The notes beneath the pieces are model-generated. The model did no database searches. It was not told where the DNA came from and saw nothing but the letters and a program-made list of their open reading frames with translations. From Pontiella agarivorans (GTDB lineage Bacteria; Verrucomicrobiota; Kiritimatiellia; Kiritimatiellales; Pontiellaceae), in NCBI RefSeq assembly GCF_034531395.1, contig NZ_JARVCO010000010.1, positions 1,054,001 through 1,118,000 of the forward strand: a DNA stretch of 64,000 bases. The letters run 5' to 3'. Below, one piece after another: positions 1 through 64,000 of this stretch. Position numbers and translations under genes: made by a program. Numbering within the stretch: the stretch's first letter is position 1; each line of letters starts with the position of its first letter.

Positions 1-25
1 ATCCCTCCCGTGCAGGATACGGATT

Positions 26-514
26 ATGAAAACGCGTGGATTCACATTAATTGAACTGCTGGTCGTTATGGTTATCCTCGGCCTGTTGCTCACGCTGGGC
101 TCCAAAGGGCTCCGTGCCGCACGAATCAGTGCAAAGAAGGCTAAAGCGCATGTGGAAATGAAGGCCATCGAAACCGGTGTGATGGCCTACTTCAATAAAT
201 ATGGAAAGCTGCCCGCGCCCGATTCGTTCCAGGGTTTGGAAGATTACAGCGACAGCGCCGGCATCTTCCGTGTCATCACCGGAAAAGATGAAGGACTGAA
301 TCCGGCAAAAATTGTTTTTCTGGAATCGCAGCGCGAAACGGCCGGCGTTTTTACAGATCCATGGGGTGCACAATATCAGGTGGTGCTCGATACCGACTAC
401 GACGGATTTGTTGAAATCAACGACATACGGGCATCGCGAAAAACAGGTGCAGTTTCCACCGGGTTGTACGACGTGACCGGAAATACAAACGATCTCCTTT
501 TCAGCTGGCGCTGA
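26..514 (+). CDS. Type IV pilin-like pseudopilin (prepilin-type N-terminus)
   Basis: A 162-aa protein with the classic class III signal: short basic leader, then G-F-T-L-I-E-L at residues 5-11 and a hydrophobic helix to about residue 27. The family is cleaved after Gly5 by prepilin peptidase and N-methylated on Phe6; the conserved Glu10 is present. The globular part (about 40-162) holds a D-x-D-x-D-G-like acidic stretch around residues 121-126, as in calcium-binding GspG-type major pseudopilins. Bases 1-54 are open in another frame and may be the 3' end of a preceding gene. An AGGAT ribosome-binding sequence precedes the ATG. Family assignment is firm; whether it serves type II secretion or a pilus cannot be decided from this gene alone. 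Confidence 0.85.
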   Translation: MKTRGFTLIELLVVMVILGLLLTLGSKGLRAARISAKKAKAHVEMKAIETGVMAYFNKYGKLPAPDSFQGLEDYSDSAGIFRVITGKDEGLNPAKIVFLESQRETAGVFTDPWGAQYQVVLDTDYDGFVEINDIRASRKTGAVSTGLYDVTGNTNDLLFSWR

Positions 515-516
515 TG

Positions 517-550
517 TTCCGGATGTTTGAAAAGCCGGAATCTTTCTTTG
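517..550 (+). terminator. Possible intrinsic terminator after the pseudopilin gene
   Basis: A 6-bp stem TTCCGG/CCGGAA (517-522 with 535-540) is followed by a T-rich stretch and lies just after the pseudopilin stop codon. The stem is short, so this is a weak call. Confidence 0.35.
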
Positions 551-617
551 AACAAATCAACTGGGCTGCACTCTAAAACTCCGTCTTTGAAAACCGATAA
601 ACGACAAGGAGTATAGA

Positions 618-2027
618 ATGCGTGTTGTGAAATACCTGACGGCCGGTGTTGCGGCTGTTGCATTATTCGGGGCTGTACCGGCGGAGGCCGGAAAAGCTGC
701 GCTGGAGCAGACGGGAAATGCATTTGCTGAAGTGGCCGAAGAGGCTCTGCCTGCGGTAGTTTTTATTGATGTAGAAACCACTGTGGAAATGCCGGCGAGT
801 CAATACCGGAATCCGTTTGAAGAATTTTTCGGGCGCGGTTACGGCGGCTATCAGAGAGGGCCGGAGACGCGCGAATATCATCAGCGCGGTCAGGGTTCCG
901 GTTTTATTATTTCGAAAGACGGTTATATTCTCACCAACAACCATGTGGTGAACGATGCCGATAAAATCACGGTCACGCTGGGCGACGGCCGGGAATTTGA
1001 TGCTCAGCTGATCGGTACCGATCCTAAAACTGAAGTTGCGCTGATCAAGATTGACGGCGACGACGAGCTTCCGGTGGTTTCTCTGGGTAATTCCGATGAA
1101 CTGCGGGTGGGCGAATGGGTGATTGCTGCGGGGAATCCTTTCGGTCTTTCGCAGACGATCACCGCCGGCATTGTCAGCGCCAAGGGACGGGATGAAACCA
1201 ATATTGCCGAATATGGAAACTTTATCCAGACCGACGCCGCGATCAACCCGGGAAATTCCGGCGGGCCGCTGCTGAATATTGACGGTGAAGTGGTCGGCAT
1301 TAACACCGCCATTTATACCCGCAGCGGCGGCTACATGGGCATCGGTTTTGCGATTCCCATCAATCAGGCGGTCAATATCAAGGATCAACTCATCAAATAC
1401 GGCAAGGTGTCGCGCAGCGTGCTCGGTGTTTACCTGCAGGAGGTTGATGAAGATCTCGCAGCCACGTTCGGACTGGAGCAGAAAGGCGGTGTGCTGATCA
1501 ATCAGGTGGTTGAGGGTTCTGCGGCCGAAGAGGCCGGGATTAAAGGCGGCGATATTGTGGTTGGAATGAATGGGAAGCCGGTTGTGAAACTGCACGCTTT
1601 CCGTAATCGGGTTGCCAATACCCCGCCGAATTCAAAAATTGAGCTGAAGGTGTTCCGCGACGGAAAATATATCGAGATTTCAGCCATCACGAAAGAGATG
1701 GAAAGCGATGATTCCGGCGCGGTTCAGGTTGACGACAGCACCTTTGATAAACTCGGTATATCAGTGGAAAGTATGGAAGGCGATACCGCCCGCCGCATGG
1801 GATATGAGGATATCGAAGGGGTGATCATCACCGAGGTTGAGCAGGGCAGTGCGGCCTGGAACGCCGGACTGCAGCCCGGACAGGTAATCACCACGGTCAA
1901 CCGCAAGCCGATCGATTCGGTCAAAGCCTTCAAAAAAGCCGTTTCGGAAAATGAAGGTCATCGCATTCTCTTCCTGATTACCGACGGCCGGGTCTCCCGA
2001 TTCGTTGTGGTGAACCTGGACGATTAA
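618..2027 (+). CDS. Periplasmic serine protease of the HtrA/DegP family
   Basis: A 469-aa envelope protease and chaperone that degrades misfolded periplasmic proteins. A signal peptide covers residues 1-24. The trypsin-like domain (about 35-245) shows His109 (T-N-N-H-V-V) and Ser214 (G-N-S-G-G-P). The position that normally carries the catalytic Asp, just before the A-L-I-K-I strand, reads Glu139. Two PDZ domains follow (about 265-350 and 375-465). The start has a strong AAGGAG sequence. The TAA stop overlaps by two bases the stop of the convergent kinase-like gene. Domain order and length match DegP/DegQ-type proteins. It could be DegP-, DegQ- or MucD-like; the sequence does not separate these. 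Confidence 0.93.
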   Translation: MRVVKYLTAGVAAVALFGAVPAEAGKAALEQTGNAFAEVAEEALPAVVFIDVETTVEMPASQYRNPFEEFFGRGYGGYQRGPETREYHQRGQGSGFIISKDGYILTNNHVVNDADKITVTLGDGREFDAQLIGTDPKTEVALIKIDGDDELPVVSLGNSDELRVGEWVIAAGNPFGLSQTITAGIVSAKGRDETNIAEYGNFIQTDAAINPGNSGGPLLNIDGEVVGINTAIYTRSGGYMGIGFAIPINQAVNIKDQLIKYGKVSRSVLGVYLQEVDEDLAATFGLEQKGGVLINQVVEGSAAEEAGIKGGDIVVGMNGKPVVKLHAFRNRVANTPPNSKIELKVFRDGKYIEISAITKEMESDDSGAVQVDDSTFDKLGISVESMEGDTARRMGYEDIEGVIITEVEQGSAAWNAGLQPGQVITTVNRKPIDSVKAFKKAVSENEGHRILFLITDGRVSRFVVVNLDD

Positions 2028-2953
2028 TCCGGCGATTCAATAAACTCCTGGAGAATCGAGTTCTTTGGAACCATCGATTTTTCCAGGGGTTGGAACTTGC
2101 TCAGGAGCTGCATCAGCTCCTGAGCTTTTTTATGGCCGGGATGCGATGCCGGCAGTTGCCGGATCAGGGATTCGGCCAGCGGTTTCAAAACGGAAAGTTC
2201 ATAGCCGAGTGCCGAGTTGAACTCCAGGTCGGCCAACGGCTGAAACGGAAAGATCCACTGGTTCTCGCCGGCACGCACGGCCGGCCACAGTGTGAAGGTT
2301 TTTGCAACAGTGTGGCCGCGATAGTTGAAATCGCGAATCATCCGGCGCAGCAGGCGGTTGTCGGTTGTGGAAATGCGGGCATTGCGATCCTGCTTCAGCG
2401 CGGTTCGTGCGCAGATGTATATTTTGAATGAATGCAGCGGATTCACAAACGAGGTAAGACGCGGGTTGAGGCCGTGTATGCCTTCAATCAGTGCCAGTTC
2501 ATCGGATTGCAGATTCAGCAGCTTTCCGCGGAATTCGCGCCGGCCATGCAGAAACTTAAAGTGGGGAAGTTCGATTGTTTTCCCCCGGCCCAGTTCATCG
2601 AGGTGGCGTTCGAGCAGAGAAAGATCAACGGCCTCCAGATGCTCATAGTCATATTCACCGTCACTGTTTTTCGGGGTGAGCTCGCGATTGACAAAGTAGT
2701 TGTCGAGACTGATCGCATGGGTCTTGATGCCGCGCCGGTGCAGGGCGCTGCCCAGCATACGGGTGAAGGTCGTTTTTCCCGATGATGACGGCCCGGCCAG
2801 CCAGACCCATTTCAGGGCATGATTTTTTTCAGTGATCCGGTCTGCAATTCTTTCGACTTCGCGCAGCAGGCGCGATTCCTCCTGCTCAATATATTCAGCG
2901 GCTCGTCCATTACCTATGGCATCATTCAATTGTTCGGCGGTTTCAATCAGCAT
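2024..2953 (-). CDS. Uridine kinase-like P-loop kinase
   Basis: A 309-aa cytoplasmic protein of the uridine kinase/phosphoribulokinase family. A Walker A motif G-P-S-S-S-G-K-T lies at residues 54-61, and a D-N-Y-F motif around residue 85 matches the substrate-binding region of uridine kinases. An E-G-I-H motif about residue 158 fits Walker B in this family. The N-terminal 45 residues look helical and are not part of the kinase core, as in the C-terminal kinase part of threonyl-tRNA-synthetase-like uridine kinases. The substrate is probably a nucleoside but is unproven. It converges on the protease gene with overlapping stop codons. Confidence 0.8.
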   Translation of the reverse strand: MLIETAEQLNDAIGNGRAAEYIEQEESRLLREVERIADRITEKNHALKWVWLAGPSSSGKTTFTRMLGSALHRRGIKTHAISLDNYFVNRELTPKNSDGEYDYEHLEAVDLSLLERHLDELGRGKTIELPHFKFLHGRREFRGKLLNLQSDELALIEGIHGLNPRLTSFVNPLHSFKIYICARTALKQDRNARISTTDNRLLRRMIRDFNYRGHTVAKTFTLWPAVRAGENQWIFPFQPLADLEFNSALGYELSVLKPLAESLIRQLPASHPGHKKAQELMQLLSKFQPLEKSMVPKNSILQEFIESPD

Positions 2954-3080
2954 ACCCTATCCCTCGCTTCAACCGGAAAATCCGGAAGTACATATTCGAT
3001 TTACGTTAGCAGATCCGGTTCAGAAATAAACCTTGTCTATTCAGGTATGGGGTTATAATCGAAATGGAAGGAGGTGGGAT

Positions 3081-3314
3081 ATGCATCCGGATTTAACCAT
3101 AAAAAATATGGGGCGCCATCTTCACGAAGATCTGCTCCGTGTTGAGCGTTCAGTAGCGAAGCATCTCCACAGCGGCCATTTCTGGCTTGGTGTAGGGATT
3201 GCTTTGCTGGCCTTTGGACTGATGGCTCTTCTGCTGGTCTGGCTCCGGCGTATGCCGGCCGGAGGGTTTGACGGGTTCGAGCATGCTGTGCCCTACATGT
3301 ATTATCGGGTTTGA
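3081..3314 (+). CDS. Small single-span membrane protein, unknown function
   Basis: A 77-aa protein. The start at 3081 was chosen because a near-perfect AAGGAGGTGG sequence ends a few bases upstream; an upstream ATG at 3033 lacks one. An amphipathic, basic N-terminal half (about residues 1-32) is followed by one hydrophobic span (about 34-55) with W-L-R-R on its far side, then a short tail. I do not recognise the family. It stands alone between a minus-strand kinase-like gene and a minus-strand AraC gene. Confidence 0.6.
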   Translation: MHPDLTIKNMGRHLHEDLLRVERSVAKHLHSGHFWLGVGIALLAFGLMALLLVWLRRMPAGGFDGFEHAVPYMYYRV

Positions 3315-3521
3315 GTCGTTAAACTGCCGCCGTGAAATGGGCAAAGAGATTAGCAGGCAGGAAAAAACGGCCGTCCTTTTTTTCGTGTTTTTCCGGCGTC
3401 GGAAACGGACGGATGAAGGAATGTTTATCACGGTGCCGGATAAACCGGCGTACGGTATGGCTTATCCGGTCCGGATTAAATTTGATCGCGAGCTGGATGT
3501 GCCCGGGAAAAAATAAAAAGG

Positions 3522-4403
3522 TTAAAGCTGGCTGCGGTATTGGGCCGGAGAAACGCCCTGTATTTTTTTAAACTGCCGGCTGAAAAAGAACGGATCATCA
3601 TATCCCAGCTGGCGGGCGATTTCCTGAACCGCATGTTCGGTTTCCTGCAGGAGTTCACAGGCCTTGCGCATTTTGAGCTGGATAAAATAGGCCATAGGCG
3701 ACTGGCTGGTGCGCTGGCGGAACAGTTTGCTGTAGTGCGGAACCGAGAGTCCGGCTTGTTTTGCAAGCGCATCAAGGCTTAGGGACATGCTCAGATGATC
3801 TTTCATAAATCCAATGGTATCCATGATCCGATCTTCGACGGCCTGCTTTTCTTTCTGCGGGGCGCCATAGAGCAGTTTGATGATACTTAGCAACCGCATC
3901 AGGCCGCTGGTCATCGCCAAAAGTCCGGCATCGGAATAGTGGTAATTCAGGCAGGCATAAATGTCCTCAAAGGCATTGCGCATGCGGGCTGTATCGGGAA
4001 CGAAAACGGTGGGTTTTCGGGCGGTCAGTTTTAAAGACGCCAGGGCTGATTCCGCCTGTTCCCCGGTAAAGTGAATCCAGAAAATGGACCATGGGTCTTC
4101 TTCGTCGCTTCGGTAAATATGAGGGGTTCCGGGGGGGATAAATGCAGTGGTTCCTTTTGTGATTCTAAAAACAGAATGATCCATTTCGATATATCCGGTG
4201 CCTTTCAGACAGTAGATCATAATAACCTGATGGGTATGGGTCCGTTCCACATAGTGTCCCGGTGCGGAAGGGTATGATCCGATATGGGTAATATACAGAT
4301 GTTTTACAAGGGGAAGGGCTTTGCAGCGCTGGATTATATTTGCGGGAATAATCACCAGTCGCTGGTGCGGAAAACCTTCTGCCAGGTGTGTTTCTTTACT
4401 CAT
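3522..4403 (-). CDS. AraC-family transcriptional regulator
   Basis: A 293-aa regulator. The N-terminal part (about 20-165) is a cupin-type ligand-binding domain with an F-I-P-P-G-T-P-H-I-Y motif. The C-terminal 100 residues form the double helix-turn-helix of AraC proteins, ending with the typical G-Y-D-D-P-F-F-F-S-R-Q-F-K-K stretch. It is transcribed away from the sugar porter at 4525 across a 121-bp gap that should hold both promoters. Family knowledge suggests it binds a sugar and activates the porter/sulfatase/glycosidase genes; that link is inferred from position. Confidence 0.9.
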   Translation of the reverse strand: MSKETHLAEGFPHQRLVIIPANIIQRCKALPLVKHLYITHIGSYPSAPGHYVERTHTHQVIMIYCLKGTGYIEMDHSVFRITKGTTAFIPPGTPHIYRSDEEDPWSIFWIHFTGEQAESALASLKLTARKPTVFVPDTARMRNAFEDIYACLNYHYSDAGLLAMTSGLMRLLSIIKLLYGAPQKEKQAVEDRIMDTIGFMKDHLSMSLSLDALAKQAGLSVPHYSKLFRQRTSQSPMAYFIQLKMRKACELLQETEHAVQEIARQLGYDDPFFFSRQFKKIQGVSPAQYRSQL

Positions 4404-4524
4404 ATTCAGACCCTATTAAATGGAATAAGATAGTCCATGTTAAAAAATTGAATCTGCTATGTTTCTTTGTTTGGCGGTGTGGTTAATTACATCCATCAAA
4501 TTTTGAAAGAATACGGGAGCAGCT
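4404..4524. promoter_or_regulatory. Divergent promoter region, AraC regulator / sugar porter
   Basis: This 121-bp gap separates two divergent starts and is A/T-rich compared with the flanking genes. It is the only place for the promoters of both genes and for AraC-type operators. I could not pick out convincing -35/-10 hexamers or a direct-repeat operator by eye. Confidence 0.4.
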
Positions 4525-5928
4525 TTGATTCACGATCAGTATAATCTGAAATATATCTGGATGATCAGTCTGGTGGCGGCGATGGGTGGACTGTTGTTCG
4601 GTTATGACTGGGTGGTCATTGGCGGAGCCAAACCGTTTTATGAAGCGTTTTTCGGGCTGACCGGTGAGGAGCAGGCCTGGAAGGCCGGCTGGGCGATGAG
4701 TTCGGCGCTGGCTGGGTGCCTAGGGGGAGCGTTGCTGTCCGGTGCAATCACGGACCGGATCGGCCGTAAAAAAGTGCTGGTTGCGGCGGCTGTGATGTTT
4801 ACAGCATCCGCGATCTGGACTGCGCTTTCACAACACTTCAACGGATTCATTGCCGCCCGTATTATCGGCGGCATCGGCATCGGTTTGGCATCGAATGTTT
4901 CACCGATGTATATCGCCGAGATTTCCCCATCGGAAATGCGCGGAAAATTTGTGTCGGTTAATCAGCTCACGATTGTGATCGGCGTGCTGGCGGCGCAGCT
5001 GGTCAATCTGCTGATCTATAATGCTCAACCCGTGGCGGATAATGCGACGGCAGAGATGATGCTTAATTCCTGGAATGGACAAGTGGGTTGGCGCTGGATG
5101 TTTGCGGCCGAAACGGTTCCCGCCGGACTCTTCTTTCTCATGGCTATGATTGTTCCGGAGTCGCCGCGCTGGCTGCTCAAGCAGTCGCGGACCGAACAGG
5201 CGCGCAGTATTCTCGCAAAAATCGGAGGTCAAGCCTATGCCGACGTCGAGGTGGCCGATATCGGTGCCACGCTCGAAGGTGAGCACAACAAGGTGAACTT
5301 TAAGGAGTTGCTGACTCCGAAGGTGCGGAAGATTATCGGCCTCGGTATTTTTATTGCCATGTTCCAGCAGTGGTGCGGGATCAATGTAATCTTTAATTAT
5401 GCGCAGGAGATTTTCGAGGCGGCCGGTTATGATGTCAGCGGAATGATGTTCAATATCGTCATTACCGGTGTCGTAAATCTGGTCTTCACTTTTGTGGCAA
5501 TCAAGACCGTAGACCGCTGGGGCCGCCGACCGCTGATGCTGCTGGGGTCCGGCGGACTGATGGCGACATACGCGATTCTCGGTGCCTGCTATTATTTCGG
5601 TTTGAAGGGGCCGGTTGTTCTGATTGTGGTTCTGACTGCGATCGCCTGTTATGCCATGACGTTGGCACCGATTACCTGGGTGCTGCTCTCTGAAATTTTC
5701 CCGAACCGCATCCGTGGTGCGGCCATGAGCCTGTGTGTGTCGGCGCTCTGGATTGCCTGTTTCGGACTGACCGTGACGTTTAAACCGATCAATGTGGCGC
5801 TCGGTGCGGCAGGAACCTTCTGGCTGTATGGCGTGATCTGTCTGATCGGGTTTGTGGTGATCAAATTGTTCGTGCCCGAAACCAAAGGCAAATCGCTCGA
5901 AGCGATTGAACGCGAACTGACGGACTGA
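4525..5928 (+). CDS. MFS sugar porter (sugar:H+ or sugar:Na+ symporter)
   Basis: A 467-aa, 12-helix transporter of the sugar porter family. Hallmarks seen: G-G-L-L-F-G-Y-D in helix 1, D-R-I-G-R-K-K after helix 2, P-E-S-P-R-W-L at the end of helix 6, D-R-W-G-R-R-P in the second half, and P-E-T-K-G-K-S-L-E at the C-terminus. The TTG start at 4525 is preferred over the ATG at 4561 because the residues between them belong to the family's N-terminal pattern; a GGGAG sequence precedes it. It probably imports the monosaccharide released by the downstream glycosidases. The substrate is unknown. Confidence 0.9.
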   Translation: MIHDQYNLKYIWMISLVAAMGGLLFGYDWVVIGGAKPFYEAFFGLTGEEQAWKAGWAMSSALAGCLGGALLSGAITDRIGRKKVLVAAAVMFTASAIWTALSQHFNGFIAARIIGGIGIGLASNVSPMYIAEISPSEMRGKFVSVNQLTIVIGVLAAQLVNLLIYNAQPVADNATAEMMLNSWNGQVGWRWMFAAETVPAGLFFLMAMIVPESPRWLLKQSRTEQARSILAKIGGQAYADVEVADIGATLEGEHNKVNFKELLTPKVRKIIGLGIFIAMFQQWCGINVIFNYAQEIFEAAGYDVSGMMFNIVITGVVNLVFTFVAIKTVDRWGRRPLMLLGSGGLMATYAILGACYYFGLKGPVVLIVVLTAIACYAMTLAPITWVLLSEIFPNRIRGAAMSLCVSALWIACFGLTVTFKPINVALGAAGTFWLYGVICLIGFVVIKLFVPETKGKSLEAIERELTD

Positions 5929-6105
5929 TCTGCTTTTAGACATTTTCAGCGATTGATGAGCTGGATTGACGAATTATTAATCCTCCGTTTTCGCTGATTC
6001 AGTTACACATGGATACGGGATTTATAGCGCGGTCTGCCCGGTCAGGTTTGTCGCGATAAACCGACGTATTCCTGAAATCAACGGGAAACGGAGTGGGGAA
6101 TTTTT

Positions 6106-6488
6106 ATGAAAAACAGGTGGGTAAAATATGTTCTGCTTGCTTTGGTTTCAACCTCGGGAAGTGCACCTGCTTTACGCGTGGACTCCATACCGCCGGAGTA
6201 GCGTAAGGCCGTGTTGAACCTTCCCGGCATGTGCAGCACGCAGCCCGGGACGCGGTGGGACAGCGGTATCGCGATAGGGAATGGAGTGATGGCAGCTTCC
6301 ATACTTGGACAGCCCTATCAGGAAAAGGTTGTTTAAAATCACGAGCGGCTGTTCCGCCCGTTGTTTGATGAACGGCCGATCACTCCGCAAATTTCCAGTG
6401 CGCTCCCGGAGGTGCGCCGGCACTGACCGCTGAAGAGGGCGACCGCCAGTTCATAGAAAAGGTTGTAGAAAAACGGAAAAAGAAATGA
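6106..6488 (+). pseudogene. Decayed GH95-like glycoside hydrolase (N-terminal remnant)
   Basis: From the ATG at 6106 the frame gives a signal peptide, then an in-frame TAG (6199-6201), a TAA (6334-6336) and a TGA (6424-6426). Read through the stops, it has the N-terminal pattern of GH95 fucosidase-type enzymes: R-W-D-S-G-I-A-I-G-N-G-V-M-A-A, then N-H-E-R-L-F-R-P and L-P-E-V-R. A frame change near 6420 opens a last 22 codons ending in a TGA that overlaps the next gene's ATG (ATGA at 6485-6488). A full GH95 enzyme is about 750-850 aa, so most of the gene is deleted. It was probably once coupled to the gene that follows. Family assignment is from memory of motifs. Confidence 0.6.
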
Positions 6489-9400
6489 ATAAAATATCAG
6501 CTAAACGGGAAACGTTAACCCTTCCGACTTACGGGTTGGGAGAGCCGGAAAAGAATCCGCTTTTTTTTGAAAAGCGGGTGTATCAGGGATCGTGCGGCAA
6601 AGTCTATCCGGTGCCGTTCGTCGATAAGGTTTTTGATGAGCCGGAACCGCAGAAATATGATGCGGTTCATCTGGAAAATGATTATGTCCGTCTGGTGATG
6701 CTGCCGGAAATCGGCGGGCGTATTTTTCTGGGGCAGGACAAGGTAAATAACGACTACGATTTCTTTTACCGGCAGAATGAAATCAAGCCGGCACTCGTGG
6801 GATTAGCCGGACCATGGCTTTCCGGCGGGGTGGAGTTTAACTGGCCGCAGCATCATCGCCCCGGGACCTATATGCCGACGGATGTGGAAATTGAAGAAGA
6901 AGCGTGCGGCGCGCGTACGGTCTGGATGTCGGAGCATGATCCGCTCAACCGGATGAAAGGAATGCATGGTATCCGGATTCAGCCGGACAGCGCATTGATT
7001 GAGCTGAAAGCGCGGATTTATAATCGTACGCCGTTCATGCAGACGTTTCTATGGTGGGCGAATGTGGCGGCCGAAGTGCACGATAACTATCAGAGTTTCT
7101 TCCCGCCCGACGTACATTATGTGGCTGATCACGCTGTGCGGGCGCAGAGTTTTTTTCCGATTGCGAAGAACGATTATTACGGTGTCGATTATGCCCGTCG
7201 TCCGGGAGCCAATGATCTGAGCTGGTATAAAAATATTCCGGTGCCGACCAGCTATATGGTGTGCGATACGGATTTCGACTTTTTCGGTGGGTACGATTAT
7301 GACGCGCAGGGCGGGTTCATTCATGTGGCCAATAAGCACATTGCGCCGGGCAAGAAACAGTGGACCTGGGGGAACGAAGAATTCGGCTGGGCGTGGGATC
7401 GGGAGCTGACGGATCGGATCGGCCCGACCGGTCGGGCGGCGCCGTATGTTGAGCTGATGGCCGGTGTCTATACCGACAATCAGCCGGATTTTACGTATCT
7501 GATGCCCTATGAAACCAAGACCTTTTCGCAGTATTGGTGGCCGTATAAAAAGATCGGCCCGGTGCAGAATGCCACAAAGGATGCGGCCGTGCGTCTGGTT
7601 CAGAATGACGACGGCACGCTTGATCTCGGCGCAGTGGCTTCCCGCAGAATTAATGGCGCCCGGATTGTGCTGCGTGCCGGGGAAACGGTGCTGCTGGAAG
7701 AAACCGTTGATCTGTCGCCGGATCAGCCCTGGCATCGGCCGGCTTTCAAATTCGTCGGAGATGATTTCCAATCCCTGGAACTTTCGGTGGAAGGTTTTAT
7801 TGCCTATCGGCCGATTCTGGTGAATGAACAGAAACGTAAACGTGATGTGGCCACAGAACCGCCGATGCCGGAGGAGATCCTGACGGTGGAAGAACTCTAC
7901 CTGACGGCGGAACATCTGGAACAGAACCGGCATCCAACGCGCTATCCGGAAATCTACTGGGATGAAATTCTGCGTCGTGATCCGATGGATGTGCGCACCA
8001 ATATTTCCTATGGGCGCCGGAAGCTGAATCAGGGATTGCTTGATGAGGCGGCGGATCATTTTGAAACGGCCATCAAACGTCTGACCCGCCGCCACCCGAA
8101 TCCATACACCGGTGAGGCGCATTACTATCTTGGATTGGTCCGTCGTTTCCAGGGATTGGAAAAAGAGGCTTATGCGGCCTTTTATAAATCGACCTGGAAC
8201 TATGCGTGGCGCGCAGCGGCCTATTATGAACTGGCGATGCTTGATTGTAAAAAAGGTGATTTCTTCCGGGCATTGGAACATTGCGAAGCGTCGCTCGATA
8301 CGAACCGGCAGAACAACAAAGCTCTGGTGCTGAAAGCACTGGCGATGAATAAGCTGGGGCAGGATGGTTGCCGGGAGCTGGAAGCGCTGCTCAAGGCCGA
8401 TCCGCTGGATCATTGGGCGCGGCATGCTTCCGGCGATAGTGCCGGCTTTCTTGCGAAAACCCGCAACGATGCGCAGACGGTGCTGGATGTGGCGTACGAC
8501 TACGCCGATGCCGGTTTTGTGGACGAAGCCATTCAGGTGCTGGAACTGCATCACGCTCATGACGTTCAGAACGTAGCGGTACCGAACCCGCTTTCAACAT
8601 CGCAACTGACGCATTATGCGCTGGCCTGGTTGAAGAACGATTTCCAGACCCTGGAAAAGGCACGCACATTGGGTCCCGATTATATGTTCCCTTCGCGGCT
8701 GCACGATCAGCTGATGCTGGAGTGGGCGCTCGGGCAGGGGAGCGGACCGGACCGCAATGCGGCCTATGGATTGGGCAATTATTATTTCGATAAAAAAAGA
8801 TATGAGGATGCGATTGCATGCTGGGAAAAGGTCCCCGATTTCGCGACGGCTCACCGTAATCTCGGCATCGCGTATTGGAATGTCCGCAACGATGGCGAAG
8901 CGGCGAGGGCGGCCTATCTTCGGGCACTGGAACTTGCTCCGTCGGATGCCCGTATTTTTGCTGAATACGATCAACTGCGTGCCAAGCTGGGCGATCCGGC
9001 GGAAGACCGGTTGGAAACGCTGTTGGCTCATCGCGCATTGGTGGACGAACGGGATGACTGTTCGGTGGCTTTGGCGGAACTTTTCAATGCGACGGGGCAG
9101 GCGGAAAAAGCGCTGGATCTTGTTCTGAACCGTCGATTCCATCCATGGGAAGGCGGCGAGGGCAAAGTACTGAAACAATACACTACCGCAATGCTGTTGC
9201 TTGGGCAGGCGGCGCTTAAAAATGGCGATGCTGCTGATGCACTTCAGTATTTCGAGCGGGCGATGCAGGCCCCGGATAATCTGGGCGAAGCCTATCATCT
9301 GCTGCAGGCCAAGGCGGATGTGAACTATTGGAAGGGGAAAGCACTGCGTGCGCTCGGCCGTGAGGCGGAAGCGGTGGATCAGTTCGAGGCCAGTGCAAAT

Positions 9401-9703
9401 GAAGCGGGCGATTTCCAGGCGATGGCGGTAACCGAGCATTCGGAACTGTCCTTCTATCGCGGTCTCTCGCTGATGGAGCTCGGGCGGATGGAGGAAGCGA
9501 ACGCCTTGTTTGCTGATCTGAAGGCGTTTGCGGAACGTGAAATGACGCAGCCTGCGACGATCGATTATTTTGCAACGTCTTTGCCGCTGCTGCTTGTGTT
9601 TGAAGAAAATATGGATCAGGTCCGTCGGGCGGAAATGATGAATCTGATAGAGCTGGCGGATCAGGGACTGGAGCATATTGCCTATGAAAAAACGGGTTGT
9701 TAA
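6485..9703 (+). CDS. DUF5107 domain protein with C-terminal TPR repeats
   Basis: A 1072-aa protein with no signal peptide. The N-terminal part (about 30-340) matches DUF5107, thought to have a galactose-mutarotase-like fold; W-L-S-G-G-V-E-F-N-W-P and H-R-P motifs lie around residues 115-130. From about residue 480 to the end there are many tetratricopeptide-like repeats (for example A-H-Y-Y-L-G-L-V-R-R-F-Q-G and A-H-R-N-L-G-I-A-Y-W-N). Such proteins recur beside glycosidases and sulfatases in PVC bacteria and Bacteroidota; their role is unproven. It overlaps the pseudogene by four bases and the sulfatase start by 20 bases, so translational coupling is likely. Confidence 0.85.
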   Translation: MNKISAKRETLTLPTYGLGEPEKNPLFFEKRVYQGSCGKVYPVPFVDKVFDEPEPQKYDAVHLENDYVRLVMLPEIGGRIFLGQDKVNNDYDFFYRQNEIKPALVGLAGPWLSGGVEFNWPQHHRPGTYMPTDVEIEEEACGARTVWMSEHDPLNRMKGMHGIRIQPDSALIELKARIYNRTPFMQTFLWWANVAAEVHDNYQSFFPPDVHYVADHAVRAQSFFPIAKNDYYGVDYARRPGANDLSWYKNIPVPTSYMVCDTDFDFFGGYDYDAQGGFIHVANKHIAPGKKQWTWGNEEFGWAWDRELTDRIGPTGRAAPYVELMAGVYTDNQPDFTYLMPYETKTFSQYWWPYKKIGPVQNATKDAAVRLVQNDDGTLDLGAVASRRINGARIVLRAGETVLLEETVDLSPDQPWHRPAFKFVGDDFQSLELSVEGFIAYRPILVNEQKRKRDVATEPPMPEEILTVEELYLTAEHLEQNRHPTRYPEIYWDEILRRDPMDVRTNISYGRRKLNQGLLDEAADHFETAIKRLTRRHPNPYTGEAHYYLGLVRRFQGLEKEAYAAFYKSTWNYAWRAAAYYELAMLDCKKGDFFRALEHCEASLDTNRQNNKALVLKALAMNKLGQDGCRELEALLKADPLDHWARHASGDSAGFLAKTRNDAQTVLDVAYDYADAGFVDEAIQVLELHHAHDVQNVAVPNPLSTSQLTHYALAWLKNDFQTLEKARTLGPDYMFPSRLHDQLMLEWALGQGSGPDRNAAYGLGNYYFDKKRYEDAIACWEKVPDFATAHRNLGIAYWNVRNDGEAARAAYLRALELAPSDARIFAEYDQLRAKLGDPAEDRLETLLAHRALVDERDDCSVALAELFNATGQAEKALDLVLNRRFHPWEGGEGKVLKQYTTAMLLLGQAALKNGDAADALQYFERAMQAPDNLGEAYHLLQAKADVNYWKGKALRALGREAEAVDQFEASANEAGDFQAMAVTEHSELSFYRGLSLMELGRMEEANALFADLKAFAEREMTQPATIDYFATSLPLLLVFEENMDQVRRAEMMNLIELADQGLEHIAYEKTGC

Positions 9704-11255
9704 CGGGCTGCTGTGGTTAACCGTACTGCTGCTTCCTGTCGCGAAGGGGGCTGTGGATTTCTCCTGCCCCAATGTGGTTGTGATTATCGCGGATGATCTG
9801 GGGTATGCGGATATGGCGTTTCTGCCGGATGCGCCTGCTGATGTGAAGCATTACGGTACGCCCGGGTTTGATCGGCTGGCTGCGAGCGGAACGTATTTCC
9901 GGAATGCCTACGCGGCGGGGCCGATCTGCAGTGTGTCTCGCGCCGGATTGCTTACGGGGTGCTATCCGTACCGTTGGGGAAACTATTACTTCGGGCAGGG
10001 GCAGTTGCCTGAAGAAATCCAGACTCTGCCGGAAGCCCTGCATCAGGCGGGGTATGCAACGGCGAAGGTGGGGAAGACACATCTGGATGGCTGGGGCCAA
10101 AAAGCGTTTCCGTCCTTGCACGGATTTGAAGAGTATCTCGGGTTTTTCGGCGGAACATGGGACTACATTCGGCTCAGTCAGAAAGATGTGAATGCCTACA
10201 AGGGCCGTGCCGGGTTTAAGTGGATGGGGCATCAGCTGGTCGGACCGTTGATTCAGTCGGCGGGGTATGGAACCGGGCGGAATGAAGCAACACGGGTCTC
10301 TTTTGAAAATGATTTTTCGACGCGTATTTTTACGGATAAAGCCTGTGAATATCTGGAGCGGAACAAAGATGGAAAGCCGTTTTATCTGCATATTTCCTAC
10401 AACGCCGTACATCATCCGACCTATGTGGTGGAAGAAAGCTGGGCAAAAAAGGTCGGGGCGCGTTATGTCCCGTGGGATCGAGAAGCTGAGGAGTGGTCGT
10501 TTCCGTATTGGGATCCAGACAAAGAAACCAATGATGAGTTCCATACGAAGTGGGGGCATATGGGTGAAATCGACAAGGAGGGCCGTCGATGTTATCTGGC
10601 TAATCTGCTGGCGCTGGATTTTGGTATTTCCAAACTGCTGGATACGCTGGAGAAAACCGGGTTGCGGGAAAATACGCTCGTCGTTTTTATGTCGGACAAC
10701 GGCGGGACAATTAATACCTATGCCAACAATGCACCATTGCGCGGCTATAAATATATGTATGGCGAGGGCGGTATCCGAATTCCGATGATCATTAGTCTGC
10801 CAGGCACCTTTCCGCAGGGAGCGGTTAATAATAAAGCACTGGTTTCGGGCATGGATATTTTCCCGACCATTGCCGAGCTGGCGGGAGCGGATGTTCCGAA
10901 CGGTCTGGATGGGAAAAGCATTCTGCCGGTTTTGATGGGCGAAAAAGAAACCAATCACGAATGGCTGGTTTGGGCGAGGGATAAAGATAAATGGGTGATC
11001 CGGAATGGAAAATGGAAGCTGACGCATAATGCGGGTTGGATGCATAGCAGTTTCAAGCTCAATGAAGAGGGTGATGCGTTGCAGGCGGAACCGGTCCGGT
11101 ATCCTGACGGAGTGCAGTTATTCAATTTGGAGAACGATATCGGAGAGAGCGTGAATTTGATTGCACAGCATCCCGAAGTGGCTGAGGAAATGAATCGGCT
11201 CTACAAAGACTGGGAGGCTCAGATGCCGGAACCATTTAAAATGAAGAGGAAATGA
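9684..11255 (+). CDS. Secreted sulfatase (family S1, arylsulfatase A-like)
   Basis: A 523-aa enzyme hydrolysing sulfate esters, most likely on algal or host polysaccharides. The ATG at 9684 gives a clean signal peptide (about 1-22); a TTG two codons earlier is possible. Metal-binding Asp37-Asp38 lie in I-I-A-D-D-L-G. The activation motif is C82-S-V-S-R-A-G-L-L-T-G: Cys82 is the residue converted to formylglycine, but position 3 is Val where the family normally has Pro or Ala. Later motifs (V-F-M-S-D-N-G-G near residue 336) complete the active site. It sits between DUF5107/TPR and GH2 genes. An FGE-type gene lies at 19744. Confidence 0.92.
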   Translation: MKKRVVNGLLWLTVLLLPVAKGAVDFSCPNVVVIIADDLGYADMAFLPDAPADVKHYGTPGFDRLAASGTYFRNAYAAGPICSVSRAGLLTGCYPYRWGNYYFGQGQLPEEIQTLPEALHQAGYATAKVGKTHLDGWGQKAFPSLHGFEEYLGFFGGTWDYIRLSQKDVNAYKGRAGFKWMGHQLVGPLIQSAGYGTGRNEATRVSFENDFSTRIFTDKACEYLERNKDGKPFYLHISYNAVHHPTYVVEESWAKKVGARYVPWDREAEEWSFPYWDPDKETNDEFHTKWGHMGEIDKEGRRCYLANLLALDFGISKLLDTLEKTGLRENTLVVFMSDNGGTINTYANNAPLRGYKYMYGEGGIRIPMIISLPGTFPQGAVNNKALVSGMDIFPTIAELAGADVPNGLDGKSILPVLMGEKETNHEWLVWARDKDKWVIRNGKWKLTHNAGWMHSSFKLNEEGDALQAEPVRYPDGVQLFNLENDIGESVNLIAQHPEVAEEMNRLYKDWEAQMPEPFKMKRK

Positions 11256-11318
11256 CCGGATATCAGAACGTAAACGATAGAAACGAAAAGATGATTTATG
11301 AAATTTGGAGGGTTTAAG

Positions 11319-14300
11319 ATGAATAAAATAATGAAGATCGGATTGCTTGTCATGTCGGGGGCATTTGCTGCCGGAGGGTTCGCGAAACCGGATTATGCAC
11401 CCGCATATATTCCGCCTGTTGCAAACGGCAATGCCGAGGTGGCCGTGGGGGTAAACGGAGTAGATTTGTCGGGTACCTGGACGATCCGGCTGGACGACGA
11501 AAAGTATCCGGTGGGTGAACAGGAGCAGTGGTTTAATCAGACGGGGTTTTCCGAAAAAATAAATCTGCCGGATGCACTGCAGAATGCAGGTTTCGGAAGT
11601 CCGGTCAGCGTTGATACCGAATGGATGGGGGTTTCCGGACAGCATCTTTGGTTTACCAAAAAATATGATCAATACCGGGTACCCGGAAATATCAAGGTAC
11701 CGTTTTTTCTGCAGCCGGAACGCCGGTTTATCGGCGATGCCTGGTATCAGAAAACCCTGACGGTGGAGAAGGGGGCTGCAAAAGGAAGAGATCTGATTCT
11801 GACGCTGGAGCGTCCGCATTGGGAATCGACCGTCTGGCTGGATGGGAAATTGATTGGATCAAACAATTCGCTGGGGGTTCCTCACGTATTTAATCTGGGG
11901 CGCGATATTCCGGCCGGAGATCATAATCTGGTCGTTAAGGTAAACAATACATTACTGCTGCCGGTGGGCAGTCGCGCGCATAGTGTTTCAGATGAAACGC
12001 AGGGCGCGTGGAATGGGGTGATCGGTGAACTCCGGCTGGATTGGCGCAGTCCGGTTTACATGAAAAAGATACATGTGGCCACGGACTATAAAACGCGTAC
12101 GGCCGATATTAACGTGTCGATTATGAACGAGGCCGGGGGCTCCCGGCATGCGGTAATCCGGGTTGGAAAAGAAGCGGAAAAATTAAATCTGAAACCGGGA
12201 CTGAATGTCTTCACCACTCAGGTTCAGTTTGCGGAGGATGCGGAATTGTGGAGCGAGTTTCATCCGGTGCTGCATGATTTGAAGGTGGATTTGAAAACAA
12301 AGTGGGGAGTCGAAACGGAAGCGTTGAAGGTGGGCATCCGGAATATTGAAGCCGCGGGAACAAAATTTCTGATTAACGGTCATGAAACCTTCATGCGCGG
12401 AACGCTGGACTGCTGTATTTTTCCAAAGACCGGCTATCCGCCGATGGATAAAGCGAGCTGGTTGACGCATTTGGGGAAGATGAAGACTTCGGGCATCAAT
12501 CATGTACGTTTTCATTCCTGGTGTCCGCCGGAAGCTGCGTTCGAGGCGGGCGATGAACTGGGGATGTATCTGATGCCGGAGATCGGTATCTGGGGCGACC
12601 CCTCCAATCCCGCATTCGGGAACTGGGTGGAAGAGGAGGGAAAACGGATTATTGATGCTTATGGCAACCATCCTTCTTTCTGCTTTTTAACGCATGGAAA
12701 TGAACCGTGGCGCACCGGTAACAATAAGCCGTTTCTTACAGAACTGACCCGGAAAATGAAGGCCTTTGACTCGCGTATGCTGCATACCGGAGCGGCCAAT
12801 ACGATCCAGACAGAGGAAGATGAGTTTACCTGCGTGGCTTTTCCGCGCGGTCCCTACGGCTGGAAGGGTCGTGGCTATTCCCCGGAATACACGAATCCCT
12901 TCATTCAGCATGAGCCGGGGCAGTGGTGCGTCTATCCAAACTTTGATGAAATGAAAAAATATACCGGTCCGCTGAAACCGAAAAATTTTGAAATTTTCCT
13001 GGAGCAGGCAGAGGAAAACGGCGTGCTGCCGCAATGGAAGGATTTTCTGTATGCCTCCGGAAAACTGCAGGCGCTTTGCTATAAAGAAGATTGTGAGGCG
13101 GCGCTGGCATCCGACGGGGTTGCCGGCACACAGTTGCTGGGAATTTCCGACTTTTCCGGACAGGGGACCTCACTGGTCGGTTATCTGGATGCTTTTCTGG
13201 ATGAGAAGGGATATCTGACCAAAGCGGAGTTTTCCAAACATTGGAACTGGAGCGTGCCGCTGGTGCGCATGAAGCGCTATGTCTATACCAATTCGGATTC
13301 GATCAGTGCACCGGTAATTTATGCCTACTTCGGTGAAAAGAAACTGAAAAACCAAACGCTGATCTGGACAGTGAAGGATGCTGCAGGAACGGTCTGTTTA
13401 TCCGGAGAGTTTACCGGTGTGAACATGGAGAGCGGACGTAACCGGATCGGGGAGGTGAATATTCCGCTGAAAGGTTTAAACGCTCCGGCTGAATATGTGC
13501 TCTCCCTGCAACTGAAAAATACCGGAATCGAGAACAGCTGGGAATTCATGGTGTGCGAAGATGCGCCGAAAATCGACTGCGAAGACGTGGTGATTCGCCG
13601 TAGTATCGATGACGCGCTCAGGGCTGACCTCAAGGCTGGCAAATCGGTTCTGTTTATGCCGAATGAGTTCAGCCTGGCTCATCCACGCACAAGTTTTGAG
13701 CCGGTATATTGGAATCTGTTTCTGTTCTCGCATAATAAAGACCGGGTTACGCTGGGTACGCTGATTGATGACGATCATCCCGTCTTCCGCAATTTTCCGA
13801 CGAAAAACCACACGACATGGAACTGGGAATATATTCTCAAGAACTCCTATGGGCTGGTGATGCAGAACCTGCCAAAAGGCGGAATGATTGTTCAGCCGAT
13901 CGATGACTGGAATGAAAACCGACGGCTCGGTTTTATGATGGAATACAGAGTCGGACCGGGAAAAATGCTGTTCTGTATGGCGGATCTGATTGGGCTGCAG
14001 GATAAGGATCCCGCGGCAAAACAGTTGCTGAGCTCCATACTCGGTTATATGAACAGCGACGCCTTTGCTCCTTCTACTGAATTGGACCTGAAGGCCCTTT
14101 CGGATGCGCTGGAATATTCGAGCAATTCCTCCATGCTGGCAAATCTCGGGGCATCCATGAAGGGGGTGAGCCATCAGTGGAACAACTCGCATTATGAAGC
14201 AATCGACGGGGATCACGGAACATACTGGAACGGAAAATTTGATGGCTCAGGTTTCATTACGATTGATCTGGGTAAAGCCACCAAATTACAAGGCGTTTCG

Positions 14301-14543
14301 CTCACCGACACCAATCTGAAAGAGATTACCATCAGAATGGGCAATGATCCGGAACAGCTTACCTCGGTTCTGCTGACGAATGATTCCACGGTCATAACGT
14401 TGAACGAGGAAGACCGAAAGAAAACGCAGAAGATCGGCTTCAAACAAGAGGAAACCGGCCGCTATCTTCAGATTGATATCCGGAGTATCTATGGGCAGAC
14501 CATCCGGTTCGGTGAGATGGATGTCATCTTTGTGCTTTTTTAA
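11319..14543 (+). CDS. Secreted glycoside hydrolase family 2 enzyme with CBM32-like domain
   Basis: A 1074-aa beta-galactosidase/beta-glucuronidase-type enzyme. The start at 11319 has a GGAGGG sequence six bases upstream, unlike the ATG at 11298. A signal peptide covers about 1-23. GH2 domains follow: sugar-binding jelly roll (about 45-240), Ig-like domain (to about 335), and a TIM barrel with acid/base Glu462 (H-G-N-E-P-W) and probable nucleophile Glu532 (Q-H-E-P-G). A C-terminal segment (about 950-1074) with Y-W-N-G-K and I-D-L-G-K-A-T resembles an F5/8 type C (CBM32) carbohydrate-binding domain. Specificity cannot be read from the sequence. Confidence 0.88.
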   Translation: MNKIMKIGLLVMSGAFAAGGFAKPDYAPAYIPPVANGNAEVAVGVNGVDLSGTWTIRLDDEKYPVGEQEQWFNQTGFSEKINLPDALQNAGFGSPVSVDTEWMGVSGQHLWFTKKYDQYRVPGNIKVPFFLQPERRFIGDAWYQKTLTVEKGAAKGRDLILTLERPHWESTVWLDGKLIGSNNSLGVPHVFNLGRDIPAGDHNLVVKVNNTLLLPVGSRAHSVSDETQGAWNGVIGELRLDWRSPVYMKKIHVATDYKTRTADINVSIMNEAGGSRHAVIRVGKEAEKLNLKPGLNVFTTQVQFAEDAELWSEFHPVLHDLKVDLKTKWGVETEALKVGIRNIEAAGTKFLINGHETFMRGTLDCCIFPKTGYPPMDKASWLTHLGKMKTSGINHVRFHSWCPPEAAFEAGDELGMYLMPEIGIWGDPSNPAFGNWVEEEGKRIIDAYGNHPSFCFLTHGNEPWRTGNNKPFLTELTRKMKAFDSRMLHTGAANTIQTEEDEFTCVAFPRGPYGWKGRGYSPEYTNPFIQHEPGQWCVYPNFDEMKKYTGPLKPKNFEIFLEQAEENGVLPQWKDFLYASGKLQALCYKEDCEAALASDGVAGTQLLGISDFSGQGTSLVGYLDAFLDEKGYLTKAEFSKHWNWSVPLVRMKRYVYTNSDSISAPVIYAYFGEKKLKNQTLIWTVKDAAGTVCLSGEFTGVNMESGRNRIGEVNIPLKGLNAPAEYVLSLQLKNTGIENSWEFMVCEDAPKIDCEDVVIRRSIDDALRADLKAGKSVLFMPNEFSLAHPRTSFEPVYWNLFLFSHNKDRVTLGTLIDDDHPVFRNFPTKNHTTWNWEYILKNSYGLVMQNLPKGGMIVQPIDDWNENRRLGFMMEYRVGPGKMLFCMADLIGLQDKDPAAKQLLSSILGYMNSDAFAPSTELDLKALSDALEYSSNSSMLANLGASMKGVSHQWNNSHYEAIDGDHGTYWNGKFDGSGFITIDLGKATKLQGVSLTDTNLKEITIRMGNDPEQLTSVLLTNDSTVITLNEEDRKKTQKIGFKQEETGRYLQIDIRSIYGQTIRFGEMDVIFVLF

Positions 14544-14566
14544 TCCCGCCACACCCGGAAAAAAAC

Positions 14567-14650
14567 GGGAGCAGGAGCGAGCGTTGAAAAGAGGCTTTGT
14601 GCGGGGAAAATAAACTTCCGCACATAGAACATTCGTTCGCTCCCGCTTTC
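14567..14650 (+). terminator. Composite hairpin downstream of the GH2 gene
   Basis: An outer stem GGAGCGAGCG/CGTTCGCTCC (one wobble pair) encloses an inner perfect 7-bp stem TGTGCGG/CCGCACA. It starts about 25 bp after the GH2 stop codon and is followed by CTTTCTT. It likely ends the sugar-utilisation transcript, though the T-tract is weak. Confidence 0.5.
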
Positions 14651-14651
14651 T

Positions 14652-14687
14652 TAAAATAAAAAAAGGTCAGCTTTTCAGCTGACCTTA
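14652..14687 (-). terminator. Intrinsic terminator of tRNA-Pro
   Basis: On the minus strand a 10-bp stem AAGGTCAGCT/AGCTGACCTT with a 4-nt loop is followed by a run of T with one interruption. It lies immediately 3' of the tRNA-Pro gene. Confidence 0.8.
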
Positions 14688-14690
14688 AAG

Positions 14691-14767
14691 TGGTCGGAGT
14701 GGAGGGATTCGAACCCCCGGCCTATTGCTCCCAAAGCAACCGCGCTACCAGACTGCGCTACACTCCG
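14691..14767 (-). tRNA. tRNA-Pro (anticodon TGG)
   Basis: The reverse strand folds as a cloverleaf with acceptor stem CGGAGTG/CACTCCG, a T-arm containing GGTTCGAATCC, and an anticodon arm GTTGC-loop-GCAAT whose 7-base loop TTTGGGA puts TGG at the anticodon. The CCA end is encoded (14691-14693), giving 77 nt. Confidence 0.95.
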
Positions 14768-14847
14768 ATGTGTTTCTGAGAGCGGGGAATATCGGGAAAA
14801 CCGGTGCTGAACGCAACCTATTTTTACAGGCAACTTCCGTTCCCTGT

Positions 14848-14910
14848 GAAATTCCGCCCGATGGGGCATCGGGCCTGCAGATGGAATGGCTGCAGGCCGC
14901 GGGGGCTTTT
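14848..14910. repeat. Tandem palindromes downstream of the SNF2 helicase gene
   Basis: Two neat dyads lie just past the helicase stop codon: a GCCCGATG/CATCGGGC stem and a GGCCTGCAG/CTGCAGGCC stem around a 9-base loop. They may end or stabilise the helicase transcript. A related GCCCGATGCCCC half occurs near 63178, so this may be a dispersed repeat. Confidence 0.5.
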
Positions 14911-14925
14911 TCCGGCGACTGCGGG

Positions 14926-17900
14926 CTATACGGACAGCAGTTCCTGGACGTCGTTCCAGGTGAGCGACTGGGCCATATCGGCATCTTTTTCCAGTGTGGC
15001 GTCGATGATGCTCTTTTTTTTCTGCTGCATCTGCAGGACCTTTTCTTCGACGGTTCCTTTGGTGATGAGCTTAATGGAATAGACGGTGTTTTTCTGGCCG
15101 ATGCGGTGTGCGCGGTCGGTGGCCTGGTCTTCGACGGCGGGATTCCACCACGGGTCGAAATGGATGACCATATCGGCGCCGGTGAGGTTGAGTCCGCTGC
15201 CGCCGGCTTTCAGGCTGATGAGAAAGAGCGGGATCGATCGGTCGGAATTGAACCGTTTAACCCGCTCCTGCCGGTCTTTGGTGGTGCCGTCGAGGTAGCA
15301 GTATTTCAGCGCCCGCGCCTCGAGCTCTTCGCGGATAATGGAGAGCATCGAGGTAAACTGGCTGAACACCAGAATACGGTGTCCGGCATCGAGGGCCTCG
15401 TTGACCAGTTCAAAAAACAGTTCCATTTTGGCCGACGGGAATTCGCTGGAAAGGCCCGGCAGTTTCAGCAGATCGAGGTGGCAGCAGGTCTGACGGAGCT
15501 GCAGCAGGATTTTGAGAATCTGCATGCGTGATTTATTGAAGCCCTGCTGGTCGACGAGGCCGGTGATTTCCTTTTTCGCACTTTCGGCCAGCTGTTTGTA
15601 TACCTTCGCCTGGTCGCCGCTGAGGGTGCAGTGGGCGACACGCTGGATTTTATCCGGCAGATCTTTGGCGACATCTTTTTTCAGGCGGCGCAGCAGGAAG
15701 GGGTGCAGTTTCCGGCGCAGGCGGATCTGCGCCAGTTCGGCATCGGGACCGCCGTTCTGAATCGGCAGTTCATAGTTTTCGCGGAAGGCTTTGTGATTGC
15801 CGAGATAACCGGGCATCAGAAAATCCATGATCGACCAGAGATCGGTCACGCTGTTTTCGATCGGTGTGCCGGACAGCACCAGCTTGTGATGCGCCGCCAC
15901 TTTTTTCACGGCGGTGGCATTCTGTGTGGTCCGGTTTTTAATGTGCTGCGCTTCATCGAGCACCACCACGGAAAAGGTGTGTTTCAGATATTCATCCAGA
16001 TCGCGGCGGATCAGCGCATAGGACGTGATAATGAGGTCCTGGTTTCCAAGGGTTGGAAAAAAGTCGTGGCGATCGGGGCCGTGCATTTTCTGTACCCGCA
16101 GATGCGGCACAAATTTTTCCGCTTCCTCCGCCCAGTTGTCGACCAGACTGGTGGGGCAGATGATCAGGGCGGGGGCATCGGTGGCCTGGTCATTTTCGCG
16201 TTCGAGCGACAGCCAGGTCAGCGTCTGCAGCGTTTTGCCCAGTCCCATTTCATCGGCCAGGATACCGGCAAAATTGGAGCGTTCCAAAAAGCGGAGCCAG
16301 TAGACGCCGTCTTTCTGATAGTCGCGCAGCGTCTTTTCCAGTTTGGGGCCGAGATCCACCGGCTCCACCTTGGCATCGCGGTTTTGCGCGTCGGCTTTGC
16401 TCATCCATTCCGGGGCACTTTCAATATCGATGCCGTCGAGCGACAGCAGCGACGACTGCACATAGGCCGCATGAATATCGTTCATTTTAAAGGTGCCGGG
16501 TTTTTCTCCGGCACCGACCGCGCAGTCAGAAAATACATCGCGCGCGGTTTCGATGGCGTTGATGTCGAGCAGGACGGTGCGGCCTTTTTTCTCCACAAAC
16601 GCTTCGCCCATATTAATGGCACGCTGGATTTCGGTTTCGTCGAGGCTGACCCCGCCGTCGGTTTCAAAATCATAGCCGACTTCGAAAAAGCCGTTACTGG
16701 CGGAATTATTAATGTGCACCACCGGAACGGTCGATTCGATATCGTCCATAAATGCGGCGATTTCGCCTTCGAGATCGATGCGCCAGCCCTTGCGCTTGAG
16801 CCGGGGCAGGGCGCCGCCGAGAAAATTCAGCACTTCGCGGTTGCCGCGGATCTGCATCAGCATATCGCCGCGGCGCCCGCGGAAGCCCAGCTCCGTGATG
16901 GTTTCCAGTGCTTTTTCCTCGGCCTCGGGATTGCGGACCTGGAATCCAAGCAGATCGTCGGAGGCCGGGACGGAAAAATGGCCTTTGGCATCCTCTTTTC
17001 CGGCGACGAGGCGGACGCCGTTGTATTCGGCATAGAGCGTGGCGGAAAGCGTGTGTTTCTGTCCGTCGACGACCAGCCGGAAGCGCGGTTTGGCGGGAGA
17101 GAGCGAGAGCATGTCGGGCGTGACGTTGCTCTCGATTTCGATCATGTTTCCAAGGGCTGGACGTTCATTTTTCATGAAGCCGGGAATGGCTTCGCGCGGA
17201 ATACGGACTTCGCCGTCGTAGATCGCGCGCATCGGGCCGGGCAGGACTTTTTCCAGGCGTTGGAAAATGCCGTCTTTCAGGACCCAGCCTGAACCGCCAC
17301 TCACAATGAAAGTATTTTTCTTACCACCCGCTTCGCTGGAGGTCTCGGAGGAGGTTCCTCTGTGTTCCTCTGTGTCCTCCGTGGTAAAGATCCGAAGCAC
17401 CAGTTCACCGGTAATTTCGTCGAGGGTCATTTGCAGGGAGGTGGCAACGGTGCCGTCGGCCGTCATAAGATAGCCGTCGATACCGCCTTCATAGATCGGT
17501 TTGCCGTCGCAGAGCTCAAGGATGTTGATGAAGTCGGCGAGGGTGGCTTCGAATTTGGCTTTGGCGGGGCCTTCGCAGATGTCTTCAATCACGAAGAGCA
17601 GGTTGTCGTCGGCCTCGCTCAGGGCGATGGGCTTTTTTTTCGGGACTTCGTTGAGCGGAATCACCTTGCCGTCGATTTCGACGGCGCAGCGCATCGGTAC
17701 GTTCTGCTCCGCCAGATTTTCGCGCCAGCTCTGTTTGAGAATGATGCGGAGTTCGGCGGGCGTGCCGTTGGGGTCGCGGGTGTGGTATTCCGAGTCATCA
17801 AATGAGGCAAGCCGTTCGGCGCGGCGTTTTTCTTCGGCCATTTTATCGACGCGGTGCGGGTCGGAATAGAGGCGGATGGCTTCGAGACCGAGGGCTACGA

Positions 17901-18147
17901 GGTGCGCACAGATTTTTCCCTCTTCCCGGTTGTCGCGGCAGGGGCAGTGGTTTTCCACAAAGCCGTCTTTGAGGACTTCGAATTTGCTGCGCATGCCGCG
18001 TATGCCGATGGCGAGCTGGCCGGTGACAAAGGGGTGGTCGTATTCAACGTTGTCGACCTTGCCTTTTTCAAAAAGGGTCATGCCTTTTTGGAAGGTGGCC
18101 GGTCCGGCCCAGTCTTTAAGGATTTTCTGTGTAAAGGGTACGTGCAT
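14926..18147 (-). CDS. SNF2-family DNA helicase/translocase with SWIM zinc finger
   Basis: A 1073-aa ATP-dependent DNA translocase of the bacterial SNF2 type. The N-terminus holds a SWIM zinc finger (Cys68, Cys70, Cys80, His82). The helicase core starts at about 605: Walker A G-L-G-K-T at 635-639, D-E-A-Q box at 731-734, and the C-terminal helicase domain with a D-R-A-H-R-I-G-Q motif near residue 1030. Residues about 254-277 (T-T-E-D-T-E-E-H-R followed by a Ser-rich stretch ending A-G-G-K-K) are encoded by a palindromic repeat inserted in frame; see 17321-17387. Likely role is DNA repair or transcription-linked remodelling; the partner is unknown. Confidence 0.9.
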   Translation of the reverse strand: MHVPFTQKILKDWAGPATFQKGMTLFEKGKVDNVEYDHPFVTGQLAIGIRGMRSKFEVLKDGFVENHCPCRDNREEGKICAHLVALGLEAIRLYSDPHRVDKMAEEKRRAERLASFDDSEYHTRDPNGTPAELRIILKQSWRENLAEQNVPMRCAVEIDGKVIPLNEVPKKKPIALSEADDNLLFVIEDICEGPAKAKFEATLADFINILELCDGKPIYEGGIDGYLMTADGTVATSLQMTLDEITGELVLRIFTTEDTEEHRGTSSETSSEAGGKKNTFIVSGGSGWVLKDGIFQRLEKVLPGPMRAIYDGEVRIPREAIPGFMKNERPALGNMIEIESNVTPDMLSLSPAKPRFRLVVDGQKHTLSATLYAEYNGVRLVAGKEDAKGHFSVPASDDLLGFQVRNPEAEEKALETITELGFRGRRGDMLMQIRGNREVLNFLGGALPRLKRKGWRIDLEGEIAAFMDDIESTVPVVHINNSASNGFFEVGYDFETDGGVSLDETEIQRAINMGEAFVEKKGRTVLLDINAIETARDVFSDCAVGAGEKPGTFKMNDIHAAYVQSSLLSLDGIDIESAPEWMSKADAQNRDAKVEPVDLGPKLEKTLRDYQKDGVYWLRFLERSNFAGILADEMGLGKTLQTLTWLSLERENDQATDAPALIICPTSLVDNWAEEAEKFVPHLRVQKMHGPDRHDFFPTLGNQDLIITSYALIRRDLDEYLKHTFSVVVLDEAQHIKNRTTQNATAVKKVAAHHKLVLSGTPIENSVTDLWSIMDFLMPGYLGNHKAFRENYELPIQNGGPDAELAQIRLRRKLHPFLLRRLKKDVAKDLPDKIQRVAHCTLSGDQAKVYKQLAESAKKEITGLVDQQGFNKSRMQILKILLQLRQTCCHLDLLKLPGLSSEFPSAKMELFFELVNEALDAGHRILVFSQFTSMLSIIREELEARALKYCYLDGTTKDRQERVKRFNSDRSIPLFLISLKAGGSGLNLTGADMVIHFDPWWNPAVEDQATDRAHRIGQKNTVYSIKLITKGTVEEKVLQMQQKKKSIIDATLEKDADMAQSLTWNDVQELLSV
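17321..17387. repeat. Palindromic element inserted in frame in the SNF2 gene
   Basis: A 67-bp element bounded by TTACCAC and its inverse GTGGTAA. Its first 22 bp (17321-17342) are identical to 51599-51620 inside nifN, and the rest is built from TCTGTGTTCCTC-type units. It adds 20-24 codons without breaking the reading frame. Its boundaries were judged only from the two copies in this window. Confidence 0.75.
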
Positions 18148-18274
18148 AATGAATCAGTTTTAAGTTGGTTGTTTGGCGTTTGAAGTGGAATACAAAACCT
18201 GCTTTTCCTCCAAACTTCAAACACCAAACTGCCTGACTTGCACCAGGCGACCGTTTGCGTGTAAAAACGGAACC

Positions 18275-19270
18275 ATGATTTTTCGGCATTTATTTTTTCG
18301 GTCACGACGTATGCGGGTTGCGCTGATGACAGCGCTGCTCTATCTGCTGATATCGGTCGTCTATTTTCATTTGCCGTGGAGCATCCGTTTTCCGGTTTAT
18401 GAAAAGGCGCCGCAGCTGCATCGGGCTCTGATGTCGGCGGGGTTTAAGGCGATGAATGGCTGGGACAGTCTGGCGCTGTTCGGAAAGGATGTGGAAATTC
18501 CAATTCCTGGAAATGCGCGTGGCGATTGGGTCTATGGCGGCTACCCGAAGCAGGAGGGGTTCAAGCTGATCGGCCGCGCGAAGGAGCTGCACAACCGCGG
18601 TTATGTGGTCGGCTACAGCGAATTCCTGAAAAATCCGCTGTGGGTCAGTTATCGTCTGTTTGATGTGCCGAAGCTGGATTCGGGCCGACGGCCCTCGGGA
18701 TTCAAGGCGGATTTGCGCACCCGCGCCGGGGTGCATCATAATGATTACACGCGGTCGGGATATGACCGCGGGCATATGGCCCCGAATTACGGCATTGCCA
18801 CGCGCTATGGTCCCGACGCTCAGAAAGAAACGTTTCTAATGAGTAATGTGATCCCGCAGACACCGGCGGTGAATCAGGGAATCTGGCGCGAGCTGGAAAT
18901 GCTGGTGGCCAAAAAGTACGGCCGTTATTTTTCCGAAGTCTGGATTATTACCGGTCCGGTTTTCCAGAAACCGGTGGAGAAGCTTGATTCCGGCGTCAGC
19001 ATTCCGTCGGCCTATTATAAAATTGTGGTTGATGAATGCGATGGAGCGGTGCGCGCGCTGGCGTTTCTGATTGAAAAGGACTGTCCGCCCTATACCCGTT
19101 TCCGTAAACGGCTCGTCAGTATTGACGAAATTGAAACGCTGACCGGGCTCAATTTTTTTCCGGGACTTTCCGAAGAAGAGCAGATTGAGCTGGAGACCGA
19201 TGCGGCCGGCCGGCTTTGGCCCCGGATCCGTCCCGCACTGCGCTATCAGTTCAAGGGTAAAACGAATTAA
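18275..19270 (+). CDS. DNA/RNA non-specific endonuclease (NUC1 family), membrane-anchored or secreted
   Basis: A 331-aa sugar-non-specific nuclease. The catalytic motif D-R-G-H-M-A-P lies at residues 164-170, with His167 as the general base; the Asn-containing metal-binding segment S-N-V-I-P-Q-T-P-A-V-N follows at about 190. An uncleaved-looking hydrophobic segment (about 14-30) near the N-terminus suggests export or a membrane anchor. The start at 18275 is chosen because upstream in-frame codons show no protein-like pattern. The gene is divergent from the helicase gene. It probably degrades external nucleic acid. Confidence 0.88.
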   Translation: MIFRHLFFRSRRMRVALMTALLYLLISVVYFHLPWSIRFPVYEKAPQLHRALMSAGFKAMNGWDSLALFGKDVEIPIPGNARGDWVYGGYPKQEGFKLIGRAKELHNRGYVVGYSEFLKNPLWVSYRLFDVPKLDSGRRPSGFKADLRTRAGVHHNDYTRSGYDRGHMAPNYGIATRYGPDAQKETFLMSNVIPQTPAVNQGIWRELEMLVAKKYGRYFSEVWIITGPVFQKPVEKLDSGVSIPSAYYKIVVDECDGAVRALAFLIEKDCPPYTRFRKRLVSIDEIETLTGLNFFPGLSEEEQIELETDAAGRLWPRIRPALRYQFKGKTN

Positions 19271-19362
19271 GTCTAAAGAGCCCGGGGGGTCATATCCGTT
19301 TTTGACCGAATAGGGAAAAACGGTATGGTTTTGGGGATTAAAACACTAACCAGGATGTAACC

Positions 19363-19545
19363 ATGAAATTCAAAGTAGATGCCGATACCTGTATTGCATG
19401 CGGCGCATGCGAAGAAACCTGCCCGGAAGTTTTTGAAGTGGACGATCATTCCACCGTCAAAGTGGATGAGGTGTCCGGAGAACTTGAAGCTTCTGCGCTG
19501 GAAGCCGAAGAGGGCTGCCCGGTGGATGCCATTTCGCACGAATAG
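19363..19545 (+). CDS. Small [4Fe-4S] ferredoxin
   Basis: A 60-aa acidic electron carrier. The cluster ligands are Cys10, Cys13, Cys16 (C-I-A-C-G-A-C) and Cys52 (G-C-P). Cys20 is in the place that forms a disulfide in Thermotoga-type ferredoxins, but the partner Cys near 43 is absent here. Length and the order V-D-A-D-T-C...C-P-V-D-A-I match single-cluster bacterial ferredoxins. It is monocistronic, with a terminator directly after it. Its redox partner is unknown; a link to nitrogenase is possible but not supported by position. Confidence 0.92.
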   Translation: MKFKVDADTCIACGACEETCPEVFEVDDHSTVKVDEVSGELEASALEAEEGCPVDAISHE

Positions 19546-19574
19546 CGTTTTCCACGTGGTGGAAAATGAGCAAA

Positions 19575-19601
19575 GCCGTCCCATGCCGGGGCGGCTTTTT
19601 T
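19575..19601 (+). terminator. Intrinsic terminator of the ferredoxin gene
   Basis: An 8-bp stem GCCGTCCC/GGGGCGGC (one wobble) with loop ATGCC is followed by six T. It starts 30 bp after the ferredoxin stop. A TTCCA-N5-TGGAA palindrome (19550-19564) lies between. Confidence 0.85.
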
Positions 19602-19743
19602 GTGGATATAGAGCGTGTTTCCGCTCGAAGCGCAAGGGCGGAAATACAGCTTTTCGGGGGAAAATGAACGTCACTGTTGATATTTTGTCTCATTAAGGCG
19701 TATAAAACCGGCGCGTTGCTGCGTCTAATGGATTGAGGTTGAT

Positions 19744-20814
19744 ATGAGCAGAATAATTGTGGGAATAGCCGCTCTGGCGGCTGTGTTGAGTGGATTTGCA
19801 GAAACCAATAAAAGCTGCTGCGGCGTTTTGCCGTCGCGCTTCGGTCTTTCCGCACCGAAGGCTCCGGAGGGGATGGTGTGGATTCCCGGGGGCGAATTTA
19901 CGATGGGCTGGGACGGCGAATTCAGCCGCCCGGATGAGCTTCCGCTGCATAAGGTGCGGCTGGACGGTTTCTGGATTAAACGGACGCCGGTCACCAATGC
20001 CGAATTCAAGGAATTTGTGGATGCCACCGGGCATATCACCACCGCCGAAAAAAAACCGGATCTGGCCGAGATTATGAAGGGGATGCCGCCCGGGTCTCAG
20101 CCGCCGCCGGAATCGGCACTGGTTCCGGCATCGATGGTTTTCCGTCCACCGGGCTATCCGGTTGATCTGAACAATCCGCTGGTCTGGTGGGAATGGAAAG
20201 AGGGGGCCGACTGGAAGCATCCGCAGGGCCCCGGCAGCTCCATTGAAAATATTATGGATCATCCGGTGGTGCATGTTTCGTGGTATGATGCCGAGGCTTA
20301 TGCCCGCTGGAAAGGTATGAGCCTGCCGACGGAAGCTCAGTTTGAATACGCCGCGCGCGGCGGTCACGAGCAGTGGCAGAATACGTGGGGCAATGAACCC
20401 GTCACCCAGGGGAAGCCCAAAATTAATATCTGGGAAGGCCCGTTTCCGAACCGTAACTATAAAAAAGACGGATACTATGCGACGTCACCCGTCACCGCCT
20501 TTGCACCCAACGATTACGGCCTGTATGATATGGCCGGCAATGTCTGGGAATGGACGGCCGACTGGTACCATGTGGATGCCTACCGTATGGATGCCCGGAA
20601 AGGGGTGGTGGAAAATCCGAAAGGTCCGCTCATCAGTTACGATCCGCAGGAACCGCACATGCCCAAAAAAGTGACCCGCGGCGGTTCCTTTCTCTGCAAC
20701 GATGCCTACTGTTCCGGCTACCGTCCGGCCGCCCGCATGAAAACCAGTCCCGACACCAGCCTCTGCCACACCGGCTTCCGGGTGGTGAAAAATGTGGTGA
20801 AACCGGCCCGGTAG
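19744..20814 (+). CDS. Formylglycine-generating-enzyme family protein (SUMF1/FGE-sulfatase domain), exported
   Basis: A 356-aa protein with a signal peptide (about 1-20) and a C-type-lectin-like FGE domain from about residue 40 to the end. Both redox-active cysteines of true FGE are present: Cys318 and Cys323 in G-G-S-F-L-C-N-D-A-Y-C, followed by Y-R-P-A-A-R and G-F-R-V-V. That favours a real sulfatase-activating oxidase over the many FGE-fold proteins lacking these residues. Classical FGE needs oxygen and acts on unfolded sulfatases before or during export, so the signal peptide is a caution. It may serve the sulfatase at 9684, about 8.5 kb away. Confidence 0.85.
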   Translation: MSRIIVGIAALAAVLSGFAETNKSCCGVLPSRFGLSAPKAPEGMVWIPGGEFTMGWDGEFSRPDELPLHKVRLDGFWIKRTPVTNAEFKEFVDATGHITTAEKKPDLAEIMKGMPPGSQPPPESALVPASMVFRPPGYPVDLNNPLVWWEWKEGADWKHPQGPGSSIENIMDHPVVHVSWYDAEAYARWKGMSLPTEAQFEYAARGGHEQWQNTWGNEPVTQGKPKINIWEGPFPNRNYKKDGYYATSPVTAFAPNDYGLYDMAGNVWEWTADWYHVDAYRMDARKGVVENPKGPLISYDPQEPHMPKKVTRGGSFLCNDAYCSGYRPAARMKTSPDTSLCHTGFRVVKNVVKPAR

Positions 20815-20824
20815 AATCAAAAGA

Positions 20825-20857
20825 AAAAAACCTCCGACCCGAAACGGGCGGAGGTTT
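20825..20857 (-). terminator. Intrinsic terminator of tRNA-Lys
   Basis: On the minus strand a stem AACCTCCG/CGGAGGTT, with an inner CCCG/CGGG pairing, is followed by a run of seven T. It sits directly 3' of tRNA-Lys and may also stop convergent transcription from the FGE-type gene. Confidence 0.75.
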
Positions 20858-20861
20858 AAAA

Positions 20862-20937
<76 letters not shown>

Positions 20938-21054
20938 ATCTGTAAAAGCCGAGCAATGTAATCACTCTGAACCGTTCACGCAAACCGTTTTTTTAATTAT
21001 ATCCGCTCTCCATAACTGCGCGAACCCATCGGCTAACCTGCAGATATAGAAAAA

Positions 21055-21131
<77 letters not shown>

Positions 21132-21253
21132 TTTAAAGGGTTCGGGAATATATTCGAGCGAATGCAAACGGGCAAGCTGTTTGTTTTCTTCTTCTGAGGG
21201 GGGAGGGCCGGATTATAATTCCTTCTGATTTTCGGAAAGGGTAGGGTGACTGC

Positions 21254-21829
21254 ATGTGCGTTTTGAGAAATCGGTATTATGGCTTCCGTCATGGGCAGAG
21301 CCGGGCGAATGATGAGGGTATTATTGTCAGCGATCCGGCGTTGGGGACGGTGGAGTACGGTTTGACGGAGGAGGGGCGGCGTCAGGTGGTTGCGAGTCTG
21401 AAGACGGCGGATGTCTTTGATTCGGAATCCGTGCTTTTTTCTTCGGATTTCCGGCGTGCGCGGGAGACGGCGGAGATTATCCGGTCGGAGTTGGGCTGTG
21501 CGGAGATTGTTTTTGATGTGCGGCTGCGGGAGCGTTTTTTCGGGGATTGGGAGGGAAAACGTCATGAACATTATTCCAGGGCCTGGAAGCAGGATGAGTT
21601 TGATCCGGAGCGGGAGTATCATGGGGCCGAGAGCTCGGCGTCGGTGCAGCGCCGGATGTGGGCGGTGATTGAATCGCTGGAACAGCAGATGGCGGGAAAG
21701 ACGATCGTGCTGGTTTCTCATGGTGATCCGCTGATGCTGTTGCAGACGGCTTTTCTGGATCTGGGGCCGTCGCGCCACCGGAGTCTTCCGTATATTGAGA
21801 CGGCGGGCTGGCGGCTTCTGAATCCATAA
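21254..21829 (+). CDS. Histidine phosphatase superfamily protein (phosphoglycerate mutase-like)
   Basis: A 191-aa phosphatase. The R-H-G motif at residues 12-14 (F-R-H-G-Q-S-R-A-N) carries the phosphohistidine, and the second catalytic His is in V-S-H-G-D near residue 156. Length and motifs match broad-specificity phosphatases and CobC-like enzymes. The next transcribed element downstream is a cobalamin riboswitch, so a CobC-type role (alpha-ribazole phosphate phosphatase) is possible, but the gene lies upstream of the switch and would not be controlled by it. Confidence 0.82.
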   Translation: MCVLRNRYYGFRHGQSRANDEGIIVSDPALGTVEYGLTEEGRRQVVASLKTADVFDSESVLFSSDFRRARETAEIIRSELGCAEIVFDVRLRERFFGDWEGKRHEHYSRAWKQDEFDPEREYHGAESSASVQRRMWAVIESLEQQMAGKTIVLVSHGDPLMLLQTAFLDLGPSRHRSLPYIETAGWRLLNP

Positions 21830-21924
21830 TGTCCGGAGACGGGAAGAAATGGTTTGATCTTGCTGAATCGGGCGTTTTGTTGCTTCGGGGCTTCATTTGA
21901 TTTTGACAGGGGGGCATCGGGGCC

Positions 21925-22031
21925 TTAGGTTCCTGCCTCATTCTGAAGAACCTGATGGAAGTCCGGTGAAATTCCGGCGCTGTAGCGCAACTGTAACGGG
22001 GAAGCCCGAAGCCAGAACTTTCAGGCCTTCA
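21925..22031 (+). promoter_or_regulatory. Cobalamin (AdoCbl) riboswitch
   Basis: The conserved core of cobalamin riboswitches is visible: TGGAAGTCCGGTGAAATTCC, then GGCGCTG, GCGCAACTGTAACGG, a GGGGAAGCCCGAAG stem-loop and the GCCAGA box. An upstream stem GGTTC/GAACC closes the element. It precedes the DUF4465/PEP-CTERM gene and the BtuB-like receptor and should switch off their expression when cobalamin is plentiful. The boundaries are approximate. Confidence 0.88.
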
Positions 22032-22168
22032 AGATGTTGGACTCTTTCGCATTAAAGGAGGCCCAATGGATCAGACGTCCGGCGGTGCCCGGGCGTTTTT
22101 TTGTGCCTATGCGGGAGGGAGTGATTAAACAGATAATATACCCGCGATTTATGGGCGAAAGGGATGAA

Positions 22169-22954
22169 ATGAAAAAGATAATGTTGGCGGCCGCGTTGAG
22201 TTTTGCGGCATTGGCCGGTGCAGAGGTGATTGTGGATTTTGATGAGCTCTGGACAACGGGCCAGAATGATTACGATATGTCGGCGGGTTTCGGTGATGTG
22301 TCGTGGACTTCCAAAGGGGTACAGTTTGTACGCAACCGCACGGACTGGGGCGGCGGGTTTTCGAGCTGGGACGGGATGACGTTTTCAAGTGTGAACAATC
22401 CTTCGGTGGGCGGTTTCGGCAATCAGTATGCGGTATACGGCAGCGGATCGGATGCGAGCGGAACGGGTTCGTATGCCGTTTTTTATGAGCCCTGGGGCGG
22501 CGGAAATTCAGTGGTATTGCCGGTGGCTACTGAAGTGATGGGTTTTCATTTCAATAATACGGCCTATGCAGCGGACTCGTTATTGAATGGTGACAGCTTT
22601 GCCCGCGCGTTTAATCTGGCGAGCAACGATGTGTTCAGCCTGACTGTGGTTGGATATGATTCCCTCGGTGCAGAAATCGATCAAACGGTTTCTGTGAATC
22701 TGGCGGACTACACGGGCGTTTCGGGGCAGGTTGTAAGTGATTGGACCTGGGTAGACCTTTCGGCACTGGGTACGGATGTGAAGGCGCTGCGCTTCGACCT
22801 GAGTTCAACCGACAGCGGAACTCCGACCTATTTTGCCATGGATAACTTGACCGTGGATGCCATTCCGGAACCGAGTTCGGTGGTGCTTCTGGTTGCCGGA
22901 GCGGGCGGGCTGGTCTGGTTCCGTCGTCGCCGGAAATATTTCTTCCGCGGCTGA
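22169..22954 (+). CDS. DUF4465-type protein with PEP-CTERM sorting signal
   Basis: A 261-aa secreted protein. The start at 22169 has an AAAGGGA sequence and a signal peptide (about 1-19); the upstream codons belong to the leader. The body matches DUF4465: W-G-G-G-F-S-S-W-D-G-M-T-F-S, G-F-G-N-Q-Y, W-T-W-V-D-L-S and F-A-M-D-N-L motifs. The C-terminus has the PEP-CTERM tripartite signal: P-E-P, a hydrophobic helix, then R-R-R-R-K, so an exosortase should process it. Placed first after the cobalamin riboswitch and before a TonB receptor, it is likely a cell-surface cobalamin-capture protein; that role is inferred. Confidence 0.85.
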   Translation: MKKIMLAAALSFAALAGAEVIVDFDELWTTGQNDYDMSAGFGDVSWTSKGVQFVRNRTDWGGGFSSWDGMTFSSVNNPSVGGFGNQYAVYGSGSDASGTGSYAVFYEPWGGGNSVVLPVATEVMGFHFNNTAYAADSLLNGDSFARAFNLASNDVFSLTVVGYDSLGAEIDQTVSVNLADYTGVSGQVVSDWTWVDLSALGTDVKALRFDLSSTDSGTPTYFAMDNLTVDAIPEPSSVVLLVAGAGGLVWFRRRRKYFFRG

Positions 22955-22965
22955 GGCGATGAACG

Positions 22966-24987
22966 ATGAAGGTCGGGCTGCTATGTATATTCTGTTTGAT
23001 TTTTCTGGGCTCTGCATTGGCGGAAGTTGAGGAAAAGATTTCGGTTTATGCCTGGCAGCAGGACGAGTTGACTTTGCTTCCGGTTGACACTGCCGCTGAT
23101 GTGACGGTGATTGACCGGGAGACGATCGAAGCATCCGGTGCGGTTTCCGTGCCGGATCTTTTGCGTAATGAAGCCAATGTGATGATTCGCAACACGTCGG
23201 GTAATGTGAACGACGGGCAGGTTGCCATGCGCGGGTTCGGGGAGAATTCGCATCTGCGGACGCTGATTCTGGTTGATGGCCATACGCTGAACCGTCCGGA
23301 TATGGGGGTGGCCGGATGGGAGAGTCTGCCGGTGATGAACATCGAACAGATTGAGGTGATCCGCGGCGGACAGAATGTACTCTATGGCGATAATGCGCTG
23401 GCCGGGGTTATCAGCATTACAACGAAACGCGGGGCGGATGCGGGTACGCAGGTGCTCGGTACGATGGGGGAGTTTGGTTATCTCAGCGGCTACATCGGTC
23501 ACGGCGGTGCGGCGGGACCGGTGGATTATTATGCCGGGATCGACCGGTATGAGTCGGAGGGGTTTCGCTCGAATTCACTTTCGCGGGCAACGGTGCTGAC
23601 GGGCAGTCTGGCGTGGTATGCCAATGATTCGGATATGGTTTCATTGCGGGTATCCCATACCGACAGCTATCGGCAGTATCCCGGTCCGCTGCTCTATGAT
23701 CAGATGATGGAGGATCCGACGCAGTCGTATTATTCCGGCGATGAATATGCGGAAGATCTCGAAAGCCGGGCATCGCTGATCTGGAAAACCTCGAAGAGCT
23801 GGGGCGAGGCGCGGGTGGTCACCGGCATCAGTCGCCGGGAGAATGAGTGGCAGCTGCCGGGCAGATCGGCGGATGAGCTGCAATATGGTTTTTCGTTAGG
23901 GCCTCGGGTTAAACTGGGATCAGCCGATAATTTTCTGCTGACAGGGGTTGATGCTTCGTATGACACGCTGGACCACACCAACGATCTACAGGCGGATCCT
24001 GATTATGCAAGCTCTGAAGGTATGTTCAGCCGGGTTACGGTTCAGCCTTATGTTTTTATGCAGAAAACGCTGCGCGAACGCTGGATCGTGGGCGGCGGGG
24101 CACGGTATGAGCATGCAACGGCCGATAATGATTTCAATGACTATATTGATAATCAGATTCTGCCCTACATCGATACCAATCGGGGACCGATTTCCAACCC
24201 GAATTATAATCCGGATCCCGATCAGGATCCGCTGACCTCTTATGATGAAGCAGTGAAAAAAGAGGGTTGGGCGGCAACGCTCTCTTTGACCCGTAAATTT
24301 AACCGGAATTTTGAGGGATGGGTTCGCTATGATCGCTGTTATCGGTATCCCACACTTGATGAAGCGGCGGCCTATAATGAATTTGAACTCAGTGAGCCGC
24401 TGAATACCCGGCTTGATCCGGAAGAGGGGAATCATTTTGTGACAGGAGTCCAGTGGGGAAACGGGTTGTGGCGGTTCCAATGGTCGGCGTATGCATTATT
24501 CATGGATAACGAAATCGTCTATGATCAGGTGCTGATGCTGAACCGGAATCTGGGAAAAACGAAACGGCTCGGAACAGAATTTGAAGTGGCCTGGGATCGC
24601 GAGTGGTATGGGGCGAATACCCGTTGGGCCGTTCAGGATGCCAGGTTGGCCGGTGGAGAATATGAGGGCAATGTGATTCCGCTGGTTTCACCGTATCATG
24701 GAGTGGTATCCGGTTGGATTGATCCGGTAGAACGTCTGCGGCTGACCCTGACCTGGTCCTATGTCGCCGAGCAGTATCAGGGGAATGATGATGCAAATAT
24801 TTTGCCGAAAATGGATGCTTACGGTCTGCTGGGGCTGCATGCCGATATTCGCATGAGTCCGCGTATCCGTCTTAATATCAGTATGGAAAACCTGCTGGAT
24901 GAAATCTATGCCACTACGGCATACAGCGGGGTGTATTATCCGGGAGCCGGCCGCAGTTTCCGGTGCTCAATGATGCTGGAGTTTTAA
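22966..24987 (+). CDS. TonB-dependent outer-membrane receptor, probable cobalamin transporter (BtuB-like)
   Basis: A 673-aa receptor with a signal peptide (about 1-19), a plug domain (about 35-150; V-P-D-L-L-R-N-E-A-N-V and V-L-Y-G-D-N-A-L-A-G-V motifs) and a 22-strand-type beta-barrel ending in an aromatic residue (L-E-F). Length matches BtuB and other small receptors. The ligand is assigned from the riboswitch upstream, not from the protein itself. The gene starts 11 bp after the DUF4465 gene, and its stop TAA overlaps the ATG of the next gene, so the three form one operon. Confidence 0.88.
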   Translation: MKVGLLCIFCLIFLGSALAEVEEKISVYAWQQDELTLLPVDTAADVTVIDRETIEASGAVSVPDLLRNEANVMIRNTSGNVNDGQVAMRGFGENSHLRTLILVDGHTLNRPDMGVAGWESLPVMNIEQIEVIRGGQNVLYGDNALAGVISITTKRGADAGTQVLGTMGEFGYLSGYIGHGGAAGPVDYYAGIDRYESEGFRSNSLSRATVLTGSLAWYANDSDMVSLRVSHTDSYRQYPGPLLYDQMMEDPTQSYYSGDEYAEDLESRASLIWKTSKSWGEARVVTGISRRENEWQLPGRSADELQYGFSLGPRVKLGSADNFLLTGVDASYDTLDHTNDLQADPDYASSEGMFSRVTVQPYVFMQKTLRERWIVGGGARYEHATADNDFNDYIDNQILPYIDTNRGPISNPNYNPDPDQDPLTSYDEAVKKEGWAATLSLTRKFNRNFEGWVRYDRCYRYPTLDEAAAYNEFELSEPLNTRLDPEEGNHFVTGVQWGNGLWRFQWSAYALFMDNEIVYDQVLMLNRNLGKTKRLGTEFEVAWDREWYGANTRWAVQDARLAGGEYEGNVIPLVSPYHGVVSGWIDPVERLRLTLTWSYVAEQYQGNDDANILPKMDAYGLLGLHADIRMSPRIRLNISMENLLDEIYATTAYSGVYYPGAGRSFRCSMMLEF

Positions 24988-26543
24988 TGATGAAAAAATG
25001 GATTTTTGCTGTACTGCTGTTCGGGTTGTCATGGATGGATGTGTCGGCGGTTGAAAGTTTTCCGGCCGATGACGGAATCGGCATGAACGATCTTTCAATT
25101 GTGCTCTGGGCGGACGGATATACCAATTATCTTTTCGGCACGAATCTGACTGATAGCTGGAAAACGCCGGAAAAGGCACTGGGTCAAGCTGTTGGTAATT
25201 CTTATGACATTGTAGGATTAGGGCGCGGCGGCGAGATTACACTGACTTTTTCACAGGGCATTGCGGACGGCGAGGGGGCGGACTTTGCTGTTTTTGAAAA
25301 CGGCATCAGTTCCACCTTTCTGGAGCTGGCTTATGTGGAAGTATCTTCGGACGGTATTCATTTTGTGCGCTTTCCCAATTCTTCGCTTACACCGAATCCG
25401 GTGGGCGGATTCGGTCATGTGGACCCGACTTTGGTTGACGGCCTGGCCAGTCGCTATAAGCAGGGCGTCGGTACGCCGTTTGATTTGAGTGCACTCAGTG
25501 CGACGTCCAATACCATTGCTTCCGGAATACATGAATATTCGCCGGAATTTGTTACGGATTTTACCAACAATATCGGCTTACTCGATTTTGAACATGTCAG
25601 TTACGTCAGGCTGATTGATATTGTCGGTGACGGTAATTATTCTGATTCTGGAGGATATGCCATCTACGATCCTTATCCAACAATCGGCAGTGCCGGATTT
25701 GATCTCGATGCGGTGGGGGTGATTAACCGTTCGGCAGTAAGCGGTGAGCTGCAGACGATTACATTCGAACCGATTCCGCATCAGCAGCTCGATTTCCAGA
25801 CGCTGGAACTTTCGGGGGAGGCGGACAGCGGTCTGCCGGTGAGTTTTTCGGTGAGCGGTCCGGCGGCACTGACGAACAGCACCCTTTATTTTACCGGCAC
25901 GGGAACGGTTGAGGTGGTGGCCTCGCAGGGAGGCAGTGCGGTATATGCGCCGGCGTCCCCGGTGCTCCGCTCATTCCGGATTGCAGAGCAGGTGCAGCAT
26001 ATTTTTGTGGAGCCGATTTCCGATTCGGTTGCGGCACCCGGTTATTTCACCGTGCAGGCTTATTCGAGCAGCGGGCTTCCGGTGCATCTTTATGTGGATA
26101 GCGGCGAGGGGGTAGTCGGTGAGCTGAATCATGTTTATGTGCTGCCGTCTTCGGCCGGAACTGTGACGTTGCGCGCTTCTCAGCCCGGGGATGCCTTCAC
26201 CGCACCGGCGGAGGATGTTCTGGTAGAATTCCGGGTTCTTGAGACGCCGGAAGATTTAGTCGGGTTTGCTGAGTGGGAAGCGGCGGGGGATTACCCGGCG
26301 CTCGCATATTCGAAGTCCATAGACCGCTTCGGGCGGGATGCGCTGAAGTTGTCGTATGAGCTGCCCTCGGTGGTGCAGGGGACCTCCCGGCTGCTGGTTT
26401 CGGAAAATCTTCAGACCTGGACGAATGCTGTGCCGGAGATTACGACTCAGACGGTAACCAACGGAATGGTGGAAACGGAACTGCTGGTTCCGGCAACTGC
26501 AAGCAATCAGTTTTTCCGGGTTCAGTTTGAGGGAAATCAGTAG
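24987..26543 (+). CDS. Secreted surface protein of the cobalamin-regulated operon, unknown function
   Basis: A 518-aa protein from the ATG at 24987, or 517 from the adjacent ATG at 24990. A signal peptide is evident. The N-terminal half (about 25-250) has a compact pattern with G-R-G-G-E-I-T-L-T-F and D-F-A-V-F-E-N-G, a domain seen in putative surface proteins near cobalamin receptors. The rest consists of Ig-like beta repeats and a C-terminal segment with S-E-N-L-Q-T-W-T, common in verrucomicrobial secreted proteins. There is no PEP-CTERM or lipobox. Operon position suggests cobalamin binding at the surface; this is inference. Confidence 0.7.
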   Translation: MMKKWIFAVLLFGLSWMDVSAVESFPADDGIGMNDLSIVLWADGYTNYLFGTNLTDSWKTPEKALGQAVGNSYDIVGLGRGGEITLTFSQGIADGEGADFAVFENGISSTFLELAYVEVSSDGIHFVRFPNSSLTPNPVGGFGHVDPTLVDGLASRYKQGVGTPFDLSALSATSNTIASGIHEYSPEFVTDFTNNIGLLDFEHVSYVRLIDIVGDGNYSDSGGYAIYDPYPTIGSAGFDLDAVGVINRSAVSGELQTITFEPIPHQQLDFQTLELSGEADSGLPVSFSVSGPAALTNSTLYFTGTGTVEVVASQGGSAVYAPASPVLRSFRIAEQVQHIFVEPISDSVAAPGYFTVQAYSSSGLPVHLYVDSGEGVVGELNHVYVLPSSAGTVTLRASQPGDAFTAPAEDVLVEFRVLETPEDLVGFAEWEAAGDYPALAYSKSIDRFGRDALKLSYELPSVVQGTSRLLVSENLQTWTNAVPEITTQTVTNGMVETELLVPATASNQFFRVQFEGNQ

Positions 26544-26549
26544 GAGTCG

Positions 26550-27080
26550 TTATTTTCCGCCGAGGGCGCGGACGTCGTCTTCGAGAAATTCGAGGACCGA
26601 TTTAAATTTCGGCAGATTCTCGGGATTGATTTCCACGAGCTTTTCGTGGGCTTCAAGGGTGGTTTTTGCAGCTTCAAGTTTGTCGGCGGGATTGGGTTCA
26701 AGAGGGCGGGCTTTGCCGCAGATATCGCAGTCTTCAATCGTGTCGGAGGCGAGGGTGTAATCGACGACGCGGTCGACGCCGAGGGTGGTGAGCAGTTTTC
26801 TGTTTTTTTCGGAGAGGTTTACGAGCTTGAACTGATATTCGGGTTTACTTTTAACAAGGCAGGCCAATCCAGCCACGACACCCATGAAGGTACTGTCCAT
26901 TCCGGTACAATCCGCCATATCCAAAAGAATACGATCTGCAGAATGTTGGTCCATCACCTGATGGATAAACTGCTTCATCGGCGGGCTGACCTTGAAAGAA
27001 CCACGTCCTTCAACCCGGACGATTGCCGTGTGGTCAATATATGCCGCTGTTAGGTTGTCACCATTCGTTCCCGAACCCAT
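26550..27080 (-). CDS. STAS-domain protein (anti-sigma factor antagonist-like)
   Basis: A 176-aa cytoplasmic protein. Residues about 10-112 form a STAS domain with the M-D-S-T-F-M-G motif, whose Ser is the usual phosphorylation site in SpoIIAA-type antagonists. A C-terminal extension (about 113-176) carries a C-D-I-C-G pair and a charged helix. Such proteins take part in partner-switching control of sigma factors or envelope functions. No cognate kinase or phosphatase gene is next to it. Confidence 0.82.
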   Translation of the reverse strand: MGSGTNGDNLTAAYIDHTAIVRVEGRGSFKVSPPMKQFIHQVMDQHSADRILLDMADCTGMDSTFMGVVAGLACLVKSKPEYQFKLVNLSEKNRKLLTTLGVDRVVDYTLASDTIEDCDICGKARPLEPNPADKLEAAKTTLEAHEKLVEINPENLPKFKSVLEFLEDDVRALGGK

Positions 27081-27217
27081 GTATTTCTAACCCCTTGTCA
27101 ATTTCCGAACCGTGCAGATACTAGCATTGCGATTGATGAGTTCAACGTGAATAGTTGAAAATCATGGTTTTTACTCGTCGTTGCGGCACAAAAAGAATTA
27201 AAAAAAGACGATTTGGT

Positions 27218-27898
27218 TTAATGTTTTTCAGGCAGGATGATCACCACACATTCACCTTTAACCGTTCTTTGTTCATAGGTTGCGCGGATTTCCTGCGGGG
27301 TTCCGCAGGTGCATTCCTCGAATTTTTTGGTGAGTTCGCGTCCTACAAAGACGGTGCGGCCGGCTCCGAGATGCTCTTCGATTTCGTTGAGTACTTTAAT
27401 GAGACGATAGGGCGATTCGTAGAGCACCACGGGAAGGTCGGCATCGGCCCATTTCAGCAGGTCGCGTTTCCGTCCGCCGCTTTTGTGCGGCAGAAAACCG
27501 GCAAAAATAAAGCCTTTTTCACCGAATCCGCTGAGGGCTACGGCAGTGGTGACGGCGGCCGGGCCGGGGACTGCGGTGATCGGAATGCCGGCTTCGCGGC
27601 AGTGGAGAATGACGCGCGATCCCGGGTCGGAAATACAGGGCATCCCTGAATCGGTGACCATGGCAACGGTTCCGCCGTTCTGAATTCGTTCGATAATCTG
27701 TTCCGAGCGCTGGTTTTCGTTGAATTTGTGGCAGCTCATCATGTGCGTTGAAATTTCATAGCGGTCGGTCAGGCGTCGAGTATGGCGAGTATCTTCCGCT
27801 ACAATCAGATCAACACCTTTCAGCGTTTCCAAGGCTCTGAATGAGATATCGCCGAGATTTCCGATAGGGGTGCCTACAATATAAAGTCCTGATTCCAT
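27218..27898 (-). CDS. rsmI: 16S rRNA (cytidine-1402-2'-O)-methyltransferase
   Basis: A 226-aa tetrapyrrole-methylase-fold enzyme that 2'-O-methylates C1402 in the ribosomal decoding centre using S-adenosylmethionine. Diagnostic motifs: G-L-Y-I-V-G-T-P-I-G-N-L-G-D-I-S at the N-terminus, A-E-D-T-R-H-T-R, and V-P-G-P-A-A-V-T-T-A. Length is slightly short of the common 270-290 aa because the C-terminal extension is missing, which is frequent outside Proteobacteria. It stands alone. Confidence 0.93.
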   Translation of the reverse strand: MESGLYIVGTPIGNLGDISFRALETLKGVDLIVAEDTRHTRRLTDRYEISTHMMSCHKFNENQRSEQIIERIQNGGTVAMVTDSGMPCISDPGSRVILHCREAGIPITAVPGPAAVTTAVALSGFGEKGFIFAGFLPHKSGGRKRDLLKWADADLPVVLYESPYRLIKVLNEIEEHLGAGRTVFVGRELTKKFEECTCGTPQEIRATYEQRTVKGECVVIILPEKH

Positions 27899-28036
27899 GC
27901 TCTGGAAAATAGGGGAATGGACGGGAACTGGAAACTGGAAAGTTAAACGCTTTGCAGTGCATTGGCCAAATGGAGGAGTTTACTTATTCCGATAAATCCA
28001 ATATCCCTTTTTCCTTCAATTTATCCCTGAAACTCT

Positions 28037-29332
28037 ATGCTTACCGACGAACAGAGAAATCGCGCATTTCGTATCATCATTACGACCCAGTGTCTGGGCA
28101 TGTTGAGTGCATTTCTTTTTCAGAACGGATTTTACCTGAACTATTTCACGAAACTGGGTTTTTCCAGTTCATCCTTCGCTTCACTGTCTGCGCTGCCGTC
28201 GCTGTTCAGTGTGTTTCTCCTGTTGCCGTTTGCCTTTCTTTCTGACCGGCTGGGCAAGTTGAAACTGGCGCTGATCGGGCAGGTTTTTATGGTGCTCAGT
28301 CTGATGATGATGCTGGCGGCGGGCTGGATACACGCCGGACTGGCGATGGTGGTCGGTTCGCTGCTGCTGTTCTGTCTCGGCGGGAGCCTGCAGGGGGCCA
28401 GCTGGTTCGCGTTGCTGAATCCGATTATTCCGCCCTCGGTTCGCGGGCGTTTTTTCGGTCGGCTGCGCGTCACCTTTATGACAGTGAACATTCTGTTCAC
28501 GCTGGCGGTTGCGGGGATGATGAAAATGACGCAGTCAATGTGGGCTTTTCAGGTATTGATCGGGGTGATTCTGGTGGCCCATGTCTTGCGGTATTTCACC
28601 TATGCCCGGATCCCGGAATTGGAACGTGAAGACGGTGAGACGCATAAAAAAAGATCCTTTTACAAGGCCTGTACGGAAGTTACACACATTCCGGGGTTCA
28701 CGCAGTTCAATGCCTATATTTTTCTGATTACGCTTTTTACGGCAGGCATCCCGATTGTGTTCGGACTGATGCAGAAGGATATCTTCGGGTTCTCTGAAGC
28801 GCAGATTATGCTGGCAGGAAACTTATTTCTTGCCGGGAATGTGGCGGGCTGTGCGCTGGGCGGGCGGGCCGTTGACCGCTTCGGAACGAAGCGGGTTTTC
28901 CTTTTTACCCATCTGGCCTACGCCAGCACAATTCTGTTTATGCTGTTGCGCGATATGATGCCCTGGACGATTTTTGTGCATGTGCTCGCATGCACTTTTG
29001 TTTTCAGTTTGGTGGGGGCCATGGCCGGCGTGGCCAATACATCGGAAGTGCTTGCACTGATTCCCGCCACGAATAAGTCGCTCTCAACGGCAGTGAATAT
29101 GACGCTCTTCAATCTGGGGATGGCTCTTTCCGGGCTCATTGTTTCGCGGTTGATTGAATGGCATGCGCTGGCCGAAGAGTGGAAAATCGGCGGTTTAGTC
29201 TTCACCGATTACGACTCAATTCTGGTTGGATTCGCGGGGCTGATTGTTCTGATGCTCGCCACCATTGGTCTGGTTCCGAAAGTGGTGCGGAATGCGCAGT
29301 TGATGCCGGGCAGCGGAATTCCTCGTCCATAA
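28037..29332 (+). CDS. MFS transporter
   Basis: A 431-aa protein with about 12 hydrophobic spans. A D-R-L-G-K-L-K motif follows helix 2 and D-R-F-G-T-K-R sits in the equivalent place of the second half, as in the major facilitator superfamily. It does not show the sugar porter signatures found in the gene at 4525. The substrate is unknown and the gene has no functional neighbours. Confidence 0.85.
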   Translation: MLTDEQRNRAFRIIITTQCLGMLSAFLFQNGFYLNYFTKLGFSSSSFASLSALPSLFSVFLLLPFAFLSDRLGKLKLALIGQVFMVLSLMMMLAAGWIHAGLAMVVGSLLLFCLGGSLQGASWFALLNPIIPPSVRGRFFGRLRVTFMTVNILFTLAVAGMMKMTQSMWAFQVLIGVILVAHVLRYFTYARIPELEREDGETHKKRSFYKACTEVTHIPGFTQFNAYIFLITLFTAGIPIVFGLMQKDIFGFSEAQIMLAGNLFLAGNVAGCALGGRAVDRFGTKRVFLFTHLAYASTILFMLLRDMMPWTIFVHVLACTFVFSLVGAMAGVANTSEVLALIPATNKSLSTAVNMTLFNLGMALSGLIVSRLIEWHALAEEWKIGGLVFTDYDSILVGFAGLIVLMLATIGLVPKVVRNAQLMPGSGIPRP

Positions 29333-29348
29333 TTCGCGGGATGGAAGT

Positions 29349-30401
29349 TTACGGCTGGTCGATGAGCGAATCAAAATAAAGATCCAGCCGCTGGGCACCG
29401 TTGGCCTGGATGGAATTTTCCAATGTCCGGAAGGAGCGGGTGCGGGCCTGTTCCATGGTTTTATGGGCTTCGCGTCCTTTGTCGAGCACGGTGACCACCC
29501 CGTTTCCGTCCGGGTCGGTAATCTGAAGCAGCATTTCGTAGCGCACAAAAATAAGCCCCTGTTCGCGCTCGCCGGTATCCGCAACTTCAATCTGAGTATC
29601 AATTTTCAGTATGGCCGGCGTTCCGATCACAAAGCCGTAGCGTGTGATGAAGTCCTGCAACGTGGCCTGCATCCTGTTTTTTTCGTCTCCGTCAACATGG
29701 ATCTCAACCTTGATTTCTTTGGCGGTATCAGCGAGGGCCTTGCCCAACTGATTCAGGGAATAAGACGGGGTGGCGTCCGGAACGGAGCGCGGGTGAATGA
29801 CGTTGAGCTGACGCAGCAGATAGTCGGCTTCTTGTGCGTGCCGGTTGGCGGTGCGCAGCGTGGCATACTTCTGCAGGATATTGTCGGTGAGTTCCGCGTT
29901 GGAACGGAGAAAGTTGACGCGGGTGGTTTGTTCGCTGATTTTGTCGCGATAAATTTTCGCCGTGTCACTGCGGTTGAGGTAGGCGACGGCGTGGTAGCGC
30001 CCGAGGCTGTCTTTCCAGGCTTCGGCAAACTGAATGTTATAGAGGGTCTGCGCGGAGAGAATGTTGATGTCGGAGGAAAAGCTGGTGGTGCGGTCGAAGC
30101 TGGATTGGGTTTCGAGGGTTTGATCCAACAGGCGTTCGTCAGATTCGATGTGCGATTCAAAAATCCGTGAAAGACTGGCTGCCGCCGCATTTTCGGCGGA
30201 ATGGCGTGTGTCGCCGGTGCCGACGGCTACGAGGTAATCGGAATCGGGATAGACTGTTTTCGGGTTGGTCAGCCAGGCCGGTTGCCGGTTTCCCGACATG
30301 CAGCCGGTTGATAGAATCAGCGCTGGAAGCAACACCAGACCGCAGAGCAGGGTTCCATTTTTTCTGAAGAGATCAAGGGGATTGGCCGATTTGGGTTTCA
30401 T
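29349..30401 (-). CDS. LPP20-family lipoprotein
   Basis: A 350-aa protein with a hydrophobic segment followed by a lipobox L-S-T-G-C (Cys at about residue 33). The segment P-D-S-D-Y-L-V-A-V-G-T-G and the following Ala-rich helix match LPP20-type lipoproteins. It is the last of three lipoprotein genes on this strand (LpoB-like, COG3014-like, LPP20-like), only 8 bp after the COG3014-like gene, so co-transcription is likely. The set recurs in other bacteria and is thought to act in envelope or peptidoglycan control; the exact function is not known. Confidence 0.75.
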   Translation of the reverse strand: MKPKSANPLDLFRKNGTLLCGLVLLPALILSTGCMSGNRQPAWLTNPKTVYPDSDYLVAVGTGDTRHSAENAAAASLSRIFESHIESDERLLDQTLETQSSFDRTTSFSSDINILSAQTLYNIQFAEAWKDSLGRYHAVAYLNRSDTAKIYRDKISEQTTRVNFLRSNAELTDNILQKYATLRTANRHAQEADYLLRQLNVIHPRSVPDATPSYSLNQLGKALADTAKEIKVEIHVDGDEKNRMQATLQDFITRYGFVIGTPAILKIDTQIEVADTGEREQGLIFVRYEMLLQITDPDGNGVVTVLDKGREAHKTMEQARTRSFRTLENSIQANGAQRLDLYFDSLIDQP

Positions 30402-30409
30402 GGTGATCC

Positions 30410-31807
30410 TCAGTTGAGATAGGCGGATTCAAGGACATTCAGTTTCCCGGCTTTAATGGAAACTCCGTTTCGTTCATCCGTGAAAAGGAGCTTACCAGCA
30501 AGGTCATAGTACTTGATCCGGATATTATAGAGCCCTTCCGGCAGGTGAATTTCGCGGATGGAGGCATCGGCCGGAAAAAAGCGTGATATGCGCAGGTCGG
30601 CATTTTCAGTCCGGTTGACCAGTGCAGTGGTGGCCAGTCGGGTAAAGAAGGCGAGACCGCTGTCCATGTTGTCGGTTGCCTGTTCCGTGGCGGTCTGCGT
30701 GGCGAGTCCTTTCACTACGGCGCGGGTGAGCGTTTTCATGTAAATCAGCGGTTTCCGGATGCCGAAGGTTTCGACAGCCGCGTTTTCCAGACTTTCCAGC
30801 CGTTGGAGACTGCTGGTGCCGACGCTTTCAATCTCTGCATCGATGCGGTTTACCTGTGAAGGATGCTTCAGCATTTTCGGCAACTGGAATTTGAAATTAT
30901 AGCCTGCCTTGACGCCGGGCCACGGAATGGCACTGAGCCCGTTGAGCTCCTGTTTGCCGAGATAATCCTCCTGCGTGCCGGCGAGTACAATGAGGTTCTC
31001 TTCCGTAAATACATAAAATGAGCTCGCTTTTTTCTCGGGGCCGAGACCGCTGAAGGCGATCACGTTGAGGCGGGCTTCTGGCGGATAGACCTGATCGGTG
31101 GAGGCTGAAAAGTCGGGTTCGTTGAAGGTGTAGATGTCGGGCTGGAGTTTCCAGCCTTTGGAAATTTTTTCGAGGTCGATGCGTACGTCGTCCCAGCGGT
31201 CTTCGTTGCGGTAGAGCAGCATGCTGAGGTATCGGCCGAGGGCGGATTCCTGAAAATAGTTTTTCCCGGGAGCGAATTCTTCGTGGGCTTCTTCGGCTTC
31301 GTTCAGCTTTTGTGCAACGTTGTCGTATTTATCTTCCAGCTGCGTGAGTTTCTGGTTGATGCGCCGCACTTCCACAAATGCGGAATCGTTTTTGCCCAGA
31401 GCGAGATAGTTGAGGGCCTTGAAGGCATTGAGATAGATGTCTTCATAGTCTTCTCCGGCATAGGCCCGCGCATTGTCATTGAGAATGAGGGAGGAGGCGG
31501 AGCGGGAGATGCTTTTGGTGAAGTTTTCTTCAATAGCCCGCTCAGCTTTTTCCAGCTGTTCGTTGCTTTTTTCATATTGCCCGTTCCAGTGGTAAAGCAT
31601 GCCCGTATCGAGGTAGTAGACGACCCGGTCTTTATGGGTGTACGATTTTTCTTTCGCGGCTTCGATTTTGCTGATGGCCGAGGAATAGTCCCCCTTGGCC
31701 AGCATAGAGGCGGTACCGGCATAGTGTGTCTTACTGGTGCGCAGATGCGCACAGCCGCTCAGGAGAGCGGTCAGGCCGAGCAGAATTATGGGCAGTGGGC
31801 GGGGCAC
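30410..31807 (-). CDS. COG3014-like TPR lipoprotein
   Basis: A 465-aa protein with signal sequence and lipobox (L-L-S-G-C, Cys at residue 19). The N-terminal half has TPR-like helices (Y-Y-L-D-T-G-M-L-Y-H-W-N-G-Q-Y-E-K-S and A-F-K-A-L-N-Y-L-A-L-G). The pattern matches COG3014 lipoproteins, which co-occur with LpoB and LPP20 genes. Function is uncharacterised; cell-envelope location is expected. Confidence 0.75.
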   Translation of the reverse strand: MPRPLPIILLGLTALLSGCAHLRTSKTHYAGTASMLAKGDYSSAISKIEAAKEKSYTHKDRVVYYLDTGMLYHWNGQYEKSNEQLEKAERAIEENFTKSISRSASSLILNDNARAYAGEDYEDIYLNAFKALNYLALGKNDSAFVEVRRINQKLTQLEDKYDNVAQKLNEAEEAHEEFAPGKNYFQESALGRYLSMLLYRNEDRWDDVRIDLEKISKGWKLQPDIYTFNEPDFSASTDQVYPPEARLNVIAFSGLGPEKKASSFYVFTEENLIVLAGTQEDYLGKQELNGLSAIPWPGVKAGYNFKFQLPKMLKHPSQVNRIDAEIESVGTSSLQRLESLENAAVETFGIRKPLIYMKTLTRAVVKGLATQTATEQATDNMDSGLAFFTRLATTALVNRTENADLRISRFFPADASIREIHLPEGLYNIRIKYYDLAGKLLFTDERNGVSIKAGKLNVLESAYLN

Positions 31808-31858
31808 GGGATCAGTACCGGAAGAGCGGCGCTTGCACGCCGTCTTCCTGAGAGTGAA

Positions 31859-32461
31859 TTACCATTTAACCGAGCTTTTCTTGACGTATTTTTTGATTTT
31901 TTTGTCACCCATCCAGACCTTTTCGTTGGTCTCAAGATGGACCATTTCCATGTCCACCTGGTAGAATTTAACCGAGCGTTTGCCTTCGGAGTCGATGATG
32001 GTTTTGATGCCGCCCTGCAGCATGTAGTCCGCGCCGGTTTCGGCGGCAAGGCGTTTCTGAGTTTCTTCGCGCGACCAGGTCTGCTGTTCTTTCCGTTCTT
32101 CGCGAAGCTCGCCACGTTCCGTTTTATTGGCCACAAATGTGACGCGGCCGTTATTGATCAGTTCGCGTTCGAGGTCTTTAACAAAAGTGCCGGTTTCGAT
32201 GTGTTCGGAGCTGAGGTTGCGGATAGTGCCGACGATGACGACCGGTTTTTTTCCGTTTTTGGCGGTGTATTCTTCGATCCACGGACGCTGGGCAATATCG
32301 GCAATCATTTCCTGAGAGACGAGCTGGGAATCGGTGTCGTTCCAGCGGCCGGAAATATCGATCTGTTCATCGGCGGCCACTCGTTCGACCTTGGTTTTAC
32401 AGCCGGTGAGGGCCCCGGCGGAAACTAGAATGAGGGCGGATAATAGAATACAGCTCTTCAT
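31859..32461 (-). CDS. LpoB-like penicillin-binding protein activator
   Basis: A 200-aa outer-membrane lipoprotein with lipobox L-T-G-C (Cys at residue 21). The globular domain (about 40-195) shows the LpoB pattern: D-I-S-G-R-W-N-D-T-D, V-V-I-V-G-T-I-R-N, and the closing W-M-G-D-K-K-I-K-K. In Escherichia coli LpoB activates PBP1b; here it is the first gene of a three-lipoprotein set. A GGAGA ribosome-binding site precedes the ATG. A PBP1b homologue is not in the window. Confidence 0.82.
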   Translation of the reverse strand: MKSCILLSALILVSAGALTGCKTKVERVAADEQIDISGRWNDTDSQLVSQEMIADIAQRPWIEEYTAKNGKKPVVIVGTIRNLSSEHIETGTFVKDLERELINNGRVTFVANKTERGELREERKEQQTWSREETQKRLAAETGADYMLQGGIKTIIDSEGKRSVKFYQVDMEMVHLETNEKVWMGDKKIKKYVKKSSVKW

Positions 32462-32540
32462 GGGTATCTCTCCTTGGTTTAAAATGATTAAAACTCTGTA
32501 AAAATCGTATACTGCGGGCGACGGCAGGTCAACCTTGCTT

Positions 32541-33455
32541 CTATTTAAGCACTTCTCCGATAATTACATCGAATTCCGGGTCGCGGATAAGCAGGGTGAT
32601 TTTGTCGGTACTGAGCAGGTCGCGCTCTTTCAGGCTCTGCAGACTGGCCTGTATCTTTTCATTACTGCCGAAACGCGAGAGGCTCTGACAGAGTTCGGAT
32701 TTTTTTTCGCGGCCGCTGAAGAAACCGAGTGCTTTCAGCTCTTCAAGCGTTTGGGTGTCGTTGAACAGTGCCTGCAAGGAAGCGTTGCTTTCAATCCGGC
32801 CGGCATCCCCGCTGAGCAGGTCTTCGGCAAATTGGCGGTCTTTGACCAGAGTCTGAATGGTTTCCGCCGCCATGAGATTTTCGAGGTGCCGCATGCCCAG
32901 GGCGGGGTTGCTGATCACGCGGGCGGAGGCGGCGGCCTGCGATTCGCGGCCCTCGCGTGCGCCGATCAGATAAACCGCCTCATAGGCACCGCGCCGGGCG
33001 AGTGAGGCAAATTTTGAATTTCCGGAGCCTGGAATCGGCTTTCCGGTGGCACCCACACTGAAGACATCACCCAGCCAGAAAAGGAAGATCATCGAAAAGA
33101 GACCGACAAAGAGGTTGATGGCTGCGCCGCTGAGCGCGCTGTACCATGGGTGGCTGTAGTTTTCCTTTTCCTCCTTCTCCTTGTGGTTGTCGCGGATGTT
33201 CGTCATGACGACGTGGAAAATGAAGGTAATGATGATGAAGGTCAGACCTGCGATGACCGGAATGGTGACAATGCGGGGTCTATGCGCCACTTCACCGAGC
33301 CAAGACCCAATATAGCGGCCGGAAAAAAAGGCGACACCATAGGCCAGGATAACCCGGACCACACTGAGAATGGAGAGCAGAAAACCTTTGTGCCATCCTG
33401 CCAACAGGAAAAAAAGCAGTACGATGCCTGCCAGAATATCGATTACAATGTGCAT
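32541..33455 (-). CDS. CvpA-family membrane protein
   Basis: A 304-aa protein from the ATG at 33455, which places a hydrophobic CvpA-type N-terminus first (I-D-I-L-A-G-I-V-L-L-F-F-L-L-A-G-W-H-K-G). About four spans lie in residues 1-160; a soluble C-terminal half of about 140 residues follows. CvpA was linked to colicin V production and more recently to envelope stress. The C-terminal part is longer than in short CvpA proteins. Confidence 0.78.
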   Translation of the reverse strand: MHIVIDILAGIVLLFFLLAGWHKGFLLSILSVVRVILAYGVAFFSGRYIGSWLGEVAHRPRIVTIPVIAGLTFIIITFIFHVVMTNIRDNHKEKEEKENYSHPWYSALSGAAINLFVGLFSMIFLFWLGDVFSVGATGKPIPGSGNSKFASLARRGAYEAVYLIGAREGRESQAAASARVISNPALGMRHLENLMAAETIQTLVKDRQFAEDLLSGDAGRIESNASLQALFNDTQTLEELKALGFFSGREKKSELCQSLSRFGSNEKIQASLQSLKERDLLSTDKITLLIRDPEFDVIIGEVLK

Positions 33456-33583
33456 ACAAACCCCAACTGTTTCTATTGCATTAAAGATAGTTTGTTCCCC
33501 TTCGCTCAAAAAGATTAAAATAGGTGGATAATTATGACGCGATGCGTTCGCCTTTATTGCAGGTGAAATGACCAAAGGAATAA

Positions 33584-34306
33584 ATGATGGATTTTTTGTA
33601 TGCGACGGAACTGAAAAAGCGCTTTACGTGTTTCGGTCATTTCTACGAATTGGGACTGATGAGCGGGGAAAAGGTTAAATGCCGCAGTGTGCTTGAAATT
33701 GTGGATGAGACGGTGCCGCAGAAGGACCCCTCGGCCATTTCGGAAATGATTCCGGATGTGGTCGTGATTATGATGAATCCGGGGTCGTCTCGACCAAAAG
33801 TGGATGGGCATGTGGATCCGGTGATTGAATATCCGGAGTCCGGAAAAGGCCGGAGGAAGGAGCTGGTGCTCACGCAGCCCGATAACACGCAGTATCAGGT
33901 GATGCGGGTGGCGGTTTCCAAAGGCTGGAACCATATTCGGGTACTGAATCTCTCTGATCTGCGAGATCCGAAATCCGGAAAGTTTTTGGAAAAAGTCGAT
34001 ATGTTGCGCAGCGAGACGGGCGGGCATGTGCACAGCCTGTTTTGCACGGAACGGCAGAACGAGTGTGCATTTTCGCTGCAACGCAAAACGGATACGCCGA
34101 TCGTGCTGGGGTGGGGGCAGGATCAGGGCCTGTTGCCGCTGGCGGAACAGTGTATGGCGCGAATCGGTGAAATTCCAACCGTCACGGTGCCCTCGGCGGT
34201 GCATCCGTTGCTGAATGCGCACCCGAGTCCGATGCTGCAGAAAATGAAACTCCAATGGCTTGAATCCATGCTGCACCAACTGAACGGATGCGGTATCTGC
34301 CCGTAA
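33584..34306 (+). CDS. DUF1643-like protein
   Basis: A 240-aa soluble protein. The V-V-I-M-M-N-P-G-S-S segment (about 60-70) resembles the M-L-N-P-S-T motif of DUF1643, and the C-terminal V-P-S-A-V-H-P-L-L-N-A-H-P-S-P resembles the conserved H-P end of that family. Function is unknown; the fold is thought to relate to uracil-DNA-glycosylase-like proteins, but I cannot confirm this here. It is followed after 68 bp by a lipoprotein gene on the same strand. Confidence 0.6.
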   Translation: MMDFLYATELKKRFTCFGHFYELGLMSGEKVKCRSVLEIVDETVPQKDPSAISEMIPDVVVIMMNPGSSRPKVDGHVDPVIEYPESGKGRRKELVLTQPDNTQYQVMRVAVSKGWNHIRVLNLSDLRDPKSGKFLEKVDMLRSETGGHVHSLFCTERQNECAFSLQRKTDTPIVLGWGQDQGLLPLAEQCMARIGEIPTVTVPSAVHPLLNAHPSPMLQKMKLQWLESMLHQLNGCGICP

Positions 34307-34374
34307 CTTGATTAAATAAGTATTCTTGTTCATGATTTTAGCTTCTGATTAACTGTTGGAAATCAGGGGGGTGA

Positions 34375-34926
34375 ATGATGAACGTGATACTGAGGGCGGG
34401 ATTATTTCTTCTTTTGGCGGGATGCGGCAGTCTGAAAACGACGGTGCCGAAATCTTACATGGTTACGGATGAGCTGATTATAAAAATCGACCCGGTAAAT
34501 GATGAAAAAATCGGCTTCTGGATGGACCATGCGGTTCAGGTCCGGGAAAAAGGCGATGTGGAATCGCGCGGGAAAAATCACCAGTTCTCCATCGTGGTTG
34601 AGCCTTCGGTGTGGGCCCGGGTGAAACGCAGTGCAACGGTGGTGGGCTATTCTTCGGAAACCGAATGTCTTATGGGCGATGAAATGGTGGCGGTTTCCGG
34701 GATGCCCGGTGAAAACTTCACGGTGAAAATCGAGCCTTTGGCGATCAACCGTTTTCAGGTGACCGGCATCTATCTCGCATCACATATTTCGGAATCGGGA
34801 GAAACCGCAAAAACCATTCCGTTCGATTTTGTAGCAACGCCCGGCGAGGAGACCACCGTTTACCGTAAAACCGTGGTCTTAGATCCCGATGCGCGGATCG
34901 GCGAAGAGGAGCTGCTGCGTCACTGA
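34375..34926 (+). CDS. Predicted lipoprotein, unknown function
   Basis: A 183-aa protein (or 182 from the adjacent second ATG). A signal sequence ends in L-L-A-G-C-G (lipobox Cys at residue 17). The remainder is beta-rich with no family I recognise. A GGGGGG-type ribosome-binding sequence lies seven bases upstream. Confidence 0.65.
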   Translation: MMNVILRAGLFLLLAGCGSLKTTVPKSYMVTDELIIKIDPVNDEKIGFWMDHAVQVREKGDVESRGKNHQFSIVVEPSVWARVKRSATVVGYSSETECLMGDEMVAVSGMPGENFTVKIEPLAINRFQVTGIYLASHISESGETAKTIPFDFVATPGEETTVYRKTVVLDPDARIGEEELLRH

Positions 34927-34971
34927 GCTTCTCTCTTTCCAATGGTTGGAAACTGTGCTCTGCTGAATGTT

Positions 34972-35310
34972 ATGAAGCTGGTCAGAATCAACGATGTTCC
35001 CGAAACTTCCGTCTCGCATAATGCAAAGATACGCAAACAGGTGGTGGTGGAAAATGGTGTGGTTCCGCACCTCACCAACTATTCCCGGGCCGTCTTTCCG
35101 CCCGGCGAAAAAGCGGACCGCCATGTGCACCGCGATATGACCGAAATTTTCACCTGCGAATCAGGCTGCGGTGAAATACGGGTTAATGAAGTCGGCTACG
35201 AGTTTTCCCCCGGTATCACCGTCGTGGTCGAACCCGGCGACGCCCATGAAATCATCAACACCGGTCCCGCTGAACTGATTGTTCGTTATTTCGGTCTCGT
35301 CACAGATTAA
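34972..35310 (+). CDS. Cupin-domain protein
   Basis: A 112-aa single-cupin protein. Motif 1 is A-D-R-H-V-H-R-D-M-T-E-I-F (metal ligands His, His, Glu) and motif 2 is P-G-D-A-H-E-I-I-N with the last His. The start at 34972 fits the family; an in-frame ATG at 34942 would add ten residues and lies in a TTCCA-N5-TGGAA palindrome (34937-34951). It probably binds a metal and a small ligand; no substrate can be assigned. Confidence 0.78.
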   Translation: MKLVRINDVPETSVSHNAKIRKQVVVENGVVPHLTNYSRAVFPPGEKADRHVHRDMTEIFTCESGCGEIRVNEVGYEFSPGITVVVEPGDAHEIINTGPAELIVRYFGLVTD

Positions 35311-35350
35311 CGGATCGAAGGAGATTCGGCAGAACCGTCGATTCTTCAAT

Positions 35351-36133
35351 CTATAATTCTTCGATAAACGAGAGGATCGTTTGCAGGTATTGATCACCGG
35401 CGACATAGGCGTAGTCCATGTGCCGGGCGTCGTCGATCCAGAAATGCTGTTTGGGTTCAGGGGCGGCCGCGTAGAGTTTTTGCCCGTGGCTGAAAGGGAC
35501 CACGTGGTCGTCGCGTCCGTGAATAATCAGGACGGGACATTGGACGGATTTGATGGATTTTTCGTTGTTGAATTTGTCCCACGGAAGAATCTGGACGCCG
35601 GTTTTGACCCGGAAGGCCGAGGCAAAGGAGCACTCGCAGATCAGGCCGCCGACCGGATGCCGGGCGGCGGTCTGAACCGCCAGCGCGCCGCCGAGTGAAC
35701 GGCCGATGGTAATGATCTTCGAAGGTTTCACCGCCTGCTGATTGACCAGCCACTGATAGGCGGCTTCGGCATCGTCTTTGGCTTTACGGTAGGAGGGGGC
35801 TCCGTCGCTGGTGCCGTACCCGCGGTAGTCGTAGGCCAGTACGGAAAAACGGCCGGCGTAGTATTCCGTAAGAAACGGCACAACCACGCTGAGGTCTTCT
35901 CCGTTGCCATGACTGAAAAAGAGGGTGTATTCCGCATCGGGGTTATGCAGCCAGACGGCGTTGATGGTTTCGCCGTCGGTGGTGGGAATTCGGACTTCGT
36001 CCGGCAGATGGGCATAGCCGGGCGGTTGCGGCTGAAACAGAATGCTGTCGGAGATGACGGCCGCAATAAGATTAAGCAGAAGATAAATTCCTCCGCCGCA
36101 GAGTGCGAATCGAATAATCGGATGTTCAAGCAT
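35351..36133 (-). CDS. Alpha/beta hydrolase (BAAT/FSH-like), membrane-anchored
   Basis: A 260-aa hydrolase with an N-terminal hydrophobic segment (about 8-30) that may anchor it. The core has F-F-S-H-G-N-G-E (oxyanion region), the nucleophile elbow G-R-S-L-G-G, an acid in H-G-R-D-D-H and the catalytic His in D-A-R-H-M-D. The start at 36133 was chosen because the 62 upstream in-frame codons overlap the leader of the divergent gene and look non-coding. Substrate unknown. Confidence 0.82.
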   Translation of the reverse strand: MLEHPIIRFALCGGGIYLLLNLIAAVISDSILFQPQPPGYAHLPDEVRIPTTDGETINAVWLHNPDAEYTLFFSHGNGEDLSVVVPFLTEYYAGRFSVLAYDYRGYGTSDGAPSYRKAKDDAEAAYQWLVNQQAVKPSKIITIGRSLGGALAVQTAARHPVGGLICECSFASAFRVKTGVQILPWDKFNNEKSIKSVQCPVLIIHGRDDHVVPFSHGQKLYAAAPEPKQHFWIDDARHMDYAYVAGDQYLQTILSFIEEL

Positions 36134-36247
36134 GCAGTATACGATAGAATGATGCCCCGTCCCGTGCAATGGAAAGTTCCGCAGATTGAAGGGTTGCCCC
36201 GTTTCGGAGACGGGAGTACCCTCAAATTGTATGCCGAGGAGAGGGTT

Positions 36248-37663
36248 ATGAAGACAACGGTTCTTGATTCCGGACTGGCCGGGCAGTGGTATAGTGATGA
36301 TCCGGTTCATCTTGCACATGTTATTGATGCTTATCTTGATGCGGCCGACCCGCCGGCGGTGGAAAATCCGATTGGATTGCTACTGCCCCATGCCGGCTAC
36401 CGCTATTCCGGTATGGCCGCGGCCTATGGTGCAAAACTGCTTAAAAACAGCCGGTTTAAACGGGTCATCATTATCGGGCCATCGCACCGCGTCGTATTGC
36501 AGGATTCAGTCAGCATCCCGGAGGTGACGCACATAAAAACACCGTTGGGGCTGATCCCGCTGGACGGCCCGGCGATTTCCGAACTCCGTAAAAATGATGT
36601 TTTTCTGGCGCACCCTCAGGCTCACCGAAACGAGCATAGTGTGCAGATTGAACTGCCGATACTGCAGCGGGTGCTGAACGGTTTTTCATTGATTCCGGTG
36701 GTTTGCGGTCAGCTCTCTGAGGCCGGTGCAAAGCGGATTGCGGCGGAGCTGAAACCGTTAATGAATGACGAGACGCTGTTGGTGATCAGTTCTGATTTTA
36801 CCCATTACGGTCAGAGTTTCGGCTATGTGCCCTTCACGCAGAATATCGAGGAAAACCTGCGGGCACTGGATATGGGGGCGTTTGCAAAAATTCAGGCGCA
36901 CGATCTGCAGGGGTTTCAACAGTATGTGCAAGATACCGGGGCTACGATCTGCGGCAGCGGTCCGATTGCCGTGCTGCTCGCTATGCTGCCTGAGGATGCA
37001 AAGATTGATCTGCTGAAATATGAGACTTCCGGAAATCTGACCGGTGACTGGTCGCATTGTGTGAGCTATCTCTCCGCTGCGGTTTCCGGGCACTGGAAAA
37101 CAGATGCGGCGCAGGGGAAGTATCCGGAACTTTCTTCAAAGGATAAGCATACTCTGCTGGCTTTTGCGCGTTATATCATTTCGAAGGAGTTGAGACCGGA
37201 TATTCCGGCCGTTGAAATTCAGCCGACTCCGGTCATGCAGGAAAAGCGCGGCGTTTTCGTCACCCTCCATAAACGGGGGCAGCTGCGCGGCTGTATCGGG
37301 GAAATTTTTCCGCGCCGACCGCTGATCGATGCCGTGAACGCGCAGGCCCTGAATGCCGCATTTCATGATCCGCGTTTTCCGAAACTCCGTGCAGATGAGC
37401 TGGCGGAAGTTGATCTCGAAATTTCGGTGCTTACTCCGCCGGAACCGGTGGATTCCTGGGAGCATATAGAGATTGGCCGGCACGGTATTGTTTTGAGCTG
37501 CGGGCCGCATTCCGCTGTCTTTCTGCCGCAGGTCGCCACGGAGCAGGGATGGGATCTGGAGACCACGCTGACTCACCTTTCCGTAAAGGCGGGACGGCCT
37601 TCCAATGCCTGGAAAGCGGATTGCGCATTTGAGGTTTTTGAAGCCGATGTTTTCGGCGAGTGA
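36248..37663 (+). CDS. MEMO1-AMMECR1 fusion protein (AmmeMemoRadiSam proteins B and A)
   Basis: A 471-aa fusion. The N-terminal part (about 1-270) is the MEMO1 family, related to class III dioxygenases, with L-L-P-H-A-G-Y-R-Y-S-G and I-S-S-D-F-T-H-Y. The C-terminal part (about 285-465) is an AMMECR1 domain with the L-R-G-C-I-G-E motif. The start at 36248 has a GAGGAGAGGG sequence. In many bacteria these two are encoded beside or fused with a radical-SAM partner; none is found here. Function is unknown for the system as a whole. Confidence 0.9.
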   Translation: MKTTVLDSGLAGQWYSDDPVHLAHVIDAYLDAADPPAVENPIGLLLPHAGYRYSGMAAAYGAKLLKNSRFKRVIIIGPSHRVVLQDSVSIPEVTHIKTPLGLIPLDGPAISELRKNDVFLAHPQAHRNEHSVQIELPILQRVLNGFSLIPVVCGQLSEAGAKRIAAELKPLMNDETLLVISSDFTHYGQSFGYVPFTQNIEENLRALDMGAFAKIQAHDLQGFQQYVQDTGATICGSGPIAVLLAMLPEDAKIDLLKYETSGNLTGDWSHCVSYLSAAVSGHWKTDAAQGKYPELSSKDKHTLLAFARYIISKELRPDIPAVEIQPTPVMQEKRGVFVTLHKRGQLRGCIGEIFPRRPLIDAVNAQALNAAFHDPRFPKLRADELAEVDLEISVLTPPEPVDSWEHIEIGRHGIVLSCGPHSAVFLPQVATEQGWDLETTLTHLSVKAGRPSNAWKADCAFEVFEADVFGE

Positions 37664-37754
37664 CGGCACAGAGCGGCTGCGTATGCGTTCCCGGGTTGCA
37701 ATTGTCCGGGAGGCCCTTCATACTTTTTCCGGTTGGGATTAAACGGGAGAGTTT

Positions 37755-39476
37755 ATGTTTGAAACAGGTATGAAGAAAATCCGTCTGATGCTGTGTGTAA
37801 CCGCAGGTCTTTTTTTTCTTTCCACGGCAAGAGCGCAGATGCCGCATGAATGCCTGCTGCTGGTGAACCGCAAATCGCAGGATTCGCTGAAGGTGGCGAA
37901 CACCTATCTTGCTCAACGCCGGATTCCGCAACGTAATGTGATCTATCTTGATTTGCCGGAAAATCTTTACGGCGGAAAGGCCACCGTTACGCCCGAGCAG
38001 TTTAAATGGCTGATCTGGGAACCGGCGAATGCGGCCATCAGAGAACGTGGACTGGAAAATCAGATTCTGGCCTGGATCTATTCCTGCGATTTCCCCATTC
38101 GGGTTGAAACCGATCCGTCTGACCGCAAACAGATGTCGGTGGGCGGCCTCACTTTTATGCGCAATAAACTGCCCGGGCTGAGTCTGGTGGAAGAAGGGAA
38201 GTTTCTTTCTAAACTGTTTGCAGGCCCCAACGAACGCATCAAACTCAACCTCAATGCCATGTCGCTGGCGATGCAGAAAAAGGGACTGGGGCCGGAGGCG
38301 AAAGTGCCGCCGGAAGCCGCCTGGCTGCAGCGCGGGCTGGGTGACCGTATGCCGTTGCCGAGCATGATGCTGGGCTATACCGGCGAAAACGGGAATACGG
38401 TGCAGGAGGTGCTGAATGCTCTGGCCCGCGGTGCGGCCTCGGACCACCGGGGCATGCGTTCGGGTATTTATTTTGTGCAGAGCGATGATGTCCGCTCGAA
38501 ATGCCGTGAGTGGCAGTTTTATCCGGCGGTGAATGAACTGCAGCAGCGCGGAATCAAAGCCACGGTAACTACGAATTTTCCGGCCGGAGAAAAAAATGTG
38601 ATGGGCATTCTCATGGGAGCTGAAACGGTGGACGCCGCTTCCGTGGGGTCGTTTGCTAACGGAGCCATGGCAGAACATCTCACCAGCTGGAGCGCGGAAT
38701 TTCAGAAGCGGCAGTCCAAGTGTACCGACTGGATTGCCGCCGGGGCCACCGCTTCTGCCGGTGCGGTGGTAGAGCCCTATTCCAATCCCAATAAATTTCC
38801 GTCGGCGCGTTTTTATGTACATTATGCCGCCGGCTGCACGATGCTTGAAAGTTTCTATCAGTCCATTGCCTGTCCGCTGCAGACGCTGCTGGTGGGGGAC
38901 CCGTTGGCGAAACCGTATGCCCCGGCGTTCGGGTTGCGCATTCTGGGCACGGATACCGTAAAAAATGACTTTACCTATGTCGCCGCGGTGGAATCAAAGA
39001 TCCAGGGTGCACAGTTTGAATATACTTTTTTCGTGGACGGAAAAATTGTGCAGGAGCAGTCGGATCAGAACTCATTTTATCTGCGTGTTCTGAATTTGAG
39101 CGACGGCTATCACGAACTGCGTGTCACGGCCAGTATCAGGCATATGGTAGAATACAACATGACAGTTGATAAGCCGATCATGGTGAACAGGACCGGACGA
39201 TCAATCCGTATTCAACCGGAAATCAGCCGGCTGGCTAAGCATGAGCACGGCATTAAGGTGCAGCCCGGCGGTGCTGAAAAACCGGAAAAGGTCAGGCTGG
39301 TTTGCGGCGAGGTGGTTCTTGACGAAAAAGTTTATGCCGACGATGTCGAACTTGTGCTTGATGAGCGGGTGCTGGGCGAAGGTCCGAACCGGATCCGGGC
39401 CGTCGGAATTTATGCGGATGGTATGAACGTTTCCAGCGCGCCGCTCAGTCTGGGCATTACTTTCGCAAAGGATTAG
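37755..39476 (+). CDS. TIGR03790-family secreted protein
   Basis: A 573-aa protein with a signal peptide (about 1-27). The segments L-V-N-R-K-S-Q-D-S-L-K-V-A-N-T-Y-L and R-R-I-P-Q-R-N-V-I match the N-terminal signature of TIGR03790 proteins, a family of unknown function found in Planctomycetes, Verrucomicrobia and Acidobacteria. A GGGAG sequence supports the start at 37755. The C-terminal third is beta-rich and may be a separate domain. Confidence 0.72.
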   Translation: MFETGMKKIRLMLCVTAGLFFLSTARAQMPHECLLLVNRKSQDSLKVANTYLAQRRIPQRNVIYLDLPENLYGGKATVTPEQFKWLIWEPANAAIRERGLENQILAWIYSCDFPIRVETDPSDRKQMSVGGLTFMRNKLPGLSLVEEGKFLSKLFAGPNERIKLNLNAMSLAMQKKGLGPEAKVPPEAAWLQRGLGDRMPLPSMMLGYTGENGNTVQEVLNALARGAASDHRGMRSGIYFVQSDDVRSKCREWQFYPAVNELQQRGIKATVTTNFPAGEKNVMGILMGAETVDAASVGSFANGAMAEHLTSWSAEFQKRQSKCTDWIAAGATASAGAVVEPYSNPNKFPSARFYVHYAAGCTMLESFYQSIACPLQTLLVGDPLAKPYAPAFGLRILGTDTVKNDFTYVAAVESKIQGAQFEYTFFVDGKIVQEQSDQNSFYLRVLNLSDGYHELRVTASIRHMVEYNMTVDKPIMVNRTGRSIRIQPEISRLAKHEHGIKVQPGGAEKPEKVRLVCGEVVLDEKVYADDVELVLDERVLGEGPNRIRAVGIYADGMNVSSAPLSLGITFAKD

Positions 39477-39479
39477 CCT

Positions 39480-40469
39480 TTAAGGAATCCAATCGACCTC
39501 CAGAAATGAAAGCGTATAGGGTTTTCCGTGGGATCGGTTGACCATCGTCGGTTCGCTCATCAGATCAAAGTTGGAGATCACCAGTTTTCCATCAAAAAAT
39601 ACCAGGTCGACCGGTTGGTCGAGCTCGCCGTTCGAGCCGTCGTTGTCCGGATACTGCACCACGGTGGTTACGGTGCCGTTCGGTGCGACCGAGTAGAGGG
39701 CATTTTTTGAAAAACCGCAGACGATGAGATGGCCGCGTTTATCGAAAATCATACCGTCGATTCCTGTGGTGTTCAGGTCGGCGTAATGTGCTGAATCAAC
39801 CACCTTCCCGGAGCGGTCAAGTGTGAGCCTGAAAACGGTCCCGTCCCCGAAGTCGCCCACATACAGATGTCCTTTTTGATCAAATGCAAGGCCATCGAGA
39901 CCGAACTGTTTTTCCGAATTTTTCGTTTCCGAGGTGAAAATAAGGTGTTTGTCGGCTGTGGAATTACTCACCTTCACGTCACGTTCCGAAATCTGGAAAC
40001 GGTAAACGCCGCCGACGTTTCGGTCTTTTTTGATTCCGGCCATTTGCGGCACGGTTACATAGAGTGCGCCGTTGTGACAGCGAAGCCCGTTGGGTCCGCT
40101 GATCCCGTGGGCGATAATTTCGGTGGTGACGGTCTGTTCTTCAAAGGAGAGGGCGAGAACCCGTCCGTTTGAATTCACAAAGAGCGTTCCATCCGGTCCG
40201 TAGGCCAGTCCCATGGGCCGGATTTTTCCTGAAAAACCGGGAATGGTATAATCGGGCAAACGACGGATTTTCCGGTCTTTGGAAATCGAGAGCAGGGCTC
40301 CGGAATAACCGCCGGGCGCGTAGTTAGGGCAGGAGAGCGTCAGGGTGCCGTCGGGAGCGACGGCAAATGCATCGGGCGTCGGACAGTCTTCCGGAAGTTC
40401 AGTATACAGTGTCGTCTGTGCAGCCCATACGGTGGATGCGTACGCCAGTGCAAGAGCAATATATTTCAT
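39480..40469 (-). CDS. SMP-30/gluconolactonase-like secreted beta-propeller
   Basis: A 329-aa protein with a signal peptide (about 1-16) and blades typical of six-bladed propellers: P-M-G-L-A-Y-G-P-D-G-T-L-F-V-N-S, G-P-N-G-L-R and G-L-A-F-D-Q-K-G-H-L-Y-V-G-D-F-G-D-G. These patterns fit the SMP-30/strictosidine-synthase group, which includes metal-dependent lactonases. Activity is not assigned. It converges tail-to-tail with the TIGR03790 gene, only three bases apart, and is preceded by the phytase-like gene on the same strand. Confidence 0.75.
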   Translation of the reverse strand: MKYIALALAYASTVWAAQTTLYTELPEDCPTPDAFAVAPDGTLTLSCPNYAPGGYSGALLSISKDRKIRRLPDYTIPGFSGKIRPMGLAYGPDGTLFVNSNGRVLALSFEEQTVTTEIIAHGISGPNGLRCHNGALYVTVPQMAGIKKDRNVGGVYRFQISERDVKVSNSTADKHLIFTSETKNSEKQFGLDGLAFDQKGHLYVGDFGDGTVFRLTLDRSGKVVDSAHYADLNTTGIDGMIFDKRGHLIVCGFSKNALYSVAPNGTVTTVVQYPDNDGSNGELDQPVDLVFFDGKLVISNFDLMSEPTMVNRSHGKPYTLSFLEVDWIP

Positions 40470-40574
40470 CGGAAATCCTTGGGTTGATTGGACGTCAATC
40501 TATCGGTTTCCACGCTTTGGAAACACAGGCGTTCCTGCAGAAGAGTTACGGATGATTGCGGTCCGATACCCAAA

Positions 40575-40598
40575 AAGGCCGACCCGGAGGCCGACCTT
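40575..40598 (-). terminator. Intrinsic terminator of the phytase-like gene
   Basis: On the minus strand AAGGTCGGCC pairs fully with GGTCGGCCTT (two wobble pairs) around a TCCG tetraloop and is followed by further T. It lies 25 bp after the stop of the gene at 40624. On the plus strand the stem is broken by two mismatches. Confidence 0.75.
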
Positions 40599-40623
40599 TT
40601 TTTAACCGGTGGAACCGTATTTT

Positions 40624-42837
40624 TTAGCGGATGCGCAGGAACAGGGTTTCGCCCGGAGCTTCGTCCACTCCGTCGTTGTCGGAAACCACGTAGATTCTGC
40701 CGAAGCGGTTGATGGCCAGTCCTTCAAGTTTTTCAGTGGTCCAGATGCTGGAGGCATCCAGTGCAGGCTGCAGGTCGGCCAGTTCGTATTTACGAACGGT
40801 TTTCAAGGTTTCGGTGTAGGGCTTGAAGTCGTTTTTGCTCAGGCGAACGGCGTAGACCGATTTGAGTTCGGCATTCAGACCGGTGCTCGGTCCCCAGCCT
40901 TTATCACGCTCGATCACAGCAAACCAGTTCCCGGCGATATGCGTGAGTTCGGACAGACCGATCCATCCGCCATCGCTTTCGGCTTCGAGCGGATAATACA
41001 CAAAGCTCCACTCATCTTTCGCAACATCGTAACGACCGATTTTAGTGTGTTTTTTATCGATGTCGCCGGTGTTCGGCCAGGCACGCTGGATGGCAACATA
41101 GACGATCTCACGTCCCGGCCATCCGGTAACGGCAATACCTTCAAAACCGTTTTTACGGGCATGCTCTTCAAGGAAGTCCGGCAGGAGAATTTCGTTGAGC
41201 ACCGAGCCGTTGCGATCGACTTTCAGGATCATGTTCGGAAGATCATCTGCATTTCCTTCTGACGCGAGCCAGAAGCTGCCGTCCCAGCCTTTGGAAATCC
41301 CTTCCAGGTCAAGACCGCAGGAGGCTCCGGTGACCGGGATGCGGTTGACAATCTGAGCCGGATGGGTGTTGGCTTTGATCGTATAGATGAAGCCTTCGGA
41401 GAGGAAGGAATCGCTGACCGCATAAAGGCGGTTCGGATTCCAGCAGTCGGCGGTCAGACCGGAGAGGGCCACCCACGGAATGGGTGCTCCGTTTTCGTCG
41501 TTAACGGATTGGATGGTTGGATAAAATGCCGGACCTCTTCGCAGTTGATAAATATTGATCATGGTCGGAATGCCGGCTTCTTCTTCGTCCTTTTCTGTGG
41601 AAGCAACGAAAAGTCCGCGTTTTTCAATGACCTTGAGGCCCTCCGGACCGATGCCGGTCGGCAGCAGCTGTTCCGCAGTCAGTCTTCCGTTGCGGGAAAT
41701 ACTGTAAACACCGATCGCGTTGGCTCGCTCTGAACCGACAAACAGAAAATTTCGGCCTTCGAAGGTTCCAAATTCTACGGCTTCAGGTTCACAGCCTTTG
41801 TTGCCTGAGCGGTCTTCATTGTAGTGCCCGGCGCTGGCGAGCCAGTGCTCGAACGATTCGGCGGATTCATATTCCACGGTTCCGTTCTGATTGAAAATGG
41901 TGAAGCCACGGCTACCACCGCCTTCACCGTTTTCATCTTCGTAGTCACCTTCGTTGGCCGTAGCGAACGAATCATGATCGATCCAGGTTACAGCATCAGG
42001 CTCCCGGCGCTTGGTGATGGTGTCGGTGAAGGCGATCAGGCCTTCTTCCTCGGTATCGACATTGGAGAGTTCAACGGAACCACAGGAAAACTCATTGAGG
42101 ATGTCGCCGGTAGCCAGATCAATGACGGCGAGGTGGTTGTTTTCCTGAAAGGTAACCACGGCTTCATTCTGTGTGTTGATGTCCACATATTCCGGTTCAA
42201 GGTCTGGGCCGGCATAGGCATGGGCAGCCACCGGGGAAAGATCGGCAGCGCGGATGTTCCAGTCGTCCGCTTCGCCAACGAGGTCGACAATCAGCAGTGC
42301 GCCGGTTTTGTTCTGCGGAATAAAGCCGTCATTCAGATCTTCGTCGCGTTCGTTTTCGATAACGATAGCGGCGTATCGGTGGTCCGGAGAAAGGGCCAGA
42401 GAATCGGGCTGTCCGCCCAGCTCGCGTTCGGCCAGAATATTATGGCTGATCCGGTCAATCACCACCAGTTTCCCGGAAGGAGATGCATAGTCATCCGAGG
42501 TATTCACGCCCACCAGAACCAGATCATCCAGAATGACCAGACTGGTCGGTTCACCTCCGACGTTCACAGAACCTTCGCCCATGGGAACGGCCGGGTTGGC
42601 GATATTCACAAAACCAATGGCTTTGTTTTCGCCGTCGGTGTAGACCAGCTGTTTTCCGTCTTTTGTGGCATCGGTAATTTCTGCCACGGCAGAGCCGTTT
42701 CCGGCCATGACATCAAAGCTTGCAACATGCTGGAACAGTTTGCCGGTTTTGCAGTAGTGCCTGCGGGCAAGAGCGCTGTTTGCAGCGGATACAGCAACGA
42801 GGCCTGCCGCGGCCAGAGTAAGTTTGTTCATAATCAA
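40624..42837 (-). CDS. Secreted phytase-like/choice-of-anchor I-type beta-propeller protein
   Basis: A 737-aa protein with a signal peptide (about 1-24). The N-terminal two thirds are propeller repeats with P-D-S-L-A-L-S-P-D-H-R-Y-A-A-I and E-P-E-Y-V-D-I-N motifs, as in choice-of-anchor I proteins. The C-terminal third (about 470-735) matches the esterase-like activity of phytase domain (D-L-E-G-I-S and K-L-E-G-L-A-I-N-R-F-G-R-I-Y-V-V-S-D-N-D-G). Known members are phosphoesterases or surface proteins; activity here is not proven. A phosphate-scavenging role is one possibility. Confidence 0.75.
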   Translation of the reverse strand: MIMNKLTLAAAGLVAVSAANSALARRHYCKTGKLFQHVASFDVMAGNGSAVAEITDATKDGKQLVYTDGENKAIGFVNIANPAVPMGEGSVNVGGEPTSLVILDDLVLVGVNTSDDYASPSGKLVVIDRISHNILAERELGGQPDSLALSPDHRYAAIVIENERDEDLNDGFIPQNKTGALLIVDLVGEADDWNIRAADLSPVAAHAYAGPDLEPEYVDINTQNEAVVTFQENNHLAVIDLATGDILNEFSCGSVELSNVDTEEEGLIAFTDTITKRREPDAVTWIDHDSFATANEGDYEDENGEGGGSRGFTIFNQNGTVEYESAESFEHWLASAGHYNEDRSGNKGCEPEAVEFGTFEGRNFLFVGSERANAIGVYSISRNGRLTAEQLLPTGIGPEGLKVIEKRGLFVASTEKDEEEAGIPTMINIYQLRRGPAFYPTIQSVNDENGAPIPWVALSGLTADCWNPNRLYAVSDSFLSEGFIYTIKANTHPAQIVNRIPVTGASCGLDLEGISKGWDGSFWLASEGNADDLPNMILKVDRNGSVLNEILLPDFLEEHARKNGFEGIAVTGWPGREIVYVAIQRAWPNTGDIDKKHTKIGRYDVAKDEWSFVYYPLEAESDGGWIGLSELTHIAGNWFAVIERDKGWGPSTGLNAELKSVYAVRLSKNDFKPYTETLKTVRKYELADLQPALDASSIWTTEKLEGLAINRFGRIYVVSDNDGVDEAPGETLFLRIR

Positions 42838-43018
42838 TCTCCCGTGTTGTGATTAAAATCTACCGCAATCCCGAATTACACCGGGGCGGTATGTAAGGTA
42901 TTTCAAGGTGCATACAGCTCTTTGCTGCCTTTTCGTGGAATGCACCTGAAACCGTAGACCACATTGGAATACCGGGATCTTGGCAGGATGAGGAAATCGT
43001 CAGAAACACATGAATATT

Positions 43019-43051
43019 TATGCAGGTGTAATACGCTTATTTACCTGCATA
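43019..43051 (-). terminator. Hairpin downstream of the cell-wall hydrolase gene
   Basis: A perfect 9-bp stem TATGCAGGT/ACCTGCATA with a 15-base loop. On the minus strand an A/T-rich stretch follows, but no clean T-run, so it may be a weak terminator or a protein-binding dyad. The 265-bp gap 42838-43102 holds nothing else I recognise. Confidence 0.45.
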
Positions 43052-43102
43052 TATTTTTCGGGGAAGACGCAAACAGAGTGGCGAGCATTCTTTGTTCGAG
43101 TT

Positions 43103-43636
43103 TCAGCGCGGCATATACCGGGGTTCCATGAAACCGAAGACGTGGTTGCCGATTGTTTTGATTCCGGTGAGTTTCGAAGCCCAGGAGGGGTTGGCTTTTG
43201 AAGGATTGTAAAAGTGGGTAAACCGGTCCCACTTGCGGTTATAGGACAGTAACTGCCAGGCGAGACTGTAGGAATCGGCACGCGCCACCATATCTCTCAG
43301 GTTGGTATAGGTGCCAAGGGCATACGCTTCCGGAACCCGACGGATATTGTTCCAGCATGAAAACTGTTTTTCGTGCAGGCAGATCTCCGCCATGGTTCGG
43401 CGCAGCAGCCGGGCCCGGGTGGCGATGACTGAAGCAACGGCGCGTTTGCCTTCATAATCTTCGCCGCGCGCCTCCGCATAGATCGTATAACTCACAATGC
43501 GCGCCGTTTCTTCGCTCAGGAAATTTTCCGGCGCCTCTTTTTTGCTTTCGGTATGTTCAACGGAATGGGTTGCTGCGGCCTTGGCCAGAAGCGGCAGGCC
43601 GGTCAGGGTCAGTGTTGCGGTTCTTCGGTTGTTCAT
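43103..43636 (-). CDS. SleB-type cell-wall hydrolase
   Basis: A 177-aa exported protein from the ATG at 43636. The N-terminus is hydrophobic with a basic lead. The domain (about 55-177) matches the hydrolase_2/SleB family: I-Y-A-E-A-R-G-E-D-Y-E-G-K-R-A-V-A-S-V-I near residue 70, where Glu is catalytic, and F-S-C-W-N-N. Family members cleave peptidoglycan glycan strands as lytic transglycosylases. No spore genes are near, so the role is likely wall turnover. Confidence 0.82.
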   Translation of the reverse strand: MNNRRTATLTLTGLPLLAKAAATHSVEHTESKKEAPENFLSEETARIVSYTIYAEARGEDYEGKRAVASVIATRARLLRRTMAEICLHEKQFSCWNNIRRVPEAYALGTYTNLRDMVARADSYSLAWQLLSYNRKWDRFTHFYNPSKANPSWASKLTGIKTIGNHVFGFMEPRYMPR

Positions 43637-43872
43637 GCGGTACCCCGTAAATCTATGGCAGTCGTTCTCTACTCGGTTGTTTTCCAAACTCCGGAAAGGT
43701 ATAGCAGATTGTTTTTCAATGTCTGGAAAAATTGGAAGCCTTCAATAAACGGCTGAAAATGAACAGCCGGCTGGACAACGATCCGCTGGTGGTTCATCGT
43801 GCAGATCTTTCGATACGGAAACTTAAGCTGCCGCACGATCCCGGAGATTCGGCACATGACAGGGAGGCCCCG

Positions 43873-44160
43873 ATGCCCGAAGCCATTGATGTTGTTATTG
43901 ATGAAATTAATTTAGCTGATTTTGAAGTGATCGATATTCGCGAACCCGATGAGGTGGCGAAAGAGCCGTTGCCGTGCGAGCATCAGCATATTCCGATGAA
44001 CGATCTGCTGGGCAATCCGTCGGTCATTGACAAAGAAAAAGCCTACCTGCTCGTTTGCGCGGCCGGCGTTCGCACCAACTATACCGCCAACGCCTTTCGA
44101 TCGGCCGGATACAGCAAGGTCTATTCGCTGGTCGGCGGAAACCGGGTGCTCTCTGCCTGA
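43873..44160 (+). CDS. Single-domain rhodanese-like sulfurtransferase
   Basis: A 95-aa protein. V-I-D-I-R-E-P-D-E at about residue 21 and the active-site loop L-V-C-A-A-G-V-R-T identify a rhodanese domain with the persulfide Cys present. The start at 43873 has a GGGAGG sequence seven bases upstream. An in-frame ATG at 43759 would add 38 residues but lacks such a site. It lies tail-to-tail with modC. It could supply sulfur for cofactor or Fe-S assembly; this is a guess from context. Confidence 0.78.
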   Translation: MPEAIDVVIDEINLADFEVIDIREPDEVAKEPLPCEHQHIPMNDLLGNPSVIDKEKAYLLVCAAGVRTNYTANAFRSAGYSKVYSLVGGNRVLSA

Positions 44161-44205
44161 AGGGGTTCTGCACGGGACGTTAAGCGCAGATCGCTGAAGC
44201 CGTTG

Positions 44206-45306
44206 TTACTGCAGCATGCCCATGGGTTGGATGGCGCGGCTTTTGAAGAGAATCCATACCGATGAGGCCGGCGTCAGATTCATCTCTTTTTCGGTTCCCC
44301 GTGTAATCTCGGCAAACAGCGGTCCGGCGGCGGTATCGAGTTTGCAGAGGGAGCGATCAGGAGTGTGGGTTATGCTGCGTACCCGGCCGGGCAGCTGGTT
44401 GCGCATGGAAATGGTTTCAATCCGATGGGGGGCAATGGCAATCTGATTGGCGGCAATCCCAATGTTTACCGCCCGGCCGATCGGCAGTTTTTCCGCGAGT
44501 TCCATTTCAACCCGGAGCTCCGGATGATTCGGTAAATCAAGCCGGGTTACACCATGATCCTTATCGTGTTGGGCAACCTGCATTTTCAGCAAATTGGTCA
44601 GCTGGGCCCCTTTAAGTTCCCGCAGCGTTTTTGAGGTGCCGGCCAGTTTTTCAAGAGAATTCTTTCCCGTCACGGAACCGTCGCGCATCAGCAGGAGCTG
44701 GTCGGTGAGCTGCAGGATTTCACCGAGGTCGTGGCTGATCAAAATCGTGGGAATCTGCAGGGTGGTGTGGATTCGGGCAAGGAAGGGCAGGATCTGCATT
44801 TTCAGCGAGACATCCAGCCCGCTGACCGGTTCATCCATCAGCAGAAGCTTGGGATTGGCCAGCAGGGTGCGTCCGATGGCAATCCGCTGTTTTTCGCCGC
44901 CGGAGAGGTCGGTCACCTCGCGGTCGATCAGGTGCTGGATATTCAACAGGTCCACGATATCGTCAAAGTTGAACGGGCGGTTTTTTATCCGTTCCTTCAG
45001 GCATTCACCGGCGCGCAGGTTCTGTTCGACGGACCAGTGCGGAAAAAGGCGCGCATCCTGAAAGACGAGGCCGATGCCGCGCCGGTGCGGTGGCACAAAG
45101 ATTCGCCGGGCGGCATCAAAAAAGGTTTCGCCGCCGAGGATAATGTGTCCGCCGTCGGGACGGATGAGCCCGGCGATGGCTCGGAACAGCGTACTCTTGC
45201 CGCAGCCGGAATGGCCGAATACCCCCATCGCCGATTCAAAGCATTTGAATTCGGTATCCAGCAGAAAATTGCCCTGCCTGTAATAGATATCAACGTCGAG
45301 ATTCAC
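44206..45306 (-). CDS. modC: Molybdate ABC transporter ATP-binding protein
   Basis: A 366-aa ATPase driving molybdate uptake. Walker A G-H-S-G-C-G-K-S-T at 31-39, signature L-S-G-G-E-K-Q-R at about 137, Walker B L-L-L-M-D-E-P, then a C-terminal TOBE/MOP domain (about 290-360) that binds oxyanion, as in ModC. The gene overlaps modB by 17 bp. It supplies molybdenum for FeMo-co of the nitrogenase encoded in the same region. Confidence 0.93.
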   Translation of the reverse strand: MNLDVDIYYRQGNFLLDTEFKCFESAMGVFGHSGCGKSTLFRAIAGLIRPDGGHIILGGETFFDAARRIFVPPHRRGIGLVFQDARLFPHWSVEQNLRAGECLKERIKNRPFNFDDIVDLLNIQHLIDREVTDLSGGEKQRIAIGRTLLANPKLLLMDEPVSGLDVSLKMQILPFLARIHTTLQIPTILISHDLGEILQLTDQLLLMRDGSVTGKNSLEKLAGTSKTLRELKGAQLTNLLKMQVAQHDKDHGVTRLDLPNHPELRVEMELAEKLPIGRAVNIGIAANQIAIAPHRIETISMRNQLPGRVRSITHTPDRSLCKLDTAAGPLFAEITRGTEKEMNLTPASSVWILFKSRAIQPMGMLQ

Positions 45307-46006
45307 TGCTCATCTTTCGTTTGGCTTTTCGGGTTAACAGTTCGGAAATCAGCAGCGAGGCAAAGCAGAGAATGAGCGAAGCCGCCACCAGGCGCATAGC
45401 CAGCGTCTCTTCGCCGGGAACCTGCAGGGCGGAATAAATAGCCAGCGGCAGGGTCTGGGTCGATCCCTCCACATTGCCGGCAAACGTGATCGTTGCGCCG
45501 AACTCGCCGAGGCTGCGCGAAAAGGCGAGCAGAATACCGCCGAGAATGCCGGGCCACGCGAGCGGCAGGGTCACCTTCATAAAGACGCGGAAGCGGTTAT
45601 AGCCCAGCGTCTGGGCCGCTTCCTCCAGCCGCTGATCGACCATGGAAACTGCCAGCCGCACGGAGCGGACGGCCAGCGGAAAGGCCACGATGGCCGAAGC
45701 CAGCACAGCGCCCTGCCAGGTGAAGACCAGTCGAAGGTCAAAGTGGTCGGCCAGCCATTTTCCGATCAGCCCGTTCCGGCCGAACGTCACCAGCAGCAGA
45801 TAGCCCGTGACGACCGGCGGAATAACGAGCGGAGCATGCACCAGACTTTCGAGCAGCAGCTTGCCGCGGAATTCTTTCCGCGCAAACAGCCAGCCCGCGA
45901 GCACCGCCGGAACAGCGGTGACCACCGCAACCCCCAGCGCGACTTTCAGCGAAAGTCCCACTGCACTCCATTCTGCTGGGGATAAATTAACCATGTATAT
46001 GAACAC
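45290..46006 (-). CDS. modB: Molybdate ABC transporter permease
   Basis: A 238-aa membrane protein with about five spans and the permease E-A-A-xxx-G motif (L-E-E-A-A-Q-T-L-G-Y) that contacts the ATPase. S-R-S-L-G-E-F-G-A-T-I-T-F-A-G-N is the typical ModB/CysT-type stretch. Between modA and modB lies an 84-bp gap with a TCTGTGTTCCTC-type repeat fragment. Confidence 0.92.
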   Translation of the reverse strand: MFIYMVNLSPAEWSAVGLSLKVALGVAVVTAVPAVLAGWLFARKEFRGKLLLESLVHAPLVIPPVVTGYLLLVTFGRNGLIGKWLADHFDLRLVFTWQGAVLASAIVAFPLAVRSVRLAVSMVDQRLEEAAQTLGYNRFRVFMKVTLPLAWPGILGGILLAFSRSLGEFGATITFAGNVEGSTQTLPLAIYSALQVPGEETLAMRLVAASLILCFASLLISELLTRKAKRKMSSESRR

Positions 46007-46090
46007 CCGCTACGCTAGAGAGCAAGGAGTGCACAAAGCCTCGTTCTCTGTGTTCCTCTGCGATTTCTGCTTCGACTGAGTTTAAAAAAA

Positions 46091-46807
46091 TCATTCTGCG
46101 GCTTCTGTAAATCCGTGGCTTTTCAGAATCCTGCTGGCTTCGTCGGACTTCAGGAAATGAAGGAATTTTACGGCAGACTCTTTTTCCGATACAGCGGCGG
46201 CGGGATAGATGATCGGACTGTGGGATTCCGGGGGGAAGGTTCCAAGGATTGGAAGTCCCGCGGCCCTGGCATCGGTGGCATAGACGATGCCGGCGCTGAC
46301 CTCGCCGCGCTGGACATAGAGCAGGGCGGTGCGGACGCTGGACGCCTGCACGAAATGGGGTTTCCAGGCGCTGAACCAGCCCAGATGCTCCAGCGCCTCT
46401 TTGGCATACATGCCGGCCGGCACGCTCTTGAGCTCGCCGACCGCGACTTTGCCGGGAACGGTTCCGTCAAATTTGACGGACGCGCCGGGCGGGGCGGTCA
46501 GCACCAGCGTGTTGGCCGCCAGGTTGAAACGTGAGGCGGTCTGAATGGCCGCTTTCGCTTCCAGCCAGTCCATCCATTTGACGTTTGCCGATACAAAAAC
46601 ATCGGCCGGTGCGCCGGCTTCGATCTGTCGGGCAAGAGAGCCGGACGAGGCAAAGTTAAACCGCACAGTCTCGCCGCCGGCGTCTTTATAGGCGGCGGCG
46701 AGATCTTTCATGGCGTCGGTGGTGCTGGCGGCGGCGAATACCGAAAGTGCGGCTCGGGCCGATGTGCTAAGCAGTAGAATAAACAAAATCGTGGATAGAA
46801 ATTTCAT
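46091..46807 (-). CDS. modA: Molybdate-binding periplasmic protein
   Basis: A 238-aa protein starting at 46807, where a signal peptide (about 1-19) begins; the ten upstream codons are leader. The mature N-terminus L-S-V-F-A-A-A-S-T-T-D-A-M and N-F-A-S-S-G-S-L-A-R-Q-I-E are the oxyanion-binding Ser loops of ModA. Length is typical. It is preceded by a truncated paralogous start at 46837-46971. Confidence 0.93.
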   Translation of the reverse strand: MKFLSTILFILLLSTSARAALSVFAAASTTDAMKDLAAAYKDAGGETVRFNFASSGSLARQIEAGAPADVFVSANVKWMDWLEAKAAIQTASRFNLAANTLVLTAPPGASVKFDGTVPGKVAVGELKSVPAGMYAKEALEHLGWFSAWKPHFVQASSVRTALLYVQRGEVSAGIVYATDARAAGLPILGTFPPESHSPIIYPAAAVSEKESAVKFLHFLKSDEASRILKSHGFTEAAE

Positions 46808-46836
46808 GTTTGTAGGTTTCCGGTTCAAAATATACC

Positions 46837-46971
46837 TCAAATCAGCCGGTCAGGCTTATTAGTGCATGGAGTGTGCCACGGCGTCAGGCCGGCCGTTGCG
46901 AAAACAGAGAGCCTGGCCTGCGCCGCTGCAGCGGTGAGCAGGGAGGATAGGAGTATAAACCATAGGTTCAT
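46837..46971 (-). pseudogene. Truncated modA-like fragment (44 codons)
   Basis: This short frame encodes a signal peptide followed by R-L-S-V-F-A-T-A-G, matching the start of the neighbouring ModA (A-L-S-V-F-A-A-A-S), and then unrelated residues before a stop. It has a GAGGG ribosome-binding sequence and sits 10 bp after the DUF2490 gene and 29 bp before modA. It is best read as a remnant of a duplicated modA. A translated leader peptide for modA is an alternative. Confidence 0.55.
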
Positions 46972-46981
46972 CTGTATGCCC

Positions 46982-47629
46982 TCAGAATTTAAGTGTTGCG
47001 CCGATGCCCATATTATACGACTCCGTCCACTTGGAGGTGGAGTCCGTCCGGTTGAGCTGGTGCATGAGAAAGGCCTTCAGGAATAGGTTATCCAGAGGGG
47101 CATACAAAAAGCCGCCCTCAAACCGGTTGCAGTAAACGAGGTTGTCGGCCATGTCATAGATCGGTTCCCAGGCCCCGTAGGGATTCAGGCCTTTCCAGCC
47201 TTTGGAAAAACTGAGGGTGATCCGCGGCCAGAGGAGCGCCTGATCATCCCCGTCGGGCATATCCACATGCGCCAGCCGCATCCGGCTTTTCAGGCGGAGA
47301 AAGTCCAGCGGCAGGGTATTGGTGAGGTTGGCGTGGAGCATCGGCTTGGCGAACCAGTCGCCGTCTCGTTTCCGGGTGGTTATATACCGGTAGTTCCCGG
47401 TGAGGTTCCAGGCGTTGGAGAATTTCCATCCGACACCGACGTCGGTGTAGCGCCAATAGAAAAACCCATCGTTTTCTCTGTATCGGACCTGTTCCTTGAG
47501 GGAGAGGGAGAGTTTTTCAGTGAGTTTCCCTTTAAGGGTTCCTTCCAGCCAGACCGCATTTTCAGCGCTGTCCCAGGCGAGGGTCGACATAGCGGCACCC
47601 AGCAGTGCGGCCGTTAATCTTACTTTCAT
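46982..47629 (-). CDS. DUF2490-type outer-membrane protein
   Basis: A 215-aa protein with a signal peptide (about 1-18) and alternating beta-strand pattern; repeated aromatic strands (F-F-Y-W-R-Y-T-D-V-G-V-G-W-K-F and W-N-L-T-G-N-Y-R-Y) and the closing phenylalanine suggest a small barrel, as in DUF2490. The start at 47629 follows a GGAGA sequence. It lies upstream of the mod genes on the same strand, so it might help molybdate or metal cross the outer membrane; this is speculative. Confidence 0.68.
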   Translation of the reverse strand: MKVRLTAALLGAAMSTLAWDSAENAVWLEGTLKGKLTEKLSLSLKEQVRYRENDGFFYWRYTDVGVGWKFSNAWNLTGNYRYITTRKRDGDWFAKPMLHANLTNTLPLDFLRLKSRMRLAHVDMPDGDDQALLWPRITLSFSKGWKGLNPYGAWEPIYDMADNLVYCNRFEGGFLYAPLDNLFLKAFLMHQLNRTDSTSKWTESYNMGIGATLKF

Positions 47630-47732
47630 TTTTTCGGTCTCCGGCTGCGACACCTGTATGTCAGGAAGCGTAGACCTGTATTTGTTTTCTATCTGCCGCC
47701 GGTTTTCCGGTTGGCGTTTTTGTTCTTAAAAA

Positions 47733-48251
47733 TCAGGGCATTTGATGGATCGCCTTGCGTTCCATGAAACGGTCATCGGAGCGGTGTTTCGAGGCGATGT
47801 CCGCCTCCTTGTCTTCGAGCCAGCCGCTGATGGCATTCGGCCGGTTATCCACATTCCGGAAAAAGGGTTTGATGTCGATCAGCGGTGAACCGTCGAGCAT
47901 GTCAGCGCCTTCGAAGTAGAGCTTACTGCCTTCCACCTTTTTCACCTTCACGGTGGAGAGTCCGATGGCCGCCGGACGCGCGGGCGAGCGGGTGGCGAAA
48001 ACACCGTGTTCTTTTTTATCCATGAACGGCGTGATGGTCAGCTTGTAGTCCGGCTTCATTTTATGCAGGTGGAAGAGCAGCATGACATGCGAAAAGCCGT
48101 CGACGTCCTTCAGACCTTCTGCAAACTCGGGATAGAGTTCCACTACGCCTTCGTCCTCGCTGCCGACCGGTTGCACCGGAATATTGTCAGCGGTCGTATG
48201 CGGCGTACGGATGGTGCCGATTAAGGTGAGCTCTACGGTTTCTGTTTTCAT
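47733..48251 (-). CDS. TrmO-like tRNA methyltransferase (TsaA/VirR family)
   Basis: A 172-aa protein of the TsaA family. The E-G-V-V-E-L-Y-P-E-F-A-E-G-L-K-D-V-D-G-F-S-H motif and R-S-P-A-R-P-A-A-I-G-L-S-T-V are diagnostic. TrmO methylates N6 of t6A37 in tRNA using S-adenosylmethionine. Genes of this family are also often found inside molybdenum and nitrogenase loci, where another role is possible. It starts one base before the stop of the DUF2292 gene, so it is co-transcribed with the nifB group. Confidence 0.82.
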   Translation of the reverse strand: MKTETVELTLIGTIRTPHTTADNIPVQPVGSEDEGVVELYPEFAEGLKDVDGFSHVMLLFHLHKMKPDYKLTITPFMDKKEHGVFATRSPARPAAIGLSTVKVKKVEGSKLYFEGADMLDGSPLIDIKPFFRNVDNRPNAISGWLEDKEADIASKHRSDDRFMERKAIHQMP

Positions 48252-48440
48252 TTAAAAACGAATTTTTTCGGTTTTCTGAACCTGGACCACCTGGCCGTTG
48301 TGGACGGTGAGCGTGACTTCGCCATAGTCTAGGCTCTTTACATATTTTTTCACGGATTTAACCCAACGGCCGTCCTGCGTGCCGCAGTATGAGCCGTTGG
48401 ATTGATCATGATGATGACATTTACTCGAGTTCGAACTCAC
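48252..48440 (-). CDS. DUF2292-type small protein
   Basis: A 62-aa protein. The segment L-D-Y-G-E-V-T-L-T-V-H-N-G-Q-V-V-Q-V-Q-K-T-E-K-I-R is the DUF2292 signature. The GTG at 48440 with GGAG eight bases upstream is the best start, because no in-frame ATG lies near; it overlaps the ferredoxin gene by 20 bp. A His/Cys-rich N-terminus (K-C-H-H-H-D) is unusual. Function unknown; the family occurs next to nif and sulfur genes. Confidence 0.68.
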   Translation of the reverse strand: MSSNSSKCHHHDQSNGSYCGTQDGRWVKSVKKYVKSLDYGEVTLTVHNGQVVQVQKTEKIRF

Positions 48441-48729
48441 CGGTATCTTCTCCGTCTTCAATGGCATCGAGAATGGCGTCGAGTTTTTCTTCATCGAGCT
48501 CGCCGAACCATTTTCCCTGCGGATACATGACCATAACCGGTCCCTTATCGCAGACTTTCAGGCAGCCGCATCCGGAGACCTGGGCGTCGAGCCCGCGGTC
48601 GAGAATTTCAGTGTCGAGATAGGAAAGCAGTTCTCCGGCTCCTTTGGTGTTGCAGACGCCTTTGGCTTCGCCCGCGACGCGGTAGGAGTTACAGATAAAG
48701 AAGTGCATTTCCGGTTTTGCTATAGGCAT
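48421..48729 (-). CDS. Thioredoxin-like [2Fe-2S] ferredoxin
   Basis: A 102-aa protein with the pattern of Clostridium pasteurianum-type [2Fe-2S] ferredoxins: Cys13 (F-F-I-C-N-S), Cys26 (G-V-C-N-T-K-G) and Cys54-x-Cys56 (G-C-G-C-L-K-V-C) followed by G-P-V-M-V-M-Y-P. Members of this family are commonly encoded in nif clusters and interact with nitrogenase components. The gene lies about 110 bp after nifB on the same strand. Confidence 0.85.
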   Translation of the reverse strand: MPIAKPEMHFFICNSYRVAGEAKGVCNTKGAGELLSYLDTEILDRGLDAQVSGCGCLKVCDKGPVMVMYPQGKWFGELDEEKLDAILDAIEDGEDTGEFELE

Positions 48730-48756
48730 AATTTTCCCCTGGTTAGTTACTTATAT

Positions 48757-48838
48757 TCAATGCAAAGACACGAAGGTCGCCAAGTTACGCAAAGCAGCTT
48801 TGCGAGGCTTTGTGTTCTCTGCGCCTTGGCGTTTTAAT
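48757..48838. repeat. Nested palindrome of the ACGCAAAG type after nifB
   Basis: The perfect inner palindrome CGCAAAGC-A-GCTTTGCG (48790-48806) lies within outer arms CGCCAAG/CTTGGCG. The minus strand reads as runs of AACGC-CAAGGCGCAGAG-like text, a style of dispersed repeat seen in many bacteria. Similar copies lie at 56758 and 57349. It may act as a terminator or processing site between nifB and the ferredoxin gene. Confidence 0.6.
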
Positions 48839-48841
48839 TTC

Positions 48842-50101
48842 TCAGCCGCAACCGGCCCCCGAGCCGGTGCATTTTTCTCCGCATTTGGTTTTCCGGAGGG
48901 GCGAACGGACCTCTTCGCCGGCATAAATCCGGCGAAGCGTTTCATCGATCAGCCCCTCCATCACCACCACTTTGAGTCCGGCCTGACGGAGAAAGGCCGT
49001 TGGTTTGGGTCCCACCCCTGAGACGAGGATTGCACGGCAATCGCTCAAATTCTTTGCCAGATCCATCCAGCGTTCCGAACCGCTGCCGGCATCCGGCGTG
49101 GCACGGGTTTCCAGACATTGGAAGAGGCCGTCTTTTTCGCCGAAGATACTCAGTTCGGCCGCTTCGCCCAGATGTTCGTTCACCAGTACGCCCTCGCGGG
49201 TGGCGACGGCCACGTAGGGGCGCTCTTCGTCCGGATTGATCGGCGCGTTGGCGGCTTGTTCCAGTTTTTTGAGCGTATCCTGCGTGGTGCCTTCAGCGAG
49301 CAGGCCGCAGGCATCGGCGCGGCAGCGCTGGCAGTGCGTCATCTGCGGCATATATGTTCCGGCAATATCGCGCGCTTCGTGGATCATGGCCGGGGTCGGT
49401 TCGTCGAGATTTTCGAACATGGTTCCTTCCACCGGGCACATCGGAATAATGTTATGCAGGTCGGCACCTTCGGATTTGGCGAAGGCCGCAACGGCGTCGA
49501 TATGATGATCGTTCACCCCCGGAATCAGGATGGTGTTGATCTTCAGGGTCAGGCCGTGGGCCTTGATGGTTTTCATGGCCTGAATCTGACGCTCGAGCAG
49601 CAGTTCGGCGGCGGCAAGACCGCGCAACGGTTTTTTATGATCGCGCACCCAGCTGTAAACATCAGCACCGATCTCCGGATCAATGGCATTCATGGTGATG
49701 GTGATGTGGCTCACTTTGAGTTCGGCCAGTTCGGCAATGTAGGGGCCGACGCCCAGGCCGTTGGTGGAGACGCAGAGCAGCATGTCGGGATGGCGTTTAC
49801 GGATCAGCCGCAGCGTTTCCATCGTCTGTTCCGGATTGGCAAAGGGATCGCCGGGGCCTGCAATGCCTACGACCGAAATCGGTTTGCCGGATTCCACCAG
49901 ATCGTTGACGTAGTAGAGCGCCTGGCCGGGGGAGAGGACGTTGGAGGTTACGCCGGGGCGGGATTCGTTGACGCAATCGTATTTACGGTTGCAGTAGCCG
50001 CACTGGATGTTGCACTTCGGCGCGACCGGCAGGTGGACGCGACCGTATTTGCCTTTGACATCGGGGTTAAAGCACGGGTGTTTGGTGAAGTCGAGAGGCA
50101 T
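48842..50101 (-). CDS. nifB: FeMo-cofactor biosynthesis radical SAM protein NifB with NifX-like tail
   Basis: A 419-aa enzyme making the 8Fe-9S-C core (NifB-co). The radical SAM motif is Cys30-x3-Cys34-x2-Cys37, and N-E-S-R-P-G-V-T-S follows. After the TIM barrel (to about 290) a NifX/NafY-type cofactor-binding domain (about 305-400) is fused, then a Cys-rich tail. The start at 50101 follows AGGAG. It lies 140 bp after nifN across a large inverted repeat, so it may be in the same transcript with processing. Confidence 0.95.
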   Translation of the reverse strand: MPLDFTKHPCFNPDVKGKYGRVHLPVAPKCNIQCGYCNRKYDCVNESRPGVTSNVLSPGQALYYVNDLVESGKPISVVGIAGPGDPFANPEQTMETLRLIRKRHPDMLLCVSTNGLGVGPYIAELAELKVSHITITMNAIDPEIGADVYSWVRDHKKPLRGLAAAELLLERQIQAMKTIKAHGLTLKINTILIPGVNDHHIDAVAAFAKSEGADLHNIIPMCPVEGTMFENLDEPTPAMIHEARDIAGTYMPQMTHCQRCRADACGLLAEGTTQDTLKKLEQAANAPINPDEERPYVAVATREGVLVNEHLGEAAELSIFGEKDGLFQCLETRATPDAGSGSERWMDLAKNLSDCRAILVSGVGPKPTAFLRQAGLKVVVMEGLIDETLRRIYAGEEVRSPLRKTKCGEKCTGSGAGCG

Positions 50102-50124
50102 GGCTAGCTCCTGGTTTGAGTTGA

Positions 50125-50236
50125 GGGACTGGGCACTAGGCAAAAGGCACTAGTGAAGTCCTGTGGTTCACGTATCTGAGCGGGTATGTTCATGTAAAAG
50201 TATTCCCTAATGCCTAGTTTCCTAGTGCCTGGTCCC
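50125..50236. repeat. Long inverted repeat between nifN and nifB
   Basis: A 16-bp arm at 50125-50140 pairs with 50221-50236, with only two G-T-type wobbles. The loop holds further GGCACTAG and CCTAATGCC pieces that pair less well. The whole nifN-nifB gap can fold in RNA. No T-run follows, so mRNA stabilisation or processing is more likely than termination. Confidence 0.6.
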
Positions 50237-50240
50237 TTAG

Positions 50241-50269
50241 CTCAGATGTAGGTGTAGCCTACATCTGAG
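50241..50269 (-). repeat. Perfect 12-bp hairpin across the nifN stop codon
   Basis: CTCAGATGTAGG (50241-50252) and CCTACATCTGAG (50258-50269) form an uninterrupted 12-bp stem with a 5-base loop. It encodes the last codons of nifN and includes the stop. The adjacent inverted repeat at 50125-50236 makes a second fold directly downstream. Confidence 0.75.
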
Positions 50270-51780
50270 TTCTCTTGTTTCATTTCCATAAGTTTGTCGA
50301 CAATGGTGTCGAACAGCTGCTGGGCGCCCCGGTATCCCAGGTGGAGGGTACGAGGCCCGCTGATCCGGTCGTGGATAGGAAATCCGAAACGGATCAGCGG
50401 GATGCCGGTTTTGCGGCTGAGGCTGAAGCCCTTACTGTTGCCGATGAGCAGGTCGGGTTTCAGATTGAAAGCGGCGATCTCGATTTCGGCAAAGTCGATG
50501 CCTTCGAGGATCGGGGTTTCCGGGGCGAGTTCCGGGGCAGCTTCGCGTATGCATTGGTCGAGCTTACCGCTCTTGCCGCCGGAGGCGCAGAGGACGGGCT
50601 TGAGGCCGATCTCGCAGCAGAAGGCGGTCATGCCGACGACGAAATCCTCTTCGCCGTAGATGACGACCTCTTTGCCGAAGGTGTATTTGTGGCCGTCGAC
50701 ATAGCAGTCGATCAGTCGCCCGCGTTCAGCGTCGTGTTTGGCGGGCAGCGGCCGGCCGGTAATCTGCTCGAGTACGTTGCAGAATTTGTCGGTCTGGCGG
50801 ATGCCGATGGGCAGGCCTACGCGGAAGACGGCCGTGGAAAATTTTTCGTCGAGCAGCGATGCCGCAGACTGTTTGTCGGCGATGGTCGAGGCCAGTTCAA
50901 TCACGGCTGAGGCGCGGCCGAGTTTGGCGATTTCGCGGGCCGGAGTACCGCCGGCCGGAATTTTGTGGTAGTCGCCCCAGACCGGGCCGTCGAGCGGGTC
51001 GGAATAATCGGGAACAATTGAAAAATCCATTTCGAAATCCTCCATCAGTTCCCGCAGGTGACGCAGGTCGGCCGGGGAAACCATGCCGGGGAAAATGCCG
51101 ATAAATTTTTCGTTCGGTCCGTCCACGGCGAGCTGATCGACGATGGCGCGGACGGCCCACTGATAGCCGTCGGCGTGCGAGCCGGAATAGCTCGGGGTGG
51201 AAACGCGCAGAATGTGCGGCGGATCGACTATTTTACGGTCGGCGGAAAGATACTCTTTCACATACATGTTCACATCGTCGCCGATGGTTTCCGCCAGGCA
51301 GGTGGTGGCAATGCCGATCACTTCGGGTTTATAGCCTTCAATCACGTGGGTCAGGCCGTCGAAAAGGTTCCGGCGCCCGCCGAAAACCACGCTCTCTTCG
51401 CCGAAGCTCGACGAGGCAATATCCATCGGTTCGCGGAAATGGCTGATCATGTAGCGGCGGATATAGGTGGCGCAGCCTTGCGAACCGTGGAGGAAGGGGA
51501 GGCAGCCTTCGATTCCACGGAACGCAAGGCAGGCGCCGAGAGGAGCACACAGTTTGCAGGCATTGCGCGTTGCCGTAAAATTTTCGCCGGTAAGTTTTTT
51601 ACCACCCGCTTCGCTGGAGGACACCGAGTGCACGGAGGTACTGTCTCTGTGTTCCTCCGTGCTCTCTGTGGTGAAATTCCCGCCGCTGGGACCGCAGCCG
51701 CATTTGGCTTTATCATCCGCTGTGCAGGCATGGGCCGCATCGTCGACCGGAGCACAGGTTTTTCCGCAGTTGCAGCTCAT
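50242..51780 (-). CDS. nifN: Nitrogenase FeMo-cofactor scaffold protein NifN with repeat insertion
   Basis: A 512-aa subunit of the NifEN scaffold, where NifB-co matures to FeMo-co. The core starts at about residue 75: N-A-C-K-L-C-A-P-L-G-A, H-G-S-Q-G-C and T-T-C-L-A-E-T-I-G-D-D-V are conserved. Two additions precede it: a Cys-rich start (Cys3, 5, 9, 19, 27, 29) and residues about 36-62 encoded by an in-frame palindromic element (51599-51674). The ATG overlaps the stop of the small ORF upstream (ATGA). A perfect hairpin covers the stop codon. Confidence 0.95.
   Translation of the reverse strand: MSCNCGKTCAPVDDAAHACTADDKAKCGCGPSGGNFTTESTEEHRDSTSVHSVSSSEAGGKKLTGENFTATRNACKLCAPLGACLAFRGIEGCLPFLHGSQGCATYIRRYMISHFREPMDIASSSFGEESVVFGGRRNLFDGLTHVIEGYKPEVIGIATTCLAETIGDDVNMYVKEYLSADRKIVDPPHILRVSTPSYSGSHADGYQWAVRAIVDQLAVDGPNEKFIGIFPGMVSPADLRHLRELMEDFEMDFSIVPDYSDPLDGPVWGDYHKIPAGGTPAREIAKLGRASAVIELASTIADKQSAASLLDEKFSTAVFRVGLPIGIRQTDKFCNVLEQITGRPLPAKHDAERGRLIDCYVDGHKYTFGKEVVIYGEEDFVVGMTAFCCEIGLKPVLCASGGKSGKLDQCIREAAPELAPETPILEGIDFAEIEIAAFNLKPDLLIGNSKGFSLSRKTGIPLIRFGFPIHDRISGPRTLHLGYRGAQQLFDTIVDKLMEMKQENSDVGYTYI
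51599..51674. repeat. Palindromic element inserted in frame in nifN
   Basis: A 76-bp element with ends TTACCAC and GTGGTGA, sharing its first 22 bp exactly with 17321-17342 in the SNF2 gene. Translated on the minus strand it gives F-T-T-E-S-T-E-E-H-R plus a Ser-rich run ending E-A-G-G-K-K. It sits just before the conserved NifN core, so it probably lies in a flexible linker. Confidence 0.75.
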
Positions 51781-51920
51781 TTACCGGATCCTTTTTTGTC
51801 TGCGAAGAGGTTGAGCTTACGCAGGTTCTTCTTCGGAGGAAGATTTCTGTCCAGGTCATGAATGCCCATGGCCGTTAAGATTTCATTGATCGAGGTATCG
51901 TATTTTTTCGTGGTCTTCAT
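51777..51920 (-). CDS. Small nif-cluster ORF between nifE and nifN (47 aa)
   Basis: A 47-codon frame in the nifE-nifN gap: basic, with K-Y-D-T-S-I-N-E-I-L near the start and L-P-P-K-K-N-L-R-K-L-N-L-F in the second half. It has an AAGAGAG ribosome-binding sequence, begins 20 bp after nifE and its TGA overlaps the nifN ATG by ATGA. This spacing strongly suggests a real, translationally coupled gene. I do not recognise the family; a role in NifEN assembly is possible. Confidence 0.7.
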   Translation of the reverse strand: MKTTKKYDTSINEILTAMGIHDLDRNLPPKKNLRKLNLFADKKGSGK

Positions 51921-51940
51921 CTTCGTGCTCTCTTTTCCGT

Positions 51941-53299
51941 TTAGGTTCTTTTTCCTGCACGGCGCGGTGCGAACTGCCAGACGGGGCTCATGACGGAGGA
52001 GTGAACTTCTTTGGCAAAGTTGAGCATGCCGATGAAGCCGGCGAGCGCTTCCTTGCGTTCGTGGTTGTGGTCGCAGAAGCCGACGCCGATCTTGTAGGCG
52101 ATGGGACGTTCTTTGACGCCGCCGATGAAGAGGTCGACATCTTTTTCCTTCACATACTTTGCCAGCTCGAGCGGGTTGGTGTCGTCGAGGATTACGGTGC
52201 CCGGATCGCAGAGTTCCGTCAGCAGTTTATAGTCATCCACCGACCCGGTCTGCGAGCCGGCCACCACCACATCCATGCCGAGCGTGCGCAGCGAGCGAAC
52301 CAGCGAAAAGACCTTGAAAGCGCCGCCGGTGTAGACCGCGGCCTTTTTCCCTGTAAGATCTTTCCGGTAGGGCGCGAGCTGCGGCATCAGCTTGGCCACT
52401 TCTTCTTTAATCACGCGCTGTGCGCCCATACGCATTTCATCGTCATCAAAAAAATCGGCCACGTCATAGAGCGCCTTCGACATATCTTCGATGCCGAAGT
52501 AGGAGGCGCGCATCATGGGGGTGCCGTATTCTGTTTCGAGCATCTTTGCCAGATTGCTGACGGAACCGGAGCACTGCACAATATTGAGATGGGCGCGCCC
52601 GGCCTTGCGGATTTCATCGACCCGTCCATCGCCCGAAACCGTGGAAACCACTTTGACGCCCATACGTTCGTAGTAGTCCTTAATAATCCAGATTTCACCG
52701 GCCAGATTGAAGTCGCCGAGAATGTTGATCGACTTCGGGACTTTCTGTGCGTCGGGGTCGTCTTCGCCGACAATTTTAAACAGGGCATCGCAGGCCGCTT
52801 TGTAGCCTTCTTTTTTCGAGCCCTTGAAGCCTTCGGAATCAACCGGGATCACGGGGATACCTTTTTCGTTCTGCACCTTTTTGCAGATCGCGTCCACGTC
52901 GTCGCCGATTACGCCGATGATGCAGGTGGAATAGATAAACGCCGCGCTCGGTTTGTATTCATCGATCAGTTCGCTGATGGCATTATAAAGTTTGCCTTCG
53001 CCGCCGTAGATGACGTCCTTTTCCTGCATGTCGGTGGAAAAGCTCAGGCGGTGCAGCTCGGGACCGGAAGAAAGGGCACCGCGGATATCCCAGGTGTAGG
53101 ACGCGCAGCCGATCGGCCCGTGCACGATATGGATCGCATCGGCGATCGGGTAGAGCACCACACGGGATCCGCAGAAACTGCAGGAGCGCTGGCTGACGGA
53201 GCCAGCAAGACTCTGCTTTTCCGCCTCCATGGCAAATTCGCCGCCTTCATGCACCTGGGCTTTGCGCTTTTCCAACAGATTGATTTTTTCTTCAGCCAT
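51941..53299 (-). CDS. nifE: Nitrogenase FeMo-cofactor scaffold protein NifE
   Basis: A 452-aa subunit of NifEN. Cluster-binding cysteines: Cys40 and Cys43 (R-S-C-S-F-C-G), Cys65 (G-P-I-G-C-A-S-Y-T-W-D), and the Cys of S-T-C-I-I-G-V-I-G-D-D. W-D-I-R-G is typical of NifE rather than NifD. It is the first gene of the second nif unit, with a sigma-54 promoter 31 bp upstream (53330-53345) and a TTCCA-N5-TGGAA palindrome (53307-53321) between promoter and start codon. Confidence 0.95.
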   Translation of the reverse strand: MAEEKINLLEKRKAQVHEGGEFAMEAEKQSLAGSVSQRSCSFCGSRVVLYPIADAIHIVHGPIGCASYTWDIRGALSSGPELHRLSFSTDMQEKDVIYGGEGKLYNAISELIDEYKPSAAFIYSTCIIGVIGDDVDAICKKVQNEKGIPVIPVDSEGFKGSKKEGYKAACDALFKIVGEDDPDAQKVPKSINILGDFNLAGEIWIIKDYYERMGVKVVSTVSGDGRVDEIRKAGRAHLNIVQCSGSVSNLAKMLETEYGTPMMRASYFGIEDMSKALYDVADFFDDDEMRMGAQRVIKEEVAKLMPQLAPYRKDLTGKKAAVYTGGAFKVFSLVRSLRTLGMDVVVAGSQTGSVDDYKLLTELCDPGTVILDDTNPLELAKYVKEKDVDLFIGGVKERPIAYKIGVGFCDHNHERKEALAGFIGMLNFAKEVHSSVMSPVWQFAPRRAGKRT

Positions 53300-53329
53300 T
53301 TTGGTTTTCCAATTGTTGGAAGCCCTTAT

Positions 53330-53345
53330 TGCAACAGGTGTGCCA
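53330..53345 (-). promoter_or_regulatory. Sigma-54 (RpoN) promoter of nifE
   Basis: On the minus strand TGGCACACCTGTTGCA matches the -24/-12 consensus TGGCAC-N5-TTGCA exactly. The identical 16 bp precede nifH. Transcription should start near 53320 and needs an enhancer-binding activator such as NifA. Confidence 0.93.
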
Positions 53346-53370
53346 TTGTACCGTGTTGGGCGCGGATCGG

Positions 53371-53545
53371 AGTTGTAAGTCCTTGCTAATTAGTGTTTAG
53401 TAAAATGTTTGATGAGGAAGGGGGTGACGGGGAAGGGGAGCGTGATTACGGAAATATTTTTCCGGCACGTCCAGCCCTTGGAAGCCTCGCTCTTCCAACC
53501 CTTGGAAAACAAAGGGGTTAAACCGAATTCCGACATTTTTTTCCA
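53371..53545. promoter_or_regulatory. Conserved upstream activating region of nifE
   Basis: Four blocks match the nifH upstream region in order and spacing: AGTTGTAA (53371), a G-rich tract (about 53418-53439), the dyad CGGAAA-TATT-TTTCCG (53449-53464), CAACCCTTGGAAAA (53496) and CCGACATTTTTTTCC (53530-53544). Offsets from the promoter agree within one base. These are candidate activator or IHF sites; no TGT-N10-ACA NifA site is seen. Confidence 0.7.
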
Positions 53546-53998
53546 GTCTCTGGAAGCGGGCACGAAAATTGTTCTACAATGATGTGGGGATAATTTTTCA
53601 ACCCCGGAGGGTATGAAGACAGGAAGGGGAAGGATTGGAAGGATGATGTTCCCGATGTCCATTTGTGTATTGAAGCTGTTTCTTGGTAGGAATGCGGACA
53701 CCGAGAACGGCGTCTCTACAGCTTCAGGGTAAATAATATGGGGTACTGGAAAATCCGGGCGTTTCGTTAGCGGGATGGGGGCGGGGGAAGGGCTTTACGG
53801 GACAACTGTTGCCACTATGTCCAACCCTTGAAAAACACTAGTAACTTGTAAGTGCGAGTAGGTTCCAATCCCTGGAAACGTTCGTTGATTCCGGGCATCG
53901 TCCGAGGCGCTATTTTATTATTAAGTTCACGTGGTTCTATTCAGACTCAATGCTAGGGTCCTACCTGCAGTGAAGGTTTTCATTAACCGGGACATGAT
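53546..53998. other. Intergenic region without a recognisable gene
   Basis: About 450 bp between the nifE control region and the SDR gene. Frames here show no protein-like pattern. It contains a perfect TTCCA-N5-TGGAA palindrome at 53863 and a near copy around 53819. Confidence 0.5.
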
Positions 53999-54724
53999 AT
54001 GAAAAGCGTATTCGTTGTTGGAGCAAGTGGGGCAACCGGTAAATTACTGGTCGCGGATTTACTGGCCAGGGAGTTCGAAGTAACGGTCGTGGTGCGATCT
54101 TCCAGCTCCCTGAGGGGCACCTTTGAAGGTCGATCGAACTACCATGAAGTTACGGGAAGTATTACCGAGATATCGGATGACGAATTACGGCCGCTGTTGA
54201 AAGGTTGCGATGCGGTGCTCTCGTGCCTGGGGCATAATTTGACCTTCAAAGGGTTGTTTGGAAAACCTCGCCGGCTGGTTGCCGATACCGTGGAAAAGGT
54301 CTGCCGGGTTGTTGAAGCGTTAACGCCGGATCGAAAAATTAAAGTGATTCTGATGAATACCACGGGGAACGCCAACCGTGATATCCCGGAACGACCTCCA
54401 TTATCCCAACGGATCGTCGTCTCCATCTTGCGGGTGCTGCTTCCTCCGCATGTGGATAACGAACAGGCGGCCGATATTCTCCGAACCCGCATCGGCCGGA
54501 ATCACGCATTGATTGAATGGGCCGTCGTCCGACCCGACGGCCTCACCGATGAAACAGAAGTTTCAGCATATACCCTTCACCCATCGCCCATCCGGAATGC
54601 CATCTTCGACGCCGGCCAAACCAGCCGCATCAACGTGGCAAACTTCATGGCCAACTTAGCCGCCGATCCAACGCTATGGGACACCTGGAAAGGCCAAATG
54701 CCCGTAATTTACAACAAGGCCTAA
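53999..54724 (+). CDS. NAD(P)-binding atypical SDR oxidoreductase
   Basis: A 241-aa Rossmann protein: V-F-V-V-G-A-S-G-A-T-G-K-L-L at residues 3-16 is the dinucleotide-binding loop of atypical SDR/NmrA-like proteins. A C-L-G-H-N segment follows the fourth strand, and V-V-R-P-D-G-L-T near residue 180 is typical of this group. There is no classical Y-x3-K catalytic pair. It is on the strand opposite to the nif genes and interrupts the cluster. Substrate unknown. Confidence 0.8.
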   Translation: MKSVFVVGASGATGKLLVADLLAREFEVTVVVRSSSSLRGTFEGRSNYHEVTGSITEISDDELRPLLKGCDAVLSCLGHNLTFKGLFGKPRRLVADTVEKVCRVVEALTPDRKIKVILMNTTGNANRDIPERPPLSQRIVVSILRVLLPPHVDNEQAADILRTRIGRNHALIEWAVVRPDGLTDETEVSAYTLHPSPIRNAIFDAGQTSRINVANFMANLAADPTLWDTWKGQMPVIYNKA

Positions 54725-54921
54725 CCTATTTCGGTCGTGACATCATTTTTGTCCACTGATTATTCAGATTATAAGGATTAGACTCTGGAGCCTGGAGGGC
54801 CGGTTAATTATAAATCAGTTTTAAAATCCTAATAATCCGTGGATTGGATTCGGTGTGGCTCCCGCTATTGTATTTTTTGAATGGATCGTTGTAGTATTCG
54901 GATTCGTTTAAGGATGAATCC

Positions 54922-55479
54922 ATGGAAACGAATAGCGTTGAGTATGTTTTTGATGTCGTGAGCACGCAACTGCCAAAAGCAGGTGTTGAGTTTCTCATGA
55001 TTGGTGGGCATGCGGTGAATCATTATGGCTTTAGTCGCGCCACAGTTGATGTGGATTTTATGATCGTTTCAAACGATGTAGCCACGGTTCGGGAAGTTAT
55101 GAAAACGGCCGGTTTTACGAATGTTTCCGATTCAGACAATGTTATTTTCTTTGGCCATCCCGAAAATCCACATCGGGTTGATTTTCTAAAGATTGAACAG
55201 GATTCGATGGACAAACTCATCAAATCCGCTGAAGTAATTGATTACTCAGGTTATCGACTAAAAGTTCCGGGGATTTCAGATCTGATAGCAATGAAGCTGT
55301 TTGCTGTCAGTCAGGGTTCACTGCAGCGTGAAGAAAAGGATCTTCTTGATGTCGTCAATCTGGTTCAAGAGTGTGGCTTGGATCTTAAATTGATTCGCGA
55401 GCTATGCGATCGATACGCAAGTGATGATGTGTATTCGAAGGTTGAAAGCCGAATGAGTGGAGAGGAAAAAGATGGTTAA
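54922..55479 (+). CDS. Nucleotidyltransferase of the AbiEii/MNT type
   Basis: A 185-aa protein. The motif G-G-H-A-V-N-x-Y-G-F at about 28-37 and V-D-V-D-F at about 46-50 are the G-[GS] and D-x-D signature of polymerase-beta-fold nucleotidyltransferases; R-V-D-F-L near residue 90 gives the third Asp. Such proteins are often toxins or antitoxins in AbiE- or MNT/HEPN-type modules. The next gene overlaps it by 8 bp. It sits within the nif cluster on the opposite strand, and 54725-54921 upstream holds only A/T-rich sequence. Confidence 0.8.
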   Translation: METNSVEYVFDVVSTQLPKAGVEFLMIGGHAVNHYGFSRATVDVDFMIVSNDVATVREVMKTAGFTNVSDSDNVIFFGHPENPHRVDFLKIEQDSMDKLIKSAEVIDYSGYRLKVPGISDLIAMKLFAVSQGSLQREEKDLLDVVNLVQECGLDLKLIRELCDRYASDDVYSKVESRMSGEEKDG

Positions 55480-55645
55480 TTTTCCAAAGCTTGGAAATGT
55501 TGAAGAGCCTCCTGTGCGTAAAATGACGCCCGAAGAATATCTTCGTTTTTGTGACTTCTGCTTAAAAGCCAATCCGCATATCACAGCGGAAAACTGCATG
55601 GACCGAAATCCCGTCGAGATCTCGGTTCCTTTTAGCGTTCGCTGA
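55472..55645 (+). CDS. Small partner of the nucleotidyltransferase, unknown function
   Basis: A 57-aa protein from the ATG at 55472, which follows a GAGAGGAAAA sequence. The upstream frame overlaps the nucleotidyltransferase end. It contains R-K-M-T-P-E-E-Y-L-R-F-C-D-F-C and a third Cys near residue 42. Coupling suggests a two-gene module, perhaps toxin-antitoxin-like. A TTCCA-N5-TGGAA palindrome (55482-55496) lies in its first codons. Its end overlaps the convergent CCE_0567-type gene by 14 bp. Confidence 0.6.
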   Translation: MVNFPKLGNVEEPPVRKMTPEEYLRFCDFCLKANPHITAENCMDRNPVEISVPFSVR

Positions 55646-55844
55646 GTGCTGAATTTAATTCATTCTGTTTGGTCTGCCACGCCTTGCAGGCGTTGTAGGC
55701 GGCTTCCGATACCGCCGGTATATCTTCGAATTCAGCCCACAGCCGATCCTCGATCAAGTCATGAAGATCGCCGGCCTTTTGCCCGGCAATAAATTTCAGC
55801 CTGGTTACCTGTTTTTCAAGATCTTTGATTTCTTCTGTGCTCAT
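55632..55844 (-). CDS. CCE_0567-type nif-associated protein (Rop-like, DUF683)
   Basis: A 70-aa helical protein. L-E-K-Q-V-T-R-L-K and L-H-D-L-I-E-D-R-L match the Rop-like family of nif clusters, whose cyanobacterial member CCE_0567 binds metal. It is predicted to be a two-helix hairpin that dimerises. It is the last gene of the first nif unit. Its precise role in nitrogenase maturation is not established. Confidence 0.78.
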   Translation of the reverse strand: MSTEEIKDLEKQVTRLKFIAGQKAGDLHDLIEDRLWAEFEDIPAVSEAAYNACKAWQTKQNELNSALSER

Positions 55845-55887
55845 CTTTTTTTCAAATGGCTGGAATTTTCTGCATTGAGTCCGTTGT

Positions 55888-56289
55888 TTAATCGCAGCGT
55901 TCTTTTGCGTTTTGGCAGGCTTCCAATCCCTGGAAACTTTTGTTGATGCCCAGCATTATCTGCACTCGATCATCGAACCCGCACATCCGGTGTCCATCCA
56001 TTTCAATAAGCGGGCGGCGGATTAAGATCGGTTCGCACAGCAGGAGGTCCAGTGCGCCGGCGGCATCGAATGCGGAAGGATCAACCTGACCTTGTTTGAC
56101 GGCCGGGCTTTTATCATTGAACCATTCCTCCACGGGCCGATCCACGAAGTATGACTCTAACTGATCGCGCTCCCACGGTTCATCGAGCAAAGATTTTACT
56201 TCGAGCGAATAGCCGTTGGATTCCAGCAGGGCCTTTTGGCGCGCGTTGCCTTTGCATCCGGTCTTTTCATAGAACAGAATTTTATTCAT
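55888..56289 (-). CDS. ArsC-like nitrogenase-associated protein
   Basis: A 133-aa thioredoxin-fold protein of the ArsC/Spx type. I-L-F-Y-E-K-T-G-C-K-G-N-A-R-Q-K-A-L-L at the N-terminus is the signature of the nitrogenase-associated subgroup (TIGR01616, NifO-like). The single Cys12 would be the redox residue. Its start overlaps the stop of the rubredoxin-like frame by 8 bp. It probably protects or assists nitrogenase maturation. Confidence 0.85.
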   Translation of the reverse strand: MNKILFYEKTGCKGNARQKALLESNGYSLEVKSLLDEPWERDQLESYFVDRPVEEWFNDKSPAVKQGQVDPSAFDAAGALDLLLCEPILIRRPLIEMDGHRMCGFDDRVQIMLGINKSFQGLEACQNAKERCD

Positions 56290-56446
56290 ATTGCCGGCCT
56301 TGTACGGAAGAGCTTACAAAATTTGAGCCGCCTGCTTTGCAGACTTCGCAGAAGCGCGGCGGTTCTGCGCTTTGATGAATATGCCCGCAAATGGAGCAGA
56401 CCCAGGTTTTTATGCTGATGCTTCGGTCGGAACTAAACGAACTCAA
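56282..56446 (-). CDS. Rubredoxin-like protein, non-ATG start
   Basis: A 54-aa frame with the two knuckles of a rubredoxin-type iron site: W-V-C-S-I-C-G-H-I-H and F-C-E-V-C-K-A-G. It resembles the C-terminal rubredoxin domain of rubrerythrin. No in-frame ATG exists; TTG at 56446 is the best start and overlaps the previous gene by 14 bp. An alternative is a +1 frameshift from the 101-aa gene, or an ATC codon at 56419 in the usual ATG position. It may donate electrons within the nif system. Confidence 0.65.
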   Translation of the reverse strand: MSSFSSDRSISIKTWVCSICGHIHQSAEPPRFCEVCKAGGSNFVSSSVQGRQYE

Positions 56447-56738
56447 TATTGATGGTTTCGTCTTCGTTTTCAGTGATGGTGTAGTTGCCGGAGGGCAGCA
56501 TGGAGAAGCCCTGTTTAGCATGTGCTGCTGAGATGGTTTTTTCGGCTTCGCCGGCGGCGACGGGCTCGCAGTCGACGTGGCGGAAAATTTTCATGACGGC
56601 GGGGTCGTCGGTGAACTGCAGCATGAAGGCGGAATGTTCGATGAAGACGAGGTCGTCGTAGGCATAGGTGACTTCGAAGCCGCAGTCGGCCAGGATGGCG
56701 GTGATTTTTCCGAGGGGTCTTGCAATGACTTCACTCAT
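56433..56738 (-). CDS. Uncharacterised nif-cluster protein, 101 aa
   Basis: A small acidic protein (101 aa) with an alpha/beta pattern: C-G-F-E-V-T-Y-A-Y-D-D-L-V-F-I-E-H, then F-M-L-Q-F-T-D-D-P. I do not recognise the family. It lies between the HEPN-like gene and the rubredoxin-like gene on the same strand and overlaps the latter, so it belongs to the nif unit by position. Confidence 0.65.
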   Translation of the reverse strand: MSEVIARPLGKITAILADCGFEVTYAYDDLVFIEHSAFMLQFTDDPAVMKIFRHVDCEPVAAGEAEKTISAAHAKQGFSMLPSGNYTITENEDETINIEFV

Positions 56739-56757
56739 AATTTGTCCTGTATTTTTC

Positions 56758-56922
56758 TTTCACCACAGAGAGCTCTGAGGATACAGAGGTAGAGACTCGG
56801 GAGCTCAATATAAGGTGTATGTTATTTCACGCAAAGGCGCTGAGTACGCAGAGAGAGTGCATTAATATTATATTATAAATCTGTAAGTGCTGAGCCTCTG
56901 TGCTCTGTGGTTAATTATTACT
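56758..56922. repeat. Inverted-repeat element with CACCACAGAG ends
   Basis: The gap upstream of the 101-aa gene begins TTCACCACAGAG and ends CTCTGTGGTTAA, an inverted terminal pair. Inside are GAGGATACAGAGG and ACGCAAAGGCGCTGAGTACGC stretches of the same style as 48757 and 57349, plus an A/T-rich centre. It resembles a non-autonomous mobile palindrome. The end of the HEPN-like gene at 56922 touches it. Confidence 0.65.
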
Positions 56923-57326
56923 TAAGCGGCGATTTGGGTTTTAGCCCAGGCCTGGACGGCTTCGGCTGTGTCGATCATTTCGGGAATGGCGTCGACGGGC
57001 GGTTCGGCGCGGTGGTAGCCGGCGAAGACGGGGCAGATGTTCTGGTAGGATTCGAATTTGAGCAGCTGCGCGGCAATTTCTTCGCCGATGCCGCCGACCT
57101 GATCGGCGGCGTCGATGAGATCGGTGAAGGTGTGGTTGTCGGCGAGTTTGCCTTTGGCCATGAGGGCGGCCATCACATGTTTTTCGATGGCGAGGCCGAT
57201 GATGTTGTAGAGAATTTCGGCGGTGAAGATCGCCGGGCGCTTAATGCCCCCCTTTGCGGTCTTGAGGTATTTATCGCCTTCGTTCATGAATGCTTCGTAG
57301 CCGTTGTCCAATGTGCCGCTCATCAT
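56922..57326 (-). CDS. HEPN-like helical protein of the nif cluster
   Basis: A 134-aa all-helical protein (133 from the second Met). Y-E-A-F-M-N-E-G-D-K-Y-L-K-T-A and L-A-I-E-K-H-V-M-A-A-L-M-A-K-G-K-L-A-D-N-H resemble the helical arrangement of HEPN domains, although the R-x4-6-H nuclease motif is not clear. It is the first gene after nifK, behind a terminator-like hairpin. Function unknown; the position suggests a nitrogenase-related task. Confidence 0.6.
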   Translation of the reverse strand: MMSGTLDNGYEAFMNEGDKYLKTAKGGIKRPAIFTAEILYNIIGLAIEKHVMAALMAKGKLADNHTFTDLIDAADQVGGIGEEIAAQLLKFESYQNICPVFAGYHRAEPPVDAIPEMIDTAEAVQAWAKTQIAA

Positions 57327-57348
57327 TTATCTCCAGATGTTTATTAAT

Positions 57349-57487
57349 TAAAAACGCAAAGAACGCTGAGTAGAAAGAGGATCGCAAAGGCAGCGTGTTT
57401 AAATGGTTTTTATTTCTCCGGTCCTTACTGAAACAACAACGTCGCTAAGCTTTGCGTGACTTTGATTCCTCTGTTTCTTTGCGTTAG
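57349..57487. repeat. Inverted repeat AACGCAAAGAA/TTCTTTGCGTT
   Basis: The region upstream of the HEPN-like gene starts with AACGCAAAGAA and ends with TTTCTTTGCGTT, an inverted pair of 10-11 bp about 125 bp apart. Between them are GCAAAGGCAGC and GCTAAGCTTTGCGTGACTTTG pieces. It is the same style as the elements at 48757 and 56758. Confidence 0.6.
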
Positions 57488-57495
57488 CATGCTTT

Positions 57496-57582
57496 TTTAA
57501 AAAGATTGGAGCCGGAGCGCGGGGTGCAAACAGAGGAGGAGAGAGAATCCTGTTTTGTGAGATTTTCCCGCGCTCCGGTTCC
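57496..57582 (-). terminator. Long-stem terminator-like hairpin after nifK
   Basis: A 16-bp stem (57508-57523 with 57567-57582, one wobble) with a 43-base loop. On the minus strand it is followed by AATCTTTTT, as for an intrinsic terminator. A second looser dyad around 57617-57690 precedes it. It would separate nifHDK from the downstream small genes or attenuate their expression. Confidence 0.65.
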
Positions 57583-57699
57583 AAAGGATTTTGCAGTTTG
57601 GAGTTTGTGGTTTGAAGGCTGGAGCTGCCACCCGACGGAGCGGGCTGGGAAAACCCTCGGGCGATACGCTCCGAACCTTCAAACTTCAGCTCCTTCCTA

Positions 57700-59082
57700 C
57701 TACATCACCAGCTCGAACTTGCATTCTTCTGCATCGCGGTCCTGACGGTCCATGACGGCACCGAGCATTTTTTCGAGCAGCCGAATGCCGCCGTTATAGC
57801 CCACGGTCGGGAAGTAGCTGTGTCCGATACGGTCAACAATCGGGAATCCGTGACGGATGAACGGAATGTCTTCGTCGCGGGCGATATATTTACCGTAGGT
57901 GTTGCCGATCAGCAGGTCGACCGGTTCGTTCTTGATCCACTGGTGAAGCAGGAACATGTCGGCACGTTCGCCATTTGCCACATTGACGTTCGGTGCTTTT
58001 TCCGCGCAGAGTTCTTTGATCTTTTGGGTGAACGCTTTACCGGGGGTTCCGGAAACGACCGCAGTCGGGATCATATCGAGATCGAGCAGGAATTCAGTCA
58101 TTGGAATGAGCTGGTCGGGGTCGCCGAAGAGGGCCACTTTCTTTCCGTGCAGGTACTGGGACATGTCGGTGATGACATCCACCAGGCGGCCGCGCTCGGA
58201 GATGAAGGAGTCCGGAATGGTTACTTTGGCTGCATTGGCGAGTGCTTCCACGAAGCGGTCGGTTGCGCCGAGACCAATCGGAATGTCGAGGGTTTCGAAT
58301 GGAACTTTGCAGTTGCTGTCGAGCCATTTGGCAGCTCCTTCCGAAGCCCATTTGCCGCAGGCGAGGGTTTTGATGCTGTCGCCTGAAGTGGCAATGTCTT
58401 CGACTTTAGCGCCGCCGTCTGGGTACATTTTGAATTCGCCGGTCTGCGGGGTGTCGACCACGCCGTCGGTATCCGGGAACATCACGATGTTTGCGCCGAG
58501 GCGCGCGGCGATGCCTTTCATTTCCTTCATATCGGACGGTTCAACCCAGCCCGGGATGATGTTGACCTGGTCTTTGGCTTCGCCGGTATGTTCAACCAGC
58601 CCTTTAACGATGCCGGTGACCATGTTGGAGAATCCGGTGACGTGCGATCCCACGTAGGACGGGGTGTTGCAGTAGATCACTTTCTTGCCTTCCGGAACTT
58701 TGCCATCGTCCGTGGCTTTCTTCACAATCTGCGCGAGGTCGTCGCCGATGGTTTCGGAAAGGCAGGTGGAGTGGATGGCCACGAGGTCCGGGTTGTAGAT
58801 CGTGAACATGTTGGCCAGGGCCTGGAGGAGGTTGGACTGACCGCCGAATACCGAGGAACCTTCCGTGAAGGAGCTGGTTCCGGCCATGATCGGATCTTTG
58901 TAGTGACGGGTGAGGGCGCTGCGGTGGTAGGAGCAGCAGCCCTGGGAGCCGTGCGAGTGCGGGAGGCAGCCGTGCACGCCGAGAGCGGCATACATGGCGC
59001 CAACAGGCTGGCAGGTTTTTGCCGGGTTGACGGTGAGCGCTTTACGTTCGCTTACTTCTTTGGGGGTGTGTCTTAGTAACAT
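57700..59082 (-). CDS. nifK: Nitrogenase molybdenum-iron protein beta chain
   Basis: A 460-aa beta subunit of dinitrogenase. P-cluster ligands are Cys24 (N-P-A-K-T-C-Q-P-V-G-A), Cys49 or Cys50 (G-S-Q-G-C-C-S-Y-H-R) and Cys107 (S-T-C-L-S-E-T-I-G-D-D). The N-terminal extension of about 50 residues seen in Azotobacter NifK is absent, as in clostridial and methanogen types. It follows nifD after a 128-bp gap containing inverted ATTGCCGAT repeats. Confidence 0.97.
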   Translation of the reverse strand: MLLRHTPKEVSERKALTVNPAKTCQPVGAMYAALGVHGCLPHSHGSQGCCSYHRSALTRHYKDPIMAGTSSFTEGSSVFGGQSNLLQALANMFTIYNPDLVAIHSTCLSETIGDDLAQIVKKATDDGKVPEGKKVIYCNTPSYVGSHVTGFSNMVTGIVKGLVEHTGEAKDQVNIIPGWVEPSDMKEMKGIAARLGANIVMFPDTDGVVDTPQTGEFKMYPDGGAKVEDIATSGDSIKTLACGKWASEGAAKWLDSNCKVPFETLDIPIGLGATDRFVEALANAAKVTIPDSFISERGRLVDVITDMSQYLHGKKVALFGDPDQLIPMTEFLLDLDMIPTAVVSGTPGKAFTQKIKELCAEKAPNVNVANGERADMFLLHQWIKNEPVDLLIGNTYGKYIARDEDIPFIRHGFPIVDRIGHSYFPTVGYNGGIRLLEKMLGAVMDRQDRDAEECKFELVM

Positions 59083-59109
59083 GGGATTTCTCCGATTTAG
59101 ATTCTGTTT

Positions 59110-59206
59110 ATTGCCGATGGTTGATTTCCGATTGCCGGTTTATGGAATGCTGCCGCCGTTGGGCGCCTGATTTTCAATCGCCAATCCTCGATCGGCAATC
59201 GGCAAT
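59110..59206. repeat. Inverted repeats in the nifD-nifK gap
   Basis: ATTGCCGAT (59110-59118) pairs with ATCGGCAAT at 59198-59206, and a second GATTGCCG copy near 59130 pairs with the overlapping ATCGGCAAT at 59191-59199. The gap can fold in RNA and may set the nifD:nifK ratio or protect the 3' end of nifD. No T-run follows. Confidence 0.55.
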
Positions 59207-59210
59207 TTTT

Positions 59211-60848
59211 CTAGGCCACGTACTCCGCACAGATGCAGGGATCGGTTTCCTTGTTGAGCCACGGGGCTTTGATCTTCTTCCAGATGCTGGTGCTGAGGAT
59301 CTTTTCGATGTCAGCGTAGAAGTTCTTGGCCCCCTCGAATCCGGCGTACGGTCCGCCGTAGTCGTAGGAGTGCAGCTGTTTCAGCGGAATGCCTGATTTC
59401 TGGACGACATATTTTTCCTTAATGCCGGCGCAGAAGATATCCGGTTTGTAGAAGTCGATCAGCTTTTCGGTTTCCCAATGTGTGATGTCGTCTACGATAA
59501 GGGACTGGTCGGCCATATCGGGCGCCATACCGCGGTAGTCGCTGATTTCCAAGCCTTTTTCTTTGAGCGCTTCGAGCTTCTCTTCAGAAGCACGCGGGCT
59601 GTAGCGGGTTTCGTCCTTCTCCACCTTGATCTCTTCGATGTTACGGGAGTCGGCATCCACTTTGATGGTCGGAAGCACCTTACGTCCTTCGTAGTCATCG
59701 CGATGACCGAATTCATAACCGGCGGAAACGGTCTGCATGCCGAGCTCGCCAAAGAGTTCCTGGTAGTGATGTGCACGGGAACCGCCCACGAAAAGCATCG
59801 CTACTTTTCCGTCGGATTTCAGTTTCGCTTTTGCCACCGCTTCTTTCACGGAAGGCATTTCCTCGGCAATCACTTCTTCGATGCGGGCTTTCAGCTCGTC
59901 GTCTTCGAAGTATTCACCGATTTTACGCATCGCTTTCGCGGTGGATTCAGCGCCGATAAAGTTCACTTTGAACCACGGAATACCGAATTTGGTTTCCTGC
60001 ATCTCCGCCATATAGTTGATGGAACGGTGACACATCACCAGGTTGAGGTCGGCCATATGTGAGTTCGCGAACTTGTCCATGGTGGAGTTACCCGAGAAGG
60101 TGCAGATGATGTTGATGCCGCACTTCTTGAAGATACGGTCGATTTCAAATCCGTCACCGCCGATGTTATATTCACCAAGAAGGTTCACGTTATATTTGTG
60201 TTTCGGTTCGGTATCGTCCAGGCCGATCACATGGCGGAACAGCTGATTGTTGGCGATATGGTGGCCCGCAGACTGGGAAACCCCCTTATATCCTTCGCAG
60301 CTGAATCCGAACACATTGCAGTCGCCGAGTTTTTCTTTCATCTCGCGGGAAACCGCATGCACGTCATCCCCGATCAGGCCGACGGGGCAGGTGGAGAAAA
60401 CCCCAATGGCTTTCGGTTTGAAGATGTCGTAGGCCTCCTGAATCGCCTGAGCCAGTTTCTTCTCGCCGCCGAATACGATGTTGTCGTCCTGCATGTCGGT
60501 TGAGAAGGCATAGTTCATATAGTTGTCGCCGCCTTCGACCTGTTCATCCGGATCGGTCTGATTCCTGCGGGTCAGCCAGGCATAGAAGCTGCAGCCGATC
60601 GGGCCGTGCACCAGGTTGACGATGTCGCGTGTCGGACCGAGAACCACCCCTTTACAGCCGGCATAGGTGCAGCCGCGCTGGGTGATAATCCCCGGAATGG
60701 TACGGACGTTGGACTGGATCTGCTGATCCAGCTCGGGATCGTTGATTACCATGGATTTTGCGCGTTTACGCGCAATCTTCGGCGGGTATTTGGCGAGGAT
60801 TTCTTCTTTGATTGCGGAAGGATCCGGTAATTTATTTTCGTTGCTCAT
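59211..60848 (-). CDS. nifD: Nitrogenase molybdenum-iron protein alpha chain
   Basis: A 545-aa alpha subunit. P-cluster ligands: Cys60 (R-G-C-T-Y-A-G), Cys86 (G-P-I-G-C-S-F-Y-A-W) and Cys154 (S-T-C-P-V-G-L-I-G-D-D). FeMo-co ligands: Cys273 (L-V-M-C-H-R-S-I-N-Y) and His493 (L-H-S-Y-D-Y-G-G-P-Y). Gln192 and His196-His197 near the cofactor are conserved, so the enzyme is of the molybdenum type. An insertion at about 385-445 matches the clostridial/anaerobe NifD group. The ATG overlaps the nifI2 stop (ATGA). Confidence 0.97.
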   Translation of the reverse strand: MSNENKLPDPSAIKEEILAKYPPKIARKRAKSMVINDPELDQQIQSNVRTIPGIITQRGCTYAGCKGVVLGPTRDIVNLVHGPIGCSFYAWLTRRNQTDPDEQVEGGDNYMNYAFSTDMQDDNIVFGGEKKLAQAIQEAYDIFKPKAIGVFSTCPVGLIGDDVHAVSREMKEKLGDCNVFGFSCEGYKGVSQSAGHHIANNQLFRHVIGLDDTEPKHKYNVNLLGEYNIGGDGFEIDRIFKKCGINIICTFSGNSTMDKFANSHMADLNLVMCHRSINYMAEMQETKFGIPWFKVNFIGAESTAKAMRKIGEYFEDDELKARIEEVIAEEMPSVKEAVAKAKLKSDGKVAMLFVGGSRAHHYQELFGELGMQTVSAGYEFGHRDDYEGRKVLPTIKVDADSRNIEEIKVEKDETRYSPRASEEKLEALKEKGLEISDYRGMAPDMADQSLIVDDITHWETEKLIDFYKPDIFCAGIKEKYVVQKSGIPLKQLHSYDYGGPYAGFEGAKNFYADIEKILSTSIWKKIKAPWLNKETDPCICAEYVA

Positions 60849-61255
60849 TCCAAACCTCCTGAGGAGTCAAGGACGTTGCCGCCAGAAGGGCCTTCTGCGG
60901 TTTCGCCGGTTCTAACACGGGTTGCTTCCAGGATCGGCAGGACGAAAATTTTTCCGTCGCCCGAGCTGCCGGTCTGGTTCGTTTTGATGATGGTTGCTAC
61001 GGTTTTTTCGACCCACTCGTCCGAGACCACAACCGTGATCAGACGCTTGGGAACAAGGCGGGGGCCTTCGCCCAGCTGGTCGATCGCTTCCGGGGCACCT
61101 TCCTCGGCACCGTGAAGGATGTTATAATCAACCATTCCTTTACCGCGGCCCTGCACCCGGCCGGTGGCGGTGAAGGAGCTGATGCCCGCTTCGTTCAACG
61201 CACGCTTGGTGTCGTTGATCTTGTTCATTCGGATGACTGCCATTACTTCTTTCAT
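60845..61255 (-). CDS. nifI2: Nitrogenase PII-like regulator NifI2
   Basis: A 136-aa PII-family protein. With NifI1 it forms a complex that binds and inhibits dinitrogenase when ammonium is present, relieved by 2-oxoglutarate. Seen: the PII core (M-A-V-I-R-M-N-K-I-N-D-T-K-R-A-L), a divergent T-loop and the G-D-G-K-I-F-V-L-P strand. The extended C-terminus (about 115-136) is common in NifI2. Its stop overlaps the nifD start. Confidence 0.93.
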   Translation of the reverse strand: MKEVMAVIRMNKINDTKRALNEAGISSFTATGRVQGRGKGMVDYNILHGAEEGAPEAIDQLGEGPRLVPKRLITVVVSDEWVEKTVATIIKTNQTGSSGDGKIFVLPILEATRVRTGETAEGPSGGNVLDSSGGLE

Positions 61256-61266
61256 GACGCCCTCCT

Positions 61267-61596
61267 TTAATCTTCGTGACCGGAACTGATGGTGTAAGAC
61301 GATTCAACCGGTGAAATGAAAATTTTGCCGTCGCCGAAGTTTCCGGTTTCGCTGCTTTTGGCCGCTCCGAGAACGGTCTTCACCACGAAATCCTTGTCGG
61401 CTTCGGGAATAACCGTCATCAGCATTTCTTTCGGCAGTTCATCATACGTGACTTCGCCGACTTTCAGGCCGCGTTGTTTTCCGCGTCCAAAGACCGGAAC
61501 TTTAGTGATCGCCGGATAGCCGGCTTCGAGCAGGGATTTCATGACTTCATCAGCCTTTTCCGGGCGGACAATGGAACGTACGAGCAGTTTTGACAT
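61267..61596 (-). CDS. nifI1: Nitrogenase PII-like regulator NifI1
   Basis: A 109-aa PII-family protein, partner of NifI2 in post-translational nitrogenase shut-off. The start at 61596 has an AGGAGA sequence; the upstream frame is leader containing the double hairpin. The PII pattern L-V-R-S-I-V-R-P-E-K-A-D-E-V and G-D-G-K-I-F-I-S-P is clear. Placement between nifH and nifD is diagnostic of the NifI type. Confidence 0.93.
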   Translation of the reverse strand: MSKLLVRSIVRPEKADEVMKSLLEAGYPAITKVPVFGRGKQRGLKVGEVTYDELPKEMLMTVIPEADKDFVVKTVLGAAKSSETGNFGDGKIFISPVESSYTISSGHED

Positions 61597-61619
61597 GGGT
61601 ATTCTCCTGGTTAATTTTG

Positions 61620-61669
61620 TGTAGCCGAGGTCCACGACCTCGGAGCGGGGTCTCGGACCCCGCCCTACA
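61620..61669 (-). repeat. Double hairpin between nifH and nifI1
   Basis: Two perfect 8-bp stems lie back to back: CCGAGGTC-CAC-GACCTCGG (61625-61643) and GCGGGGTC-TCG-GACCCCGC (61645-61663), enclosed by TGTAG/CTACA. Located 9 bp after the nifH stop, it could stabilise nifH mRNA over the distal genes, as known for nifH in other diazotrophs. The sequence style is that of a dispersed repeat. Confidence 0.8.
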
Positions 61670-61677
61670 AGGTTGGG

Positions 61678-62544
<867 letters not shown>

Positions 62545-62580
62545 TCAGTTTCTATCTTCCCAAATGATGACAGCCCCTAA

Positions 62581-62596
62581 TGCAACAGGTGTGCCA
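62581..62596 (-). promoter_or_regulatory. Sigma-54 (RpoN) promoter of nifH
   Basis: TGGCACACCTGTTGCA on the minus strand, identical over 16 bp to the nifE promoter and a full match to the -24/-12 consensus. The predicted leader is about 65 nt. Confidence 0.93.
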
Positions 62597-62621
62597 CCGC
62601 CCTGAATCTGAACTGCGGAGA

Positions 62622-62796
62622 AGTTGTAAAATGTTAATAATGAGTGGATAGAAATAATTGTCGGGGCATATGGGTGCGGGGTGCGGGGAGGGCGCATAAC
62701 CGGAAAAAAATTTCCGCCTCATCTTGAGTCCGGAAGCCGAAAGCCTACAACCCTTGGAAAAACAGGGGGTTACGAAAAACCCCGACATTTTTTTCC
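62622..62796. promoter_or_regulatory. Conserved upstream activating region of nifH
   Basis: Blocks shared with nifE at the same distance from the promoter: AGTTGTAA (62622), a G-rich tract (about 62672-62692), the dyad CGGAAA-AAAA-TTTCCG (62701-62716), CAACCCTTGGAAAA (62748) and CCGACATTTTTTTCC (62782-62796). A further GGCGGAAA/TTTCCGCC dyad follows at about 62793-62820. Confidence 0.7.
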
Positions 62797-63599
62797 GCCG
62801 CCTTTCGACCGGCGGAAACAAATTTCCGCCTTTTCCCGGAATAGCGTCTTGAGTTGAAAAAGGCTGCTGTTTCCAAAGCGGTTGGCCTTGGGAGGAACGA
62901 CGGGAAGCAGATTGAAAGCGAACTCCGGCGGCCGGGGTTTTATCTCCTTCGTGCGCCTCGTCCATCAATACGTTGCAGGAGTGATTTCAACCCTGAATGG
63001 CATTAAGTTAAGGGCATTTGAATGGGCCTCTGCAGGCGAGCCGCCTGCGGTACGATTGCCGCCCCGTAAAGCAGACGATTTACGCTTAATTCAGAGCCAT
63101 TCAGGAGCAATCCTTTCGATGCAGGGAATCCTGTCAAATTCACCTCCTGAAGAACCGGTTCCCCAGTGACTGTAGGCCCGATGCCCCACGGGGCGCACGT
63201 ACACCAAACCGTTCATCCGGAGGACCTGTGCGAAACTGTTGTACGCGATCCTTCGCAGAACCGCCGAGTTCGCACTGAAACACCGTAATTTGAGACCCTT
63301 TCGATGGAAAATCACTTGCGCTTACTCTGGTACTCTGACGCTTCCGACGGAACTGCGGGCATAGCTGCCGGTTGGCACTGGAGCGAAAGTGGTAGATTTC
63401 GGTATCGGAGGTGCGCACGGTTTTTTTGTAGTTGCCCCTCCGCTAGCAAGCTGGTTGTCATGTGTTTTCCTTTGTATGAAAGCTCAGAAGGAAACGATAG
63501 CTAGCTATTTTTTCAATTCAGGACGGTATTCCGTGAAGAGGCTGCTTCTGTTGGTGTCTTGGCACTCATCATGCATATTCCGGCTATATGGGAGAACAT
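62797..63599. other. Region of about 800 bp without a recognisable gene
   Basis: Frames here are short and lack protein-like patterns. It holds a REP-like palindrome GCAGGCG-AGC-CGCCTGC (63032-63048) and a GCCCGATGCCCC half-palindrome near 63178 that resembles 14848. It may contain gene remnants, but I cannot name any. Confidence 0.5.
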
Positions 63600-64000
63600 A
63601 TGATGGGTGCGGGAAATAAAAAGGAATCCTTTTTCAATAAAGGAGGGTGGCTGATGGGTTTGCTGTGCGTTTTGACCTTTCTGGCCACCATCACGACAGG
63701 GCAGAACGTCTTTGATAACGCCTGGCTTATTTTCTGGTATGAGGCGATATTTGTGAGCGGATTTTTGATCTATCGCGGATCACAAGGACGTTTTGGAAAT
63801 CTGTTTCCTGTAAAATCGGTTGGCTTTTGGCTTTTAGCTTTATGGTTCATGAGCATCACATTGTCTCTGATGATGTCGCCCTATGCTCTGATGACCGAGT
63901 GGTTTGCCGTCCAGCGCTATCTGCAGACCCTGTTTCATCTCGTATTTTTTCTTTGTGTACTGATTTTTTTTAAACGCTACAAGGGCTCTGCATCTCCTGT
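63600..64000 (+). CDS. O-antigen-ligase-like membrane protein (5' part, cut by window end)
   Basis: An open frame of 133 codons runs to the window edge. Two adjacent ATG codons start it, with GGAG five bases upstream. It has at least four hydrophobic spans, and M-T-E-W-F-A-V-Q-R-Y-L-Q-T-L-F-H resembles the N-terminal region of O-antigen ligase/polymerase (WaaL/Wzy-type) proteins. The C-terminal half, which would decide the family, is outside the window. Confidence 0.5.
   Translation, partial: MMGAGNKKESFFNKGGWLMGLLCVLTFLATITTGQNVFDNAWLIFWYEAIFVSGFLIYRGSQGRFGNLFPVKSVGFWLLALWFMSITLSLMMSPYALMTEWFAVQRYLQTLFHLVFFLCVLIFFKRYKGSASP

Follow-up and report, generated by a model that had tools for sequence, protein, structure and literature searches.

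Several families of small proteins are encoded in or near nif operons, among them the Rop-like proteins (CCE_0567, PF05082), NifT, NifW, NifZ, CowN and FdxN. Bacterial operons also harbor orphan small genes, which are short, evolve quickly, occur in a few close species and run onto the next gene through an ATGA overlap. Here we compare with both groups a 47-codon open reading frame (ORF) lying between nifE and nifN in Pontiella agarivorans, an anaerobic marine diazotroph for which acetylene reduction has been measured in strain NLcol2 (PMC10880615). Like the small nif-operon genes, the ORF is short and lies among nif genes, but its product matches no Pfam or NCBIfam model (no family at E up to 1) and lacks their broad distribution. 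From orphan small genes it differs in nothing that we tested; its position at the nifE–nifN junction is its only special feature. We consider it likely that this ORF is a genuine, young, lineage-restricted small-protein gene, confined to P. agarivorans and one sister species (genome G025).

The window, a 64,000-nt stretch of the P. agarivorans genome, carries the locus on its minus strand in the order nifE (53299..51941), ORF (51920..51777), nifN (51780..50242) and then nifB. The nifE product scores above the TIGR01283 cut-off (631 bits). The nifN gene, identified by PF00148 and its position downstream of nifE, is of a NifK-like type and falls below both equivalog cut-offs, with 270.1 of 326.8 bits for the nifN model (TIGR01285) and 314.6 of 427.3 bits for the nifK model (TIGR01286). 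Automatic naming may therefore miss this gene, and the low scores may explain why nifN is not among the genes named for NLcol2 (nifH, nifD, nifK, nifB and nifE) in the available part of the published description (PMC10880615). The same cluster encodes a Rop-like PF05082 protein (55632..55844). Between this gene and nifE, the minus-strand nif genes are split by three plus-strand ORFs within 53999-55645: an NAD(P)-binding-like ORF (53999-54724) and a nucleotidyltransferase-like ORF (54922-55479), both named by eye from their sequences, and a third ORF at 55457-55645.

The first-pass annotation described the ORF as short, basic and filling the nifE–nifN gap, and this description holds: the 47-residue product, MKTTKKYDTSINEILTAMGIHDLDRNLPPKKNLRKLNLFADKKGSGK, has a net charge of +6 and a pI of 10.0, and the ORF takes up 140 of the 160 nt between the nifE stop and the nifN start. 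The ATGA in which its TGA overlaps the nifN ATG is also present as claimed (51777..51780, minus strand) and is shared with G025. The 5' end offers one usable start among ATG, GTG and TTG codons, the first ATG. The ribosome-binding site had been called good but is moderate, consisting of a Shine–Dalgarno-like GAGAG in the 20-nt minus-strand spacer after nifE (51921..51940) with a predicted anti-Shine–Dalgarno duplex energy of −4.1 kcal/mol; the corresponding values are −3.3 for nifE, −7.1 for nifN and −11.0 for nifD. In G025 this spacer is longer and contains GAGG (−5.9 kcal/mol). The nifN Shine–Dalgarno sequence, AAGGA, lies within the final codons of the ORF (51781..51794, minus strand), and AAGGA is found in G025 as well. 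Prodigal and similar gene callers take genes down to about 90 nt, and it is doubtful that length cut-offs would cause an ORF of this size to be overlooked, as had been proposed.

Much of the case for a coding sequence comes from comparison with the G025 homologue (L056:7781-7921), which occupies the same gap on the same strand with the same ATGA. The two products share 26 of 46 residues (57% identity over 47 columns), and the sole indel between them is one whole codon. All tests of selection use this one pair, the only two sequences known. A two-sequence codon model gives an omega of 0.133 (2ΔlnL 14.8, P 1.2e-4 against omega = 1), with the strongest constraint over codons 1–29 (omega 0.095, P 1.9e-4) and weak constraint over the last 17 codons (omega 0.29, P 0.18). 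The omegas of forward frames +1 and +2 of the same region are 1.2 and 8.2. One antisense frame also scores low (omega 0.16, P 1e-3, with two of 46 codon pairs dropped because of stops or frame ends); such values can arise when frames share the wobble position, and codon usage in that frame is not gene-like. Differences at codon positions 1, 2 and 3 number 15, 8 and 25 (binomial P 0.006 for position 3), and a run of synonymous changes, TTA>CTG among them, falls in S10–M18. Codon usage is gene-like in the ORF frame alone in both species; in P. agarivorans this frame scores +0.27 per codon, no other frame exceeds 0.00, and none of 3000 shuffles scored as high.

These results bear most directly on the idea that the spacer is non-coding and the frame open by accident. 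An ORF this short, found in two species, with other Pontiella spacers at this position lacking it, would fit such an accident, and about one in three simulated frames stays open under random mutation. However, when simulated sequences diverged to the same extent, the fraction that kept an open frame with equal residue identity was only 3e-4 to 5e-5. The codon-model result, the position-specific changes, the codon usage and the whole-codon indel all argue against an accident, and the sequence separating nifE from the ORF, by contrast, is of unequal length in the two species and aligns poorly. We therefore regard a spurious frame as improbable. As judged from these sequence comparisons, the ORF is very probably a protein-coding gene and more than a product of chance, and we hold with considerable confidence that it is translated and under selection.

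A broader survey shows how narrowly the gene is distributed. Within the class, nifE is present in 23 of 346 genomes. We fetched the nifE regions of the other 22 and read the sequence following nifE in 21 of them and in the window, the last contig ending inside nifE. The ORF occurs in two of the 23 genomes, P. agarivorans and G025, and was not found in 10 other Pontiella diazotrophs or in 11 further nifE-bearing members of the class. Closely related Pontiella that carry nifE and nifN lack it both in the gap and in the rest of the genome. A profile built from the two proteins found no credible further copy in 334 class genomes, and a single-sequence search of 387 genomes of the phylum found no relative besides a chance match; this match, in G580 (E 0.0094), is antisense to rpoB and was rejected. 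The other weak matches from the class search that we inspected bear no resemblance to the ORF. We also examined 80 further nifE loci, mostly from anaerobes of other phyla, and about 75 of these had a readable nifE–nifN junction. None of these junctions, most of them from other anaerobic diazotrophs, contains a relative of the ORF, and their commonest arrangement is a nifE that directly overlaps nifN. Scans of plasmid, phage, viral and genome-contig collections likewise found no relative, although these searches, which for the genome and viral contigs used a pattern from the two-row alignment, could miss very divergent relatives of low identity. The product also has no credible match in PHROGs and only chance-level matches among solved structures, and a search of the literature for a gene in the nifE–nifN gap found no mention of one. 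In the collections searched, relatives are thus confined to close species. The first-pass annotation had listed a lack of amino-acid conservation among its refuting conditions; conservation is seen with one sister species and nowhere else.

This distribution also bears on the suggestion that the ORF encodes a NifEN-specific assembly factor. With two occurrences among 23 nifE-bearing genomes of the class and none at about 75 further junctions from the genome collection, a general role of this kind is excluded, and since nifE and nifN occur without the ORF in close relatives, its product is not generally required for NifEN assembly.

We also considered where the gene came from. In the nifE tree, P. 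agarivorans and G025 are sisters (support 98/95) nested among genomes that lack the ORF, so that a single gain is a simpler history than repeated loss. Most other Pontiella have a nifE–nifN spacer of roughly 90–135 nt without the ORF, and several of these contain, as judged by eye, a short sequence resembling an inverted repeat (CACAAAGACACAAA ... with its complement); in G006, nifE is closely joined to nifN. DNA similarity between the ORF and the other Pontiella spacers does not reach significance once the 18 comparisons are taken into account (lowest P 0.017), and derivation from these spacers was rejected on this basis. The ORF has also changed much more rapidly than the sequence on either side of it, third positions included: there, 25 of 46 codons differ between the two species, and the figures are 5 of 100 for the opening codons of nifN and 105 of 451 for nifE. 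The sharp step into nifN could mean that recombination replaced the ORF, that the 5' end of nifN was recently homogenized, or simply that codon constraint in the ORF is weak.

The divergence step, together with the patchy presence of the ORF and its lack of a nif homologue, would fit a captured gene that is unrelated to nitrogen fixation and simply rides in the operon, and genes of other kinds on the plus strand already break up this nif cluster. Against capture, neither a donor nor a relative appears in any collection searched, and the position of the ORF has been kept in both species. We consider capture possible but rather unlikely.

The arrangement at the nifN start raises a different possibility, that the ORF is a coupling leader whose translation reloads ribosomes at nifN via the ATGA and sets NifN levels, the peptide itself being inert. 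Both the overlap and the placement of the nifN Shine–Dalgarno sequence inside the ORF are common to the two species, and the weak constraint on the C-terminal codons is in line with a leader. Yet a leader needs no constraint on its residues, whereas the N-terminal half of the ORF is its most constrained part; nifN in other Pontiella is preceded by a simple spacer and has a ribosome-binding site of its own; and RNA structure is not unusual (z −0.21), with neither a conserved structure nor an Rfam element found. An inert leader is therefore improbable. The ORF is probably both co-transcribed with nifN and translationally coupled to it.

If the ORF is a young small-protein gene, as we favor, it would be transcribed with nifE, nifN and nifB and translated beside nifN, and its product would be expected to appear with NifEN under nitrogen-fixing conditions. 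The structure model of the product contains a helix of fair confidence at residues 5–17, with a mean pLDDT of 81 for residues 11–20, and little else; the model as a whole is poor (mean pLDDT 64, pTM 0.26). Most of the conserved SINEILTAM segment falls within this predicted helix, and the segment may form a short amphipathic helix with I11, I14, L15 and M18 on its hydrophobic face, followed by a variable basic tail. Such a peptide might be a dispensable accessory that docks on a partner, and NifEN would be the most plausible partner because of co-expression. Only position ties the product to NifEN, and a NifEN-linked role is doubtful; the more specific proposal, that within one Pontiella lineage NifEN or NifB is modulated by a basic helical peptide, newborn or newly captured, is unlikely. 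In that case, a young gene would be joining the conserved FeMo-cofactor assembly line, and action on NifEN would mean that the cofactor scaffold of cluster III nitrogenases still gains lineage-specific parts. Otherwise, the ORF is a further instance of a small young gene that has settled in a conserved operon, and it cautions against inferring function from gene position alone. It is probably a real gene, young and small, of an ordinary kind and in an interesting place.

The neighboring nif genes have features of their own. Codons 36–60 of nifN contain an in-frame 74-bp dispersed repeat (51602-51675, minus strand) that occurs in 10 copies in the genome at E below 1e-4, this one included. The insert is common to G025 (96.7% identity over 90 nt) and is absent from NifN of the other Pontiella examined. 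NifN also begins with a Cys-rich extension (residues 1–30; 51691-51780, minus strand) of the form MSCxCGKTCAP...C...DKAKCGCGP or close to it, which is possibly a metal-binding tail. The extension is present in nine of 12 nifE-bearing Pontiella, the other three having a short N-terminus, and none was seen in the NifN proteins of other anaerobes used for comparison. NifB (48842-50143, minus strand) has a Cys motif, KCTGSGAGCG, at its C-terminal end; tails like it are common among the NifB proteins of the other anaerobes compared, and this one is ordinary.
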